Positions 1 through 64,000 of a DNA stretch of 64,000 bases are shown here, one piece after another. The stretch is from the NCBI GenBank assembly GCA_037355855.1, contig CM074758.1, positions 2,267,001-2,331,000 on the forward strand, given 5' to 3'. A program made the translations under genes and the position numbers. The DNA is from Pseudo-nitzschia pungens. Taxonomy: Eukaryota; Bacillariophyta; Bacillariophyceae; Bacillariales; Bacillariaceae. The notes beneath the pieces are model-generated. The model searched no databases, was not told where the DNA came from, and saw nothing but the letters and a program-made list of their open reading frames with translations. Numbering within the stretch: position 1 is the first letter of the stretch; each line of letters opens with the position of its first letter.

Positions 1-691
1 CAAAACGAAGGATTGTCTTCTTAAGTTAGGGTTTACTTCAATTTATTTCCTTCTCTTTCATTTTTGAAATCTTGAAGGGTTATTCTTTGACAACACATTT
101 TCTTATGTTCACAGTTCTTTGTTCCCTTCTTTAAAGTTGCATGCAATGGGGGAACCAATAAAAATTAAAAATTGATAGAAGCATTCAACGCATTTTGAAA
201 TCATTCGATTTTTTTGTTTTGAAGATAGATCATAGTCTAACGTAGCTTGTGTACGCCGCATGTTCATTCGAAAATTTAGATATTGCCCCAAAAAGTGTTC
301 AAGCGCTCTTGGTTGAACTAGATGAGAAACGGATGTCCGTTGACCCACTGTCACAGTTGGAGTAGTCTACATGACATCACGGTAAGATCTTACTTATCGA
401 TCTCGTCACTTTCTATCATTACGAACCATTGAAAAGCATTCTTCTTGAGATTGAGAGACGAAGAAGTCGCAGAATAGATAATTCATCGAGTATTGAATAC
501 GAACCGTCTTCATACTGGTTGTATTCTAAGGCTGAACAATCGATCCATTAATATCAGTTTTAACATTCAATATCCCATAAAAGGCAAAAAAAAGTGCGAA
601 ACTCTGGAGACAAGGATTGCATCATTATACGTAGCTTTGGGAACTCTTCTCCGTCAGATCAAAATCATATTTTGAGCCCCAATGATCAATA
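1..691. other. Left-edge intergenic region
   Basis: AT-rich sequence before the first supported gene. Only short open frames without convincing starts or protein-like composition are present on either strand. It presumably contains the promoter of the gene starting at 692, but I see no recognisable element that I would name. Confidence 0.5.
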
Positions 692-2539
692 ATGCATATA
701 TCGGGTCAAGAAAAAGATAAGAGCTACCAGTTTATGGTTAAGCCATCGCCAACTAAAAACAGTCGTGACCAAAAAAAATACGAAGACAAAAATACAAGAA
801 GGTCGGGCGAAAGAAAATGTGATCTAGTAGAGCGAGAGAAACACGGCTCGAAACCTTACAGAAGTCAAAGACGCTCTAGATCCTCCACCAGAAGTAGCAG
901 CGATCGTGAGCTGCCGGATCTAGTTAGAAGTAACTCAGGTCTGAGCAGTTGCAGTAGCACATATAGCTATCACATTTCGAGTCAAAACCTTTTGCAAAAT
1001 AATTGTTCGAGTCTAAGTTTCAGTGGCAGCTCCAGTAGTTTGAGCAGCAGTCTCCACGACAACAACAGCAACAACATTGCTTGTGATGAAGGTGGAAAGA
1101 AAGAATTTGACATCATTGACTTAGTCAGTGATATTGAAGATGACGATGAAGACAACAATTCTCTCATCGTGCGTCCAGTACATTTAGCAGTAGATGGAAA
1201 TGGGCAAAATTCTCAATCGTCAACTATTCCGACCAAATCAAAACAAAGTGATCAGAAAGTCACCCGTGAACGAAGTGAACATGATAGTATAGGCAGTCAT
1301 CATCGGAATCCAGATCCGAGAAAAGCCAGAAACTATTGGGAGTCCCAGAATTTGGAATTTGAGCGTGAAATGTCATCGTACAATAACCTCGAGGGAGTTT
1401 ACAGATCGGGATCTAGTTTTAAAAGAATTGGAGGCACTGATTCTAGACAGGGCAATATTCCAAAGCTGAACAAGAATTCAAAACAGAAAGATAACGCAAA
1501 CGTGATCTCGAAGACCGGTCGCGGACAAAGCTATTGTAAAGGTCAAGATAATCGGAATGGAGTAAGCAACCGATCTCGTAGTCAACGAGGTGTGAGGCGA
1601 ACAACGAGTGAGAGTGGCGGCTTTGAGAAGTTTCGTGCTAAATCTACGAAGGACCAACATCGACGTCAACGTGGCATTAGGCGGGCAAAAAGTGCTTCAA
1701 GTGCAGATGACAATTGTTGCGATCAATTCAGGGATCAGCCTCGAAGCCGCAGGAGTATTGAGCGAACCCAAAGCTCTCGTAGTGTTCGGAATCATGATTT
1801 GATTCGCACGCAAAGGAGATGTAAAAGTATTGAAAGACACGTAGAACGGGATTCAACAGTCAAGACCTTTGAGTCAGAGTCACAGGAGGGGTTAAGAATG
1901 TTGTTCGGACAAACAACTCGTTGCTTAACTCGTTGCGTGGACGAAGAAACAGTGATTACAAAGAACACAAGTCTGAAATCAATTACAGAGAAGGCTAACT
2001 CATCTGAGCATCAAGTTTCCTCGGGAAGATCTATCGGCAAGAATGTGGTAGATAATTCTGAAACCCCGAACCAAAAACAAATTCCTCCTTCCCAGTATCT
2101 GGTTAGAGTAGAACGAAGGAGAAGACGACCCAAAGATTCAAAAGGCAGCAGAAAAAGTATATCACAAAAATCTAAAAATTCACTGCCACTCCATCATGAA
2201 AGTAACAATTCATCTGCGAGGAGGTTGTCCCAAAGAAAGTCAGGTGAAAAAATAGATCATGGGGTGTCCAAAGAAAAAGCCCATATTGTCACAAGCAAAA
2301 GAAACGACGGAACAAACGTGAGTTCTCTTTTTGAATTGCTATCCGTAAACGAACGTGACAGAATGAACGTGTTTCCTCTCCATAACGATATGAATGGACT
2401 ACCCTCCCCATCATTGGCCTCAGATGACGATACGTTGGAGCCAACAACTGCGAAGAAAAAGAATCGAATTTTAAAGAAGGTGAAAGTCGTACTCGCCTCG
2501 AGCTCTACTTACTCGAAATTACTTTGGAAAAACGACTAG
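692..2539 (+). CDS. Ser/Arg-rich low-complexity protein with possible SUMO-interacting motif
   Basis: Single uninterrupted frame of 615 codons from an ATG at 692. I recognise no enzymatic domain. The protein is basic and dominated by Ser, Arg, Asn and Lys. Around residues 60-75 it has RS-type runs, around 80-115 serine-rich stretches, and near residue 140 an aliphatic core (IIDLV) directly followed by acidic residues (SDIEDDDED), which is the layout of a SUMO-interacting motif. From about residue 290 to 390 there are four degenerate copies of an Arg-rich unit of the type RxxRxIxRxxS. The C-terminus is again basic (KKKNRILKKVK). It is probably nuclear and disordered, but that is inference from composition. 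Its 3' end faces the oxidase gene on the other strand. Confidence 0.65.
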   Translation: MHISGQEKDKSYQFMVKPSPTKNSRDQKKYEDKNTRRSGERKCDLVEREKHGSKPYRSQRRSRSSTRSSSDRELPDLVRSNSGLSSCSSTYSYHISSQNLLQNNCSSLSFSGSSSSLSSSLHDNNSNNIACDEGGKKEFDIIDLVSDIEDDDEDNNSLIVRPVHLAVDGNGQNSQSSTIPTKSKQSDQKVTRERSEHDSIGSHHRNPDPRKARNYWESQNLEFEREMSSYNNLEGVYRSGSSFKRIGGTDSRQGNIPKLNKNSKQKDNANVISKTGRGQSYCKGQDNRNGVSNRSRSQRGVRRTTSESGGFEKFRAKSTKDQHRRQRGIRRAKSASSADDNCCDQFRDQPRSRRSIERTQSSRSVRNHDLIRTQRRCKSIERHVERDSTVKTFESESQEGLRMLFGQTTRCLTRCVDEETVITKNTSLKSITEKANSSEHQVSSGRSIGKNVVDNSETPNQKQIPPSQYLVRVERRRRRPKDSKGSRKSISQKSKNSLPLHHESNNSSARRLSQRKSGEKIDHGVSKEKAHIVTSKRNDGTNVSSLFELLSVNERDRMNVFPLHNDMNGLPSPSLASDDDTLEPTTAKKKNRILKKVKVVLASSSTYSKLLWKND

Positions 2540-2636
2540 TTTCATGATCGAAACTGTCGCACGAGCGATGCAAGATATGCTTATCCCATTTGAGACGTCC
2601 AGTTTATACGCAATTTGATTCTCGAAGTCCATTTCA

Positions 2637-2877
2637 TAGTGTGAAGCAGCTGAAACAACGATGCATGCCCGATGATGCATCGCAAAGTATGGATTGGAAT
2701 ATTTCACAGTCCGTCTCAATAGTGTAAAAGCAGCGGAAACAACGATGCATACCCGATGATGCGTCAACAAAGATGGATTGGAATATTTCTCAGTTCGTCT
2801 CAATAGTGTAAAAGCAGCGGAAACAACGATGCATACCCGATGATGCGTCAACAAAGATGGATTAGAGTATTTCATAA
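2637..2877. repeat. Tandem repeat, about 84 bp, nearly three copies
   Basis: Three adjacent copies begin with GTGTGAAGCAGC or GTGTAAAAGCAGC and contain GATGCATACCCGATGATGC and ATGGATTGGAATATTTC. Copies two and three are almost identical; the first is more diverged. The period is divisible by three, and the minus strand stays open across all copies, repeating a 28-residue peptide with the core YSNPSLLTHHRVCIVVSA. The array lies between two convergent genes. I see no start codon or other evidence that the minus-strand frame is expressed. Confidence 0.85.
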
Positions 2878-2955
2878 TTACTTAATGATATTACTATGAA
2901 TACTGTGGTAAGTCCACCTAGTATATTCAGTTTTGGGATATTTTTCATTCATAGA

Positions 2956-4344
2956 TTATTGCATTACCAACCTTGCGGCTTCTTTGGCAAGACCCGTATA
3001 GATTGTCCAGCCACTACCACCTGTCCCATAACAATGAACCAATCGAATTCCATCACAATCTTGGGTATTGCAACCATCGGAGTATTTGCCGTCAATTTCA
3101 CACCGAATGTCTTGTCGATAGGGCCGAAATCCTACCCACTCTTCTTTTGGCTCACAAGCATTTGTATCAATGCCAAGTAATCGCGCTGTTTCCAGGAGTC
3201 TCGTTCGTTCCTGAGGACGGACTCTGGGTTCTGTATCTCCTTTCAAGCATGTTCCACCGATTACTATCTCGTCACCTCGGACTATCATGTAACTAGGATA
3301 TTCAGGTGTGCCCCAGGGGGCTTCGTCAGCAAAAACGCAAGCATCGTGGAGCTGATTTGTGCCAGCTAATGGGGTTTCATCTCCATCCATCTGATCTAAA
3401 CGCTCGCAAGAGTCTCGACTGTAATTTAAAAGGACTCCTCTGGCTCCAGTCAATTGAGAATCTCCGCAAAGTTCTGATGCACCCATTCCAGTGCAGTTGA
3501 CTATCGCATCACAATTTAAATTCTTCGCCTCTTCGAATAATTCCTGTTCGGATTGGTAGTATACTCCTGTTTCAACATCGACATCTACGTCACCAGCACT
3601 TGCAACAACACTGTTACCTCTGAGTTCTTCAAGGAAGTGTTCCAACATTTTTGGGCAATCGACAACAGGTGTTTGGAAGAACCAAGCATGGTTGTAACCG
3701 GCAGCTTGCGCCTGTGGCAAGGACGGCAAACGGAGTTGATGGATTTGATTTTGCCATTTCACCTGCTCTAACGTAACATTTTGAAATTTGAATCGCGGAT
3801 CGGATGACCATGATGGCAGCAAAGATTTTCCACCCGTTCCCTTGTGATAGTCTTCGGCCACAAAATCTTCGGTGGTTGGACCTTCGTGCCTTTTTTTCAA
3901 TGCCAGCACATAACGTAGATCAACAAGTGCATTCTTATCGTCTGCAGCGAGTGGATAAATCTCATCTAGAGTCTCAGTCCCCCACTGATCAACCCTGGAG
4001 TCTTCGCAATATATCGGCATCCAGAGACCACCCGCACCTTGAGAACAATTCGATCGGTCCAAGGGATGCACGGGAGACCTTAAAACCACAGAAATGCGCT
4101 TTCTGGTAAGCTCCAGTGCGGTTCGAAGTCCTGCGCATGTTGTTGAGTTTGGATCAACGAAATAGAACAAACCTTGAGAGTCTTGATTGGTTGAAAGAAA
4201 TAATCGTTCGCTACAGCGACACATGGAATTCAAGACGCATAAGACTTCTCTTGTTGGTGTAACCGAAGTTACAATACAGCAATGGCAACGATTTCAAATC
4301 CTACCTATACAGCCACTCCCAACAACCAACACTCGAGTCGCCAT
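2956..4344 (-). CDS. D-amino-acid oxidase-like FAD enzyme (two exons)
   Basis: Oxidative deamination of D-amino acids (or a close relative such as D-aspartate oxidase) using FAD. Exon 1 is 4305-4344 and exon 2 is 2956-4130, with a 174-bp GT-AG intron 4131-4304; the join gives 404 residues in frame. The first exon is only 13 codons but supplies the dinucleotide-binding start VLVVGSGCIG, so the Rossmann glycines GxGxxG are completed across the splice (CIG|LRTALEL). Later hallmarks are GAGGLWMP near residue 50, VGFRPYRQ near 360, and the C-terminal family signature HCYGTGGSGW near 385. The long frame alone would have to start at TTG without the FAD loop, which is why I chose the spliced start. 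A peroxisomal location is common in the family, but the C-terminus here is not a clear PTS1. Confidence 0.85.
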
Positions 4345-5796
4345 AGTCGTAGAAAGTATCGAGCTAAACTCAAAATAAGGGATGCGAATTCGCGGCAAGA
4401 GGCAACAGGAAGAATAATGATAACGACGATGGTGTTAATTTTGATGAAAGTTAAAAAAAAAAATAGATTCTCCATTCTCCATTCTCTTCGACTCACTCAC
4501 TCTTATCTTGGATTTTGGACGACTCGTCACCCATCACGAAGATCCACGACCAATCACGAGTTGATGCCACCGGGATCAATTTTCTACCGTACCGTACATG
4601 CACACGACGGAGCTGAATCTACCGGTACAGTATTTACCGGTACGAAAAAGAGTAAGGCTTACGGTAAGATTATGATGTGATACTGTTGGGCAGGGCACAG
4701 CACACGCCGACTGCAGGATGCGGGTGGGGACACGACCGCATCCGTAACGAGCACTACAACCCATGTGAGAAAGGTCCAAATGGTATCGTAGGCAGGGAAG
4801 TACCCACAAGGAGCGGTCACGCTGGCGCCACCGACGGGACATTACGTGAAGTCCGTACAAGGTAGGCAGCTGGACCACGGGGCGTTGTCGAGATGGTTGA
4901 AATAGTGGGTTAACAGAAGTGTATACTTTATTGGATTCCATCTTTTACAAGATACGAGCCAGGTGTTCTCCTCCAATAATCCCAACAAAATAGTTGCAAA
5001 TCACTCCATAATCTCTCCCTGTCGCGATACTTCCCAATATTGTACTAGTTGTTTCCTTCCATCCTTCAGTTAAAGAACCCCAAAATTGTCCAGTATCGGT
5101 TCAGGATGATGCTTCCCCTATCTATTCACCTCATTGTCCCTTGGCCAACACCAAGCCAACAACAATGAGGAGTGTGTTCCTTTGGGAGTGAATCGACTAA
5201 ACAATACTTACCTCCCCACCAGCATCACCCACACCATGATGACCCTCCACCTCCCCCACACCCAGTGTGTAGGGCGGTGTAGGGCAACATATGAAACCAT
5301 CCCACGCACCCACAATACCCAAGTCCTCCCCAAACGCACTTCGGATAACACTCCATGCTTGCCCTACAGGACACCTGCTCACCCTACCCCCCAGCTAAGG
5401 AAACCGCCCACCCTCACCTATCATGAGGCCGATCGTATTTCCTCCACTCTGGCACCATCGCAAACATCAACACATTTCCTATTACGTTCCCCTCCCCACG
5501 AGGCATATCCATCCATCATAGCAGACACATAGTTCTTGTCAAACGTTTTTGTCTCAGTAAAAAACAAGTTCAGATTTTATGTATTGGCTTTTCGTCTTGG
5601 TGTCTGGTAGGATGGTCAAGTGTAATTGTTGACTCGTTAAATTTTGGAGTTGATTTGTTAAGCATAGCTCCTTAGACTTATGGTTGTAAACTCCTCTCCT
5701 TTCCCTTTCGTGCTTCATTGTGCAGCACCCTTACTTCTGTGTTTGCCGTGCTGTTTGCGTTTGCGCCATCCACGCTGAATATGATTTATTTTGTGC
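4345..5796. other. Intergenic region with palindromic words
   Basis: About 1.45 kb with no supported gene. It contains clustered short words such as TACCGGTA and CTTACGGTAAG around 4,590-4,680, then a C-rich, GT-poor stretch around 5,190-5,520 whose open frames are compositionally biased and lack homology I recognise. It separates the oxidase start from the 3' end of the small acidic protein. Confidence 0.5.
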
Positions 5797-6303
5797 TCAT
5801 GGTTTCCACATGTTCATAAACAGAGTAATTTCTCCAACCGAACCGCCCTTCGACCTGTTTTTTGTCTGCTTTCTATGGTGTGAATAGGGAGCAGCGCGTT
5901 GTTGCCGTCGTCGATTGCGCGTCCTTGTGGAACGGCTTTTGCTGTTTCGACCCCTGTCGATAGTAGCAGTGTCACGATCATGATTCGGTGATCCCTCGTT
6001 CGTTGTGATCGAATCAACGTTGCCGTCGTTGTTGTTGTCGTCGTTGTTGTCGTCATCGTCGTCGTCCAATAGACTGGCAATCGCAGCCAGCTGAGGGTTC
6101 GTCGCAAAGTTTTTCGGCAGACCAGTCATGAATAACGGACACGTTATCGCGTCCTCGGAATCCGAATCTTCGTCGTTCTCATCGTCGTCGGCTTTTGTCA
6201 CGAAACAAGGGATAGGCACCTCATTTGGGCTTTTGGTTCTCGTTGTCTCGGGAGTGCGGCAGTCGCTTTTGCCAGCTTTTGATTCCTCTATCTCCATTCT
6301 CAT
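5797..6303 (-). CDS. Small acidic/basic conserved-looking protein
   Basis: 168 codons from the first in-frame ATG at 6303; the frame stays open upstream to about 6393 without an ATG, so a further 5' exon is possible. The middle holds a well-ordered segment, CPLFMTGLPKNFATNPQLAA, flanked by acidic low-complexity runs (DDDENDEDSDSED and D6), and the C-terminal half is Arg/Lys-rich and probably nuclear. The ordered motif looks like a conserved short family signature, but I cannot attach a family name with confidence. Codon usage and the intact frame through the ordered segment support a real gene. Confidence 0.55.
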   Translation of the reverse strand: MRMEIEESKAGKSDCRTPETTRTKSPNEVPIPCFVTKADDDENDEDSDSEDAITCPLFMTGLPKNFATNPQLAAIASLLDDDDDDNNDDNNNDGNVDSITTNEGSPNHDRDTATIDRGRNSKSRSTRTRNRRRQQRAAPYSHHRKQTKNRSKGGSVGEITLFMNMWKP

Positions 6304-6782
6304 TCTGATTATGAACGATTGATTCAACTTTGGGCTTGTTTGCGGGTTATTGCGGGTAGAGTTTGTGGCTCGGCTCGCTCCGGTAGTCTTCACTTATCTC
6401 GTTACTAGACGGGGTATGATGTGATAATTTGTCGTTTTCCTCCTTCAAGATAAAGTACGGTTGTTGTTCCTTGTGCGATTGGCTTTCGGCGCTGCCCATT
6501 CGTACCGCATACAAAATAAATAATGCTTTCTTCTTTCAAACTGGGAAAACGGATGTTGATGATTCTTCGCGTGTTTTGTGTCTTTGTCGAATGTTCGCAG
6601 CGTACAAAAACGGACGCACTCGTAAGGTTACTACGATTATGTCGGATCTGTCTTACTCTCTCAATTACTTCGTACTCATAAGGACTCGATCAGTTTCTAC
6701 CGTACGTTTCGTATTGGACCTCGGGGGGTAGTGGAGTTGTAGCCAGCTGTTAACGGCCTCTTGCTTGGATGAGTTTTAGTTT

Positions 6783-6873
6783 AGCTTGTTTTTTAGGGAT
6801 TTGTTTTACCTAATCTCATTGGATAAATCGGTCACGTCTAAATTTCCTTGTTTTTTAGGGATTTATTCTACCG
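6783..6873 (-). repeat. Left inverted end repeat of the Helitron-like element
   Basis: Reverse complement of the right repeat at 12931-13022, about 80 percent identical by eye. It contains two copies of the motif TTGTTTTTTAGGGAT (arms at 6795 and 6857), 62 bp apart as on the right. The outer copy has a degenerate stem. Confidence 0.75.
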
Positions 6874-6928
6874 TATGAAATAATTGTATGAGTAGTAACT
6901 TTACTATTATTAGTAGGAGAAGAACGAG

Positions 6929-9900
6929 TTATTGATCACCATTAATAATGTCTTGTAAGTATGATGGAGGTTGTTTGTTCCTTCTGAAATGATCATAAAA
7001 CTTTCTGATTTTCTCTGAAATTCCCTTTGTTTCATCAGAGTTTATTGGTGATCTCAGAAATAATCCAGCTAAGGTACGACACCGAGAGAGAACTACATAT
7101 ACCCAATTTTCTATGGCATAGTTCCATGTAGCGATAACTAGGTTATGTAGAGATCTTCCTTGCAATTTGTGGACTGTTCTTGCATGAGATATGTTCAACC
7201 TGAATTGCCTGAGCTTCATGTATATCTGTTGTCTTGGAGTCTTGTGATCAATTGAATTTGAAAGTAAGGTGGGGAATCTACATTTTGCATAAATTGGTTT
7301 TGGATTGAGTGCAAGACTGTATTGTCTTCGATTTTCTGTTGATGTATTTCCATCCATAAGTTCAAGTTGAATGGAGTGAATCTTATGTGCTTGAATACAA
7401 TGGACATAATAGCTAGAAATCCTGATTGTTTCCACATCTTGGTCTCTTGATGCATTGTGGTCCATAGTAATGCCTTTGAATTTACACATTGTTCCATTTG
7501 CAATGCACTCTTCAACATTTATATTCTCAGTGATCATTACTGGACAGTCCACATAGAGTTTGAGCAATGGATCTATGCGTGCTTTGCCATTGTCCACCAC
7601 GTGGGCATCAGAGCATGCAGCAAAAAATATATCTCCATTGTCTGGAAAATTCCCATATTTTTCACTTCTTGAATTGGAGTATTTGTATTCTACCTCTGAT
7701 GCCTTGATGCAAATTGTATGGTCTGGAATCGGATGTGTTGGATTGGTTGAATGAGTGTTCCTCAAGTGACATAGAAATATACCATCATTGATTGCACATC
7801 GGTCCTTATTCTCTGCTACTGCGTAACATGCATTTCTGGGTATGCTTTGATTGTCATGGATTACCCTTGAATTAATATGATTTGCATCTTGTTTAGATAC
7901 ACCTTCCACAGCAATTCTCTTCAGCATGGACCCAAAATGTTTATCTTTGTCAAATCTGTGATTGGTTTTCAATTCAAGGATGACTCTCACAGCTTGTCCA
8001 AATAATTCTGAATGCAGGTTGTCATATATTCTTGTTCCACTGATGGGTGGTAATTGATTAAAGTCTCCTGCAAATACAATATCAACGCCACCATATATTG
8101 TCTGTGTTCTGTGAGCATCTTTTAGTACATTTAGTGCTCTGTGCAGTCTTTCAAGCAACTCGGCGCTACCAAATGATATTTCATCAATGATTATCATTTC
8201 AGTGTTTTCCCAATCTTCTTGAAACTCTGATAATTTTTCAAAGTTTTTCTCTTCATTGCCAACAGGAATGTGGCAAGCACTATGCAGAGTTGATCCATGA
8301 ATAGAAACTGCCGCACAACCAGTCAAAGCAGTGACAACAATTGTTTGGCGGGTGAATTCAATGTCCAGGTTATCACAGAAAGATTTGCAGTATGCCACTA
8401 TTGCTGCAATCACTCTACTCTTCCCTGTTCCACCTGCACCTGTTAGAAGGACAATAGATTGTTGTGTATTATGGTTGTGAATTCTCTTCAACTTGTTGTG
8501 TTCTGCATTGTAAAGTGCCTTGTCTCTTCTTCGAACTCCTGTTCCATTTTCTGTGTCATGTACTGGATTTTTTTTTTGTCTTGAACAGACACGAAGAACA
8601 AAGCCTGATACAATATAAAGGAAAGCTTCTATCTGATGTTGGTCTTGCCCAAAGACTTCTTTTGCATATTTTGTCATGTTTTCACATGTGCCAGTTGCTG
8701 ATCTGTTTGTCATGGTGGTGTCAGTGACAACACACTGCTTTTTTACCATGACGCTTATCAAATTTCCAATACTTAGTGCATCCCATTTTCTTTTCCTTGG
8801 ATTGGTTTCGCTATCTGGCATCCCTTGTAAGTGAGCAGTAATTGTGTTTTGTGCATAAACTGAGCTCTGGTGATCAATTTGTGGAGGCCTTACCAGTTTT
8901 TCACCACACTTGTTACTTCCCTGTTTGATAATGATATTTGAATCCACTGAAAAGACATTGTCTTGTTCTCTGAAGGAATGAACATCATTCAAACCAAGAA
9001 CATCATTTGGGAATATATCCATTTCTGCTATATTGTGTGCATCATCAGGGTGGTCAATATCTCCCAAAAATATAGTAGCATTTGGCCCAGTAGTTATTTT
9101 CTCAAGCATATCTCTCTGTCTGCTGCAATTCAAACTGTTGTAAATATTCTGAATATTCTTTAGAATAGTGCAATATTCCTTTGTCATATTGTTTTGGGCA
9201 AGAAAGTTTTGAAAGAATGGCAAAAATTTTGATCCAGTCTTTAAGTCAGATATTTCTCGAAATGGACAGAATAGAACTAGGACTTTTTGAGCATAGTCCT
9301 CCATGGCTTGCAGGATTGGAACATCTTCCTCGTTTTCAGGGTCAGGAGTGAAGGATGTTATATCTTTTCCTTTGAATTTAGCAGTTGACTCAAAGTTCTT
9401 GTAGCCAATTGAAGGTTGTACAGGATCTTTCAACTTGCAGCAATATATACTTTTATAGGATGGATGTTGTGGTTGAAACATCATGGCCCCTTCCTTATAT
9501 TTAAATTGAGCCGAGTAGTATGATGAAAAGTTGTAGAGATTAACATCCTCCAGCTCATCTGGGCGATATATATAATTTGCAACATGTGACATGTATGTAG
9601 GAAGTTTGTTTTCACCTTCTGACAACCTCAACATGCCTTGATCCAATCTACCTTCTAAAAAATTGCTGAGGTACAATGGTTTGATGTTATCAGTGGAGAA
9701 TCTAAATCTTGTATTGTTTCTTGTAAGATATGAAGCCATTGGAGTAGAGATGATGTTGTCTTGGGTCACCTTGAAGAGAGTGTTCAAAATGATTCTGATT
9801 CCTTGTCTCTCTCTGAGTATTTCATCATTTGTATTGTCATCAGTTTCCATTGAATGTTGATTGTCATCATTTTCTGTCTGATTTGGGGAAGTTTCATTCT

Positions 9901-12676
9901 CTTCTTCTTGTTTCTTTGCAATTTGTTGTAGTACTTTTGTGGCAACAGCATGAATTTTCTCTTTGTCATCTTTGTGGGTGCTTTTTGATGCGTAGCAGGT
10001 CAAATAGAAGATTCCAGCCCCATCCACACCCCATATGACATTGTTGTTACAATGCAGCATTGTAGTAACAAAGGGATTATTGGGATTGGCAAAACAATCT
10101 TGGTGGTATCTTTCCAGCTCCCATTGAAACAAAGCTCTTTCTGTACAAATGCCAGTCCACTCAAACCATTTTGTATTGTTATTGTCAAAATGAATTTTGT
10201 TTGAAGTTGATTCCTTCATTGGTAATTTAAACCTACAATCACCTTTCTTCTCTTTTTTATGACACCCTGGAACATGTGATGATTTATGAAGATTTCTGAG
10301 AAGTGAGACAACTTGATTGACTTGTTTGAAGCTGTTAGAGTTAAGAGCCTCATATTGTTCATTTTTTGCATTTGTTATTTCTTGTTGGAACAGCTCTAGT
10401 TCAAGCATGGTTAGACATTTTGATTTTTTTGTTACTCCATGAAAGAATTTGTGATACATATAGTATTCATCTGTTTGAACTGCATTGGGAACATTTCTGA
10501 TGATAGGTAAACTGATTCTTGCGAGGGCTTCACTTGTGTATCTTTGATTGCAGGATTTACATTTCATTATAGACCTGTCTCCAAATGTGGTCTGTCCATT
10601 TCTTGTTCTTAGGTTTCTCAAATCTTGTAGTGAGCATTTATCAACTGAATCCTTGAGAAGTTCTGAACAATCAGAATTAGAGCATTTCATTGTATCAAAA
10701 TTGTGAAGTACTTTTGTACTCACAATTTTATCTGCATAGTTTTTCATTGCAACAATAACCTGGTCTCTTTTCAGTGGATTGTACAAATCTTCAACAAGTT
10801 TATTCCATTTTGTCACCCATAGAATAAAGTGAGCATGGAGTGTGCCTCGTCCTTGTTCTTCGATTGCTACAGCATATGCATCAAGGTCTCCAAAGAGACC
10901 CATAGTTGGATCATTGCCTCGGTTCTTTCCACTTTTTTTCCAACCTAACAAATATCTTTCTGTTATGTCCAGCAAGTTTTCAAAATCAAGGGCACATAAT
11001 CCTGGATACTTGACGCGCGTTGATGAACATGCTGTTGAGAAAGTAAACATTTTGTCGTCTTGACCTGTGTCTATATTCATGAAATCGGATTCCACATCTC
11101 GATTTGCCATTAGTTGTATCCTAAAATTTACACAATCATCTGGTGAAATTGTAAACAAAATACAAGGCAAACCATGCACAGACATTCTGTTGAACATTTT
11201 TTGTCTTGCAGCTTCCGATGCTGCTTTTGTGTTCCCTAGAGATCTTGTAATTCCCTTGATTTTTGAGAGAAATATTTCTTCATTTGTCTGTGCCGGTGCT
11301 TGATCAATAAAATTGCATGCTGCATCTTTGAGTTTTGAGGGGTCAAGCCGACTGAAATTGCACCTTTGATTTTTACTTGTTCGAAGATAGGAGTGTGTCA
11401 CCATTAAGCATCTTTGTTGCATGTTACACAACACTGTGACAAATGATCCGAGGTGAAATTCATTTGAAGATAGTTCTGACAAATATCTGAAATACTCTGG
11501 ATTCATTTTTCTCTCTTCACCTTCGATGTCAGTATGGCCAATCCCGAAAGGAAATTGAAGAGGAAAAGCACGGATAAAATTTTCTCCTTCATAATCTTTC
11601 AGAATGTTATTGGAAGATCTGCATATCATTGTTGAGTTATGATCTATGAGGTTTTGAACGCAATGGTCCTTCAAAGCTTGATCTGTATCAAACCCAGCAT
11701 TATTTCTTGTTGGTTCATTGTCGTCTGGGAAGACAATATGCAATTCAAACTGGTGTTCAATATTTGAGTTTTGTGACTCAACCAAGTTACTCTTGTCAAT
11801 AACTATGGGTCGATTAATGTGATCATTGTCAATGTTCTCATCTGATAAATACCAGATATTCTCTTTCATCCATAGCAATGCTCTCTTTGTTCTTTCAAGA
11901 TTGACTTCCATCCTTCTTTTGACCGATTGTCGTTGCTGAGCCGTGAACGGACCCGTGAGAACAACATGAATTTGTTTCTGTCCTATTTGTTGCATATAAT
12001 TCAAAACACCATTTGTGTAACTTAGATTGTTTTTCCGCAAAAAATGATATCCTTTAACCATTTGATGTTGTCCTCCATGAAAGCAAAATAAATGCTGGTT
12101 CACTCTGGCGTCTGATATTAACGCCAATTCAGTTTCTGTCAAATCAAGCAATTCTTTTGGTGGATATCCTCTCATCAATCCATTTGCTATAGCGTATTCG
12201 GGTGGGACAATCTCTTTATTGTCTTTTCTCATCATCTTTTTTACACCATGGAAGCATTGACTGCAACACCCAAAATGTTTAGCTGTCTCACTAACTGTAG
12301 TTGAATTTATCACGTATGTCCTTGGAGATAAGATCAAATCATTCAAATTCATTCTCTTGCTGTTCACCCGCCTAATGTTAGGCTGACACTTCTGAGTGTA
12401 CTGCTCCAGAATATGATTTCTCACTGCATCGCTTTTAAATTTCACTTTACTTTTTGTCCAGTCGATGAGTGTTTTGTCAAAAAATCTCCTGACGAAAGAA
12501 TGAAATAACGTTTTAATTTCAAGATGTTTCTCATCATCAGTACGGATATATCTGTCACATAAACAACATACTTTGGCTTTTAATTTTCCTTCTTGATTAG
12601 TGGTCAAGTTGATACAAGCCTTGGAGCCAAATCTGTATGATTTTTTGATTTTTTTGTCTGTAATGAGGTCGATCAT
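6929..12676 (-). CDS. Helitron-like Rep-helicase (HUH nuclease plus PIF1-type helicase)
   Basis: Rolling-circle transposase of 1,915 residues from ATG at 12676; the open frame extends upstream only to a TTG. The N-terminal part is Cys-rich (CCLCDRY and similar), as in Rep zinc-finger regions. The HUH nuclease is visible as GRGTLHAHFILW near residue 614, and the two catalytic tyrosines as YLTCY followed by ASK near residue 892. A PIF1/RecD-type SF1 helicase follows: Walker A GAGGTGKS near 1415, Walker B IIIDEIS near 1497, GDFNQLPP near 1530, and the C-terminal motifs TVHKLQG and YVVLSRCR near 1860. All residues needed for cleavage and unwinding appear present, so the protein could be active. 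No intron is needed. Confidence 0.93.
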   Translation of the reverse strand: MIDLITDKKIKKSYRFGSKACINLTTNQEGKLKAKVCCLCDRYIRTDDEKHLEIKTLFHSFVRRFFDKTLIDWTKSKVKFKSDAVRNHILEQYTQKCQPNIRRVNSKRMNLNDLILSPRTYVINSTTVSETAKHFGCCSQCFHGVKKMMRKDNKEIVPPEYAIANGLMRGYPPKELLDLTETELALISDARVNQHLFCFHGGQHQMVKGYHFLRKNNLSYTNGVLNYMQQIGQKQIHVVLTGPFTAQQRQSVKRRMEVNLERTKRALLWMKENIWYLSDENIDNDHINRPIVIDKSNLVESQNSNIEHQFELHIVFPDDNEPTRNNAGFDTDQALKDHCVQNLIDHNSTMICRSSNNILKDYEGENFIRAFPLQFPFGIGHTDIEGEERKMNPEYFRYLSELSSNEFHLGSFVTVLCNMQQRCLMVTHSYLRTSKNQRCNFSRLDPSKLKDAACNFIDQAPAQTNEEIFLSKIKGITRSLGNTKAASEAARQKMFNRMSVHGLPCILFTISPDDCVNFRIQLMANRDVESDFMNIDTGQDDKMFTFSTACSSTRVKYPGLCALDFENLLDITERYLLGWKKSGKNRGNDPTMGLFGDLDAYAVAIEEQGRGTLHAHFILWVTKWNKLVEDLYNPLKRDQVIVAMKNYADKIVSTKVLHNFDTMKCSNSDCSELLKDSVDKCSLQDLRNLRTRNGQTTFGDRSIMKCKSCNQRYTSEALARISLPIIRNVPNAVQTDEYYMYHKFFHGVTKKSKCLTMLELELFQQEITNAKNEQYEALNSNSFKQVNQVVSLLRNLHKSSHVPGCHKKEKKGDCRFKLPMKESTSNKIHFDNNNTKWFEWTGICTERALFQWELERYHQDCFANPNNPFVTTMLHCNNNVIWGVDGAGIFYLTCYASKSTHKDDKEKIHAVATKVLQQIAKKQEEENETSPNQTENDDNQHSMETDDNTNDEILRERQGIRIILNTLFKVTQDNIISTPMASYLTRNNTRFRFSTDNIKPLYLSNFLEGRLDQGMLRLSEGENKLPTYMSHVANYIYRPDELEDVNLYNFSSYYSAQFKYKEGAMMFQPQHPSYKSIYCCKLKDPVQPSIGYKNFESTAKFKGKDITSFTPDPENEEDVPILQAMEDYAQKVLVLFCPFREISDLKTGSKFLPFFQNFLAQNNMTKEYCTILKNIQNIYNSLNCSRQRDMLEKITTGPNATIFLGDIDHPDDAHNIAEMDIFPNDVLGLNDVHSFREQDNVFSVDSNIIIKQGSNKCGEKLVRPPQIDHQSSVYAQNTITAHLQGMPDSETNPRKRKWDALSIGNLISVMVKKQCVVTDTTMTNRSATGTCENMTKYAKEVFGQDQHQIEAFLYIVSGFVLRVCSRQKKNPVHDTENGTGVRRRDKALYNAEHNKLKRIHNHNTQQSIVLLTGAGGTGKSRVIAAIVAYCKSFCDNLDIEFTRQTIVVTALTGCAAVSIHGSTLHSACHIPVGNEEKNFEKLSEFQEDWENTEMIIIDEISFGSAELLERLHRALNVLKDAHRTQTIYGGVDIVFAGDFNQLPPISGTRIYDNLHSELFGQAVRVILELKTNHRFDKDKHFGSMLKRIAVEGVSKQDANHINSRVIHDNQSIPRNACYAVAENKDRCAINDGIFLCHLRNTHSTNPTHPIPDHTICIKASEVEYKYSNSRSEKYGNFPDNGDIFFAACSDAHVVDNGKARIDPLLKLYVDCPVMITENINVEECIANGTMCKFKGITMDHNASRDQDVETIRISSYYVHCIQAHKIHSIQLELMDGNTSTENRRQYSLALNPKPIYAKCRFPTLLSNSIDHKTPRQQIYMKLRQFRLNISHARTVHKLQGRSLHNLVIATWNYAIENWVYVVLSRCRTLAGLFLRSPINSDETKGISEKIRKFYDHFRRNKQPPSYLQDIINGDQ

Positions 12677-12819
12677 CTGGAAAAAATGTGGCAGTTTTCG
12701 ATAGAGATAATGGAATGTAGTGGCTGTTAGTAGTGTTCGTGAACTGTTCGAGTTGCGTTTCGAATAATTAAAACATGCGATGCTGTGCGGTAATTTAGTG
12801 TGTGCCGATAGGTGACAAG

Positions 12820-13025
12820 AATCCCTAAAAAACAAGGGAAATTAAATATGACCAATTTGTCAGTACGTAATGACTGTTATGTGATTCATTGTGCGGGACA
12901 TGAAAGGTGACTCATTTATCCAATTGAAATCGGTAAAATAAATCCCTAAAAAACAAGGGAAATTAAACATTACCGATTTATCCAATGAAATGACGTAAAA
13001 CAAATCCCTAAAAAACAAGGGAAAT
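12820..13025. repeat. Right end repeats: three TCCCT-AAAAAACA-AGGGA hairpins
   Basis: Three copies of a small inverted motif with 5-bp arms TCCCT and AGGGA and loop AAAAAACA start at 12822, 12943 and 13005. The last two are embedded in the 90-bp inverted end repeat (12931-13022) shared with 6783-6873. Between copies the words ACCGATTTATCC and GTAAAA recur. These could serve as Rep recognition iterons or strand-transfer terminators (inference). Confidence 0.8.
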
Positions 13026-13030
13026 AAAAA

Positions 13031-13537
13031 TTTACGATTCGGGGCACACGTAGAATCCATTGATTGAAACAAGAAAGGGGGGGGCGAAACGATGACCGCA
13101 CCAATACGGAAAATTCCAAAATCACCACTATTCAGTGCTCACAAAATTTCTATTTTGTGTGTTACATAGATACGGTGAGATTACTTACTGTAGCATGAGA
13201 AACACGAAGTAGAAATTACGGTCACTTCGTAATGATATTATTTCTTAGTTTTTGTAATTAATTTGATTGAAGTTTCCTTCACTAATGTGATGTAGTTCTT
13301 TTTATGATATTTTGAGGCTGAAATGATAAAATCTGATTGAAATGCATATATTCGTAGTTTCCTTCACAATACTCTCGAAAATTCTGACAGTATCAGTAGA
13401 TCACTTACATTTTCTGTACGAAAATGACATCTGTCGGGAAATTCGTAGTAAAAGGAATTTGATTTGATTGGTTGATCATAGCATTCGTAGTGACATGCTA
13501 TTAAGTTTTCCTACCGTAGTTTTTGAGTTGTCACAGA
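13031..13537. other. Intergenic region right of the transposon
   Basis: AT-rich, non-coding, starting with a G-run (about 13,077). It contains several TTCGTA and TACGAAGTA words. I see no gene. Confidence 0.5.
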
Positions 13538-14308
13538 TTACTCCACCTGAGTAAGACAATACTCGTAAGCCGCGTCAGTTGGGAAACCGAGGTGTCTCAT
13601 TGCGTAGAAGCTGTATCTACCATCTCCGTGTCTGGTATAGATGTCTGTCACGTCATGTGACTTCAGGTATTCATACTTGGTTCCTTCATGCTTATCAGGA
13701 ATGTGATACAAATTTGCAATAACATCGACATCTGCATCAAGGAAAATGTGATCAAGAGGACTGTTTGAATCCAAATTACTAGGATAGTCACAATGATGAG
13801 GCTGAAATGGATCGAAGACTTTAGAGGCATCCTTGTTGTTCTCACGGCAATACATCTCGACAAGGAGATCACGAAACTCCCGCTTTGTCTCGAAATCAAT
13901 GCTGGGGTATTTAGCTTCGTTGGGATAGGCAACAAAAGCCAAGCGTCCAAATTGAGTGCTTGGGTTTACTGGGATGGGCAAATCCTCGTCATGGCTCTTT
14001 CGAAGGCGAATTGGAACCTGGCATTTAATGTCAAAATAGTCTTCTCCAAGTTTCGGATATTGTTCAAGATTGTACTTTTGGATTGCGGTTAGAATAGGCT
14101 TCGAGTAACCTCCATAACCGTTGGAGTGCAAAAGTACGCCAATAAGAAAGCGACCATCATCGCCGCCTTGGAAAACTTGAATGAAATTTTTGCTCTTGGA
14201 CGGACAGTTTGCGTTGGGTGAGCGCTTAACTTTGAATTTTCTCTTGGGAGGAGAACCATTTGGGGACTTAGAATCCTTTTTTTCGGAGTCATTAGTTGTT
14301 GGAGCCAT
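13538..14308 (-). CDS. Hypothetical protein, 256 aa
   Basis: Intact frame from ATG at 14308. A Lys/Ser-rich N-terminus of about 45 residues (KKDSKSPNGSPPKRKFKVKR, NLS-like) precedes a globular-looking part with balanced composition: FLIGVLLHSNGYGG near 55-70, PILTAIQKYN, then PFQPHHCDYPSN near 165 and a C-terminus rich in Tyr and His (DIYTRHGDGRYSFYAMRHLG). I recognise no family. It could be a gene of the accessory block that also contains the zinc-finger and Ulp1-like genes on the same strand. A probable nuclear location is inferred from the basic N-terminus only. Confidence 0.65.
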   Translation of the reverse strand: MAPTTNDSEKKDSKSPNGSPPKRKFKVKRSPNANCPSKSKNFIQVFQGGDDGRFLIGVLLHSNGYGGYSKPILTAIQKYNLEQYPKLGEDYFDIKCQVPIRLRKSHDEDLPIPVNPSTQFGRLAFVAYPNEAKYPSIDFETKREFRDLLVEMYCRENNKDASKVFDPFQPHHCDYPSNLDSNSPLDHIFLDADVDVIANLYHIPDKHEGTKYEYLKSHDVTDIYTRHGDGRYSFYAMRHLGFPTDAAYEYCLTQVE

Positions 14309-14499
14309 TGTTCTTGAATGATACGGAATTCAGAGTAATTTTCATGAAATTTTATGTTCACGCCTAAAAAAAAGCAAAAACATTTGGAGCAAACATGCGC
14401 TAATGTAATTACTGAAATATCGTAGAAAATTGATGCTCAAATGACAGGGTTCGGTAGAGATACAATCAAATTGAATCAAAGTGGAGGGTTTGGTAGAGG

Positions 14500-14581
14500 T
14501 ATCCAATCAAATCCAATCAAATTTATTACCAAATGATTGCTATCCAATCAAATCCAATCAAATTTATTACCAAATGATTGG
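14500..14581. repeat. 41-bp tandem duplication
   Basis: Two head-to-tail copies of a 41-bp unit beginning TATCCAATCAAATCCAATC and ending in AAATGATTG, with at most one or two differences. A looser related sequence (TACAATCAAATTGAATC) lies just upstream at about 14,460. It sits between two minus-strand genes. Confidence 0.85.
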
Positions 14582-14624
14582 TATGTCATCGTTTGCACTA
14601 AGAAATTAGCCAGTGAAATCAAAC

Positions 14625-14760
14625 ACATCAAGATGTTGAAAGTTGGTGACATGGATGGCGTCATATAGAAAAGGTCGTTTTGATTCTTGTTATTTTTGGA
14701 ACATGACAAGTGGTGGTCTAGGGATTGAAACTGGGTGACATGAATGGCGTCATGGTGTTC
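14625..14760. repeat. Two dispersed copies of a GTGACATGGATGGCGTCAT motif
   Basis: The words GTTGGTGACATGGATGGCG near 14,640 and CTGGGTGACATGAATGGCG near 14,725 are direct repeats about 85 bp apart, each preceded by TTGAAA. The core contains a partial palindrome GAC...GTC. Function unknown. Confidence 0.6.
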
Positions 14761-14870
14761 TTGCACGAATAACGATGACAAGAGTTCTCATCTCTAGTGA
14801 TATTTATTTGTCGAAAAACTTCAATTGAGTCTTCTTCGATTAGTTAGTGTTTTTGTCTTTTACTTATGAT

Positions 14871-16910
14871 TCAATGTTTCTCTGTTGCTGTTCGTTTAGT
14901 GGAGGATTTGAACAACAAACTTGTCTTTGACAACTTTTTAAGTTCTTGTTTATGTTGCTCGTAATCAGAACAGTTCCATGACATCATGTCAGAGAATTTA
15001 TTGATGACTTCAACTACTCCTATATAATTTGAAAAGGTTCCACTTGCAGTCTCCTTGTATCCTTTCCCCGACAAGGAATAGAAGAAATAGATTAAGCACA
15101 ACATGTGGTACTTGTACTCTGCTCCATCTTCGTGCTCGTCAAAAGATTCCCAAGCGTGTTGTGCTATTTTAATGATACAAGACAGTGCTGTTTCTTGTTT
15201 ATCGGCATCATATGGATTGCCCTTCTCGTTGTTTATAGTCCAGAATAGAAGAATTCTCACGCTGTCGTGTGTAGCTCCTGATCCGGCGTGCATTAGCCCT
15301 CCATTTAATTTGATAAAAGACATAGTTGGGGCTTCAATGAGTCTGGTTGCCTTGTAGTCGAAGATATCATTCATTTTCGTTTTTGATTTTGAAGTGTTGT
15401 TTCTCCCCCCAATATTATGGATGATTCTGAACAGATGACCATATCGTTCATCAAAATTATTGACGGGATCTTTTAGTGTCTTCATAAAGTTGAAAAATGT
15501 TTCGGGAGGTTGAATCCACGAAAATTCTCGACGTGACAACATACCTTGTTGAATCAAGCTCATTACCTGAGTATATGACAAGCAATCAAGTTTCACTCGT
15601 CTGTTCTCATCTGATTTTGAAGTGGGACAACTATTTGATTCTGAACTCGCATCACTTGAATTGTGCTGAGCGTTGCTGTCGCTACTAGAATGTTCTTTCT
15701 TCAAGCAGGGGTTTGGATTGTATTGACAATCAATGATTGGCTGATATACCATAGTTGTTGCATGGCCAGGAGAGAGGATCATAGCAAATTGTTTTTGATC
15801 CTCGTCTAGAATATCGAGATGAACAGTTTGTGGGCGTTTATTCGATGTTATAATGAGGCTTGGCGTTGCAAAATCCCATGTATGACCATCACTCTTCGAA
15901 ATGCACAATTGATTTGTTACTGATTTGACGAAACTGAGAAGTTTATGCGTGTCGTCGATTGTCATTGAGGTCCCACTTATGACACTTTTCCAAAAACGGT
16001 TTGTCGAAAGGTCTTTTTTCCCGAATTGTAGCTTGATTTCATACCGGTAACTCTGAATAGGGGTGGCTTGTGCATTTTTATTACTTGTGTTTCTTTCAAT
16101 TGCTACTTTCAGTGTTTCCCAGTTTCGTACAACTATCGATTGAAGTTTTTCAATGATGGATAATATTGGTGTGAACACAGGATCGGAACTTTTTGGGACA
16201 AAGAAAACACACTCTTCTGTCTTGAAACGACTTTTTCGACTGATGTTCAACTTCAAAAATGGATATTCCTGTACATCTTCAAATGGTGTCTGAATGAATG
16301 CAGTTAACTGTCTTTCTGGCCGATTTGAGAACTTTTCTTCAACTAAAACTGTTTCGTGATGTGCATTGGTTCTAAATATTGGCAAGTGCTTTTTATGAGA
16401 TTTGTCAAATTCTTCTTCGCAATTGATCATAAATTTGCATTTTTTCATGTGAGTTCCAATCTTGTTGTAACACCACCTAGTACCACAGGGGCACAACAAA
16501 GCTGCTTGATTGAGATTGATTTTCAAATGCAGTAGTTTGCTTTGATCAAAATATTCTGGTACTTCCGAGCTATTAGCTTTTTCGGCTGCGACAGAGCATA
16601 TCTTCGAATGGTCACCAGCCTTCTTTGTGTTGTTGAAAACTTTGCTGCATGGACAAACATATCTCATGAATCGAGGAGATGGAACCACATATGGAAAATA
16701 ACTTGTTTTACTGGAGGAAAGAACATCAGTATGAACGTGAAAGTACCCCACCCTACCGAACATCATGTCAAGAACTTTGTCTTTGGACAATTTGTCGACA
16801 AGAATGTTGTATACGGTGGTTCCCTTTTCTCTTGATGGTTTTGATTGTCTCAACCTCTTTGGTGTTGGTTCAGCTTCATCTTTGACGAGTTCTTTAGAAT
16901 TACTATTCAT
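14871..16910 (-). CDS. Zinc-finger protein with possible 2-oxoglutarate/Fe(II) oxygenase-like fold
   Basis: 679 residues from ATG at 16910, no intron needed. An N-terminal basic stretch is followed by two similar Cys/His clusters, CPCSKVFNNTKKAGDHSKIC near residue 84 and CPCGTRWCYNKIGTHMKKC near 140, which look like paired C2HC zinc fingers. Further on, VHLDILDEDQ near residue 355 has an HxD pair. LMHAGSGATHDSVRILLFW near 560 provides a distal His and an Arg in the order used by double-stranded beta-helix dioxygenases (HxD...H...R). A Ser-rich insert (about 415-435) separates the two parts. The oxygenase reading is weak and rests on motif order only; otherwise the family is unknown to me. Confidence 0.6.
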   Translation of the reverse strand: MNSNSKELVKDEAEPTPKRLRQSKPSREKGTTVYNILVDKLSKDKVLDMMFGRVGYFHVHTDVLSSSKTSYFPYVVPSPRFMRYVCPCSKVFNNTKKAGDHSKICSVAAEKANSSEVPEYFDQSKLLHLKINLNQAALLCPCGTRWCYNKIGTHMKKCKFMINCEEEFDKSHKKHLPIFRTNAHHETVLVEEKFSNRPERQLTAFIQTPFEDVQEYPFLKLNISRKSRFKTEECVFFVPKSSDPVFTPILSIIEKLQSIVVRNWETLKVAIERNTSNKNAQATPIQSYRYEIKLQFGKKDLSTNRFWKSVISGTSMTIDDTHKLLSFVKSVTNQLCISKSDGHTWDFATPSLIITSNKRPQTVHLDILDEDQKQFAMILSPGHATTMVYQPIIDCQYNPNPCLKKEHSSSDSNAQHNSSDASSESNSCPTSKSDENRRVKLDCLSYTQVMSLIQQGMLSRREFSWIQPPETFFNFMKTLKDPVNNFDERYGHLFRIIHNIGGRNNTSKSKTKMNDIFDYKATRLIEAPTMSFIKLNGGLMHAGSGATHDSVRILLFWTINNEKGNPYDADKQETALSCIIKIAQHAWESFDEHEDGAEYKYHMLCLIYFFYSLSGKGYKETASGTFSNYIGVVEVINKFSDMMSWNCSDYEQHKQELKKLSKTSLLFKSSTKRTATEKH

Positions 16911-17040
16911 GATCGTTTAAGGGATTGCAAAGATGAATAGCAAGAAGAAGCATCCATCAATTCATTTGCAACCCTCATCGGAGCGCAATTCTTTGGGGTG
17001 AAATTTCTAAAAAAGATTATCATCGAAACTCGCGCTAACA

Positions 17041-17520
17041 CCCACGAACATTGATGAAACGCAACGAAAAGTTCCTAAAAAAAGAGAAATTTCTAACTGT
17101 TATTGTGCAGTCCATGGACATGCACGCATAGCCAAGACGAGAAGGAAATATCAATTGTTAGTGATTCAAGAACGTGTAGACATTTAAGAGGAATTACCGA
17201 TTAGTTCATTACTAAAATTTCTTAAAAACGAGAAATTTTTTATCATTGTGCCCTACATGGACATGCTCGCATAGCCAGCAAGACAACAGCGACGAAATAT
17301 CAATTTTCAGTGATTCGTGGTCTAGACATTTAAGAGGAATTACAGAATAATGAATTTCGTATGTAAAATACGAAGTAAGGAAATATCAATTATTGTTAGT
17401 GATTCAAGAACGTGTAAACATTTAAGAGGAATTACCGCTTAGTTCATTACAAAAATTTCTAAAAAACGAGAAACTTTTTATTATTGTGCCCTACATGGTG
17501 GACATGCTCGCATAGCAAAT
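17041..17520. repeat. Three-copy repeat with TTTCT-AAAAAACG-AGAAA hairpins
   Basis: Three related units start at about 17,071, 17,215 and 17,450. Each begins with a small inverted motif: TTCCT/AGAAA at 17072, TTTCT/AGAAA at 17218 (extendable to eight pairs) and TTTCT/AGAAA at 17456, with 8-nt A-rich loops. Each continues with TTATTGTGCCCTACATGGAC and GCTCGCATAGC. The words GAAATATCAATT, GTGATTC and ACATTTAAGAGGAATTAC also recur. The architecture copies the hairpins of the Helitron-like element with a different stem sequence. Confidence 0.8.
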
Positions 17521-17693
17521 GAATTTCGTATATAATAATAATACGAAGTAATTAATTGAAGAATCGTAACTTTACTCACACTACCAATCATTATGACCTT
17601 CTTGTCAAGGTTCGCTTTTGATTCCACAATCTCGTAAATTAAGCGGAATGTTCAACTTAACTGAAAAAATCAAGATACATACCGATACTTCAA

Positions 17694-19734
17694 TCATTTT
17701 TTCTTTTTCTTGCAAACAAAATCATCAAGAGAAGGAACTCGGTCATATCCCATAACAGCTCCATCAAGCTCTTCCACGCTTGATGCAATAACATAATGCT
17801 CAAAGTTATAATGGGCATCATCGACTAGTTCCTTCAATGCTTTCCTATCAGAACCACTTGAGACGATTAGGCGTAGCGGAGTCTAGCGAATCGGACGAAA
17901 CTCTTCTCCTTTGGAATCAGGATATTCGCTGATGTGATTCATCATGATTCCAATGTATGTACACTTCGGAAGATGCTTGGAATCTTTGCTCTTATATTCG
18001 CACATGCGTTGATACTTCAAACTATGATCTCCAACATGGTAGAGACAATACCTGTATGGATCATCATGATATGAGTCAAAAGAATGTGCTGGATCTCCCG
18101 GTCGACGAGGCCCCTTCTGTGCCTTACTAGATGACCTCTTTTTTCGTCGAGTTCGAGCACCTGAGACTTCTTCTTCATCGCCTGTAGTCGAAAAAGATTC
18201 TAGAAATTTACCAGCAACCTCATCGAACTTGTCCAAGTCGAGAAGAGAATACCAGCGGGGACGGTTACTATGGGTGAGGCCATAATAATGGATTCTCCAA
18301 TATCTACCACTGAAACCCACGGTCTCCGTCACAGTATGTTCGTCTTTCACTTCCTTAGGCTTCATCGAACGAAACTGTTCGCTCAAACGTGACAAGCAAT
18401 ATACCAACTTCGATAAATCAGACCTCAGCGACAATACATCATCAGATGAACGATGATCTTTAATGCTAAATTCCTTCTTATACCAGTGCTCCAAGGTCAT
18501 TACACTCTTCATATTATTTGAAACTTCAACCATCACTGCATATCGATTTAGAACACATTCGAACCCGCAAGACCATCCATTGTTTTGGTCCGGAACTGAA
18601 ACACAGAAGAATCAAAAAGTTAGTAATGATAATTTAAACAAAAGTAACCATAAATAATCATAACCACTTACCATTTAGAGGAAAGATTGGTAATGTCTCT
18701 GCATTGAACACATCAGAAACCTCAATGTCAAGCTTTAGATCGGCATAATAATTGAGATACCCGCGTAAAATACTACCGACATAATTTTCTCCGTTGTCTT
18801 GAAGTTCTCCCTTTCCGAATTTCAGAGAATTTGCGTAAAGTATGAATGCCTGGTTCTTCTTATCGAAATTTTCTTCGACATTTCCAGAAGAGTCGAGAAC
18901 ATTTCCGATGTTGAAGATAAAAAACTGAACCCAGTGACATCCCATGCATATTAAGCCATCAATAACTTTGAAATCGAACAAAGTAGTCGATGTACCAAAA
19001 CCCGATGACAGTGCATCAAGCATATTCGATGAGGAACGAAACTTTTCTTCGATGGCTCCGTGAAAGAAATTCGCGGGAAGTGACAACCAATCATAACCTG
19101 GATCGATGAAAGTCCAAGCGCTTGCCAAATCCAATATCTGCGAATTTGCATAAAGATTTGGTTCCAGTTCCAACGAATGAACATCAGGCACATCTCTCTT
19201 GAGAATCTGATAATCGTGCTTATCAATCCACGATTTGTGATGAAAAGGGAACACAAAATCCGATATATTTCTTGTACTCCTTCGAATTTTCAACGCAGGA
19301 TGAATAAAAAATGCGTCAATAATAGAAACCCACTCATGCTTCATGAAAGCTTCTACGGTTTGTGTATCGAAATTGGAGATTGGATCACCTTCGGCCTGTA
19401 CCGCACAATTCGCATCGGAGAGAGAATTTCCATTTGCAGAACCCTTAACACCTCCGGCGCCAACAGGTGCAGTTGATCGCTTGTCTACCGCACGATTCGA
19501 ATTTCCATTTGCAGAACACTTAACAACTTCGGCGCCAACAGTTGCACTTGATCGCTTGTCTACCGCACGATTCGCATCAGAAAAAGTTTTTCCATTCAAT
19601 GGGAGATCCCGTCGATTCGTATTCTTCTTCTTTGCTCGACGCTTCTTCTTTCTAACATTACGTAGGCCTGTTGTAGCAGTAGTCTTGTACTTTTTGCACT
19701 GCGCTTGACGCGCTGGGTTGATACGTCTCACCAT
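17694..19734 (-). CDS. Ulp1-like (C48) cysteine protease with an in-frame TAG
   Basis: Probable deSUMOylase-type or transposon-associated cysteine protease. Exon 1 is 18672-19734; a 76-bp GT-AG intron (18596-18671) leads into an exon starting at 18595. The join restores the protease core: catalytic His in GCHWVQFF, Asp in NVLDSSGN, then, straight after the splice, VPDQNNGWSCGFECVLNRY with the oxyanion Gln and nucleophile Cys. The reading frame meets TAG at 17883-17885 (591 residues). It then stays open for 62 more codons of well-formed protein sequence (VDDAHYNFEHYVIASSVEEL) to TGA at 17694, ending in a Lys run. So the annotated end depends on whether TAG is real, read through, or a mutation of CAG. 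The N-terminus is basic and carries an imperfect 22-residue internal repeat (NRAVDKRSSATVGA, NRAVDKRSTAPVGA). Confidence 0.75.
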
Positions 19735-19739
19735 TTTGA

Positions 19740-21015
19740 CGATGATGATTTTTGTTCACCGAAATATCACACAATATGACAAAACATGACGCAACATAAA
19801 ACAAATCAATACTATTAACATCAAGACTAACTCATCAAACACAAGCTCGACAAAGAAAAAAACAGACAACGAAACTGAAACGAAATAAAACCAACTTGCA
19901 ATAACATCACAAAAAAAACGGATGAAATAGAAAAGAAACTTCACCGAAAACAACACGAATTATGCGTAAATTCTAACCGGAATCATCAAAAAATAATTAA
20001 AACCTTACGGTAATTACTAATAAAAACTTCGTAGTAAAACAGATAACACCAACGTTGCGCACTTCTCGAGGTAACACAACCACACTCATACATATCAAAC
20101 ACACCTTTAGATATCACAACCACACATATCACCTTACTTATCAAAACCACTAGAGGTACGAAATTAGACAATTCTTGCACCTTTAGGCAATTGCACCTTT
20201 AGGTATCACAACCACACATACGGTATACTTATCAAAACCACTAGAGGTACGAAATTAGACAATTGTCATTAAAAACCAGCATCACAACTCCGACGAAAAT
20301 ATATTATGCCAATTTCTCATAAAACCAGTAATACTACAACTTAGACGAAAATATAATATGCCGATTGATTCAAAAACCGATCAATTAATATTGCTATTTC
20401 TCATCAAAAACAGTAAAAATGTCTATTTTCATAACCGCGAATGTCCTCGGTTTTAAGCGTTGAAATTGTACTGGCTCTACGCACTAAAAACAGTATTTTT
20501 CAGTTTTTACCAAAATCCCGTTTCTCACACTCTTCAGCTTCTTAAGGAAGTTAAAGTTACGTTTGTAAATGTGATCAAAGTTAGGGATAATCATTTACAA
20601 CTCCACTAATTTGCCGACGCATTTTTAGGGACTCTTGTGATCTTGTTGTTGCGAAGTATTTTTCGGTTCCGTACAAGTTTTACTTAAATTTGTAGTTCCA
20701 TAGCTTAACCTCATTTATCGCTGATTCTTTCGTTTTAGCGACAAGCGCGGAATTTTTTTTCTTCAGGTTTTGGAAGCTTTGACGTCGGTGACAAGCATTG
20801 CTTTCACCTCAATCAATACAATACAATACAATACACCATCATTAAAATCATTGCAGGTTTGCAATACGTTCCTGTCCCACGTTGTCTAAGTTGGAGACCA
20901 CCACCCTCTCCGACCCATCAGAATTTTCACCCGATCGAGAAAGTTATCGGCGTCCCAACTTTAAAAAAATATATAGCAGTCTCGGAAAAAGCAACAACGA
21001 CGGTAGCTGTGAAAA
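19740..21015. other. AT-rich intergenic region upstream of the DOT1-like gene
   Basis: About 1.3 kb without a supported gene. It holds the direct repeats at 20,080-20,262 and a small ATACA microsatellite at about 20,815-20,835, followed by the probable promoter and leader of the gene at 21016. Short open frames here lack ATG starts or protein-like composition. Confidence 0.5.
20103..20262. repeat. Direct repeat pair with CACCTTTAG and CACTAGAGGTACGAAATTAG
   Basis: Two copies, roughly 20,103-20,174 and 20,191-20,262, share CACCTTTAG(A/G)TATCACAACC, ACTTATCAAAACCACTAGAG and GTACGAAATTAGACAATT. A half unit (CACCTTTAGGCAATTG) lies between them. A second pair, ACGAAAATATATTATGCC and ACGAAAATATAATATGCC, follows near 20,295 and 20,345. 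Function unknown; the block resembles degraded transposon ends. Confidence 0.75.
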
Positions 21016-22239
21016 ATGCAGGGCATCGTTTCTCCTGAAGCGATTGTGGAGGACAAGTTCTTGGCGCCTCGAAAATCAAGAACCGAAAACAAAAAGGATC
21101 CACGCAGGGTTCTGTTCGGAGACGATGTGGATAGAAAAGACGGTCCAGCAGAAAGCGGTGAAAACAGTGAGGATATGGCAGGTACACAAAATCTTGCGGA
21201 TGCATCTTTGTTGCGAGTTACGGATAGAAAACGCAAAGCTCATGTTGTTACTCCGAGCACAACTGCCTCCATAACCACCGATGACGATCAATCGGATAAT
21301 ACGAAGGACCAAACGAAGCCATCAGCGAAACGGAGGTTGCTATTTGGACGATATGTAGAGTTGGTCCAGACAGCTCCCAATGTGGATTCGGTGTACAAAA
21401 TCGTTCGAAAATTGACCGGTAACATTGGTGGGAATGGCTATTCGGGCCCGATTTATGGTGAACTCACCAAACATAGTATGCAGAAAATGATTGATCTAAT
21501 GGTCAAAAACACCGGATTCTCGTCGTCGAGTCGCTTTATTGACGTTGGATCGGGCATCGGCAAACCGAATTTGCACGTCGCTCAGTATCCGGGTGTGGAA
21601 TTTTCGTGCGGCGTTGAAATGGAACACAATCGGTGGTCCTTGGGAATGACCTGCCTGAAGGCCTGTCTCAATGCTGCTGTTCGCGAGAGAGAAACCAACG
21701 TGACTTCGAACGAAAGCTCCCTTATGCAAGGCAACACCATTTTTCTTCACAACAATATTTTGGAAGCCAAAACATTCGACCCGTTTACGCATGTGTACAT
21801 GTTTAGCATTGGTTTCCCACCTGATCTTTGGATTCAGTTGTCCGAAATGTGGAATTCATCACACTCTGGTCATTGTCGCTTCCTCATTTGCTATTCCGGC
21901 CCGAAGGACATCATTGGTTGCTATGAGTTCGATGTTGAACTATTGGCGCAAATGCCAACTTCTATGCATGGTTCGAAAGAAAGCCATATGGGATATATTT
22001 ACCGAAGAACTACCGAAAAGAAAGACTCCAATGGGGGGGGACTATCGTCGAAGACTTCTTTTTTACCGTGTGATCCGCTCTTCATACCTTCATACAACTT
22101 GATCAAGAAGGGGCTAAATCATTTGGAAAGCGAAGTCGACCGACAAGTAGAAGAGGAAATGGGGGGTTCGAGGAGGACCAGACGGTCGCATCAAAAGACT
22201 GTATTTTCAAAAAGCTACGGCAATCGCAATAAAAAGTAA
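21016..22239 (+). CDS. DOT1-like histone lysine methyltransferase
   Basis: SAM-dependent methyltransferase of the DOT1 (histone H3K79) type, 407 residues, intronless, ATG at 21016. The first 130 residues are charged and disordered, with two RRxLFG motifs (PRRVLFG, KRRLLFG). The catalytic fold starts at about 145: SGPIYGEL matches the DOT1 loop, DVGSGIGKPNLH near 175 is the SAM-binding motif I, GVEMEHNRW near 198 matches post-I, and VYMFSIGFPPDLW near 260 sits where DOT1 has its NNxxF motif. The C-terminal tail is basic (GGSRRTRRSHQKT), as expected for nucleosome or DNA contact. The second Asn of the NNxxF motif is not present here, so the substrate could differ. It converges with the F-box gene 258 bp downstream. 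Confidence 0.85.
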   Translation: MQGIVSPEAIVEDKFLAPRKSRTENKKDPRRVLFGDDVDRKDGPAESGENSEDMAGTQNLADASLLRVTDRKRKAHVVTPSTTASITTDDDQSDNTKDQTKPSAKRRLLFGRYVELVQTAPNVDSVYKIVRKLTGNIGGNGYSGPIYGELTKHSMQKMIDLMVKNTGFSSSSRFIDVGSGIGKPNLHVAQYPGVEFSCGVEMEHNRWSLGMTCLKACLNAAVRERETNVTSNESSLMQGNTIFLHNNILEAKTFDPFTHVYMFSIGFPPDLWIQLSEMWNSSHSGHCRFLICYSGPKDIIGCYEFDVELLAQMPTSMHGSKESHMGYIYRRTTEKKDSNGGGLSSKTSFLPCDPLFIPSYNLIKKGLNHLESEVDRQVEEEMGGSRRTRRSHQKTVFSKSYGNRNKK

Positions 22240-22497
22240 AACAGGATCGCGCTAATAGAAATACCACAACCTACACACCTGTTCTGTTAAAAATATAGTT
22301 GAATACCTTAGCTTATTTGGCAGACTTTTCCTGGTTTTTGTTACGAGCAACTTGACTGCAGATGCAGTGATTATCTGAATTATAGACGACTGCATATTTA
22401 ATATGTTATCGAGAACTAAATATATTATAATTTACGGTATGTACAATCTTTTTGGGCTTTCGGAATGCGATAGAGTGCATTTATCAGATGTGGGCAA

Positions 22498-25400
22498 TCA
22501 ATGGCTTTCCTTTCGAGTTGGCCTCAAGGTCATGTGCTGTTGCTGTGCCCTCAATGACTTGGTAAACTTTAGACGCATGTCTTTGTTGGCAGCTAGTGTA
22601 GATTGCAATCGATGTAAGGTACCCGTTGCACTCTGTTGCAAGACTTGATCAGTTCGGAAATTAGCGATACACCATTCCAGCATCTGATAGCAATGGGGAG
22701 TCCACAACAGAATAATATGGTAGTCGTCTGTCAAAGAAAGGTTGTGCAAGACCAAGCATGCTCTATTGAGAATAGCTTCGCTTGAACAAAAATTTTTCAT
22801 CACGCGTACAACGAGGCTGGCAATATCTCCAACAAGTTCGTCTATGATTTCTCTTTCCGTTGTTTCGTTCAATTCCCCCAGCCCTGGTGCCAGCGGAAGC
22901 GCGGCGGCAGAGGAAGTTTTCGTCACCATTCCGATTGCCAATGTCGGGGTTATTGTTACTGTTGTCGCTTCCATTGCTTTCTACCTTTTGTGCCGATGGA
23001 ATGACGAGGTTAATTAGAGCAAAAAGGGCCCTAAATTGGAGTTCGGCACTGAAAGGGTGACGATACATAGCATTGGTAATAGCTTGAATTCCACCCAATT
23101 TGACCAAAACAGCTTTCTGATCAGACACCAAAGCAATATTTACCAACGCCCAACAGCTCATAGCCGAAAGGGTAGCATTGTCCTGAAACCTTTTCATGGA
23201 ATCTAGCATAACTGCAATACCACTCTTTCCGTCCTGTTGGTATATTCCTCTAAATATCCCGTCAGCAGTCATGGAAGTGCGAAACATCATACCCTCTCTT
23301 CCTCCATGCGGACGAGCCAAGAGAACAATTGTATGGAAGGCGGCAATATGCAGCTCCGAGCTTTCCGAAAACATTACCATATCACGTAACACAACGTCAG
23401 CGAGACCAGCATGTTGTGCTGTCAATCTGTGTTGTTCATTTTCTAGGAGAACTGGGAGAACCTTTAAGCACAATATTTGAATACCTTCCACGTCACAAAA
23501 CGCCACCATCCAGTTCACAATGGAATATATTGCACAAGACCATGGAAGATTCAAGTTCACTTGCTGTCCTCCTGGCACGGAACTCAATAACCGGCTCGTA
23601 ATCATAGATCGGCCGAACTTCGGGCCTTGCTTCTTCTCTTCTTTATCCTTTTTTCGCCTGTTCTCAGTCTTTTTAGTATCAAAATGATTTAAGTGTAAAA
23701 CAACAAATTTTCAGATTTAGGACATTTGGCTGAACCTCAAACTTATCCAAAGATTTACTCTTATGGAATATCTCACCTTTCGATGCCCTGTACCGACACG
23801 GGCTACCGTCGTAAGCATAGGAACACTGCTTAGGCCTTCTGCCATATCGTCGGCTTTCATTTCACCACCTGCACTAGTATTTTCCTGGTTTGAAGAATTC
23901 AAGACAACATCTCTCGCTTGCGCCAAAAACAATTGCAAACTCCTATTCGAACCGACGGCAGCGGGTGGTGGTGGACTAGACGAGTTCCTATTTGTCCCTT
24001 CGTTGGCATTATCAAACTGATATGAATCTGGCGCACCACCAACTACCGTGCCAGATATCCCATAATCAATGTATGCTGGCGATCTCCCGTTGATAGCATC
24101 GTCTCGAATCTGAGTTATATACTTCATGCATCTTACGAAAGAAGTATACAGGAGACGATATTTATCCAACAGATGTTTTCCTGCTTTGTTGATGGTATCA
24201 TCATATCTTTCTTCGTCTGACAAGTCTCCAGGTACTTTCTTGGTAGTCTTTCGGTCGTCGTCAGAACTTGAAGCAGTAATAGGATCATTACTGTTCACCT
24301 TGAATGGCTCCACCAAACACAAAACCCTCCATAACTCTGGCTGCAACGTGAAGTTTTTTCGCCAACATTTTGAAAGTGGCATAGTTAGCACATCCAAAAT
24401 TTCTGGTGGATGTAGAAAGGTCAAAATATGAGCCATAATGTCGCACCCCATTGCCAGAATAGGTGGTCGTCCGTCTTCGAGTTTCTTGGCAATGAATCGT
24501 GTGCTCGTTTTACTTTGCGGCGAAGACAGCTTCTTGTCATTCTTGGAAATTTCGCTCGTCCTTGGCTTTCTCTTCCGAGCAAACATCTTCAACATGCGCT
24601 CGTGCTCAGCGTCCGCATGCCGCTTTGCGCTTAAATAGGTCATTTCGAGACCCTCCGAATCTGTAAAATTCGACGATGAGAGTGATGGCGACGATGATGT
24701 CGGGGATGAGTATGTCTTCATAACAAATCCTCGATTATTGCTGCTTTGTCTCCCCTCTCCTATATCTTCTTCATCCACAGTTTCGGAACTTCCCGAAGAA
24801 CTGAAGTCGGCGATTTCGGATGAAGAATCTGGATCGTCAGGAGATTTGCGTTTAGTTTTACTGTCATTCCTTCGCCGTTTGGATTTATGACGTTCCCCTT
24901 GTTTTTCGCGATCGCACTCCTCCGATGACGTGACAGATGGAGACGGGCTTGAAGATCCATGTTGATGATTTCCAGAGCCGTTTTCATTCGAAGAGACAGA
25001 TCCTGCATATCCATCTTCAGTTCCATCGGTGCCACTCCCCGATGAGCTTCCTCCTGTGCTTCGAACTTGCAACAAAGGTTGGTCAGGAGGCGCTGAAGGT
25101 GGGTCTTTTACGTTAATCCCTTCGTCATCATCATAAGTTTTCGAACCACGATTCGGCCTCGATCTTTTCTTGCTCCGTTTGTGCTTAGTGTTAGGATCAC
25201 TATTGTTTGAACTAGAACCGCTACTGCGATCCCCATGGCCGCGATGGCGATGATTACATGTCGGAACCTTCTTTAATACATCGCCTTCTGTGACTTCTCC
25301 CGTTGGTGATTCATCTGCCGCACCTCCTCTACGACGCTTTTTCCCTCGATTACTTCGATGGCAATTGCCGTTTGAATTACTCGTACTATCGCTGCTATGG

Positions 25401-26425
25401 AATCTGTACAGAGTATTCCTTATGGTGTGATATCCGGGCTCTCGATGGGGTGGTAACAAAAGTTGGTGTTGAGTTTGAGACCCTTTCTGTGACTCTAGTT
25501 CATGCAGCATTCCTGCTCCCATTGTCAAAGCAGAGGAGTTCCTATTGGGAGATGCTGTGTGAGGTGTGAAAAGTCGAGAAGCTACCACAGTGGCTGGCTT
25601 GATAGGCACCCCCCCTTCAATATCCGCTGCAACGATTTTGTCAGATCCATCGTCACCAGGAACTTGTAGTGAGGAGCCATCATCGTCAGCTGAAGGTCTA
25701 TTGATACTCCCTCTACAACCCCAAGACCCGTGATGTTGACCTGAAACTTCCTCATAGTGGCGTATTTTTTTCCGAGGAGGAAGGCCATCTCTGAATTTCG
25801 TTTGGTCCATTGGCTCTTTCGATTTTTTCTGCCGATCGTGATTCGATCTTTCTTTTCCATCTCCGATTTCCTTTGGATTTCCTTTCTCATTTGCTGTGGC
25901 AATATCATCTTTCAAAGCCCCGTTCATTACAAACGCGTCTTCATCACCTCCAGATCCAGATGAAGTTGTTGTTGTTGCTGCTGTTGTTGTTTGATTTGCG
26001 TCATGACACTCTGAAGACGACGACGAATTTTGAACCGTGGATGTTGTGGTCGTCGTTACAACATTATCGCTATCATTGTCTCTTTTCAGTCTCATTTTGC
26101 AAAGATTACCAATACTACTCGTGTTTATCTCCGGATTGGAACAATCTCTAGCGTTGATTGCTGGTACGAAGCCTTTTGTTTGACTTTTTTCTTTGGTAAG
26201 AGTTCTCTCCCGATGACACTCTTTCTCCCGAAACGAGAATTTCGAGGGGCAAGGAAGTTCTTGCCCATTTGGTTTTTCACCAAAACTCAAGCTAGTCGTC
26301 GTCTGGCTTTCCGTGGAAGTTGATCTACTCGTGTTTGCATCATCTGTATCGTTTGTATTATTTGATGGTGCGGAATGATCAGGACGACCATGGCGCCTTG
26401 ATTGACGACCATTCACAGATGCCAT
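22498..26425 (-). CDS. F-box/armadillo-like protein A
   Basis: Likely substrate adaptor of an SCF ubiquitin ligase. From ATG at 26425, exon 1 (to 23777) has about 640 residues of Ser/Asn/Arg-rich disordered sequence, then an F-box-like segment, LAMGCDIMAHILTFLHPPEI, with WRVLCLVEPF. A 114-bp GT-AG intron (23663-23776, phase 0) leads to armadillo-type helices, including SCAIYSIVNWMVAFCDVEG, HTIVLLARPHGGREGM and ACLVLHNLSL. Near 22,880-22,930 the frame shifts by one. Either a 43-bp GT-AG intron (22884-22926) or one extra base in the run at 22875-22879 explains it; both give an open frame to 22498. The protein would be about 1,256 residues with the short intron. The paralogue at 29290-31593 shares F-box, armadillo part and intron position. 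Confidence 0.8.
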
Positions 26426-29289
26426 CCTACTCACTACTTGATTTGGGATTTCGTTCAAATATCTTTCTTTCGCCCCAACTGGTTGCTGCCACAATATTAT
26501 CTGTCTACCGCAAATTCTGTTGTTGTCCTTTTCGTTTTTCTCTCTGGTATTTTCGCTCGCTCTCTTTTCCTTTTTCGAGTTCAAACTCCATCAGTTCAGC
26601 GCATTTCCCGTCACATGAAGTGTAATCCTCTCAATTTTTGCTTTGATCGATTGGTTTGATGTTATTAGTGTTGTTTTGTCGCGGTTTGCCATGAGAGTGT
26701 TAGGGTGTGGGTGTTGTGATAATTTTTGGTCTAGGCATGAAACAACACTGCCGTTCATTGTTTCGGAAGAAGTTCTTCCGTATTATTTAAGGACGGAAAT
26801 GTGGATGGATGATGGAAGCCAGATGGTCGAGAGATGATCCGTCATCTGCTCCGCTTTGGGCAAGAACGATACGAGGTCATGCGTACGTTACAAATATGAA
26901 AAATTCTAGATAATTAGCATACTGAATCAATAGGAAAATGATTTAGAGGATTTACGTGCAATAAGAGCTCGTAGCCTGTTTTCCCTTCCTGTCAATCGTG
27001 GACAGTCACATTAAAAAATATGTTAAAACAATAAATACAAGGAGTGACAACCCACGAATCGCGACCAGTGATGAGGAACTAAAAAACAAAAACTACGTAC
27101 ATATAGCAGATGCCGTAATCCTTCTGTGACCGATATTATCAGTTCACAAAAAAAATGACAATAATTGCAATAAGGCTACCGTAAGGTTACGCAGAATGAA
27201 ACAGTAGTCGCACGACCAGATGTCCAAAATACGGAAAGGACTTACAGTACTGTTTTGAACAACGAGACATGCTGGGAATGCTAAAGTGTGACGTAACTGC
27301 TTCAAACTTCGCACAAAAAAATGATGTTCTTCTCGCACCGTACGGCTGGCACAGAGATCTGGGATTTTTACGCCTTCTCCAGTTAATTACGTTACTACAA
27401 AATTCTTATCAGCTGTCCCCCGGTTCTACGTCCCCGACTACTAATTTCTACTGAAACCCGAGGACAGCTGATAGGAATTCTGTAGTAGTACAAAAAGAGG
27501 TAGATACGAAGTGCTTCGTAGTAGTAGCGTATCCATTGTCCATCCGCACAGGTAGAGGATACGAAAATGGTAGCGAACCCTTACACTACTTCGATTGTTG
27601 AGTAGTACTAGAGTAACTTTAACGTGAAGGGACCGTCAAACGTATCGAGAAGTGGCCATCACTGGCGGGAGATTCGGGGAAAGAAGAATGAAAAAAAAAG
27701 CAGTCTGTTTCGTGGGAAAGAAGAAAGAAATGCGTTCCGGGTTCTCTGCTAGTGGTACAAGAAGTGCTGCTAGTGGGTGGGATTCTGTTATCAAAATAGG
27801 GTGGTGAGTCTGGAGATGACACCAAAAGGAGGATCTCGTGTGTGGTTGTGGTTGTTGTGGTTGTTGTGGTTGTTGAATTATTTATTTAGTACCCTCCAGG
27901 CATCAATTCAGGGAAGAGAGCTCCATTTTCACAAGCTTCAGCACATTTCTTCGTCAGCCAAAGAATTTAATGAAAATGAATCCCAATACCTTTAATGCAA
28001 AGAATTACGAATAACCTTACCAGTTAACCTTACTTGTAGTAAACCTTACTGAGTATCGTCAGCGCACACCGCCAGACACCCATCTGAGAGAATGAATTCT
28101 ACCGGTACCAAGTACTTACCATCCTCTGAACACTATTTTGAGTGTAAGTCTCCGCTGAAATACTCTACCTGTACGTGGTACTTTGCTATGTTGTTGTTGA
28201 CTAGTCTGTTGGACAGGTGATGAGAATGCAGTCAATGATCCTCATAAGAACCTGCAAAATGTACATTATATGCTCTCTAAGGTAAGTTACGTAACTTACT
28301 GTGCGCATGTACTACTACTATTCAGTAAAGAGTGAGGTGGTTATTCACTAGCTATTCGGGATTCATCCTCACACCGATAAATAATCTCGAAGTTGATACC
28401 GGTAAATTACCGGTAGAAGGACGCGTATCGTACGAGTACGTTTACCATGTACGAAGTACCGTACCAGGTAAGCTACTCTTACTATTGCTCGTACCAGGTA
28501 ATATACCGGTAAGTTACCGTCGTGAAGTTTTTGATTCACCGGAAAAAATTGCTAACGTAGTAGGGTTAAAAACCTTACTTCGTACGTGTAAGGTTTACTG
28601 CACTTTGTACGAAGTATTATTATTACGAAGTACAAGTAATTACTTGTATTTACAGTATTTTATTCTACCGGTAACCTTACTTCGTAATACTCGAAAGGTA
28701 ATCTTACTCTCAATCTCAACAATACGGTACGACTCGACTCCTCGAAAACGTAGAATGAAGACACGCCAGGACCTCGAATGACATGTTCGTGACAAAGATT
28801 TTGTTTTTATGGTGACACAGGGAACAAGAACCAATCAAAACCTCCTTGTCAGAATCATAATTGAGCTTATGATAAAGAATAAAGAAGAAAAGAGAACAAA
28901 AACGAAGGTGGTTCTTCGAATGTTCTGTAAGTATTCAAAGTTCGATGAATCAGTTGTTGATGGTTTCTGCGTGCCGACAAACATTCGTCAAAAGTGGTAT
29001 GGTACGTACTCGTAAGGTTACCGTACACGTAGGAAGTGCTTGATCAAACAACCACGGGTAATTAGTGTCTGCGTTGCTCATACTGATCTGCATGCCACCA
29101 CAAACACCCCGCCCTGTATGAAATTTCGCTAGTTTTTTGGAACTCGAGTCAATCATCTTCGAAACGTAACCTTACGGTAGTATTGGGATCAGCTCGTGTA
29201 CGAGTACTCGATTCCACTCCAACAAGAGAAGGAGGAAAGCAATCCCATTCTCATTCACTTCTTATTGATTGATTTGGCTTTGATTGCAT
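26426..29289. promoter_or_regulatory. Divergent intergenic region between F-box/armadillo paralogues
   Basis: 2.86 kb between two head-to-head paralogous genes, so it must hold both promoters. It contains a 91-bp MITE (27395-27485) and, from 27,170 and especially 28,000-29,180, many short palindromic words: TACCGGTA, GTAAGGTTAC, TACGAAGTA, TACGAGTACG. I see no gene; the open frames are short and cross these repeats. Confidence 0.55.
27395..27485. mobile_element. 91-bp MITE, copy 1, TA target duplication
   Basis: Terminal inverted repeats of about 28 bp: left end CTACAAAATTCTTATCAGCT, right end the reverse complement of CTACAGAATTCCTATCAGCT. The arms run on into GTCCCC. TA flanks both sides (27393-27394 and 27486-27487), as for Tc1/mariner-type insertion. 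It differs from the copy at 60761 by a single base (GAGG against GGGG in the right arm). Confidence 0.9.
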
Positions 29290-31593
29290 ATGGATATTGT
29301 AGACAACGCATCATTTCTACAATTATTTCTTTCGGCTATTGGTTCCATAGTTGTATATCGTTTACTTTCACATACAATGGCTCTGCTCAAACTTCCAAAA
29401 TGCTTCGGCAAAAGGAAACATCAAAACATGCACGATGGAAGCATATCCTCCTCGTCCTCGGTACCCGACGTCAACAGCGATTCCTTAGAGTTGTCAGACA
29501 GCGGTAGCGATGTGTCAGGACACAGGTGCAACAAAGACAAACGTGACAAGGTCATTCGTTCATCTTTATCAGAGACGTCGAGTAGTGGATCAATAACATA
29601 CCGATCCTCCTTCGAAGACAAAGATATATCTGTATCATCATCGGGCGACGACAAGAAACCTGCGGCTCTCTCTACCACTTCTGCACCGTTCTTATTGCTA
29701 GGTTCTGATGTGATGATATCCGTTGTCAGCTTCCTAGATCCGAGAGAAACGCTTGATCTTCTGACTATGCCAATATGTAAGGAATGGCGCGTCTCATATA
29801 CTTCAGACCAAGATTTATGGAGAACAATCTGCTGTACAGATCCATTTTCGGCCGACCTCTCAATCAATGGCTCTGCGAATGAAGACACCAATACTAGTGC
29901 TTCACTGCACATAGTCAGTTGCTACGATGACATCGACGACGATTCGTTCTGCTCCTTAGGCAACAATAGTCACGATGTTTTTGGGGAATATCGTTTGATT
30001 TACACAAGTTTCGTGCGGTGCATGAATTACCTGGATCGGGTTCAAAACATCGATGGGGGTTATGGACGTGGTTCCGGGACAGGGAAGGGCTCCACTGCTG
30101 GAAGTGCTCACGTTACGAAGTTTCCGAAGTTTGGGGTTACGAAATCGCTGAAAAAGTTTTTGGCCAGAAGCAAGGAATACGGTCTTTTGAGGTCAGCGAT
30201 CGGAAGTGGCGCCGATTACGTATCGACGGCTCCGATTGGTATCTCATCCGACGGTCAGGAAATTGTGGTAAGTAACGCACGTGCAGGATAAATGCGGTCC
30301 TCGGCACGACCCGTTGTGTTCCTCTGTGGTATGAGAGAGTTATGCCGCGTCTTACATCTTTCTGCCCACTTTCCATTGTGAACCAGAAACCCTTGCTTTC
30401 CAACACCGACACGAAAGACAGTGACACGTCGAAACCGAAGTACGGAAATTCAATGATTACGAGACGACTTTGGGGACCCACTACTAATGGGTTACCTTCG
30501 CATCTGAATTTGCCAAAATCCTGCGCTATCTACTCGATTGTGAACTGGATGGTGGCTCACCCAAATGTAAGAGGCATCCAGACCATGTGCATTCAGTGTC
30601 TTCCTTCTCTCCTTGAAGACGAGCAACAGCGAATCACTGGGCAACGCGTAGGTTTGGTTGAAGTCATACTTTGTGCAATGTTGCGTTTCCCGGATAGCGC
30701 CGAACTGCACATCGCAGGTCTTTCACGCTATTGTGTTATTGGCGCGTCCTATTGGCGGCCGGGAAGGTATGCTTTTTGATCATTCTATGGCGGAGACGAC
30801 CCAAAGCATCGGTTTGACTTCTTTGATTGAATTGACAGATTCGGTTTCGCTGGCATCGCGTTGTGGTGGACTACCCTCTCAGAGAACGAAAGCGAGCACC
30901 GGGGGGACGTTCGACAGACATTCAAATCTTATCCATCAGCCGGAATACAGAAATGGAAGCACCGGGATTTCAATCTTGATTGATTCTATGGAACGGTTTG
31001 CATCGTACGAAAAAATTCAATCGATGGCATGCTGGGCATTTGTCAACGTAGCCCTTGTCCCCATGCAAAAGAACATGCTCATGAGACTCGGTGGTATCGA
31101 GGGTATCTTGAAGGCTATGGAGAACCACCCCAAGAGCTTCGATGTTCAGTTTCGAGCATTGTTTGCCCTCATCAACCTGGTTGTTCCATGTCGACCGTCC
31201 GATTTCTCAAACGATAAAATCATCGACGGCAGAGAGGCAACCGAAGCCGAAAGGGCCATTTTGGACAAACTCGGGTCGAAGATTGCCCGGCTATCTGTCT
31301 CGGCAATGACGAATTTTTGCTCCAGCGAGACGATTCTGAATCGAGGTTGCTTGGTGGTGCACAACCTCTCGCAATCCCCCGCGTTCATGGTGACCCTCCT
31401 CGAAACTCCCCACTGCTACCAAATCCTGGAGTGGTGCGTGACGAATCACTCGACCGACAATGTCTTGAGGAGTAGCGTATCGAGTACGTTGCATCGGATG
31501 CAAATGTACCTCGATGAACACCCGGACGTACAAGAACGATTCTCGCTGGCCCTCGAAAGGCAAAACCAAGATGTTTTAGAGCTCCTGTGGTAG
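29290..31593 (+). CDS. F-box/armadillo-like protein B (one frame break)
   Basis: Paralogue of the gene at 22498-26425, transcribed away from it. Exon 1 is 29290-30267, then a 119-bp GT-AG intron 30268-30386 in phase 0, then exon 2 to 31593. The first 30 residues are hydrophobic (FLQLFLSAIGSIVVYRLL) unless translation starts at the ATG at 29377. A shorter Ser-rich part leads to the F-box segment LLGSDVMISVVSFLDPRETL with LWRTICCTDPF, and exon 2 gives SCAIYSIVNWMVAHPNVRG, VFHAIVLLARPIGGREGM and CLVVHNLSQ. The frame shifts by one at the GG at 30717-30718. Alignment with paralogue A leaves no room for an intron, so there is one surplus base or a damaged gene. Without it the product is about 727 residues. 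Confidence 0.75.
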
Positions 31594-32399
31594 TGAAGAG
31601 AACGAATCAATCCGCACGCGGCGTGCTTCGATGCGCCCCGGGAACCGATCGAGATCAAAAGGGGTCTACGGAGAAACAGCCCGCCGCCCGGGATGTCCGC
31701 ATCCGATGCGTGAACATAGTGCACGCAGTCCGAGGAGGCTTTCGACATCCCGCGGATCCAACGCCCCGTGAAGGAGATGGCAAAAACACCGAAGGCCTCT
31801 CGATGTTCTCACGAGAGCATCGGTCCCAGAGAGAGAGAGAGACGGACCGCTCCAGAGATTACGCGATGAGAATCAACCCATGCATGAAAATCTGTATATT
31901 TGAAACATACAAACACAAACATTCCATTCCGGAACGATTTTTCCAATGTATTCCAGGACCCACTGCTCCCGGAAAAATGCGTCACAGTTCTCTATCTTGC
32001 ACATGCCCTGACTACGATCACGGCTGTATTTTATAATGCGTCAATTATTAGAAGATTTATTAGAAGATTTGTATTATGAACATATTCATACTATACTCCT
32101 ATGAAGACTTGGTGTACTATGTTGAATATATCCCTATCCACAGTCGTTACAATCTCTATCACAACATGATTTGATTTCCTTATGTGCATACCGGTACGTG
32201 TGCATTAGTTCACCCCAGGAATTTGAAACCGGTTCGTGTATGTGTGAAATGCTGCGGATTCATTCTTCAATCGTGTTGTCGGTAGGAGCACGCACAAGTA
32301 CCGCTATGCATGCGAAATCCGTGGTTTGTTCCTCCCTGGGACACATCGAGTGCTAGCGTAGTAGAGCATGGTATTGTGTTGTGTTGTGTTGTCTTGGTC
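31594..32399. other. Intergenic region between convergent genes
   Basis: About 0.8 kb between the stop of F-box gene B and the 3' end of the bromodomain gene. Contains an AG-repeat near 31,830 and AT-rich 3'-UTR-like sequence. No gene seen. Confidence 0.5.
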
Positions 32400-33705
32400 T
32401 CAAGCTTGGATCGCACCGCCCTCCCGCTTGATTCCCACGTTGCCGGCCGCGGCGGTCTTCGGCGTTGCCTGTTTCGCTGCTGCTGTGCCACCGGTGCTCG
32501 CGGCAGCATTGCTTGCGGCGGCGCCGATAGCAGCGACAACCACCGACGGATTTGCAACAGCAACAGTGCCAGCAACAGCACCAGCACCAGTGCCAGTCAC
32601 TGCAGCACCCGGCATCGGAGACGTCGTCCGGCTGTTGTTCCCCCTGCCACCGCCCCTGGCTTCCCTGTTGACGGCCGTCCAGACGTATTCCGTGGCAACG
32701 CTCTCGAATTCTCTCGTGACCAGGGCGTAATCCGATTCCCTCCCGTTGTACTTGACGCAGTTGTGGCCGATGAGATGGACCTGTTTCAAAATGCCCTCGT
32801 AGTTTCGAATGTGCCTCGAGAGAATGAGCTTGCGGATGAGCGAGAGATCCATCGGAAACCGAATCCGGTCCGTGTACCCCGGGGCTTCCTTGGGATTGAC
32901 GGGCCTGCGAAACACGAGGGAGCTGCGGTGCATGTAGAGTTTTTTCCAGACCGCCAGAAGTTTTTCGGCGACGGCGTGTTCGCGGCTGTATTCGGGGTAT
33001 TCTGGCAGGGCTCCCAGTCGCCGGAATTGCGACAAGTCGTTCCACATGTTTGTTCCTGCGCTCGCACCGGCTGCAGTCTCGGGAAGCTCGCTGTTCTTCG
33101 GTGTCTTCGTTGACGCACCGCTGGATTCCGTGCCCGTTGCAGTCGGAACGGTTTTGTGGTTCGTGGTGCCGGCGACCGCGGTACTTTCGTTGGTGTTGTT
33201 TCCGTTTCCGTTTCCGCTCGTCGTCGCCACCATTGTCGTCGCCGCCGATTTGTTGGCGGCCGCGCTGTTGTTGCTGCTGCCACCGTAGTTGCCCTTCCAT
33301 GTCTTCTTGGTGCTGGCGGACTGCGACGCAATCCCAACGTTGTGTGCGAGTTGGGAGAGTCCCTGTTTTTCTCGGTGCGCCGGGAGCTGGCTAGACGGCG
33401 GAAGGGGTGTCGTCAATTCGTGTCGGAGGCGGCCCAGGAGCGCGGACAGGGTCCAGTGGGTGTCGGGTGGGGTGAATTCCGATTCGAGCATCGTTTTGAG
33501 GGTCGCCGTCTCTTTGGGAGTCAATGGCGGCGGCAATGGCGATGACGACGACGAATACGACGACGACGCATTCTTTGGTTCCGGCGTGTTGCCAGGTCGT
33601 TGCCGTCGGCGCTGTGTCGTTTCCGTTTGTCCCTCCATTATTAGCATTGGTTTCGGAATCCTTTGCCTCGATATCGGTGGTTCGGTTCGTTTTGTTTTGC
33701 TGTTG

Positions 33706-33737
<32 letters not shown>

Positions 33738-34318
33738 CCAGTCGTAGGCCCCGCCGCAGGAGCTCGAGTTCGGTTTCGAGCGCGGCTTCGCACGCCCTCG
33801 CTTCCGAGACGATCATTTTGAGTTCCCGCATCGGGATCCCGTCGGTCAATCGATACAGGGAGGACGACAAGAGTTCCACCGTTGCCGGCGACGAAGCGTT
33901 CGAGATTTCCTCCGCATAGGAAAGCGAAGAAGGATCCCCGGAAGCACCCTTGGTGCCGCTGTTGTGGCCCGTCTTTTTCTTCTTCTTGTTGCCGGTGCCC
34001 TCGTCGTTGCCCGATGCCGACGTTGATGCCGACGCCGATGCCGAGGACGCGGCTGTGGTTGTTGTTGCTGCTACTGCTGCTGCTGTAGTTCACAACTCTG
34101 GGTTCCGCAGCATTGGTTTCGCCACCGGATGCAGCGGAGGCTGCTTCGCTTCTGGCCCGCTTTTTGGTGGTCGTTGCCGCGGCATCGGCAGCCGTGGGAG
34201 TGGCTCCGCGGCCTCCCCTGCCCGCAATCGCGCTCGTCTCCTTCTTGCTGTTCCTGGCAGCCGCAGCAGTGGTGTTTCCGTTGGGGCTACTGCTACTGCT
34301 GCTGTTCCCGTCCCCCAT
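32400..34318 (-). CDS. Bromodomain protein, frame broken at repeat tracts
   Basis: Probable chromatin reader of acetyl-lysine. From ATG at 34318 the first part is Ser/Ala-rich with an NLS-like KKRARSEA. The second part, in another frame, has a Lys run, then SSLYRLTDGIPMRELKMI and a coiled coil (EACEAALETELELLRRGLRLE) ending in polyQ. The third part, in the third frame, carries a bromodomain: WKKLYMHRSSLVFRRPVNPK, FPMDLSLIRKLI, and NCVKYNGRESDY with the conserved Asn after Tyr; the tail is Ala/Gly-rich. The total length is 639 codons plus exactly two bases, so two surplus bases would unify it. One lies near the AGC/AAC tract at about 34,020-34,090, the other near the CAG/CAA tract at 33,700-33,745. 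No GT lies between coiled coil and bromodomain frames to allow an intron there. Confidence 0.7.
33702..33740 (-). repeat. CAG/CAA polyglutamine tract
   Basis: On the minus strand four CAG codons, six CAA, one CAG and one CAA code for 12 glutamines after the coiled coil of the bromodomain protein. The tract ends in AAAAC runs, where a single-base frame change occurs. Confidence 0.8.
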
Positions 34319-35542
34319 TGCTAACAAACCCTTCGGACGGATGTCACTCCCGTTTCTGGTCAATCCGATGAACTGCGTCGAGATCTCAAAATGAGAACTA
34401 CTAATAACTGTAATATTATTATTGTGATACACGCGGGCTTTTGCGGACGAGTACGGTCGTTTGTCGCGCGGTAAGATTTATTGTCGACTTAGCGGAAATA
34501 ATAGTATTAGTATTACGAAGCACGACTTCGTACTGTTTTTTTGTTTTTTGTCAGCGTTTTCACAATAAGTAATTCCGCGCCATCATGTGACTTGTTCCTT
34601 ACCCTAAAAATGAAAATACACGAAAAAAATCCAAATTCTACGAAGTAACCTAAAGATCTTACCTTTCCGGTAACTTACTGTAGAAAGTTTTGGTTGTTTT
34701 TGCTAAAGTACCGGTAGTAATTCGTACTGGTAGTAAAAATAGTACATCACGAGTAACTTGGTTCGCACTTGTTATGTACGAAGTAGTAACCTTACGAAGT
34801 ACGTAGTACTACGTAAAATCTTACGAAGTACTGTACGAAGCAATTCGAACCCATTGTTTCGGAATGACATACAGACCTTTTTTCATTCTACTTGTACCCG
34901 TAAGATCTTACCATAAGGAATTAGGATTTGTTCTTTCCCTCCATCGGGAACTAACTTGTAGCGTAAACGAGTTCTGGCACAAGGTAGTAGACAGTAGACA
35001 GTGTACTGGTACCTTGCGTGTCATCCCGATCGAACCGTTGGAGTGAGATCGATGATAAGGTTTAAGGTACCGGTAGCCTAAGTTACCTGACGTGTACCGT
35101 GATGGTGAGATTCTTTTCTTCCGTACGAGTAAGGTTTACCGTACAGGATTGATTCATTCATTCATTCGGTGACTGGGTTTTGCTGAGTTGGGATTGATTC
35201 ATTCGATTTTCATTCATTCATTTTAATTCATCCATCGCCAAGTTGTTGTTCGTGTCGTGTCCATCGGACATCGAACATCGTTAGTTTCTAATGCACCTGT
35301 CGAATAATAATTTGTTCCGAGAACGCCAAATTAATCGATGACAATCTCGAGTGGTAGTACGTACTCGTAGTCGTTAGAAGACAGTGTATCCATCACTGCT
35401 CGCAAATGATCTCGTTGTGCTGATCACACGGGTAGCATTGCATCTTTCAACCGAAGGGTTGCAGTACAGTGGTGATTCGTGATTCGTGATCCGTGATCCG
35501 TGATCCGTGCATGCGAGAGCAAGAGCAACGGCGGAAGCAACA
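34319..35542. promoter_or_regulatory. Divergent intergenic region rich in TACG/ACCGG words
   Basis: 1.2 kb between the head-to-head bromodomain and CSB-like genes. From 34,490 to 35,140 it is packed with TACGAAGTA, ACTTCGTA, TACCGGTA, TAAGATCTTA and TAGTACTACGTA words. From 35,150 to 35,235 it has ATTC tetranucleotide repeats, and near 35,475-35,510 a GTGATC(C/T) repeat directly upstream of the start. No gene seen. Confidence 0.55.
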
Positions 35543-38500
35543 ATGAACATCGATCATCTCCTCTCGGGTGGCAGCGGCACCAAGGCCAAAGCAAAGAAGA
35601 AGAAGAGGCCGGCAGCCGCAACTCTGAATACGAATGCAGCAGCGAAAAAGAACAAGAACGACGCCGACAAAGACGTCGACAACGACAACGACGATGATTT
35701 GTTGGCCATGGCTCTGGGATCGTCCGGTGTGCGCGATGCGGACGCCTACGAAGAATCGGTCCTTCGCGACGCAGAGATCTCGTCGACGCCGCGCTTGATG
35801 GCGAACCAAAGCAACAACGGCAACAGCAACGGCAACATCAACAACGACAACAGCAACGACAACAATCCGCGGCTTGGCTTCCCGTCCCTCGATGCAATGG
35901 TTCCCTCCCGCAATGTCCACGCCGATCTGGCGCACATCCGAACGGTCCTGCAAAACCTGCGCCGCGGTGCCAAGACTCCGATGACGAACCGCAGGGATTG
36001 CCTGAAGGAGCAAATGCTGCTGGCCCTGATTCGGTCGGCCACGGGGGATCCGGAAATGGGGGTCTTTCCACAGCAAGAAGCCAAGCAGGAGTGGAAGCGA
36101 CGAAAGTTGTACCGGAACGGAGCCAACGACGACGACGACGACAACGTCAACGACAATAACGACAATAACGTCAACGATGATGCGAATGCCCAAGGCCAGA
36201 CCAAAACCAATAGTAGCGTTGCCGCAAAGACCAAGACGAAACACAACTGACAATGACAACTGACAACGACAACGATCCAAACGCCACGTTCATCGACGAG
36301 TCAACCCCCGAGGGTCGCCTGGAGGGAATCAAAAAGGGCGTGCATCCAAAAACGACGGCCAAAAAATCGGTTCGCTTCGCCAGCGACGTCAAGCCGGGTG
36401 CCGGCGACGCCCGAGCAAAACCGAAATCCCTCCTCTGCAAAAAGGTGGTGAGGATCAAATCCAAGGCCGGACGCCGCCGGATTTCCATGCAGGAACGCCG
36501 GAAGCGTCAGAACGGAGGGACGACCGACGGATTGGAAGGCGACCACGACCACCACGCCGATGCCAATGCCGACGTCGACGAGGACGAAAAGTTGTTGAAA
36601 GACAAAATTGTGGCCCAGCTCAAGCAAATTCGGGACGAACGGGAAGAGCGCAGGAAACGGCGGAAAGAAGCTTGGCGAGACAGCAATGACAATGACAGTG
36701 ACAATGCCAGTGACAATGATGATCATGGCGACGATAATGACGAACGAGAATTCGAATTCGATGGAGAAAACGACAACAATTCGCAAGAGGTATCGTCCTC
36801 GGAACCAACTACCGCTGTCGCGGTCGCGGTCGCTTCTGCTGACTCGTCGGCACACAAACCTTCGGAACGCGGCATCGATGGCAGCGTTGTGCTCTGCCCG
36901 CTTTGCAACGACGAAGTGCCGGTTCCGGTTTCACCCGAAGCGACCGACGAAGAGCAGAAAACAAACGCCGATTCCATCTTGGCCCAGCACATGGCCGAAT
37001 GCCAAACCAAACCCAAGACGCGACGAAAGCGCACCGTGAAGCCAAGAACCAGACGAACGAGTACGACTACTACTGCAACTGATACTGGTTTTTCGACGAC
37101 AACATCAACGCCTAAACCGCGGCCACGACCAAGCTACGTCGCAATCGACGGCAGTGACCAAGACGATACCGATCACGGTCATGATCAGGATCACGATCAC
37201 GATCATGTTCACGATCACGACGACTACATCGACGACGAGAACAATGACAACGGAGACCAAGACGAAAACGATCACGTTTTGATGGACGAAGACGTCGTCA
37301 TGGTCGACGACGATGACAACGATCTTGCAGCGAGCAAAATGGTCAAGCCCAACGCAACTACAACAAACTCAACAACAACAACAACAAACACAACAACAAC
37401 AAAACGAAAAAAGCGGTCGAGACGGAAGGCTCCGAGATCACCGAGAGCCGGCAAGAGGTTGTCGTCCTCCTTCTCCTCCGGATCGACTCCACTGGACGAT
37501 TGGTACGAGGACGACTACGAGGACCGAGTCGACGACTGGATCGAACACGGACTCGCCGAGATGCCAAACATGAAGGAGCGCGACGCAAACGAGGTGCCGC
37601 CCGGGGAACAAGAATGCGAGGGAGGATTGATCCTTCCGGCATGGGTCAACGATCGACTCTTTCCGTACCAGCGAACGGGGCTGCGCTGGATGTGGGAACT
37701 CCATCGTCAGCAGAGCGGAGGAATCCTCGGCGACGAAATGGTGCGTGATGTTTTGCGTCGTTTGCGTCATTTGATTTGATTTAGTGATTTGATGCGATTA
37801 AGTGATTCGATGCGATTAAGTGATTCGATTTGATTCAGTGATACGATTCGATTCGATTCGATTCAGTGATGCCGTGATTTCGTGATTTGATTTCTCCTTT
37901 GGTTCCCGGCGACTGGACTGCCCCGTTCACTGACTTGCATGTCGCGCGTGATACATCTTGCATCCAAACCAATATCAATGTCCTTGAACTCACTCGAATA
38001 TATCCGTCGAAAATGCTGGTGATTTCAGGGATTGGGCAAGACGATCCAGGTGTCGTCCTTCTTGGGTTGCATGGCCGCAAGTCGCAAACTCAAATCGATT
38101 CTCATCATAAGTCCGGCGACCATGCTTCAGCACTGGTTGAAAGAAATGGCAAAGTGGGCGCCCGGAGTGCGACGCATGCTCATCCATCAATCGGGGGACA
38201 CACCGATGCCATCGTCCCAATACCAGGGTCTCTTGTACAACACGGGACAGCGAAAGATCACGACCAAGAAACTGGTGGAAGCCGCGAGGTGGTTGAAACA
38301 TTCGAGACTGGATCGGCTGTATGAAATCATCGACGAAGAAGATCTGGAAACGAGGGACCCGTCGACCTTTTGCGGCACTGCCTACGCATTCGTGACAACG
38401 TTCGAAAACGTCCGGAGACACGAGGAGATCTGGACAAACCACGATTGGAGTTATGTGGTCATCGACGAGGCACAAAAAATCCGGAATCCAACCGCGGACA

Positions 38501-40825
38501 TCACTATGGTTTGCAAGGTAGGTAGTACTTTGTATTGGTAAGGTTTACCACGGGATGAATGCTGCGATTCAACGAACCCTGGGTAATTTTTCGCTGTCGC
38601 TGTCCTAACGACTTGCTGCATTCATCACCAAACCCTTCATGAATCAGAGACTCAAAACTCCGCATCGACTAGCGCTGAGTGGAACCCCGATTCAAAATGA
38701 TTTGAGAGAGCTGTACGTACGGTACACGCACACGAGTTTTGAAAATCACATGCCATTTTTCGTTTTCGTTGATGTTAGTACCTAATGCCTGATTTTCGCG
38801 TCGCCATATTTTTTTCGCAGGTGGTCCATTTTCGATTTTGTGTTCCCCGGTCGTTTGGGAACTCTTCCCGCGTTCGAAACCGAATTCGGAGTTCCAATCA
38901 AGAGGGGGGGATACAGCAACGCTTCGCCCATGCAGGTTCAGCTTGCCTATCGATGCGCACTGATTCTGAAAGATCTGATCAACCCATATCTGCTACGGAG
39001 ACTGAAAAAAGATTGCAAAGAAGTTCAGCGAATGCCGGGAAAGAAAGAGCAGGTGTTGTTTTGTCGGTTGAGCGATCAACAACGGATGATATACGAGGAT
39101 TTTCTTCGATCGGATTACGTGAAAAAAGTATTTCGGGGTACCGCACAGCTGTTGGGAGCGATCACGGTGATGAGAAAAATTTGCAATCACCCCGATCTTT
39201 TGAAGAATCCGGAGGACGGCTCGGGGGAACCTTTTGTGCTCGACGAAGCAAACTATTCGACGAAATCATCACGAGAGAGCAAAGTGAAAAATCACTGTGA
39301 TGGCAGCGACAGTTGTGAAACCGACGGAGAGCCGGATGCCAGAGCGGGTCTATTCAAATCCATGATCGAACGATCGGGGAAACTCGAAATATTGGCCAAA
39401 ATTCTGCCACTGTGGAAAAAGCAAGGTCACAGGGTACTCATCTTTTGCCAATGGAAGAAAATGCTCGATATTATCATGGACTTTGTGCAGTTCAAGGGAT
39501 GGAAGTTTGGCAGATTAGACGGGAACACCAACGTGGCCTCGCGGCAACGGCTTGTCGACACTTTCAATTCGGACACCTCGTACTTTGGTATGTTGTGCAC
39601 GACACGAACAGGTGGAGTCGGTCTCAATCTGGTGGGAGCCGATCGAATCATTCTGTATGAGTAAGTTGCTGGCCTTTTATTTTCAAACTGTCGTCGGGCT
39701 GTATCCACTGCCATGTCGCCTTCACTCTCATCCCCTCTGTTGTTATCTCAGTCCCGACTGGAATCCACAGACTGATGCTCAGGCTAGAGAACGAGCATGG
39801 AGATTTGGACAAGAACGGGAAGTTACCGTCTATCGCATGATTTGTGCAGGTAAGGTTCATCGCTTAGCTTCGTCAGATGGCATGGCACGGAAAGAAAAAC
39901 ATTGTGTAGGCTACAGTATGTTTCGATATCATTCCAACGTTCTCACTCTTACTTGAATGGCACTGATTGTGTAACAAAAGGAACGATCGAGGAAAAAATC
40001 TATCAACGGCAGATTTTCAAAACAGCGCTCTCCAACAGCGTATTGCAAGACTCGAAGCAACGTCGCCTATTTACCAACAAGGATTTGAAAGATTTATTCA
40101 GTCTCAAAGCAGACAACGGCAGTATTGTTGGAGGCAACGATGGAATGACAGAGACTTCAGAATTGACAAAAGGAGATGGCTACGTAGACCCTGACGATGA
40201 AAACTTTGTCTCCGATGACCAACAGGGTGACGGGGAAACCATGAAAACGGTTTTGAAAAGCAAGGGCTTGGCTGGAATTTTCGATCATGACATCGTGGAA
40301 GGCAAATCAAAAGACAAGAGAGCATCCGTTAGGGAAATGGAAGAAAAAGCGAAAAAAATAGCAAGGGAAGCATTGCGAAATCTACGGCAGAGCGTTACTG
40401 AGGACACACCTTCTACCGACCAAGAAAGCCGCTTCGGTGGAGGGAATGCAAGCAGCAGCAATCTACTGTCTTCGATTGCAGAGCGAAACTCAGAAATCAG
40501 GAACGCTGCAACTTTTAGCAGTGCGGACGAATCAAAGCAAAATGTACAGTTGTTAAAAGATCTTCAGGAATTTGTGGGCAGTCACACGCCATCCACTAGT
40601 GAAATCCTGGTACGTATAGGTCGCTCTGCAGGGTGTGGATTGGGTGGTTTCTTCCTCATCGCTTTGCTAACATTTTGATCCCTCCATCTCGACGAATACT
40701 CATAATGCATTCTCATATAATAGAATGAATTTTCATCTCAAGTATCAACACTGGACGCAGCAGTATTTCGGAGGCTCCTAAAATCAATTGCAATCCTGGA
40801 AAGTGGCAAATGGTCTTTGAAATAA
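35543..40825 (+). CDS. ERCC6: CSB/ERCC6/Rad26-type SNF2 DNA translocase
   Basis: ATP-driven SNF2 translocase of transcription-coupled repair. Exons: 35543-37740, 38029-38517, 38648-38712, 38821-39660, 39752-39849, 39981-40609, 40724-40825; all introns are GT-AG and all joins from 36253 on are in frame. Motif I is rebuilt over the first splice (LGDEM|GLGKTIQ). Motif II is [11 protein letters not shown] (DEAQ where CSB usually has DEGH). [12 protein letters not shown] and [12 protein letters not shown] are CSB-typical, [11 protein letters not shown] is motif VI, and [13 protein letters not shown] is the CSB C-terminal signature. N-terminally CPLC...HMAEC near 36,895-37,005 looks like a UBZ-type zinc finger. 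The leader part (35543-36250) ends in TGA two bases before an ATG in another frame. One missing base in the AAA near 36,240 would fuse both to about 1,473 residues, close to human CSB (1,493); otherwise the protein starts at 36253 (1,236 residues). Confidence 0.9.
37783..37868. repeat. GATTCGAT/GCGATTAAGT satellite in CSB intron 1
   Basis: Within the 288-bp first intron of the CSB-like gene, short units of the type AGTGATTCGATGCGATTA and GATTCGATTCGATTC repeat in tandem. This intron is two to three times longer than the others of the gene, apparently by this expansion. Confidence 0.75.
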
Positions 40826-41865
40826 CTTTGAGAGTGATATCCGTACTGTGAATCGACCGTTCCACAATTTCACTCAGCGTCTTGATTTCACTTGGATCTA
40901 GACTCAGGGAAATTTAGAATGGGGCAGAAAAAGATTAGAAAAAGTGGCTCCAAAACGCAGGTGTAATCTAACTCGAAATAATAACAGCTGGAGAAATGGA
41001 GTTCAACCCCGTTTCCTTGCCCACACGTGTCCCCATAGGCAAAGATCAGTGTTTAGAGAGGAAATTTTTTACTAGGATCAATTGCAGTGTTCGCGAGAGA
41101 TGAATCCATTTAGTTTTAACAAATTGCAATAAAGTGTCATTGCTGGTGGTGCTTAGGTCATTGATGATGGCGTTGGACTATGCCTACAAGTTTTGCAAAC
41201 ATTACCGAGGAGGGAATGCTGTACGGTATCCTAACTTGTTTGGGATTGCTGTAGTCACGGCTTCACTGGGGACTTCAACCAGAAAACTGTTGGAATCCTT
41301 CGAGTTTGCTTCTGGGACACGGTATTCTGATGCTCACTTGAGGGTCTTACCGAACCCTCATGGTTTGGTCTGGTAAGCCTTTACACAACTGGGAAAATCC
41401 GTTACCTATTTGTTTTTTGTGCACTTATGAAGTCCAACCACACGGACAAAAAAAATTCTACCGTTCAAGACAGGAAGTGTTTTTAAAATCTACAAAGCAG
41501 TATGAAGTATGAGAAACATCTCAACACTTTTTGTGAATCGTTTCTGGCCTTTTCACACAAGACTGATTATTGTCACATGCGACATTTGCCCTTATTGAAT
41601 TCGACAAATTCACAAAATTCGAAATCAAAAATACAACATCCTCAATCCTGTGCAAAATCTGGGCCATGGTGATGTGACAAGTTCTTCGGTCGTACAAGTA
41701 TTTACCTCGTACTCGTTTTTGAAGCCTGAAAGTCCGCAATCACAATTAAGATTAACAAGGTACCAGTACAAGTACGCTGAAGATCTTACCCTTTCCAACC
41801 TCAAACATCGACATTGGAATTCATAGAAATAAGTTCAACGTTAGCTGCAGATTGCGTGAGGGAAA
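40826..41865. other. Intergenic region
   Basis: About 1 kb between the CSB-like stop and the DUF389 gene start. An 80-codon open frame at 41,134-41,376 has no ATG at its beginning and no recognisable family, so I leave it out. The last 100 bp before 41866 contain GTACCAGTAC and AAGATCTTAC words and probably the promoter. Confidence 0.5.
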
Positions 41866-43342
41866 ATGGGTGCGATCGACGACAGTACGAATACCAACCC
41901 CGATATTTTATCAGCTGAGTTTGATGCTAAATATGGAAGACCCAGAGAAATTGACTACAGCTACCAAGTTGTTGGCCGTCTTAGCCGCTGGGAAGGTGGA
42001 AATGCGAGCCCGTACGATGGAAGTGACGCGGGAAAAGCAAGTCATGCAAAACAAGAAAAGATCTCAGTCTGGCAATTCTTGAAACAGTTCTTCAAACCAG
42101 AGTATGATCTGACGGAGGTTACTGTCGAAGATATCGAACGCGTGAAGCTCATGCACGACAGGTTCATGGGAGAGACTCAGTTCAACTTCAATTACTCCAC
42201 GTTGCTTGTGATTGCTTCTGTCATTGCCGGAGTGGGTTTGGGAAGCAACTCCTCTGCTTCGATCATCGCCTCTATGCTGGTTTCCCCGTAAGTTCAAATT
42301 ACTGAAATTAGACTTTGAAATTCGACCATTGTGTGCCTAGGGGTGCTCAAAAGCGATTGCCTTCTTCACTTTCTGTATAATTCACAAGGTTAATGGGTCC
42401 TGTCACTGCCATGGCGTATGGGATATCAATTGGGGATTTTAAAATGGTTCGAATGGCCTTTGTCACAGAGGTCTCGAGTTTGGCCATTTGCATCATAACT
42501 GGACTAATCATTGCTGGTTGCATGAAAGAGTTTGGAGTTGCGGAAGAATGGCCTACAGATGAAATGAGCAGTAGATATAAGAGGGAAACTTTTCTTTGTG
42601 GCATTCCTATTGCATTTTTTAGCGGTCTAGGTGTTGCTGTTGGCCTCTTGGATAGCCAGACAAATTCTCTGGTAGGTGTAGCAATTTCGGCATCACTTTT
42701 ACCACCTGCCGTCAATGCAGGCATGCTTTGGGTTATTCACAGCCTTGTGAGAAAACAAGTTGAACGTGAAGATGAACGTGTATTTGAGCATTTGATAGGT
42801 GGAACGGTTTCGCTCTGTTTAACTCTAATGAATATTGCAGTCATCATAGTGGCATCCATGTTCATGTTCCGATTGAAGGAGGTAAGAAACAATCGATTCG
42901 GTACGACAACGTCACTCGTGGAGTTGTGGTGAAAAGAAATTCATGTCGTCACTGATCGCACTTGCCTTTGTGGCTTTGAACACTCGACCTACTTGTTTCC
43001 GTTTTACAGACACTACCAATCGAAAAAAGTATCTTTTGGACAGATCTTGGGGTAGCTCGAAAAATATACAACAACGTTGCGATTGTTCCAATAATCCAGG
43101 AAGCACCAGATGAAAATGAAATCAAAAGACGGGTGACTATGTTCTTTCCAAGAGCAAGCGCCTTTGTGGCAGCCTCAAATTTCCTTGGAGAATCTTCTGG
43201 TTCTAATGGTAGCGAGCCAAGGAGCCCCAGCACCTCGAGGAAAAAAGTAGAATGGAGTAACAACTTTGAAGCAAGTAGCTTTACGATGCCACCAATTGAA
43301 GAGATGAAGGAATCAGAGAGACGACGAGTAGAGGAAGCGTAG
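41866..43342 (+). CDS. DUF389-family multipass membrane protein
   Basis: Integral membrane protein of the DUF389 family, whose transport role is not settled. Exons: 41866-42287, 42389-42881, 43010-43342; introns of 101 and 128 bp are GT-AG, and the join gives 415 residues. The soluble N-terminus (about 95 residues) contains ISVWQFLKQFFKPEYDLTEV. The membrane part starts at NYSTLLVIASVIAGVGLGSN, passes the family motif ASMLVSPLMGPVTAMAYG across the first splice, then SSLAICIITGLIIAG, IAFFSGLGVAVGL and the second motif GVAISASLLPPAVNAG, and a last helix LMNIAVIIVASMFMF. The third exon adds a soluble tail (KIYNNVAIVPIIQEAPDENE) that is Ser-rich and charged at the end. Bacterial members occur alone or near transporters; a plant or algal function is not known to me. 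Confidence 0.85.
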
Positions 43343-45668
43343 AACAGTTCAGAGTGTTGGATCGTCATCGAGAACGTGTCAAAAATGAGTTAAAAAACTT
43401 CTGAAATCATTCATCTGAAAAATACGATGCAATTTTTTGTCGTTATCACCAATATCTTTAGATGTGAAAAAGCATGCAAGGGTGAACATTTTGCAATTCA
43501 TTTTCTAGTAGGAAAAAATTGACACGGCAACCTTGGCTGACCTTGATGGAGCAAACACATCGACCTTCTCCATACAGGCAAACGAAAATTCGTTCAGTCA
43601 CCTGAGCAATACGGCATTCATATAGCTGACGCAACAAATTGAATGTCTCGAACTATGTGTTATTGAAACGCTGAAATTTCATTCCGTCGTTAGAGTAACA
43701 CGTCGATGTACTGGAGCTTCACAGTCCATACAGCTTACGTTCCGATGTAATATTTATGCAATCGAACTGATAGTTTTGATAATGCTGTCATTCCTTCTGA
43801 GAGGTTACTTGTGGTAATTGTTATGCACTAACAAATTATGTCCTGAAGAAGAAACTGCTCTCTAAATGGACATTAGTAGTATGTCGTCTGAAAATGTACC
43901 GCATCTTTATAGTATTCTAGCTTAATCACTACTAGTAGTAGATACACTACACGCTATAGAGGCTTTGGACATTTGGCATACACCACCAAGCCACATCTCA
44001 TCACTTTTAGGCCTAATTTTTTGAATTTCTACCTGTATTTCTTCATGACATGCCTACGTGAAAGCACTCCCACCAGCCAGAAGTGTTGGCTTCGCTTTTG
44101 GGCACTTCTACCGCTCAACTGGCAGCAGCAACCTAGTGGTAATACAGTCAGCACATGTTGATGCGACGATGACAGTTCGCTTTGTTGCATCAAAGCCATT
44201 GAGCTTGCGCCATTACTACTACATTTATCTAGTGACACTATCAGCAGTAGCTGCCGTAGGAGCAGCAGCATCAAGCAAGAACGCACCCTTGCTTCACAAC
44301 AACAACTACTACTACAAGAAGCCTGTAAGATCCACTACTAGTACTAGTATTACTACTAGCACCATACATAGCTCAAAACAATTCCACAGCAACAAAAAAA
44401 ACAGCAGACAGCAGCTTCTTGTTTGACATCCTTTCCCACGGTTCTTGAGAAATTCTCGTGAGATGGGTGAGAGTAGCAATGGGTGTATTGCTAGTATCTA
44501 CTCCATTTTGATTTTTGACAAAGAAGATTGATGGCTCCACGAAAAGGTAGCATCAGCACTACCAGTCACATGACGCAACACCAACAGGCAGGTTTAGGTT
44601 CTTCTTCTACTAAGACGTCTTCGGGTTTTAGTAGTAGTACTACTGGTAGTACGGTAGTAGTAATATTAGGCACCTGTGGGTCCTGTTTTCGTTGAACCCG
44701 GATAATCGTTACTAGTACCGTACTATATTCAATATGTAAGGTTTACGTACACATGAAGAGTACACGTACACTTCCAATTGTTTTTTTGATTGTTGATGAT
44801 GATTATTATTGTTACTTCGTACCGTGTACTTCGTAGTAACTTACTATTTGATTGATTGTTGGTTGATGATGAGAAGAAGGAAAAGGATTTCCTCATAACA
44901 ATCGGAAGCCAAACCAATCACTCCCAACAACCCGAGTGCCGCAAAATCCGGGTTTACATACTTTTCTACGGGAGTGCTACGCATGGTCGTACAGTGTTGG
45001 TTCTCGTGGTAGCTTCAGAAGTGAAAGTGTGGCAGTTTCTAAGCGGCGGCAGTGGATTGAGGATACAAGTATTTTTTGTTTTTTTTTTGTCGTTTGGAAA
45101 AAGTATCGTACGGTAATACTCGTAAGGCCAGTACACAAGACCATGCACCAATAGAATAATGGATTTTTGAGAATACTAAGAAAAAATACTCTCAACTTCA
45201 GTCCCTAAGTTCAAAACGAGTACCAATAATACCGTAAGCACCTTACTGGTACTGGTAAGGAAATTTATTGGACCTGTTCTATGAGATAGCGTATTACCAT
45301 GTACCTTTACTACCAGCGCTTTTACAAGCAGTACGGTTTAGAAGAGAGTAATCTTAACGAGTCTTAAGTCCGAGTAAGTTAATCTTACCCCACTGTACCG
45401 TACAGTATGGTAAGTTACGGTACGGTAAGTCTTACTGAATTCCTCACGAACGAACTACGAGTGGCAGTCCTGAGAGCGATGATGAGTCTTTGTGCATCAC
45501 AAATCGAGTTTGCATTTTGCACCTATTTGCCAATAACTGCTTAGCTAGAAGAAAGAAAGAAGAAGAAAGAAGAAGAATCGTTTTCTTTCCCACCAATAAC
45601 TTTCACCGACCAAATCAATCAATCAATCAGTCAATCAACCAATCAATCCAAGAATCCAACACCGAACC
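43343..45668. other. Long intergenic region
   Basis: 2.3 kb. It contains several ACTACTAGTAGTA microsatellite stretches (43,930, 44,330, 44,630), and from 44,720 to 45,440 dense TACG/GTAAGGTTTAC/TACTTCGTA words. A weak candidate ORF lies at 44,169-44,426. Just before the next gene there are AATC tetranucleotide repeats (45,617-45,650). Confidence 0.5.
44169..44426 (+). CDS. Weak candidate: short secreted-type peptide
   Basis: 85 codons from ATG at 44169. The N-terminus has a signal-peptide-like hydrophobic segment (YLVTLSAVAAVGAAASS) with a plausible cleavage site, followed by Asn/Tyr and Ser/Thr/Lys-rich low complexity (NNNYYYKK, STTSTSITTSTIHSS). It could be the first exon of a secreted or plastid-directed protein, but I could not identify a continuation, and the region is repeat-rich. 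It may equally be a chance open frame. Confidence 0.25.
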   Translation: MTVRFVASKPLSLRHYYYIYLVTLSAVAAVGAAASSKNAPLLHNNNYYYKKPVRSTTSTSITTSTIHSSKQFHSNKKNSRQQLLV

Positions 45669-47324
45669 ATGATGAAAAGCTGGGCCGACCACTGCTCCTC
45701 GGACGAGGACACGGATGACAACTATTCCGTGGGGGAAGAAGCCCAGGCCTTTGACGACGACGATGACGAATCCATCGAGGAAGACTTTGCGGACAGGCTT
45801 CGAGTCGACGACAAAGGCCACCATTCGCAGCAACAGCAACAGCAGCAGCAACAATCCCGAACCTACGATTTTCCCGATCATCCTCCCTTTACCGCCTTTG
45901 TGGGAAATCTTTCCTACGACATTCAGAACGCTACGCAGCTCCAGCAGGCCATGGCGGACGTTGTGTTCGAGCGTCTCGGGGAACGCGTGACCGTTGTGGG
46001 AGGGTGGATTTCCTACGATCGAGACAACAGGAACAAGCAACACCGTGGATTCGGGTACATCGAGTTGGAAACCCTAGATCAGGTGCGTAGGTAGTATCGT
46101 GTATAGCATCGCATTGCATTGGATTTGTGTTCGTGTGATCCAACGTGTCTTGGAGTGAAAGCGAAGAAATGAGTCTTCGGCTTCAATACACACTTACGAT
46201 TCCTATGGATTCTCGACTAATACTTGCGTTCTTGCTTCATGTTACCGCACAGCTCAAGCTCGTTATGAAACTCAACGATGATGGACAGGCATTGTTGGCG
46301 GGACGAAAAATACAGGTGAATACCGCGATTCACCAGAATCGACCAAACAACAATTACAACAACAACAACAACAACAACAACAACAGACGTGGATCGAACC
46401 ATCACCAGCGAGGATCCTATCACAACGATCATCATCAGCACCGTCGCAACAGCAACCATCGCTACCAGGACGGCGATGCTCCGGTGGAAAAAATCGATGG
46501 AACGAAATTCCGAGGAGGCAAATACAACAACAACAGCTTTCGGAACAATAACAACAATAACAACAACAACAACAACAAAACAACAATAGCGGCAGTTTTC
46601 GGAACAACAACAACAGCAACAACAGTGGCGCTCCTCGCGAACGACCCAGTCTGAAACTGGCGCCCCGCAGCAAACCGGTGGAGGGAGGAGCGCGTTCGTC
46701 TTCCTCCGACATCTTTGGAGGTGCCGAAGGCACGCGACGAACAAGCCTGGGAGAAGAGCCGACAACAACAAAAGGAAAAAAATCAAGAGGAAAAAGCAAC
46801 GGCGGCAGCAAGGGCTTCTGCCAACGGTGCAGACGACAAGAAGGCATCAAAAAAGGACAGCAACAAGGGAGAGGACAACAGCGCCAACCGGGGTGGTGAC
46901 GACAACAACAAGGCTACGGGAAAACAACACAAGAAGGAATCGGGAGAATGGGAGACAAAGGATGCGATAGATGCTGCAAAGAACAACAAAGCATTCCTCG
47001 CAACAACAGAGGCGACCGAGCGGAAGAGGAGGAGCCGGAGGTCGTGGAGGAAAGGGTGGTCGAGGGAACCACAACCGCGGCGGAAACAACAACACCAACG
47101 GGCGTGGTGTTGATGGAAACCACCGTCGAAATTCGGCGAGGAAACAACAACAGCAGCAGGACAAAAAGAACGACAACAAGAAACAATCCGTTCCCGCAGA
47201 AAAGGCCGGTGCCGCCAAGACCAACAAGAACGCCAAGGCAACCGAGCCTCCTGCTGCCAATCCGGAACAAAAGGTGACCAAGAATACCTTTGCCGCGTTC
47301 ATGGATGATTCGGACTCGGATTAG
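45669..47324 (+). CDS. eIF4B/eIF4H-like RRM protein, three frame changes
   Basis: Probable translation-initiation cofactor that stimulates the eIF4A helicase. Exon 1 is 45669-46082, then a 170-bp GT-AG intron and an exon from 46253 to 47324. The RRM spans residues 70-165: RNP2 AFVGNLSY, RNP1 HRGFGYIEL, and after the splice KLVMKLNDDGQALLAGRKIQ. Then follow Asn/His-rich stretches, RPSLKLAPRSKPVEGG and DIFGGA-KARDEQAW as in eIF4B proteins, a Lys/Glu-rich part, an RGG box (SGRGGAGGRGGKGGRG) and the terminal KNTFAAFMDDSDSD. The frame changes three times: near 46,570-46,580 (A run, one base short), near 46,725-46,732 (one surplus base), and between 46,990 and 47,030 (one surplus base). Correcting all three gives a whole number of codons (494 residues). 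No introns fit at these points. Confidence 0.75.
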
Positions 47325-48032
47325 ATAGACATCAATCGGGTGGATGGAAACCATTTGCGTCCAATACAGAGACAGCAAAGCGTAGCAACTTGGAATCATT
47401 CCATGGGGATTTGCTTGCCAACTGCCAGTCATCTATCATGCCTGCGTTGGAACCGGTGGACCGGAGAACCATACACATACAAACTAAAACACTGAAAAAA
47501 CGGCCCACCACACCGCATGAAAGCAAGGAACACCAATTTTCCATCTGCATTGGGTCGCAAACGAAACTCTTGTTGGTCAATCCAACAGTTTGACCATTCC
47601 GATCATTTAGTTTTATAAAATATGTGGCAAAGCGCGATACGATTGGGTTCGTAAGCTCGTGCTCGTGAGAAAAAGTAAAAAGTGTAAATGCAAATCAAAA
47701 CGTACGGATTCGGCACAGAATCAGATGACTTTCTTAGGATTAGCGATGTGTTGCCACAGACAAACGGATCGAAGTGTCCTTCCTGTCGATTTTTATTATT
47801 CTCGAATAGTGGGAAAGGACGACGCGATCCACCTGCTGTTAGCCCGAGGAGTTGAATCGTCAGTGTGAAGCGAGTGAGTCTATATGACGTCGAATGTACC
47901 TCACACTCAGCTGGAACACTATTTTTGTTCGTATCGAAGTCGATCTCTATTGACTATATCGGATAGTTCTATAATATTAGAATATTCGTGGCAAAATTCC
48001 GGCATCACGTTGGATCGTATCGTATCGTATCG
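47325..48032. other. Intergenic region between convergent genes
   Basis: 0.7 kb between the 3' ends of the eIF4B-like and PHD-SET genes. Only short unconvincing open frames; a TCGTATCGTATCG repeat near 48,010 lies just beyond the methyltransferase stop. Confidence 0.5.
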
Positions 48033-50530
48033 TCACCGATGGCTCTTGCTTCCATTGCCCAATCGCGCGTGGCGGGACACAAAGTTTGCTCCCAGCTTGA
48101 CGTTTCGCCACAGAAAAATGCGACCGTCGATGGCGGCCTTGCGGTGCTTCTGAAGGGGTCCCCTGGCGACCAGCTCGTTCGGGTTTTCGGCACCCGGCAC
48201 AAGCCCGTTTTTCAGCGTGATGACGTCCTTTCCGTCCAGGTCCCTGAGGAAGGCTCGGTCCGCCTCGTACCGGGCCTTGATTTCTTTCCACGTTGCTGCC
48301 TTTTTCGAGCCGTTTTCGGATTTTTTTCCGCCCTTCATGGTCCCGCGGCAATTGGGGGCTCCGCACCGGCACACGAATCGATCCCCCTGTTTCGTATCGA
48401 AATGGTAGTCGTAACTCAGGAACTCTCCCGCATCGATGTCACGGGTGCTGTAGATCCCGTTGCGGATGCGGCCCTTGACATTGACGCTCATGACCTTGCA
48501 GTTCGGAGCGCAGGAGTGATTGATGAAGCGGCTCTGGTTCGCGTACACCCGCGCATCGATGTAGAAGCCCCCCGACAACTCCATGACGTAAAAGTTGGGA
48601 TCGTTGGGGTGTTCCTCGTTCCATATCCGAAGCCGGTGTTCCTTCTCCTTTTCGTCGACCACTTCCCCCACGTATTCTTGAACGAGCTTGCCCTTGGGAA
48701 TGTGTTCGAGGGTGACCAGTCCCCACCCCTTGCCTGGTTCTCGCTTGGGCTGGCACTTTACGAATTTTCGTTTGCTCATGCCTCGATTTCCACAGTCCTT
48801 GTCGCCGAGGTTGCAGTTACTCGGACCGATGCATTCCGCCATGATGTGGCGATTGAAACAATCTTCCCCACAGAACGATCCGGTGCACTTGCATTTTTCC
48901 TGATCCTCGGGAGCGGGACCGGGAACCTTTTTTGGTCGGTTGTTCGGATCCGCGTATCGAAGTGACTGGATGTGTGTGTACGAAGGTGGTTTCGAGTAGA
49001 CTTCCGTCTTGATGTCGCTTGGCAGACAAAAGGGGATGCTGCCGTCCAGTATCATCGATATCGTGCTGGAAGGATTCACGGATATTGTGCCGGGATGTTC
49101 TATCCCCCTGTTCTGGTGCTGCTGCAAGGTTGTGTCCCTGATGTACGCGAGCAGGTCTCGCTCCGCCGCATCGAACTTGTCCCCCCGTAACCCCGGAAAG
49201 AAGGGATTGGTCGACAGGCCCCGACGACCGTACATGCGCAACCACGCATTGGCGTGCTTATCGGATTTCGATTTGTTGCGACCCACCCCGTGAAGCTTCA
49301 TCAGAGTTTTGTCGATCCTGCTTTCTACCTGCGATTGAAAGGATTCGTTCAGGTCCAGTTCGGGAAGTTTGTGTGTCATGGCGTGTTCGTGGCAGAGGAC
49401 CGCCAATTCATGAAACTTTGCGGTCGGCGGGATGCACGTGATGTGATAGGCTGTCGGGCAGTAGAGACATCTCTGCGAAACAAACGAGCGCACAAAACCA
49501 ACACGAAAATGAGTGTGTGTTGCAAAATGGATCAACCGCAAGCTTTCGAGACGGTTCACAACGCTCAATCCGATTTAACTATTCCGGTACACGTAGAGCC
49601 ATGGAACGACTCAATCAAAAGCGATATTGAAATCCAGCGAAACGTTGATTGCCATCCGCTTTTCCGTAACTTACAAAGAGACGACCCTGTTTTTTGCACT
49701 GAAAGATCGACGCGGTCTTCTTTCCCTTTTTTCGCGACGATTTCCCCTTGCCTTTGATTGCTGTTTTCTCTGCCGCTCGTTCTTCCTTTTCGAGCTGGAT
49801 CATATCTTTTTGCGTGCACGTCCAGCACCGGTGGCCATGGCAGGTAAAGACGGGAATGCGAGACTCTTCGTCCTCATCGTTCTCGTCGTTTTCGATTTCG
49901 GTTTCCATTGCCTGTCCTGTGTCGCGACGGTTGGATGGATGGAGATGGAGATGAATATGAAGATGCGGATGCAGTTGCGGATGCGTATGTGTACTCGACG
50001 TCGTGGAGGCGCAGACAGGCCTCGCAAAAGAACAAGCCGCACTTGTCTTCCTGACATGGAAAGACGTTGACGTAGTCCGCACCGTATTCCCCGCAATACG
50101 CGCAGGCGTGCTCCTTCCTCGAACAATCCTGGCACAACCACTCGTCGTCGGTCGACGGTGCCTCGGTCAATCCCGCACAGGGAATGTGGAAGATGCGATG
50201 GCACGAGCCGTCGCAGATCAAAAAGTCCGCAGAACCCTCGGCGCCCACCAGACCGCACTCGGCTTCCTTGCACTCGGCACAGATCCACGCCATGTCTTCC
50301 TTGTCTTCTTCCTCCTTCTTTGCCGAGGACTTGGGTTTTCCGGCGCTGGTTGGTTGCTCAACTTTCTGCTTCTTGTTTGCACGACACGATCCCGCATCGT
50401 TCGTGGAATCGTCGCCGTTTCCATCGTTGCCGTTGTCGGGTGCTGTCGGTTTTTCTGGTCCTGGATCATCGGTGGCGTTGGAATCGTTCGCGCTGGGAGC
50501 GCTCGGACATTTCTTTCTCGGAGAAACCAT
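48033..50530 (-). CDS. PHD-AWS-SET-postSET histone methyltransferase (NSD/ASH1/SETD2 class)
   Basis: Nuclear lysine methyltransferase; the AWS plus SET plus post-SET order is that of H3K36-type enzymes. Exons: 50000-50530, 49675-49911, 48033-49472, GT-AG introns of 88 and 202 bp, 735 residues. PHD-type zinc clusters start near residue 85 (WICAECKEAECG, FLICDGSCHRIFHIPCAG) and 135 (CAYCGEYGADYVNVFPC). A third, FTCHGHRCWTC...FQCKKQGRLF|RCLYCPTAYHITC, is completed by the second splice, which supports it. AWS at 450-486 (CKCTGSFCGEDCFNR), SET from 491 (GWGLVTLEHIPKGKLVQEYV) with RFINHSCAPNC near 571 and GEFLSYDYHF near 605, and post-SET CRCGAPNCRG near 624. All catalytic elements are intact. The first splice is the least certain, because the frame after LRLHD could also run on into low-complexity sequence. 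Confidence 0.9.
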
Positions 50531-51435
50531 TGCCTCGTTTCGTTGAAGGTACCGTACCGAAATCACTCACTTCCGCTATTATGCGATTCGTTAGGGTTCG
50601 TACAACAGATCAACTCCTTGGTCTTCTCGTCAACGACAGCACGAGTAGTCACCGGGACAAGTGCAGCTCGTGATGGGCGCAACAATAATCAAGAATGGAT
50701 ACTGTATCCGTCGAATCAGCTGGTTTAGTGTGATTGGTGTAGCTTTTTGGTGCGGTATAATTATTGAATGCGCGCTCAAGTAGCTTCTGGCATGAGATGC
50801 AAGATCACTGATCTTACTACACTATCTGCAGTAGCTTTCCCCAGACCAAGATCCCGTAGAAAAATGTACCTGACTACACGAGGAAAGGGAAGAGCTGGGA
50901 AGGATTGTTTAGTAACATTAAAATACAAGTTGACTGCGTCGGATTGCCGTGGTGTCAGGTGTCAAACAGCTGCGGCGAGATCCATGAGAAGGTGCGGGGG
51001 ACCAGCAAGGAAAGAAACAGCAAATCACTGAAGTACGACCGAACAAAAACAAAAATAGTACTACAAGAACGCTTGTGACATGGAACCATCCAAACCAAAA
51101 TAGGGAGTGGCACCAGAGCTAGTACTACTACTACTACTAGCTATACCAGTTTGAATCCAGAGAAGGTTGTAAGTTCTTGTATCCTATTTTATCAGCTCTA
51201 TTACTACTATAGATGATACTACGCTGATTATTTTGGATTTCACACTACTACTACTAGTAGGTCAAGAGTGTTGTTGCTTTGAGGGTCCAAAAACATGAAG
51301 GTTTCGTGATACATTGGTTACTGTCAACAGCTGTATTTTAGTGGCGTTCATGCCCACAAAATCTTTGGTTTACATCTCGTACTAGTAATTTGCATTGTTT
51401 TGCTCGCGTCTGCGCTGCGACTGTTCGGGTGGAGT
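50531..51435. other. Intergenic region
   Basis: 0.9 kb upstream of the PHD-SET gene and downstream of the coiled-coil gene. ACTACTACTAG microsatellites around 51,118-51,140 and 51,240-51,262. An 87-codon open frame at 50,768-51,031 has an ATG but no recognised similarity; I do not call it. Confidence 0.5.
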
Positions 51436-53369
51436 TCAATCGGCCTTCGCACTTTCGTGTTCAAAGGTTTTTACGGCCTCAAGCATTCGACTTCCCTGTT
51501 CGAAAACTTCCATCTTGAACTTACTCTGCTCGACACTGGACTTTAGGCCTTGCAACTTTCGAACGAATTCCCCCGACAGCTGATTATGGCGCTCCTTGTA
51601 TTTTGCTTCGTATATCTTCTTTTCTGCCTCGTACATTCCCGAAAACTTTGCTGTCAACGACTCGTGGGAAGCAATTTCCTCTCGGTGCAACCTCTTGAAC
51701 TCTTCGTGCTTCTCGCTGGTAGCCTTGGTCTCCTCCTGCTGAGTTCGAAGCTTACCTTCAAGTAGCTCCACTTGCTGGTTGACATCTTTCAACGCTTCTT
51801 CTTTGGCAGCGAGAGCCTCTTGCTCTTTGGCTTGTTCCCTGCTCCGATATCTTGCTGGCTTCACTGATTTGGGCCGCGAGTTTCATCTTCTCTTCTGCCA
51901 ATTTTGTAAGTTCCTCTTTGCCCGCGGCCAAAACGGTGGCCTCTCTATCCGAATTCTCCTTCTGTGTGACGCGCACTCGATTTGCTTCTTCCTCCGCTTT
52001 CTTCCTTTTGCAAGAGTGAAGCCTTCTCCAATTCTTCTTGTTCCTGTAGTTTGAGCTTCAGCTGATTCTGTCGTTCTTGCAACTTTTTCATCTTCTCAAT
52101 CCGGACTTCTTTAGCAGCTCTGTATTCCTTCATTGACTTTGTATAGTATTCCCAGTCCTCGATGTGTTTGGATAATTTCTGGTTTTTGCTTTTTTTTTGT
52201 TCGACTTGAAGCATTTTCTCTTCCTTTTCTTTGCGAAGACGCTGCAGTTTGGCCGTTTCGGCTTCCAGCTGCTGGAGCAGTTTCTTTTGTTCGTTGTCGT
52301 TCGCCTTTTTTGCTTCCGACAGTTGTTTTGTCTTCGATTCGATCGGGATACAAAAGGGACGAGTGACATGAAGAGCCAAAAAAACGAAAGTGAGTCTTCT
52401 GCCATGTGTAGTAGTGAAACAGAAAAAAAAACCGATACAAAGAAAAATCCAGGTCGCATAAGTATAGCTACACGATTATCTCTATGCTCTTACCAATTCA
52501 GTGCACTCCTGCCCCTTGGTGCCGCACAATTCACGGGTTTGTTGAATCTCAACGGTTCTTGTTTTTTGGGTATCTTCGTCCTGTTTCACTTCCGCCTCCA
52601 ATCGTTTTTCTTCTTCCCGAGCGCGTTGCAAGGATTCCTCTAGACCCTGCGATTCCATCGACTGTTGCAACCGCAAACGCTTTTCGTACAGATCCCGGCT
52701 TTCGGCAAAAATCGACTTGAGCTCGTTCTCTTTGTCCTCGAGGTTGCGGAGAATGGAATCGGCACGGGAATCCTTGCGTTCGAGAATCTCTTTCATCGAT
52801 AACAACTTGCCTTTGTTTCTGTTGTCGTCGGTGATTGCCTCGAGTGTGTTGCTGCGCGAAGAAGACGCAATGCCACTACCCGTTTGCTGCTCGATCGATA
52901 GAGTCGAGTCGGCTGACATCGCAGACCGGACGATTCCGGACTCAAATTCCTCTGTGAGATTCTGGGCAAGAGTCGAAAACATCTTCGCGCTGTCGAGTTG
53001 GTCCGATGCCCCTTGATTGAGGGAACGCAGTTCGTTCTTGGCGTGACCCAGGTCTTTGCGCAATTGGGCTTCGGTTCTGCTTTCTCTTTCGACGCATTGT
53101 TCGGTCTCCTGATTGGCTGCCTCGATTTCTTGCGTTTCTAGACGAAGAGTCAGACAGGTTTCGTCTTTGGTTTCGACCGAAGCGCCGTATTCCACAATAT
53201 CGTAACCGACATCCGTGACCTGCGTTGATGCCGCTTCCGGTGCGACAACAGGTGTTCCCGTTCCTGTAGCTGTTGCCATTGCAATGAGTGTGTTGTGAGT
53301 GGATCTCGAGGAGGAGGATAACGAGTATCGCTGATCAGGAGCGTTGTTATGACTCTGCAGTGAAGACAT
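51436..53369 (-). CDS. Long coiled-coil protein, two frame breaks
   Basis: Exon 1 is 52503-53369 and, after a 171-bp GT-AG intron, exon 2 runs from 52331 to 51436. Apart from about 60 N-terminal Ser/Thr-rich residues, the protein is almost entirely heptad-rich Glu/Lys/Gln/Leu sequence (for example EEKRLEAEVKQDEDTQKTR, KKLLQQLEAETAKLQRLRKE, KLRTQQEETKATSEKHEEF), so it is a structural or tethering coiled-coil protein, possibly centrosomal or motor-associated; I cannot name it. The frame moves by one at the A run 52006-52009 and again at the G run 51837-51839. Removing one base from each run gives exactly 586 residues with continuous coiled coil, which argues for two surplus bases rather than introns. 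Confidence 0.75.
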
Positions 53370-54152
53370 GACAGACAGAATTGATTTTGTGTTCTACGTT
53401 TCGTGATCCGGACGGTGCGACGTTATGAGTTCTTGCTGGAAAGTGCGCTCTGTTGCTTCTGAAGGAATGCTTAGTTCTTACGTACGTGTACCGTAGATCG
53501 GAGAACGATTTTACTGTGAGAGATTTCAATCAATCAATCAATCAATCAACAAGCAATACCGCTGCAGTAGAGTTCAGTTGCGGACAGTGATAAGCAGGAT
53601 CCAAAAAAGATGGCAAAACCTGAGTCGAAAGTCGGATTTTGTTGTCGGAACGAAATAATCGTAATTCGTACTAATCATCGAATAAGAATACGACCAGGGG
53701 GCTTTTGCTTTTGTCTACGTACCGGTACGAGGAAAACTGAGCGCGCGCGATTGATCGAGATTCATTCATTTCGTCTTCCTTGACTGAGTGAATCGAACGA
53801 ATCGACATCGAAAGCAACAGTAACTGCAACGGTACGGTACGTTAGGTTTTGGCTGATGATCATGCTTTGAACAAAAGATTACCGGTAGGTAACCTTTTAA
53901 AATACGCCTGTCTGTTTGCTATGTAATTTCACTGGTACGGTAGGCATGTTCTTTCCCTACAAAATTATCACATGCATTTCAACTCTCAACGGAAAGAGCA
54001 TTGCAACCTCTTGTCATCACTACCAAGATTGATGTAAAATCAAAATGCAATAGTAGTAGCTTTAAAAATATTACAATGCATCTAGCTAGCAGGCTTCGCT
54101 CTAGAACTTCTGGCTTAAGAACCCGACTGATCTACAGCAGTATCATCTATCT
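53370..54152. other. Intergenic region
   Basis: 0.8 kb; holds an ATCA tetranucleotide repeat at 53,527-53,550, TACCGGTACG and ACGGTACGGTACG words around 53,720-53,845 and 53,880-53,945, and AT-rich 3' sequence of the hydrolase gene. No gene seen. Confidence 0.5.
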
Positions 54153-55734
54153 TTACCCAATAAAAAGATTCTTGAGGACTTCTTCTATCAGGAAGGCGCC
54201 GGAGAGAACACCAATGAATCCGCCCCCGATCAAAAATGATGGCATGGTGGATTCGCTGCTCCCGCCGTTACTATTGCTGGTATTTCCTCTTCGCTTGTAA
54301 ACTTTGGCAGCAGCATTGGTAGCGGCTGTTACCTTATCCGACGTCAAGAAGGAAACAATGGTAGACGCTGTTTCCAAAGGTTGTTCGAGATGCGGCACGT
54401 GCCCACATTCCTCGATCCATTTCAACTCGGCGTCTTGCAATTCTTCGACAAACTATGGATGCGTGCCGAGTGAGTTTGATCGTGTCCATGGTTTCCACAA
54501 CGGAGCGTGTAAGTGTGCAAGTGTGAATATTAATTGAGCATCAAAAGAATAAACGTTCCACTGACACAGTTACGGCAGCCTCAAATAGCAGCTAACTTAC
54601 TTTGTTGGCGAATTCCGTTCCATCGAGAATCCCAGTCTTGGCGACCCCAAAGTACTAGTGCGGGGGATTCGATTTTCGATACCTTCGACGAGGGTGAAAA
54701 ACCACCACTTTGCATGAAACTATCACAACAGACATTCCAAGCAAATTTGGATTGCCAATACAAAAAATGAGATACGATCGACGCCGAGCAGAAACTGGCA
54801 TCGTATTGGGTACAATACGGGTTTCAATTCGGAAATGCTCACCTGACCATCGCGTCGTCCCAACCATCGCGCAAACAATGCAATCCGTCCGATCACTTGT
54901 GCATCTTCTGTCGCGTACGTTTCCGTGTCATAGTATGACATCTGGTTTGCCTGGTTGCGGAGGGGAACACTTTTGAGAACGCCCACGCCGAGTTTGGCCA
55001 ATGGCTTTGGTAGCATAGCCATGGGTCCAACTCCATCTACGAAGCCCTGGGCATCGATCAAAATCAGACCGGCGCAAGCGGGCATGCGATCTTTTTCGTC
55101 CAGATCGTCGAGATCATCATTGTCGTCACCCTTCGACGCTAATAGATAGGGCCGCCGCCAGTTCGATGGAGGCCGCTCCTCCCAAACTCGCACCGGCTAC
55201 ACAAAAAGCACTCTGGTCACCAAATTTAGTCTTGACAAAGCCCTTCAAGGTTTCGATCTTGGCGTCCGCCGAAAAACTGTTCACGTCGTCGAGTTGTGTG
55301 AAGCCCCATCCCAAAATATCCACGGCATAGGTTTCGATTCCCTGGGCGGCGAGTTCGGGGCCCATCCGTCTGTATTCGAGGCACGACGAATCGAAGCCGT
55401 GCAACAATATGAGTGGCGGTGTCGAAAGTTTCTTGCTCTTGTTTGCCGGCCAGTGAATATACGAAACGCCAACGGATCCCGAGGGAGAGTTGTCCGATGG
55501 GATAGCGATACGTCGCATTTTAGCGGCGGCATCGATACACGCCTGCTCTTGCACACTAGACGTATCGGGGACCGTAAATGTCAGGTCGTCCATGCTTTCG
55601 ATCGTCAAAGGCGACGACATCGACAAAGTCGACGATGATGCTGAAGAGCCAGCGGCGCTGGTGGTATGGCGCTGGACGAATCCACATGCAACCTGACAGT
55701 GCAAGAGAAGGAAAAATGCCTTGCTTGCTTTCAT
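54153..55734 (-). CDS. Alpha/beta hydrolase with N-terminal presequence and C-terminal membrane anchor
   Basis: Serine hydrolase of the alpha/beta fold. ATG at 55734 gives a signal-peptide-like start (KAFFLLLHCQVACGFVQRH); ACGF is compatible with a signal/transit junction of a diatom plastid protein, though the secretory route is equally possible. Oxyanion motif LILLHGFDSSCLEY near residue 110, nucleophile GASLGGAAS near 185, acid in VLWGRQDWD and His in ECGHVPHLEQP. Segments: 54843-55734, 54601-54719, 54153-54442, with GT-AG borders. The frame moves by one at the G run 55149-55151 and again at the T run just after the second acceptor; both corrected gives 432 residues. The last 30 residues (FLIGGGFIGVLSGAFLI) form a tail anchor. 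Substrate unknown. Confidence 0.7.
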
Positions 55735-56234
55735 GGCGGAAGACTTTCGATGTGTTTTCAATCAATCAACAAGAAAACAAGATTTCTTGTTCGTCAAGGT
55801 ATGTGGAAACGGGTAGAAGAAGAGAGGCAACTTGAGAAACAGGTTCGGTAGCTAATTACGGTAAGGTATTTACGATGCAGACGAATTGTGTCGGTTCTTC
55901 GTTGAAAAGAAAATCACGAAGTACAAAGATAATTTTTTTGCTCTGACGGAGTGAGTCGATCGTCTCTCGCGTCTCGCTTGAAAAGGCTTCAAGAACCCGA
56001 TCCCTAAATCTCCAAAATAGAATTAGCTAGTCTTGGAACGAATGACGTCATCTAGAGAAGTTGAAATCCTGATTTTCCACGTGTATCTTGGGGACGGATC
56101 TCACGGATCATGGGAACATCGAGCGAGTCGTCGAAACCTCTAGAAGTCAAGAAGATCGTGCTTTGCGGAAACTCGAGGGAAGAGTTCAACCCTGGCGCAG
56201 CTGTTGTCATACTTGTATTCCGAAAAAGAAAAAG
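55735..56234. promoter_or_regulatory. Shared divergent promoter region
   Basis: 500 bp separate the start of the hydrolase (minus) from that of the HopJ-like gene (plus). Both proteins carry presequences, so co-regulation from a bidirectional promoter is possible. I see a TACGAAGTAC-related word near 55,916 but no TATA or other element I would define. Confidence 0.45.
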
Positions 56235-57204
56235 ATGAAGTTCGCTGCCAGCGCTTTGACCATTGCTTCTGCGATTGCAGGCACTCGTGCCTTTGCCCCT
56301 GCTTCGCTTGCCGGACGACCTTCCGTCGCTTTGGAAGCGAACATCCGTGACAAGACCGACAAGTCCGACAACTTGGCATTCGGATGGGATGGCACGACCG
56401 CTTTGGGTGGTGCCGTTGAGGTCGCCAAGCCAAGCCGAATGTTGGATGAGATCCGCGAAGCCGGGGAAACCATCCCCAGTGCATGCGAGGTTTTCAACGC
56501 CAATGTCGAAATGGATGCCGACGAACTGAAATTCGAGGAAGTCATGGAAATCATCGACACCCACTACGAAGCTGGATTGATCGAATTTAAGAACGGTGAT
56601 ATTGTCAACAAGCCTGGTGAAAACGAAGGATCCGCGAAATTGCTCAGCTATGCTGCTCTCTCTGGATTCGATAAGGAAACTACTCTTAAGCTTTGGGGTC
56701 AATACTACAGAGAAGTTCTCGCCGACCCCGACGGAGACTCTCACCAAAACATCCGCAATTTCATGAAGACCGGATGGGACGGTACGTAAATCAACAATTT
56801 TGATGCTTGAACAGACCGCGATGTACGAGAAAAATGCTGCCTCTACCATTTTTTCGTGAGGATGACGATTTTTTCAATAGATAGTAGATTCCGAAAACAG
56901 GCGACGCTTGTAGACGCTGAGGACAAAAGGAATTATTACGGACTCAATGAGAGAATTTGGCGTGATGGATAACACTGCAGAAAAAAATGCGCTTTTGACT
57001 GAGACTACATGTTACGACAACAAAGATATTGCCTCTTTACAGCACACTCATGATTTCATTGTTTCATCTGTAAATTCGCCAACCCTCGAACCTCGATTAT
57101 TTCGGCGGAAAACAGGTGTTCCATTCGAGAATGGAATTGCTTTGACAAAGAAGAATGTTGGTGACAGTGACTGGGACTGGGACTCGGAATCATGGATCCC
57201 TTAA
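56235..57204 (+). CDS. Plastid-targeted HopJ-like protein
   Basis: 211 residues from two exons, 56235-56781 and 57116-57204, with a 334-bp GT-AG intron in phase 1. The N-terminus is a signal peptide ending in TRAFAP, the diatom ASAFAP-type plastid entry motif, so stroma or thylakoid is the likely location. The rest matches the HopJ family, named after a Pseudomonas type III effector but widespread in free-living bacteria and algae: MLDEIREAGETIPSACEVFN, FEEVMEIIDTHYEAGLIEFK, a GSAKLLSYAALSGF segment, LWGQYYREVL, and DSHQNIRNFMKTGWDG|VPFENGIALT across the splice. It ends in an acidic, Trp-rich tail (GDSDWDWDSESWIP). The molecular role of this family is not established. There is no toxin-like context here. 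Confidence 0.85.
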
Positions 57205-57736
57205 ATGATTGCGAGTGTTTTTTCATGATAGACAACGCAGTTTGATCCACTATTACTTCCTTTTTGAAATAGATTGAGTGCTGTTGGCGATAAACTATAA
57301 ACTCCTTTGTCAATTATGTACTTTGTTATTGCAAATCAAAAAGGGTGCATGACATACCGTACTCGTTAGGCCTCGACACCTTTGGAATTTTTGAGGATCT
57401 CTAGGACGTATGCTATCGAGTGTTCGATGTCCCCATTTGAATCTTCTTGCTGAGTTCTTCGGAAAAGCCGTTCAAATGTACTTCGAACGAAGTACGAGTG
57501 TTTCATGTAATATCAATAGTTCACTGTTTCATCCGCATTAAGTCGAACAATACTCAAGAAAATTCAATGGTGAAAAGGAATCTACATACACTAATGGCAA
57601 TCCCCTTGCACGAGAACAATGATTGAAGTCTGGATAGTTTGTATTCAATGCCAACATGACTTGTATTATTTATTCTATAATGGATTTGGTTGCTCCACTT
57701 GGAAACATTTGCCGTCCTTTGCTTGGAACCCGTTCC
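57205..57736. other. Intergenic region between convergent genes
   Basis: About 530 bp of AT-rich sequence between the 3' ends of the HopJ-like gene and the polyamine fusion gene. A CGAACGAAGTACGAGTG word occurs at 57,485. No gene seen. Confidence 0.5.
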
Positions 57737-60452
57737 TCACATAGAAAGGCAACTATCCAGAAGTTCTTCGCCCTGCTGGATGTCACGAAGCGGAGTAGCC
57801 TTTGAATAAAATTTCACCTGTCTATCGGCTGCTGGATTATAAACAAAGTCTGGTGTTTCTTTCGGATCGGCGCTGGATTGCGATACTCCAAGTTCCGAAC
57901 CCAGGTTGTTCTTTCCATCACAGACATGGTTTGTAAAAGATTGCAACTGCGAGCAAAAAATGGGAGAGCAACAAGATAAGGGGCAGAGAACAAATAAACA
58001 AAGGAAAGACAAAGAAAAACTTGGGGTCGTCAAAATGCATTATGTTCACGACAGGCTTACCATCGATCCACCAACGAAACTTTCTTCTCCACTGTAAGAC
58101 GATAGTTCGCAATAATCATTTACATATGATTCCAGTACTGACCCACTCCATTTTTCGCCACTTATTGAATTTGTTTTCGAGATGAGCTTGTACGCCTGTG
58201 CATCCCCTTCAATCAAGTGAATGGCCTTCTCAATACCAATATAACTCTCACGCGGGATGTTTATCTTAGCAAATACGCCTCTGCCAGCTTTTTCCCCATC
58301 ACTTCTCTCTCTAACTTCGATACTAGATATGGGCATGTTTTGTCGATCGGGGTCGAATCCCTGTCCCTCTTTGCAATTCTTGGACTCCGGGTTGCCACGA
58401 CAAAATACAATCTCGATTGGCTTTGAGGGGTGGTAATATGATTGCATCGTTGCCCCATCGAAAAAATGAAAGGGGGACCCACCATCCACTGTGACCATTG
58501 CTCTTCTTCTGATCTTAAGTTCCACGAGAGCTGGGTTGGCAAACCATTCGGCCTTGGTCTGTGAATTTTTGAATGCAGCAATAAATTGCCATGGAAAAGA
58601 GAAACCACTATGCATGTGATCGATGTAAGATCGGATTGTTTCAAAACCTAACCTGGAGAGGCTGCTAATGAGTCTGACTCGATTGAGATCAGAACTGTAT
58701 ACTTCGGGTGGATCCGTAGTCTCCGGACTTTCACCGACTTGAGCAATGAAGATTCCGTCGTTGTTCAATGCTCTGGGTACTGATTTCAAGAATGGACCTT
58801 CGTCGTAAAGGGCATTGACAAAGTCCTTTCGAATTTGCGGGTCTCTGGGCAGAGAATCAATGACCTTTTAAAGTGAGTTATGACGACTGAACAGCAATGG
58901 AACGGATGCTACAAAAAACTTTCTGACTCAAAGTCAAATTATTCTGAACTTACAGAGCGTCCATGATGATGACGTCAAATGGATCAACGCGTGGAGGACC
59001 ATCCACTGGAAAGTTATCAATAAACCATTGGAATGCATCAATATATTGGACTTCAACCCTTGGATCATCGAAACAACTCTCGGCGCTACCTGCCAACGCG
59101 CTGCAATCGCTCCACGATGGTAGGTGTTTCCTGGAAGCATCTACCATCATTTGATCGATCTCGATCATTACGGCAGTCTCCACCGTTTTGTGTTTTAGAA
59201 CTTCCCTAAGCGATGCTCCTTCTCCACCACCGATGATCGCTACTCGTTTCGGATTTTTGTGGGCAAACATGGCAGGATGGATCAAAGTTTCGTGATACGC
59301 GGCTTCGCCAGACCTACGAGATTGCAATACCCCGTCCAAATAGACAATCCTATCCGGTTCAAATAATTCTGGGTGACGGGATTCGTAAGATCCGTCATTT
59401 TTGAGTGATTTTTCATAAGCTTCAAGGGTTTGTTCGTTAGGCCTCAAGACATCGTAAATTCTGACCTGCTGGAAACTCGTTGAGGTGGCAGCAATCTCGT
59501 TCTTGTAATCCGTCAATTTACCAACCGGGAAATATTCCATGTCCGTCAATTCAGCTGTCAGACTTGACGTATCCCCTTCTGGATATCCTCTCGTTTTGTG
59601 AGCCCAAACAGCGTTTGGCGTCTTTAATTCTTCCCCCGTGGTAACTTCCCTTGGGACGCCAAAAAGCTCATTTGCAAGCGGCACGATGGGCAGCAAAGAG
59701 TTGGGACCACACGTGTAGAGATCAAGTGTAATCACCCCCTCTTTGGGCCAGGTGTGGAAAGACACATGACTTTCCAACAGCACACCAGCACAACTCACTC
59801 CCATCGGTACCATCTTGTGACAGTGATAGGAGAGAAGGGTCAGACCGCATTCACCAATGAGATCGAGCATCGCGTGTGCAAGCCGTTCCTCTGAGTTCAA
59901 AAAGCTTTCACTGACATTCTCAATGTCCATCAAAAGATGCTGACCAGTCGGCAGATGGGTTTCATCTTCGTCATCCTCGTCATCCTCGTCGTCCTCGCTG
60001 TCTTCGTCTGGATCATCGACGGGTAGTGCGCGACATTCGTGCTCCGGGATATCGACACAGTTTTCTTTTCCTGCTTCCGTTACGATCCAACGGGATTGCG
60101 AAGAAACCGTATTGCCAGTGCCAAAAGCCTTTGATGTGTAGAGTGTTTCGGGGGGAGTCTTTCCGTCTCTCATTTTGGGATCCGGGAGAGTCTTCATCGC
60201 TAAGGGAGATGCTGCCTGTGGATAATTGCTTTGGTCATTGGAAACGTTAAGAGCCTCGTTGCTTTTCTGCAACAGCAATTGTTGAGGTCTCACCAACAAC
60301 AGCATCCGCGCCGTACGGCCAACGGCAAAAGCCACCAAAACGCAGGAGAGTACACTGAGAGCAACGAATCGTTTACTTATCAAAACGAGATATTTTGATG
60401 CATTGTGGTCGGGATCAGTCTTCTTGGCATTGGAAGTCGATGATCTTGTCAT
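57737..60452 (-). CDS. Membrane-anchored AdoMet decarboxylase / aminopropyltransferase / SET-like fusion
   Basis: Polyamine-forming fusion enzyme of 830 residues. Exons: 58954-60452, 58061-58844, 57737-57946; introns of 109 and 114 bp are GT-AG and the joins restore MDAL|DPQIRKDF and GGSM|LQSF. A signal anchor spans residues 29-45 (FVALSVLSCVLVAFAVG). Next comes a bacterial-type S-adenosylmethionine decarboxylase, about 165-280: GQHLLMDIENV, self-cleavage pair Glu227-Ser228 in LLESHVSFHTWPK, His233, and Cys248 in LDLYTCG. Then a spermidine-synthase-like aminopropyltransferase, about 325-625: YLDGVLQSRRSGEAAYHE, SAM-type loop IGGGEGAS, EIDQ, FDVIIMDALDP. The end is SET-like: AGRGVFAKINIPRESYIG, FTNHVCDGKNN, then LRDIQQGEELLDSC. 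The usual catalytic Tyr after GEEL is not obvious, so methyl transfer is unproven. Likely in the ER-Golgi or silica deposition membranes. Confidence 0.9.
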
Positions 60453-60760
60453 GGTTGCACGGCAGTAGGGGTTTGTTGTTTCTCAATCCATATGCGGTTG
60501 TGCAATGTTCTTTCTCTGTTTCGTTGAAAATGCCACCATTGGGTAACTTATCGCAGAGTTGCAACGAATGACAGAGCCTCTAAACTAGTGTCACGCGATC
60601 ACGAAGCTCAGTGAAAACCGAAAACGAGAACAGAAATATCCTGAAATGTCGTTTACCCGCTTCAATTCAACTCCGTTTCCCAATTTTTCGTCCATCCAAA
60701 AATTTGTATTCAAGGTTCATCTTTGGGGTCGCGTGGAATCACACGTGTGCGAGACGCATA
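60453..60760. promoter_or_regulatory. Upstream region of the polyamine fusion gene
   Basis: About 300 bp before the minus-strand start at 60452, ending at the MITE insertion. No defined element recognised; the MITE now sits roughly 310 bp upstream of the start codon and could affect the promoter. Confidence 0.4.
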
Positions 60761-60851
60761 CTACAAAATTCTTATCAGCTGTCCCCCGGTTCTACGTCCC
60801 CGACTACTAATTTCTACTGAAACCCGGGGACAGCTGATAGGAATTCTGTAG
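60761..60851. mobile_element. 91-bp MITE, copy 2, TA target duplication
   Basis: Same length and sequence as the copy at 27395-27485 except one base. In this copy the right arm reads CCCGGGGACAGCTGATAGG, which pairs better with the left arm. Flanked by TA at 60759-60760 and 60852-60853. Confidence 0.9.
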
Positions 60852-62454
60852 TAACATTTCAGTGATCGTCTTAATTAAACAGCTTGAAATTTTTAAGATG
60901 CGAGACGTATCCGAAAAAAACCTTAAAATAATTATAGTCCCGCTGAATTTCTATTTTCGTTTTGTTTCTGAATGCACGTGTCTCCCGTGTGATCAACCGT
61001 GCTGTGTGATACGCCCGAGCCTGCAGGCGTTTTGTCGTGCTTGTAGAAGGCGAACCCATCAAAGATAATGTGTTAGTACGAACGTGCCTCCATGCTGCAT
61101 ATGCTCATACTTGCACGTACCAGGTAAGGTTACCGTAAGATCTTACCGGTACGGTACGTTTAGTGATTGCTGGAAATGACAAAAATGGTGGTACGTACGA
61201 GTAAGGTTAATCTTACTTATGTGCCGGATGCGGGATACCATAAGGATTTTGATTCTCTCTCCATAATCCCATCTACCGATTCTCCATCTGGAGCTGATGG
61301 GCCGGTAAAAATTGTGAACGAACTTTTTGGAGATGAACTAAGTAAGACCTTATGTGACGGGGTTTGCACTTTTGCTGATAACTCTGCACACACAACCTCT
61401 CTATTCAAAAAAAGACATCATCTTTTAGCCAACACTCTACTCGACAATGCTCCATATTCACATTTGAAAATATCTTTTGTTGTTCTTCCCTTCGTAAGCT
61501 CATGCATAAATGTCAAAGGCCCAAAATGGGATGTTTTTCGAGTCAAAGCATCACACCGGTCATGCCTGTGTGCGCACAAAATCAGCTCTTTTTTTGCGTA
61601 TCATGGACAATCTCTCTCAACTGTTCTCGAACAAAATACTTCGCAATTACTTGTTATTTTACGTAAACATGCTGTCACGCATTAATGTACCAAATTTCCA
61701 TGCTTCCTTGATAATCAATTTTGGCTTACTATGGGAGGCCAAAGATATAGGTGAAAAATCTAATTGCACTAGCGGTTGTAGTTACAACTTTTGCTGAGAA
61801 GGTTTCAGTTGCTGAGGGAGATATTTGGTCCCATTGTAAGGGAAGACTGACTCTGTCACTTTTTTTGGTTCATTAAAAATTTTCACTGGTACTTACTCGT
61901 TCAATTGTAATTGTTCGTCCGTATAGTACGAGTATTGATGCTCCCCCAGTGGTTCCAAACGCGATTGTTGGATTCGATGTTGTTATTACAAAGTATTTTT
62001 TTACCATCCGTAAGGTTACGAGTACGAGTAAGCCATACTTGAACTCGCCGTTCAGATCATCAACTACTTTCGTCTGTAAAAATTGATTGGTTGTGCTCAG
62101 CACTAAGTAGAACTGATCTGCTGGTGACAAGTGCAACATAGAATTGATCATTCGAACACAGCGGCGACCATGTCTGAAAAGATCCGACGTCGGTGGTTGA
62201 TCGTACAATGTGTGGATCTTCATATTGCATGTAGTATTAGACGACACATGGAATAATTTAAAAATCAAAAATGATCTTCTCTCTATTTTACAGTTTCGAG
62301 GCCATTGCCTGATTTCGTTCAGCCTACTAGAGAGGCGTTATGTATCGTAATCTTTCGTCTGTCGAATTCGTACGTGTGATTGGTTGATAGAATATTTCAA
62401 ATTGTCCCATTGCAATGCGCTTGCATGTTGAAGTGTTTCTTTCGTCGGCACTCC
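60852..62454. other. Intergenic region with one weak ORF
   Basis: 1.6 kb. GGTAAGGTTACCGTAAGATC and related words cluster at 61,120-61,215 and 62,005-62,030. A 170-codon plus-strand frame from ATG at 61,176 to 61,685 has ordinary amino-acid composition but no recognised family and starts inside the word cluster; it may be chance or a gene remnant. No other gene seen. Confidence 0.4.
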
Positions 62455-64000
62455 TTAAAGTCTCTTCTGAGATTCGACAGGGTTGGAGAAGACGGCATCA
62501 GGCTTAGCGTTGGAGTATCCCTTAATGAGACATCCGATGGTCTCTCCTAGAAGCTTGAGGTCATCAAGAGGGTTGTTTCCTTGGACCTTCTTGTACAAGT
62601 AGGAGTCGAAAGTGACTTGTTGGACGTACTTGGAGTCGCAAAGTTCAACGAAAGCTTCGCGAGCACCGTTGTTCGAGTAGAAGACCTTTTGCAAGATGTC
62701 CAAGACGGCGTATGTAGGTCCGTAAAGCTTGTCGTACTTCTTGAGGTAAGTCTTCTCGATTTCTTCTTGAGTAGGGAGTCTCTTTCCACCGTCCATAAGC
62801 TTGACGATTTCTTCGGCTGCCATTCGACCAGACTTGGCGGCAAAGTAGATACCTTCTCCGGAGCACTTGGTGACATATCCGGCGGCATCACCGACGAGTG
62901 CCATACGTCCTTGGACACGACGAGGACGGTAGTGTTCGGGGATGGGGTGGGCTTCAACCTTGATAATCTTTCCTCCGGCAATCTTATCTCCTGCACGGTC
63001 ACGGATGGCCTTTTGGTATTGCTTGATGGCAGGTCGGTTGACAACGGTACCTGTTCCGACACCAACGTGGTCATACTTGGGGAAGACCCATCCGTAGAAA
63101 TCAGGCGAGACATCATCACCGACGTACATCTCTGCCATTTCTTCATAGAAGACCATCTTGTCGTCAGGGATCTTGATACGCTCTTGGAAGGCAATGGCGA
63201 AGTTGTATTCTCCGGCGTCCATGGCTTTGGCAACACGAGAGTTAGCACCATCGGCACCGATGACCATATCGACCTTCATTTCGCAGGGGGTTCCGGATGA
63301 TTTGCCCTCTTCATATTGTTGGTAGTAAAGGGTGTACTGGGATTCGGAGGTCTTGTGGTCAGCAGGGACGTCGATCTTCGTGACAAGCCCGTTGATGGCT
63401 TCAGCTCCGTACTCAATAGCACGGTCCCGGAGGTATTTGTCCATGATTTCACGACGGCACATACCAATGTATTCATCGGGCTGCAAAGTATCGCCGATGG
63501 AGACCTCGGCTCCAGTGGGGGAGACAAGGTTCATTCTTCGAACCTGTTCACGACAGATGACAAACAAGACGAAGAGTGATGATGAGACTCAAGTTGCACT
63601 CAGGATCGTTGTTCTTTTCAAATTAAAATCTTTCGTCCGACAAGAAGGTCTCTGACAAAAATTTGGTGGTCAACGACAACAAAATGAAATGGCATACCTT
63701 GCGGTCGACAACAGTCTCAGGGATGTCGAACTCTCCAACCATGCACAAAGGAATGGCTCCTCCGCAAGGCTTGGCGTTGTCCATCTTACGCTCGAACATG
63801 ACGGTGTCAATTCCCCTCTCTTGAGCAAAGATTTCGGCGGCGCAAGCTCCGGAAGGACCTCCTCCGATGACAGCTACCTTGTAACGCATGTCCATGTTGG
63901 ATCCATTGGAGGCAGCATTAAGGGAAGTCTTTCCGGTGAAGGAAGACGAAGGGGAGAAGGCACTGGCGGCAGTGGCGAAGGTGGCGAGGGCGGCAATGGA
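62455..64000 (-). CDS. chlP: Geranylgeranyl diphosphate/chlorophyll reductase, 5' end beyond window
   Basis: Reduces geranylgeranyl chains to phytyl for chlorophyll, tocopherol and phylloquinone in the plastid. Visible exons: 63698-64000 (continuing past the edge) and 62455-63543, with a 154-bp GT-AG intron, together 463 residues. The visible start is a presequence ending in ASAFSP, the diatom plastid entry motif. Then YKVAVIGGGPSGACAAEIFA (FAD-binding GxGxxG), RKMDNAKPCGGAIPLCM, CRREIMDKYLRDRA, the second FAD motif VIGADGANSRVAKAM, YGWVFPKYDHVGVGTG, and VALVGDAAGYVTKCSGEGIY-like sequence before the helical C-terminus. All family landmarks are intact. Only the initiating Met and the first part of the signal peptide are missing at the window border. 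Confidence 0.95.

Follow-up and report, generated by a model that had tools for sequence, protein, structure and literature searches.

A diatom AdoMet decarboxylase-aminopropyltransferase fusion with a SET-like C-terminus and an altered SET site in Pseudo-nitzschia pungens

The question raised by this locus is whether the SET-like third module of a diatom polyamine-enzyme fusion can still act as a methyltransferase when the tyrosine at its terminus has been replaced. The window, a stretch of 64,000 nucleotides of the Pseudo-nitzschia pungens genome, was found to carry one such fusion gene. Fusions of AdoMet decarboxylase (AdoMetDC) with aminopropyltransferase, some of them with a histone N-methyltransferase domain, have been reported since 2011 and it has been suggested that they may N-methylate long-chain polyamines (Michael, 2011, as cited in the available parts of PMC3820600 and PMC12029483); the view of the earlier note that a third methyltransferase domain was undescribed is therefore not upheld. 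In the excerpts available, the diatom fusions were termed uncharacterised in 2018 (PMC6356823), three fusion genes are given for Phaeodactylum (PMC10968388) and aluminium is stated to raise a fusion protein in Entomoneis (PMC12533330). For Nitzschia inconspicua, 32 such aminopropyltransferase fusions were counted and their study was called for (PMC12803844, 2025, seen in part).

The gene occupies window positions 60452-57737 on the minus strand, with a start codon at 60452, a stop codon at 57737 and three exons encoding a protein of 830 aa (Table 1). Both introns are canonical GT-AG introns, and the single spliced frame is as the earlier note had read it. An alternative junction of exons 1 and 2 (58974/58864) would likewise give 830 aa, yet it deletes IIMDAL from a conserved motif; the canonical junction yields DVIIMDALDPQIRKDF, matching the relatives P0001, P0002 and P0005. 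The relative P0002 aligns to 74% of the query at 92% identity. Because it crosses both splice junctions of the window gene uninterrupted and lies on a contig of 2520 bases, it is likely to be a spliced transcript, though it may instead come from an intronless gene. Transcripts ending before position 58,061 would have spoken against the earlier note, and this near-identical relative runs through both junctions. Among homologues assigned to a named species, P0022 from Pseudo-nitzschia multistriata was the nearest (76% identity over 60%). A chance open frame was rejected, since two domain profiles match strongly and a third weakly, both introns are canonical and full-length homologues exist. A fourth exon past the stop, such as that of the paralogue L008, was also considered and rejected: the in-frame flank GTGSKQRTANVSKWSNQI is only weakly like the KW..NV tail of relatives, and P0002 stops at the same place. 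This flank is perhaps a worn remnant of that tail.

Table 1. Features of the fusion gene and its predicted protein (window positions; residues of the 830-aa protein).
Feature	Window positions	Strand	Content or evidence
Exon 1	60452-58954	minus	Anchor and acidic tract; AdoMetDC; start of aminopropyltransferase
Intron 1	58953-58845	minus	109 nt, GTAAGT...CCCAG
Exon 2	58844-58061	minus	Remaining transferase and start of SET-like domain (GRGVF)
Intron 2	58060-57947	minus	114 nt, GTAAGC...CGCAG
Exon 3	57946-57737	minus	NHxC motif, GEEL motif, Cys in Tyr position, TGA stop
Hydrophobic stretch, residues 22-47	60312..60389	minus	Kyte-Doolittle scan; presumed membrane anchor
AdoMetDC domain, residues 172-252	59697..59939	minus	Pfam AdoMet_dc, E 3.6e-21; alignment with solved enzymes 2iii and 1vr7
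Glu227-Ser228, presumed self-cleavage pair	59769..59774	minus	E and S each in 114/121 aligned rows
Aminopropyltransferase core, residues 383-543	58715..59306	minus	Pfam Spermine_synth (PF01564), E 1.7e-34; split by intron 1
SET-like domain, residues 687-824	57758..58285	minus	Pfam SET (PF00856), E 0.0017; split by intron 2
NHVC, residues 767-770 (FTNHVC 765-770), SET NHxC motif	57920..57931	minus	Exon 3; alignment
Cys827, position of family Tyr	57749..57751	minus	Column 827: Y in 68/121 rows, gap in 41, C in 2 (window and P0002)

Several other elements were observed in the window. An inverted repeat at 60759-60853, 307 bases upstream of the start codon, has 33-nt arms that are 91% complementary and separated by 29 nt. 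Eighty bases of it are matched at 99-100% in at least 40 places in the genome, its own copy counted, and a further copy lies within the window at 27403-27482; it looks like a recently spread MITE. A minus-strand frame at 48033-49574, about 8 kb from the fusion gene, combines a strong SET match (E 9.2e-22) with an NSD-like PHD finger and is a candidate ordinary histone methyltransferase. Two plus-strand frames were also found, one at 21013-22239 with a match to the DOT1 histone-methylation domain (E 6.5e-9) and another at 56073-56789 with a Pfam HopJ domain (E 4e-38) preceded by an N-terminal AFAP motif, which we take to resemble a diatom plastid-targeting signal.

The first two enzyme modules and the anchor were found as the earlier note had described them. 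The 19-residue windows of highest hydrophobicity in the Kyte-Doolittle scan begin at residues 22-30. Residues E227-S228, H233 and C248 align with 2iii and 1vr7, and we take them to be the cleavage pair and the catalytic His and Cys, respectively, of a bacterial-type AdoMet decarboxylase. The transferase contains the GGGEG loop (408-412) and both Asp residues of DxxDP, as DALDP (498-502), with E411 conserved in 113, D498 in 120 and D501 in 105 of the 121 aligned rows. The decarboxylase and the transferase of the window protein look competent. Compared with AdoMetDC of the bacterial/archaeal class (2iii, 1vr7, 1tlu) and with solved aminopropyltransferases (7xif, 1uir), the window enzymes differ in being fused in one eukaryotic, putatively membrane-anchored chain.

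The identity of the third module is marginal by profile for the window protein alone and becomes convincing only with the family evidence. Its SET score of 19.2 bits is below the Pfam cut-off of 22.4 and the match ends at profile position 101 of 105. However, GRG (687-689) and the NHVC motif, the latter overlooked by the earlier note, supply the GxG and NHxC elements of SET methyltransferases, and the family to which the protein belongs is a SET family, so that the proposed C-terminal SET-like segment is borne out. A fold search with the relative P0129 retrieved SET chains, which agrees with the structural check proposed earlier, and the solved relatives at fold level are protein-lysine methyltransferases. 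In the model of P0002, the near twin, the SET part is of low confidence, and a fold search with the whole model listed the transferase and other Rossmann-type folds only, barely testing that part. Likeness to the SET methyltransferases (PF00856; SETD8, SET7/9, MLL and S. pombe Set7) consists of the GRG, NHxC and GEEL motifs and the fold of a relative, whereas the window protein differs from them in its Cys for Tyr and its sub-threshold score. A third domain was found to be common among diatom homologues, as the earlier note had asked.

The arrangement is close to that of the diatom fusions of Michael (2011, as cited in the parts available): AdoMetDC and then aminopropyltransferase in one chain, with an N-terminal anchor (the hydrophobic stretch 22-47) and a C-terminal SET-like domain that is recognised from motifs and family and is weak in the window copy alone. 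The module order, the histone-methyltransferase type of the third domain and the proposed role in long-chain polyamines are all shared. The window copy differs from these fusions, as they are cited, in being without the terminal SET Tyr.

The absence of a Tyr after GEEL, remarked upon in the earlier note, is real. The window protein ends in GEELLDSCLSM-stop, three residues past the Cys, against a family consensus of GEE(L/I)xxNY, and it does not carry the terminal catalytic Tyr of an active SET methyltransferase, so that it is not classed as one here. This Tyr is kept in 64 of the 73 aligned rows in which NHxC is intact and the end is covered; the nine others have C (window and P0002), D (P0001), E (P0040 and P0072), L (P0035), F (P0045) or a gap (P0026 and P0053), and P0053 breaks off just ahead of the Tyr, so this sequence may be incomplete. 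A sequencing error at the Cys codon is unlikely, as P0002, which comes from another source, ends in the same SCLSM. Among the 91 of 122 rows that could be scored (L008 added), both NHxC and Tyr are present in 65 and neither in 16, with NHxC only in nine and Tyr only in one (Fisher p 1.2e-10, relatedness ignored), a link which would be inflated if some of the "neither" rows are incomplete at their ends. When the tree was taken into account, 8 independent pairs on starred branches were drawn in random pairings; on average 7.2 of them were concordant, with a median sign-test p of 0.016 (range 0.008-0.125).

In the tree the window protein is grouped with P0002 (support 95) and both are joined with P0001 and P0022 (94). 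The Tyr loss may date to this small clade, of which P0022 stops short of the SET part. In the wider clade NHxC has been lost from P0008, P0009 and P0010, the ends of which are possibly incomplete. With its Tyr and tail missing, the SET module of the window protein is probably impaired.

The 66.9-Mb assembly has at least six places with AdoMet_dc and at least 20 Spermine_synth matches, several of the latter within one gene. One AdoMetDC-aminopropyltransferase-SET paralogue, L008 on C3, has its motifs intact (NHGC and GEELLNNYLGM), and its closest listed relative, P0020, is 96% identical over the tree columns and has PF00856. Intron 1 of the window gene, at DAL|DP, is found at the same place in L008; the SET-part introns (intron 2 in the window gene) lie ten residues apart and L008 has two further introns. 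Other AdoMetDC-bearing paralogues were seen to vary: L007 (C5) has both enzyme domains but matches no SET profile and lacks NHxC in its third part, and GGGEG is replaced by GAGLG in L009 and by NCGGG in L010. A further anchored transferase with an acidic tract (L018:139-1869, plus strand) had no match to AdoMet_dc within an E limit of 0.01, and its frame stops at DVVILDAL, the position of intron 1 in the window gene.

Five further loci combine modules of the same kinds as the window gene in reversed order, with SET (PF00856) placed before the transferase (L019, L020, L023, L024 and L026). They differ from the window gene in having SET first, in their longer frames (up to 1581 aa) and, in L019 and L023, in a weak AdoMet_dc match below the cut-off; several of these frames are clipped at the locus ends and the SET match of L024 is itself below cut-off. 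The abstract of Michael 2011 (FEBS Lett 585:2627) is said to describe an "alternatively configured" fusion class with a dead AdoMetDC, which these reversed fusions resemble.

The explanation towards which we lean is a membrane-anchored long-chain polyamine synthase with apparently competent decarboxylase and transferase, in which the SET module is probably impaired and methylation is left to paralogues. The AdoMetDC module would cut itself at Glu227-Ser228 and provide decarboxylated AdoMet, the adjoining transferase would use this to extend a polyamine acceptor by aminopropyl units, and the hydrophobic anchor would tether the chain to an endomembrane. The SET-like module, in which the Tyr and the tail seen after it in relatives are missing, would be catalytically impaired in the window copy, and polyamine N-methylation would therefore be supplied by paralogues whose SET motifs are intact, for example that at G000:C3:7144421. 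However, the SET part is as conserved as the transferase core between the window protein and P0002 (152/165 and 176/190 identical residues, respectively) and neither end branch is fast; some role may therefore remain for the domain. The Phe, Leu, Glu or Asp in the Tyr column of a few other NHxC-intact relatives also indicates that the Tyr is maybe dispensable in some. The same conservation, the intact NHxC and GRG, and the full motif set kept by most NHxC-intact relatives would favour the view of the earlier note that all three modules are active and that SET methylates the growing polyamine despite the Cys. With Tyr and tail missing from both the window protein and P0002, and a SET match that scores below cut-off and stops short of the profile end, we regard this as quite improbable. 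The SET fold stands for the family; methylation is doubtful in the window copy and better argued for relatives having both NHxC and Tyr.

It is also unlikely that the SET-like region is a functionless, decaying relic in what would be a plain two-enzyme fusion. Such decay would fit the missing Tyr and tail, the loss of NHxC in P0008, P0009 and P0010, if their ends are complete, and a SET/transferase length ratio of 2.79 on the branch shared by the window protein and P0002 compared with 1.60 overall. However, branches of Tyr-bearing relatives have equal or higher ratios (3.45 for P0017 and 4.60 for the ancestor of P0006, P0007 and P0023), the end branches reach only 1.52 (window) and 0.72 (P0002), and the gene has an open frame with canonical splice sites. 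On relaxed constraint of SET the branch ratios give a mixed answer, neither for nor against. A different substrate is possible, if doubtful: intact-motif relatives may methylate protein lysines (e.g., of silaffins) and not polyamines, the window copy having lost that role. The solved fold relatives have this activity, and a proposal exists that cell-wall proteins are methylated by SET protein methyltransferases specific to diatoms (Nemoto, 2020, as cited in the available parts of PMC11554505 and PMC11151724), but SET is fused to polyamine-making enzymes in many relatives, which favours a polyamine substrate.

The architecture itself was already known; what is added here is the altered SET site, the occurrence of this change in the 92%-identical P0002, and an intact paralogue in the same genome. 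On the basis of its family and the published papers, the window gene is probably linked to long-chain polyamines and silica. A more tentative suggestion, which we would not ourselves wager on, is that a small Pseudo-nitzschia-like lineage retains a dead yet constrained SET, its paralogues dividing between unmethylated and methylated long-chain polyamines in a ratio that would tune silica formation. The gene proposal for the synthesis and methylation of these polyamines in diatoms dates from 2011 (Michael, 2011, as cited above). The P. pungens genome offers a natural experiment on it, with two related fusions of which one has an intact SET site and the other has the terminal Tyr replaced, and a comparison of the products of both would be a direct test of polyamine methylation by the SET module.
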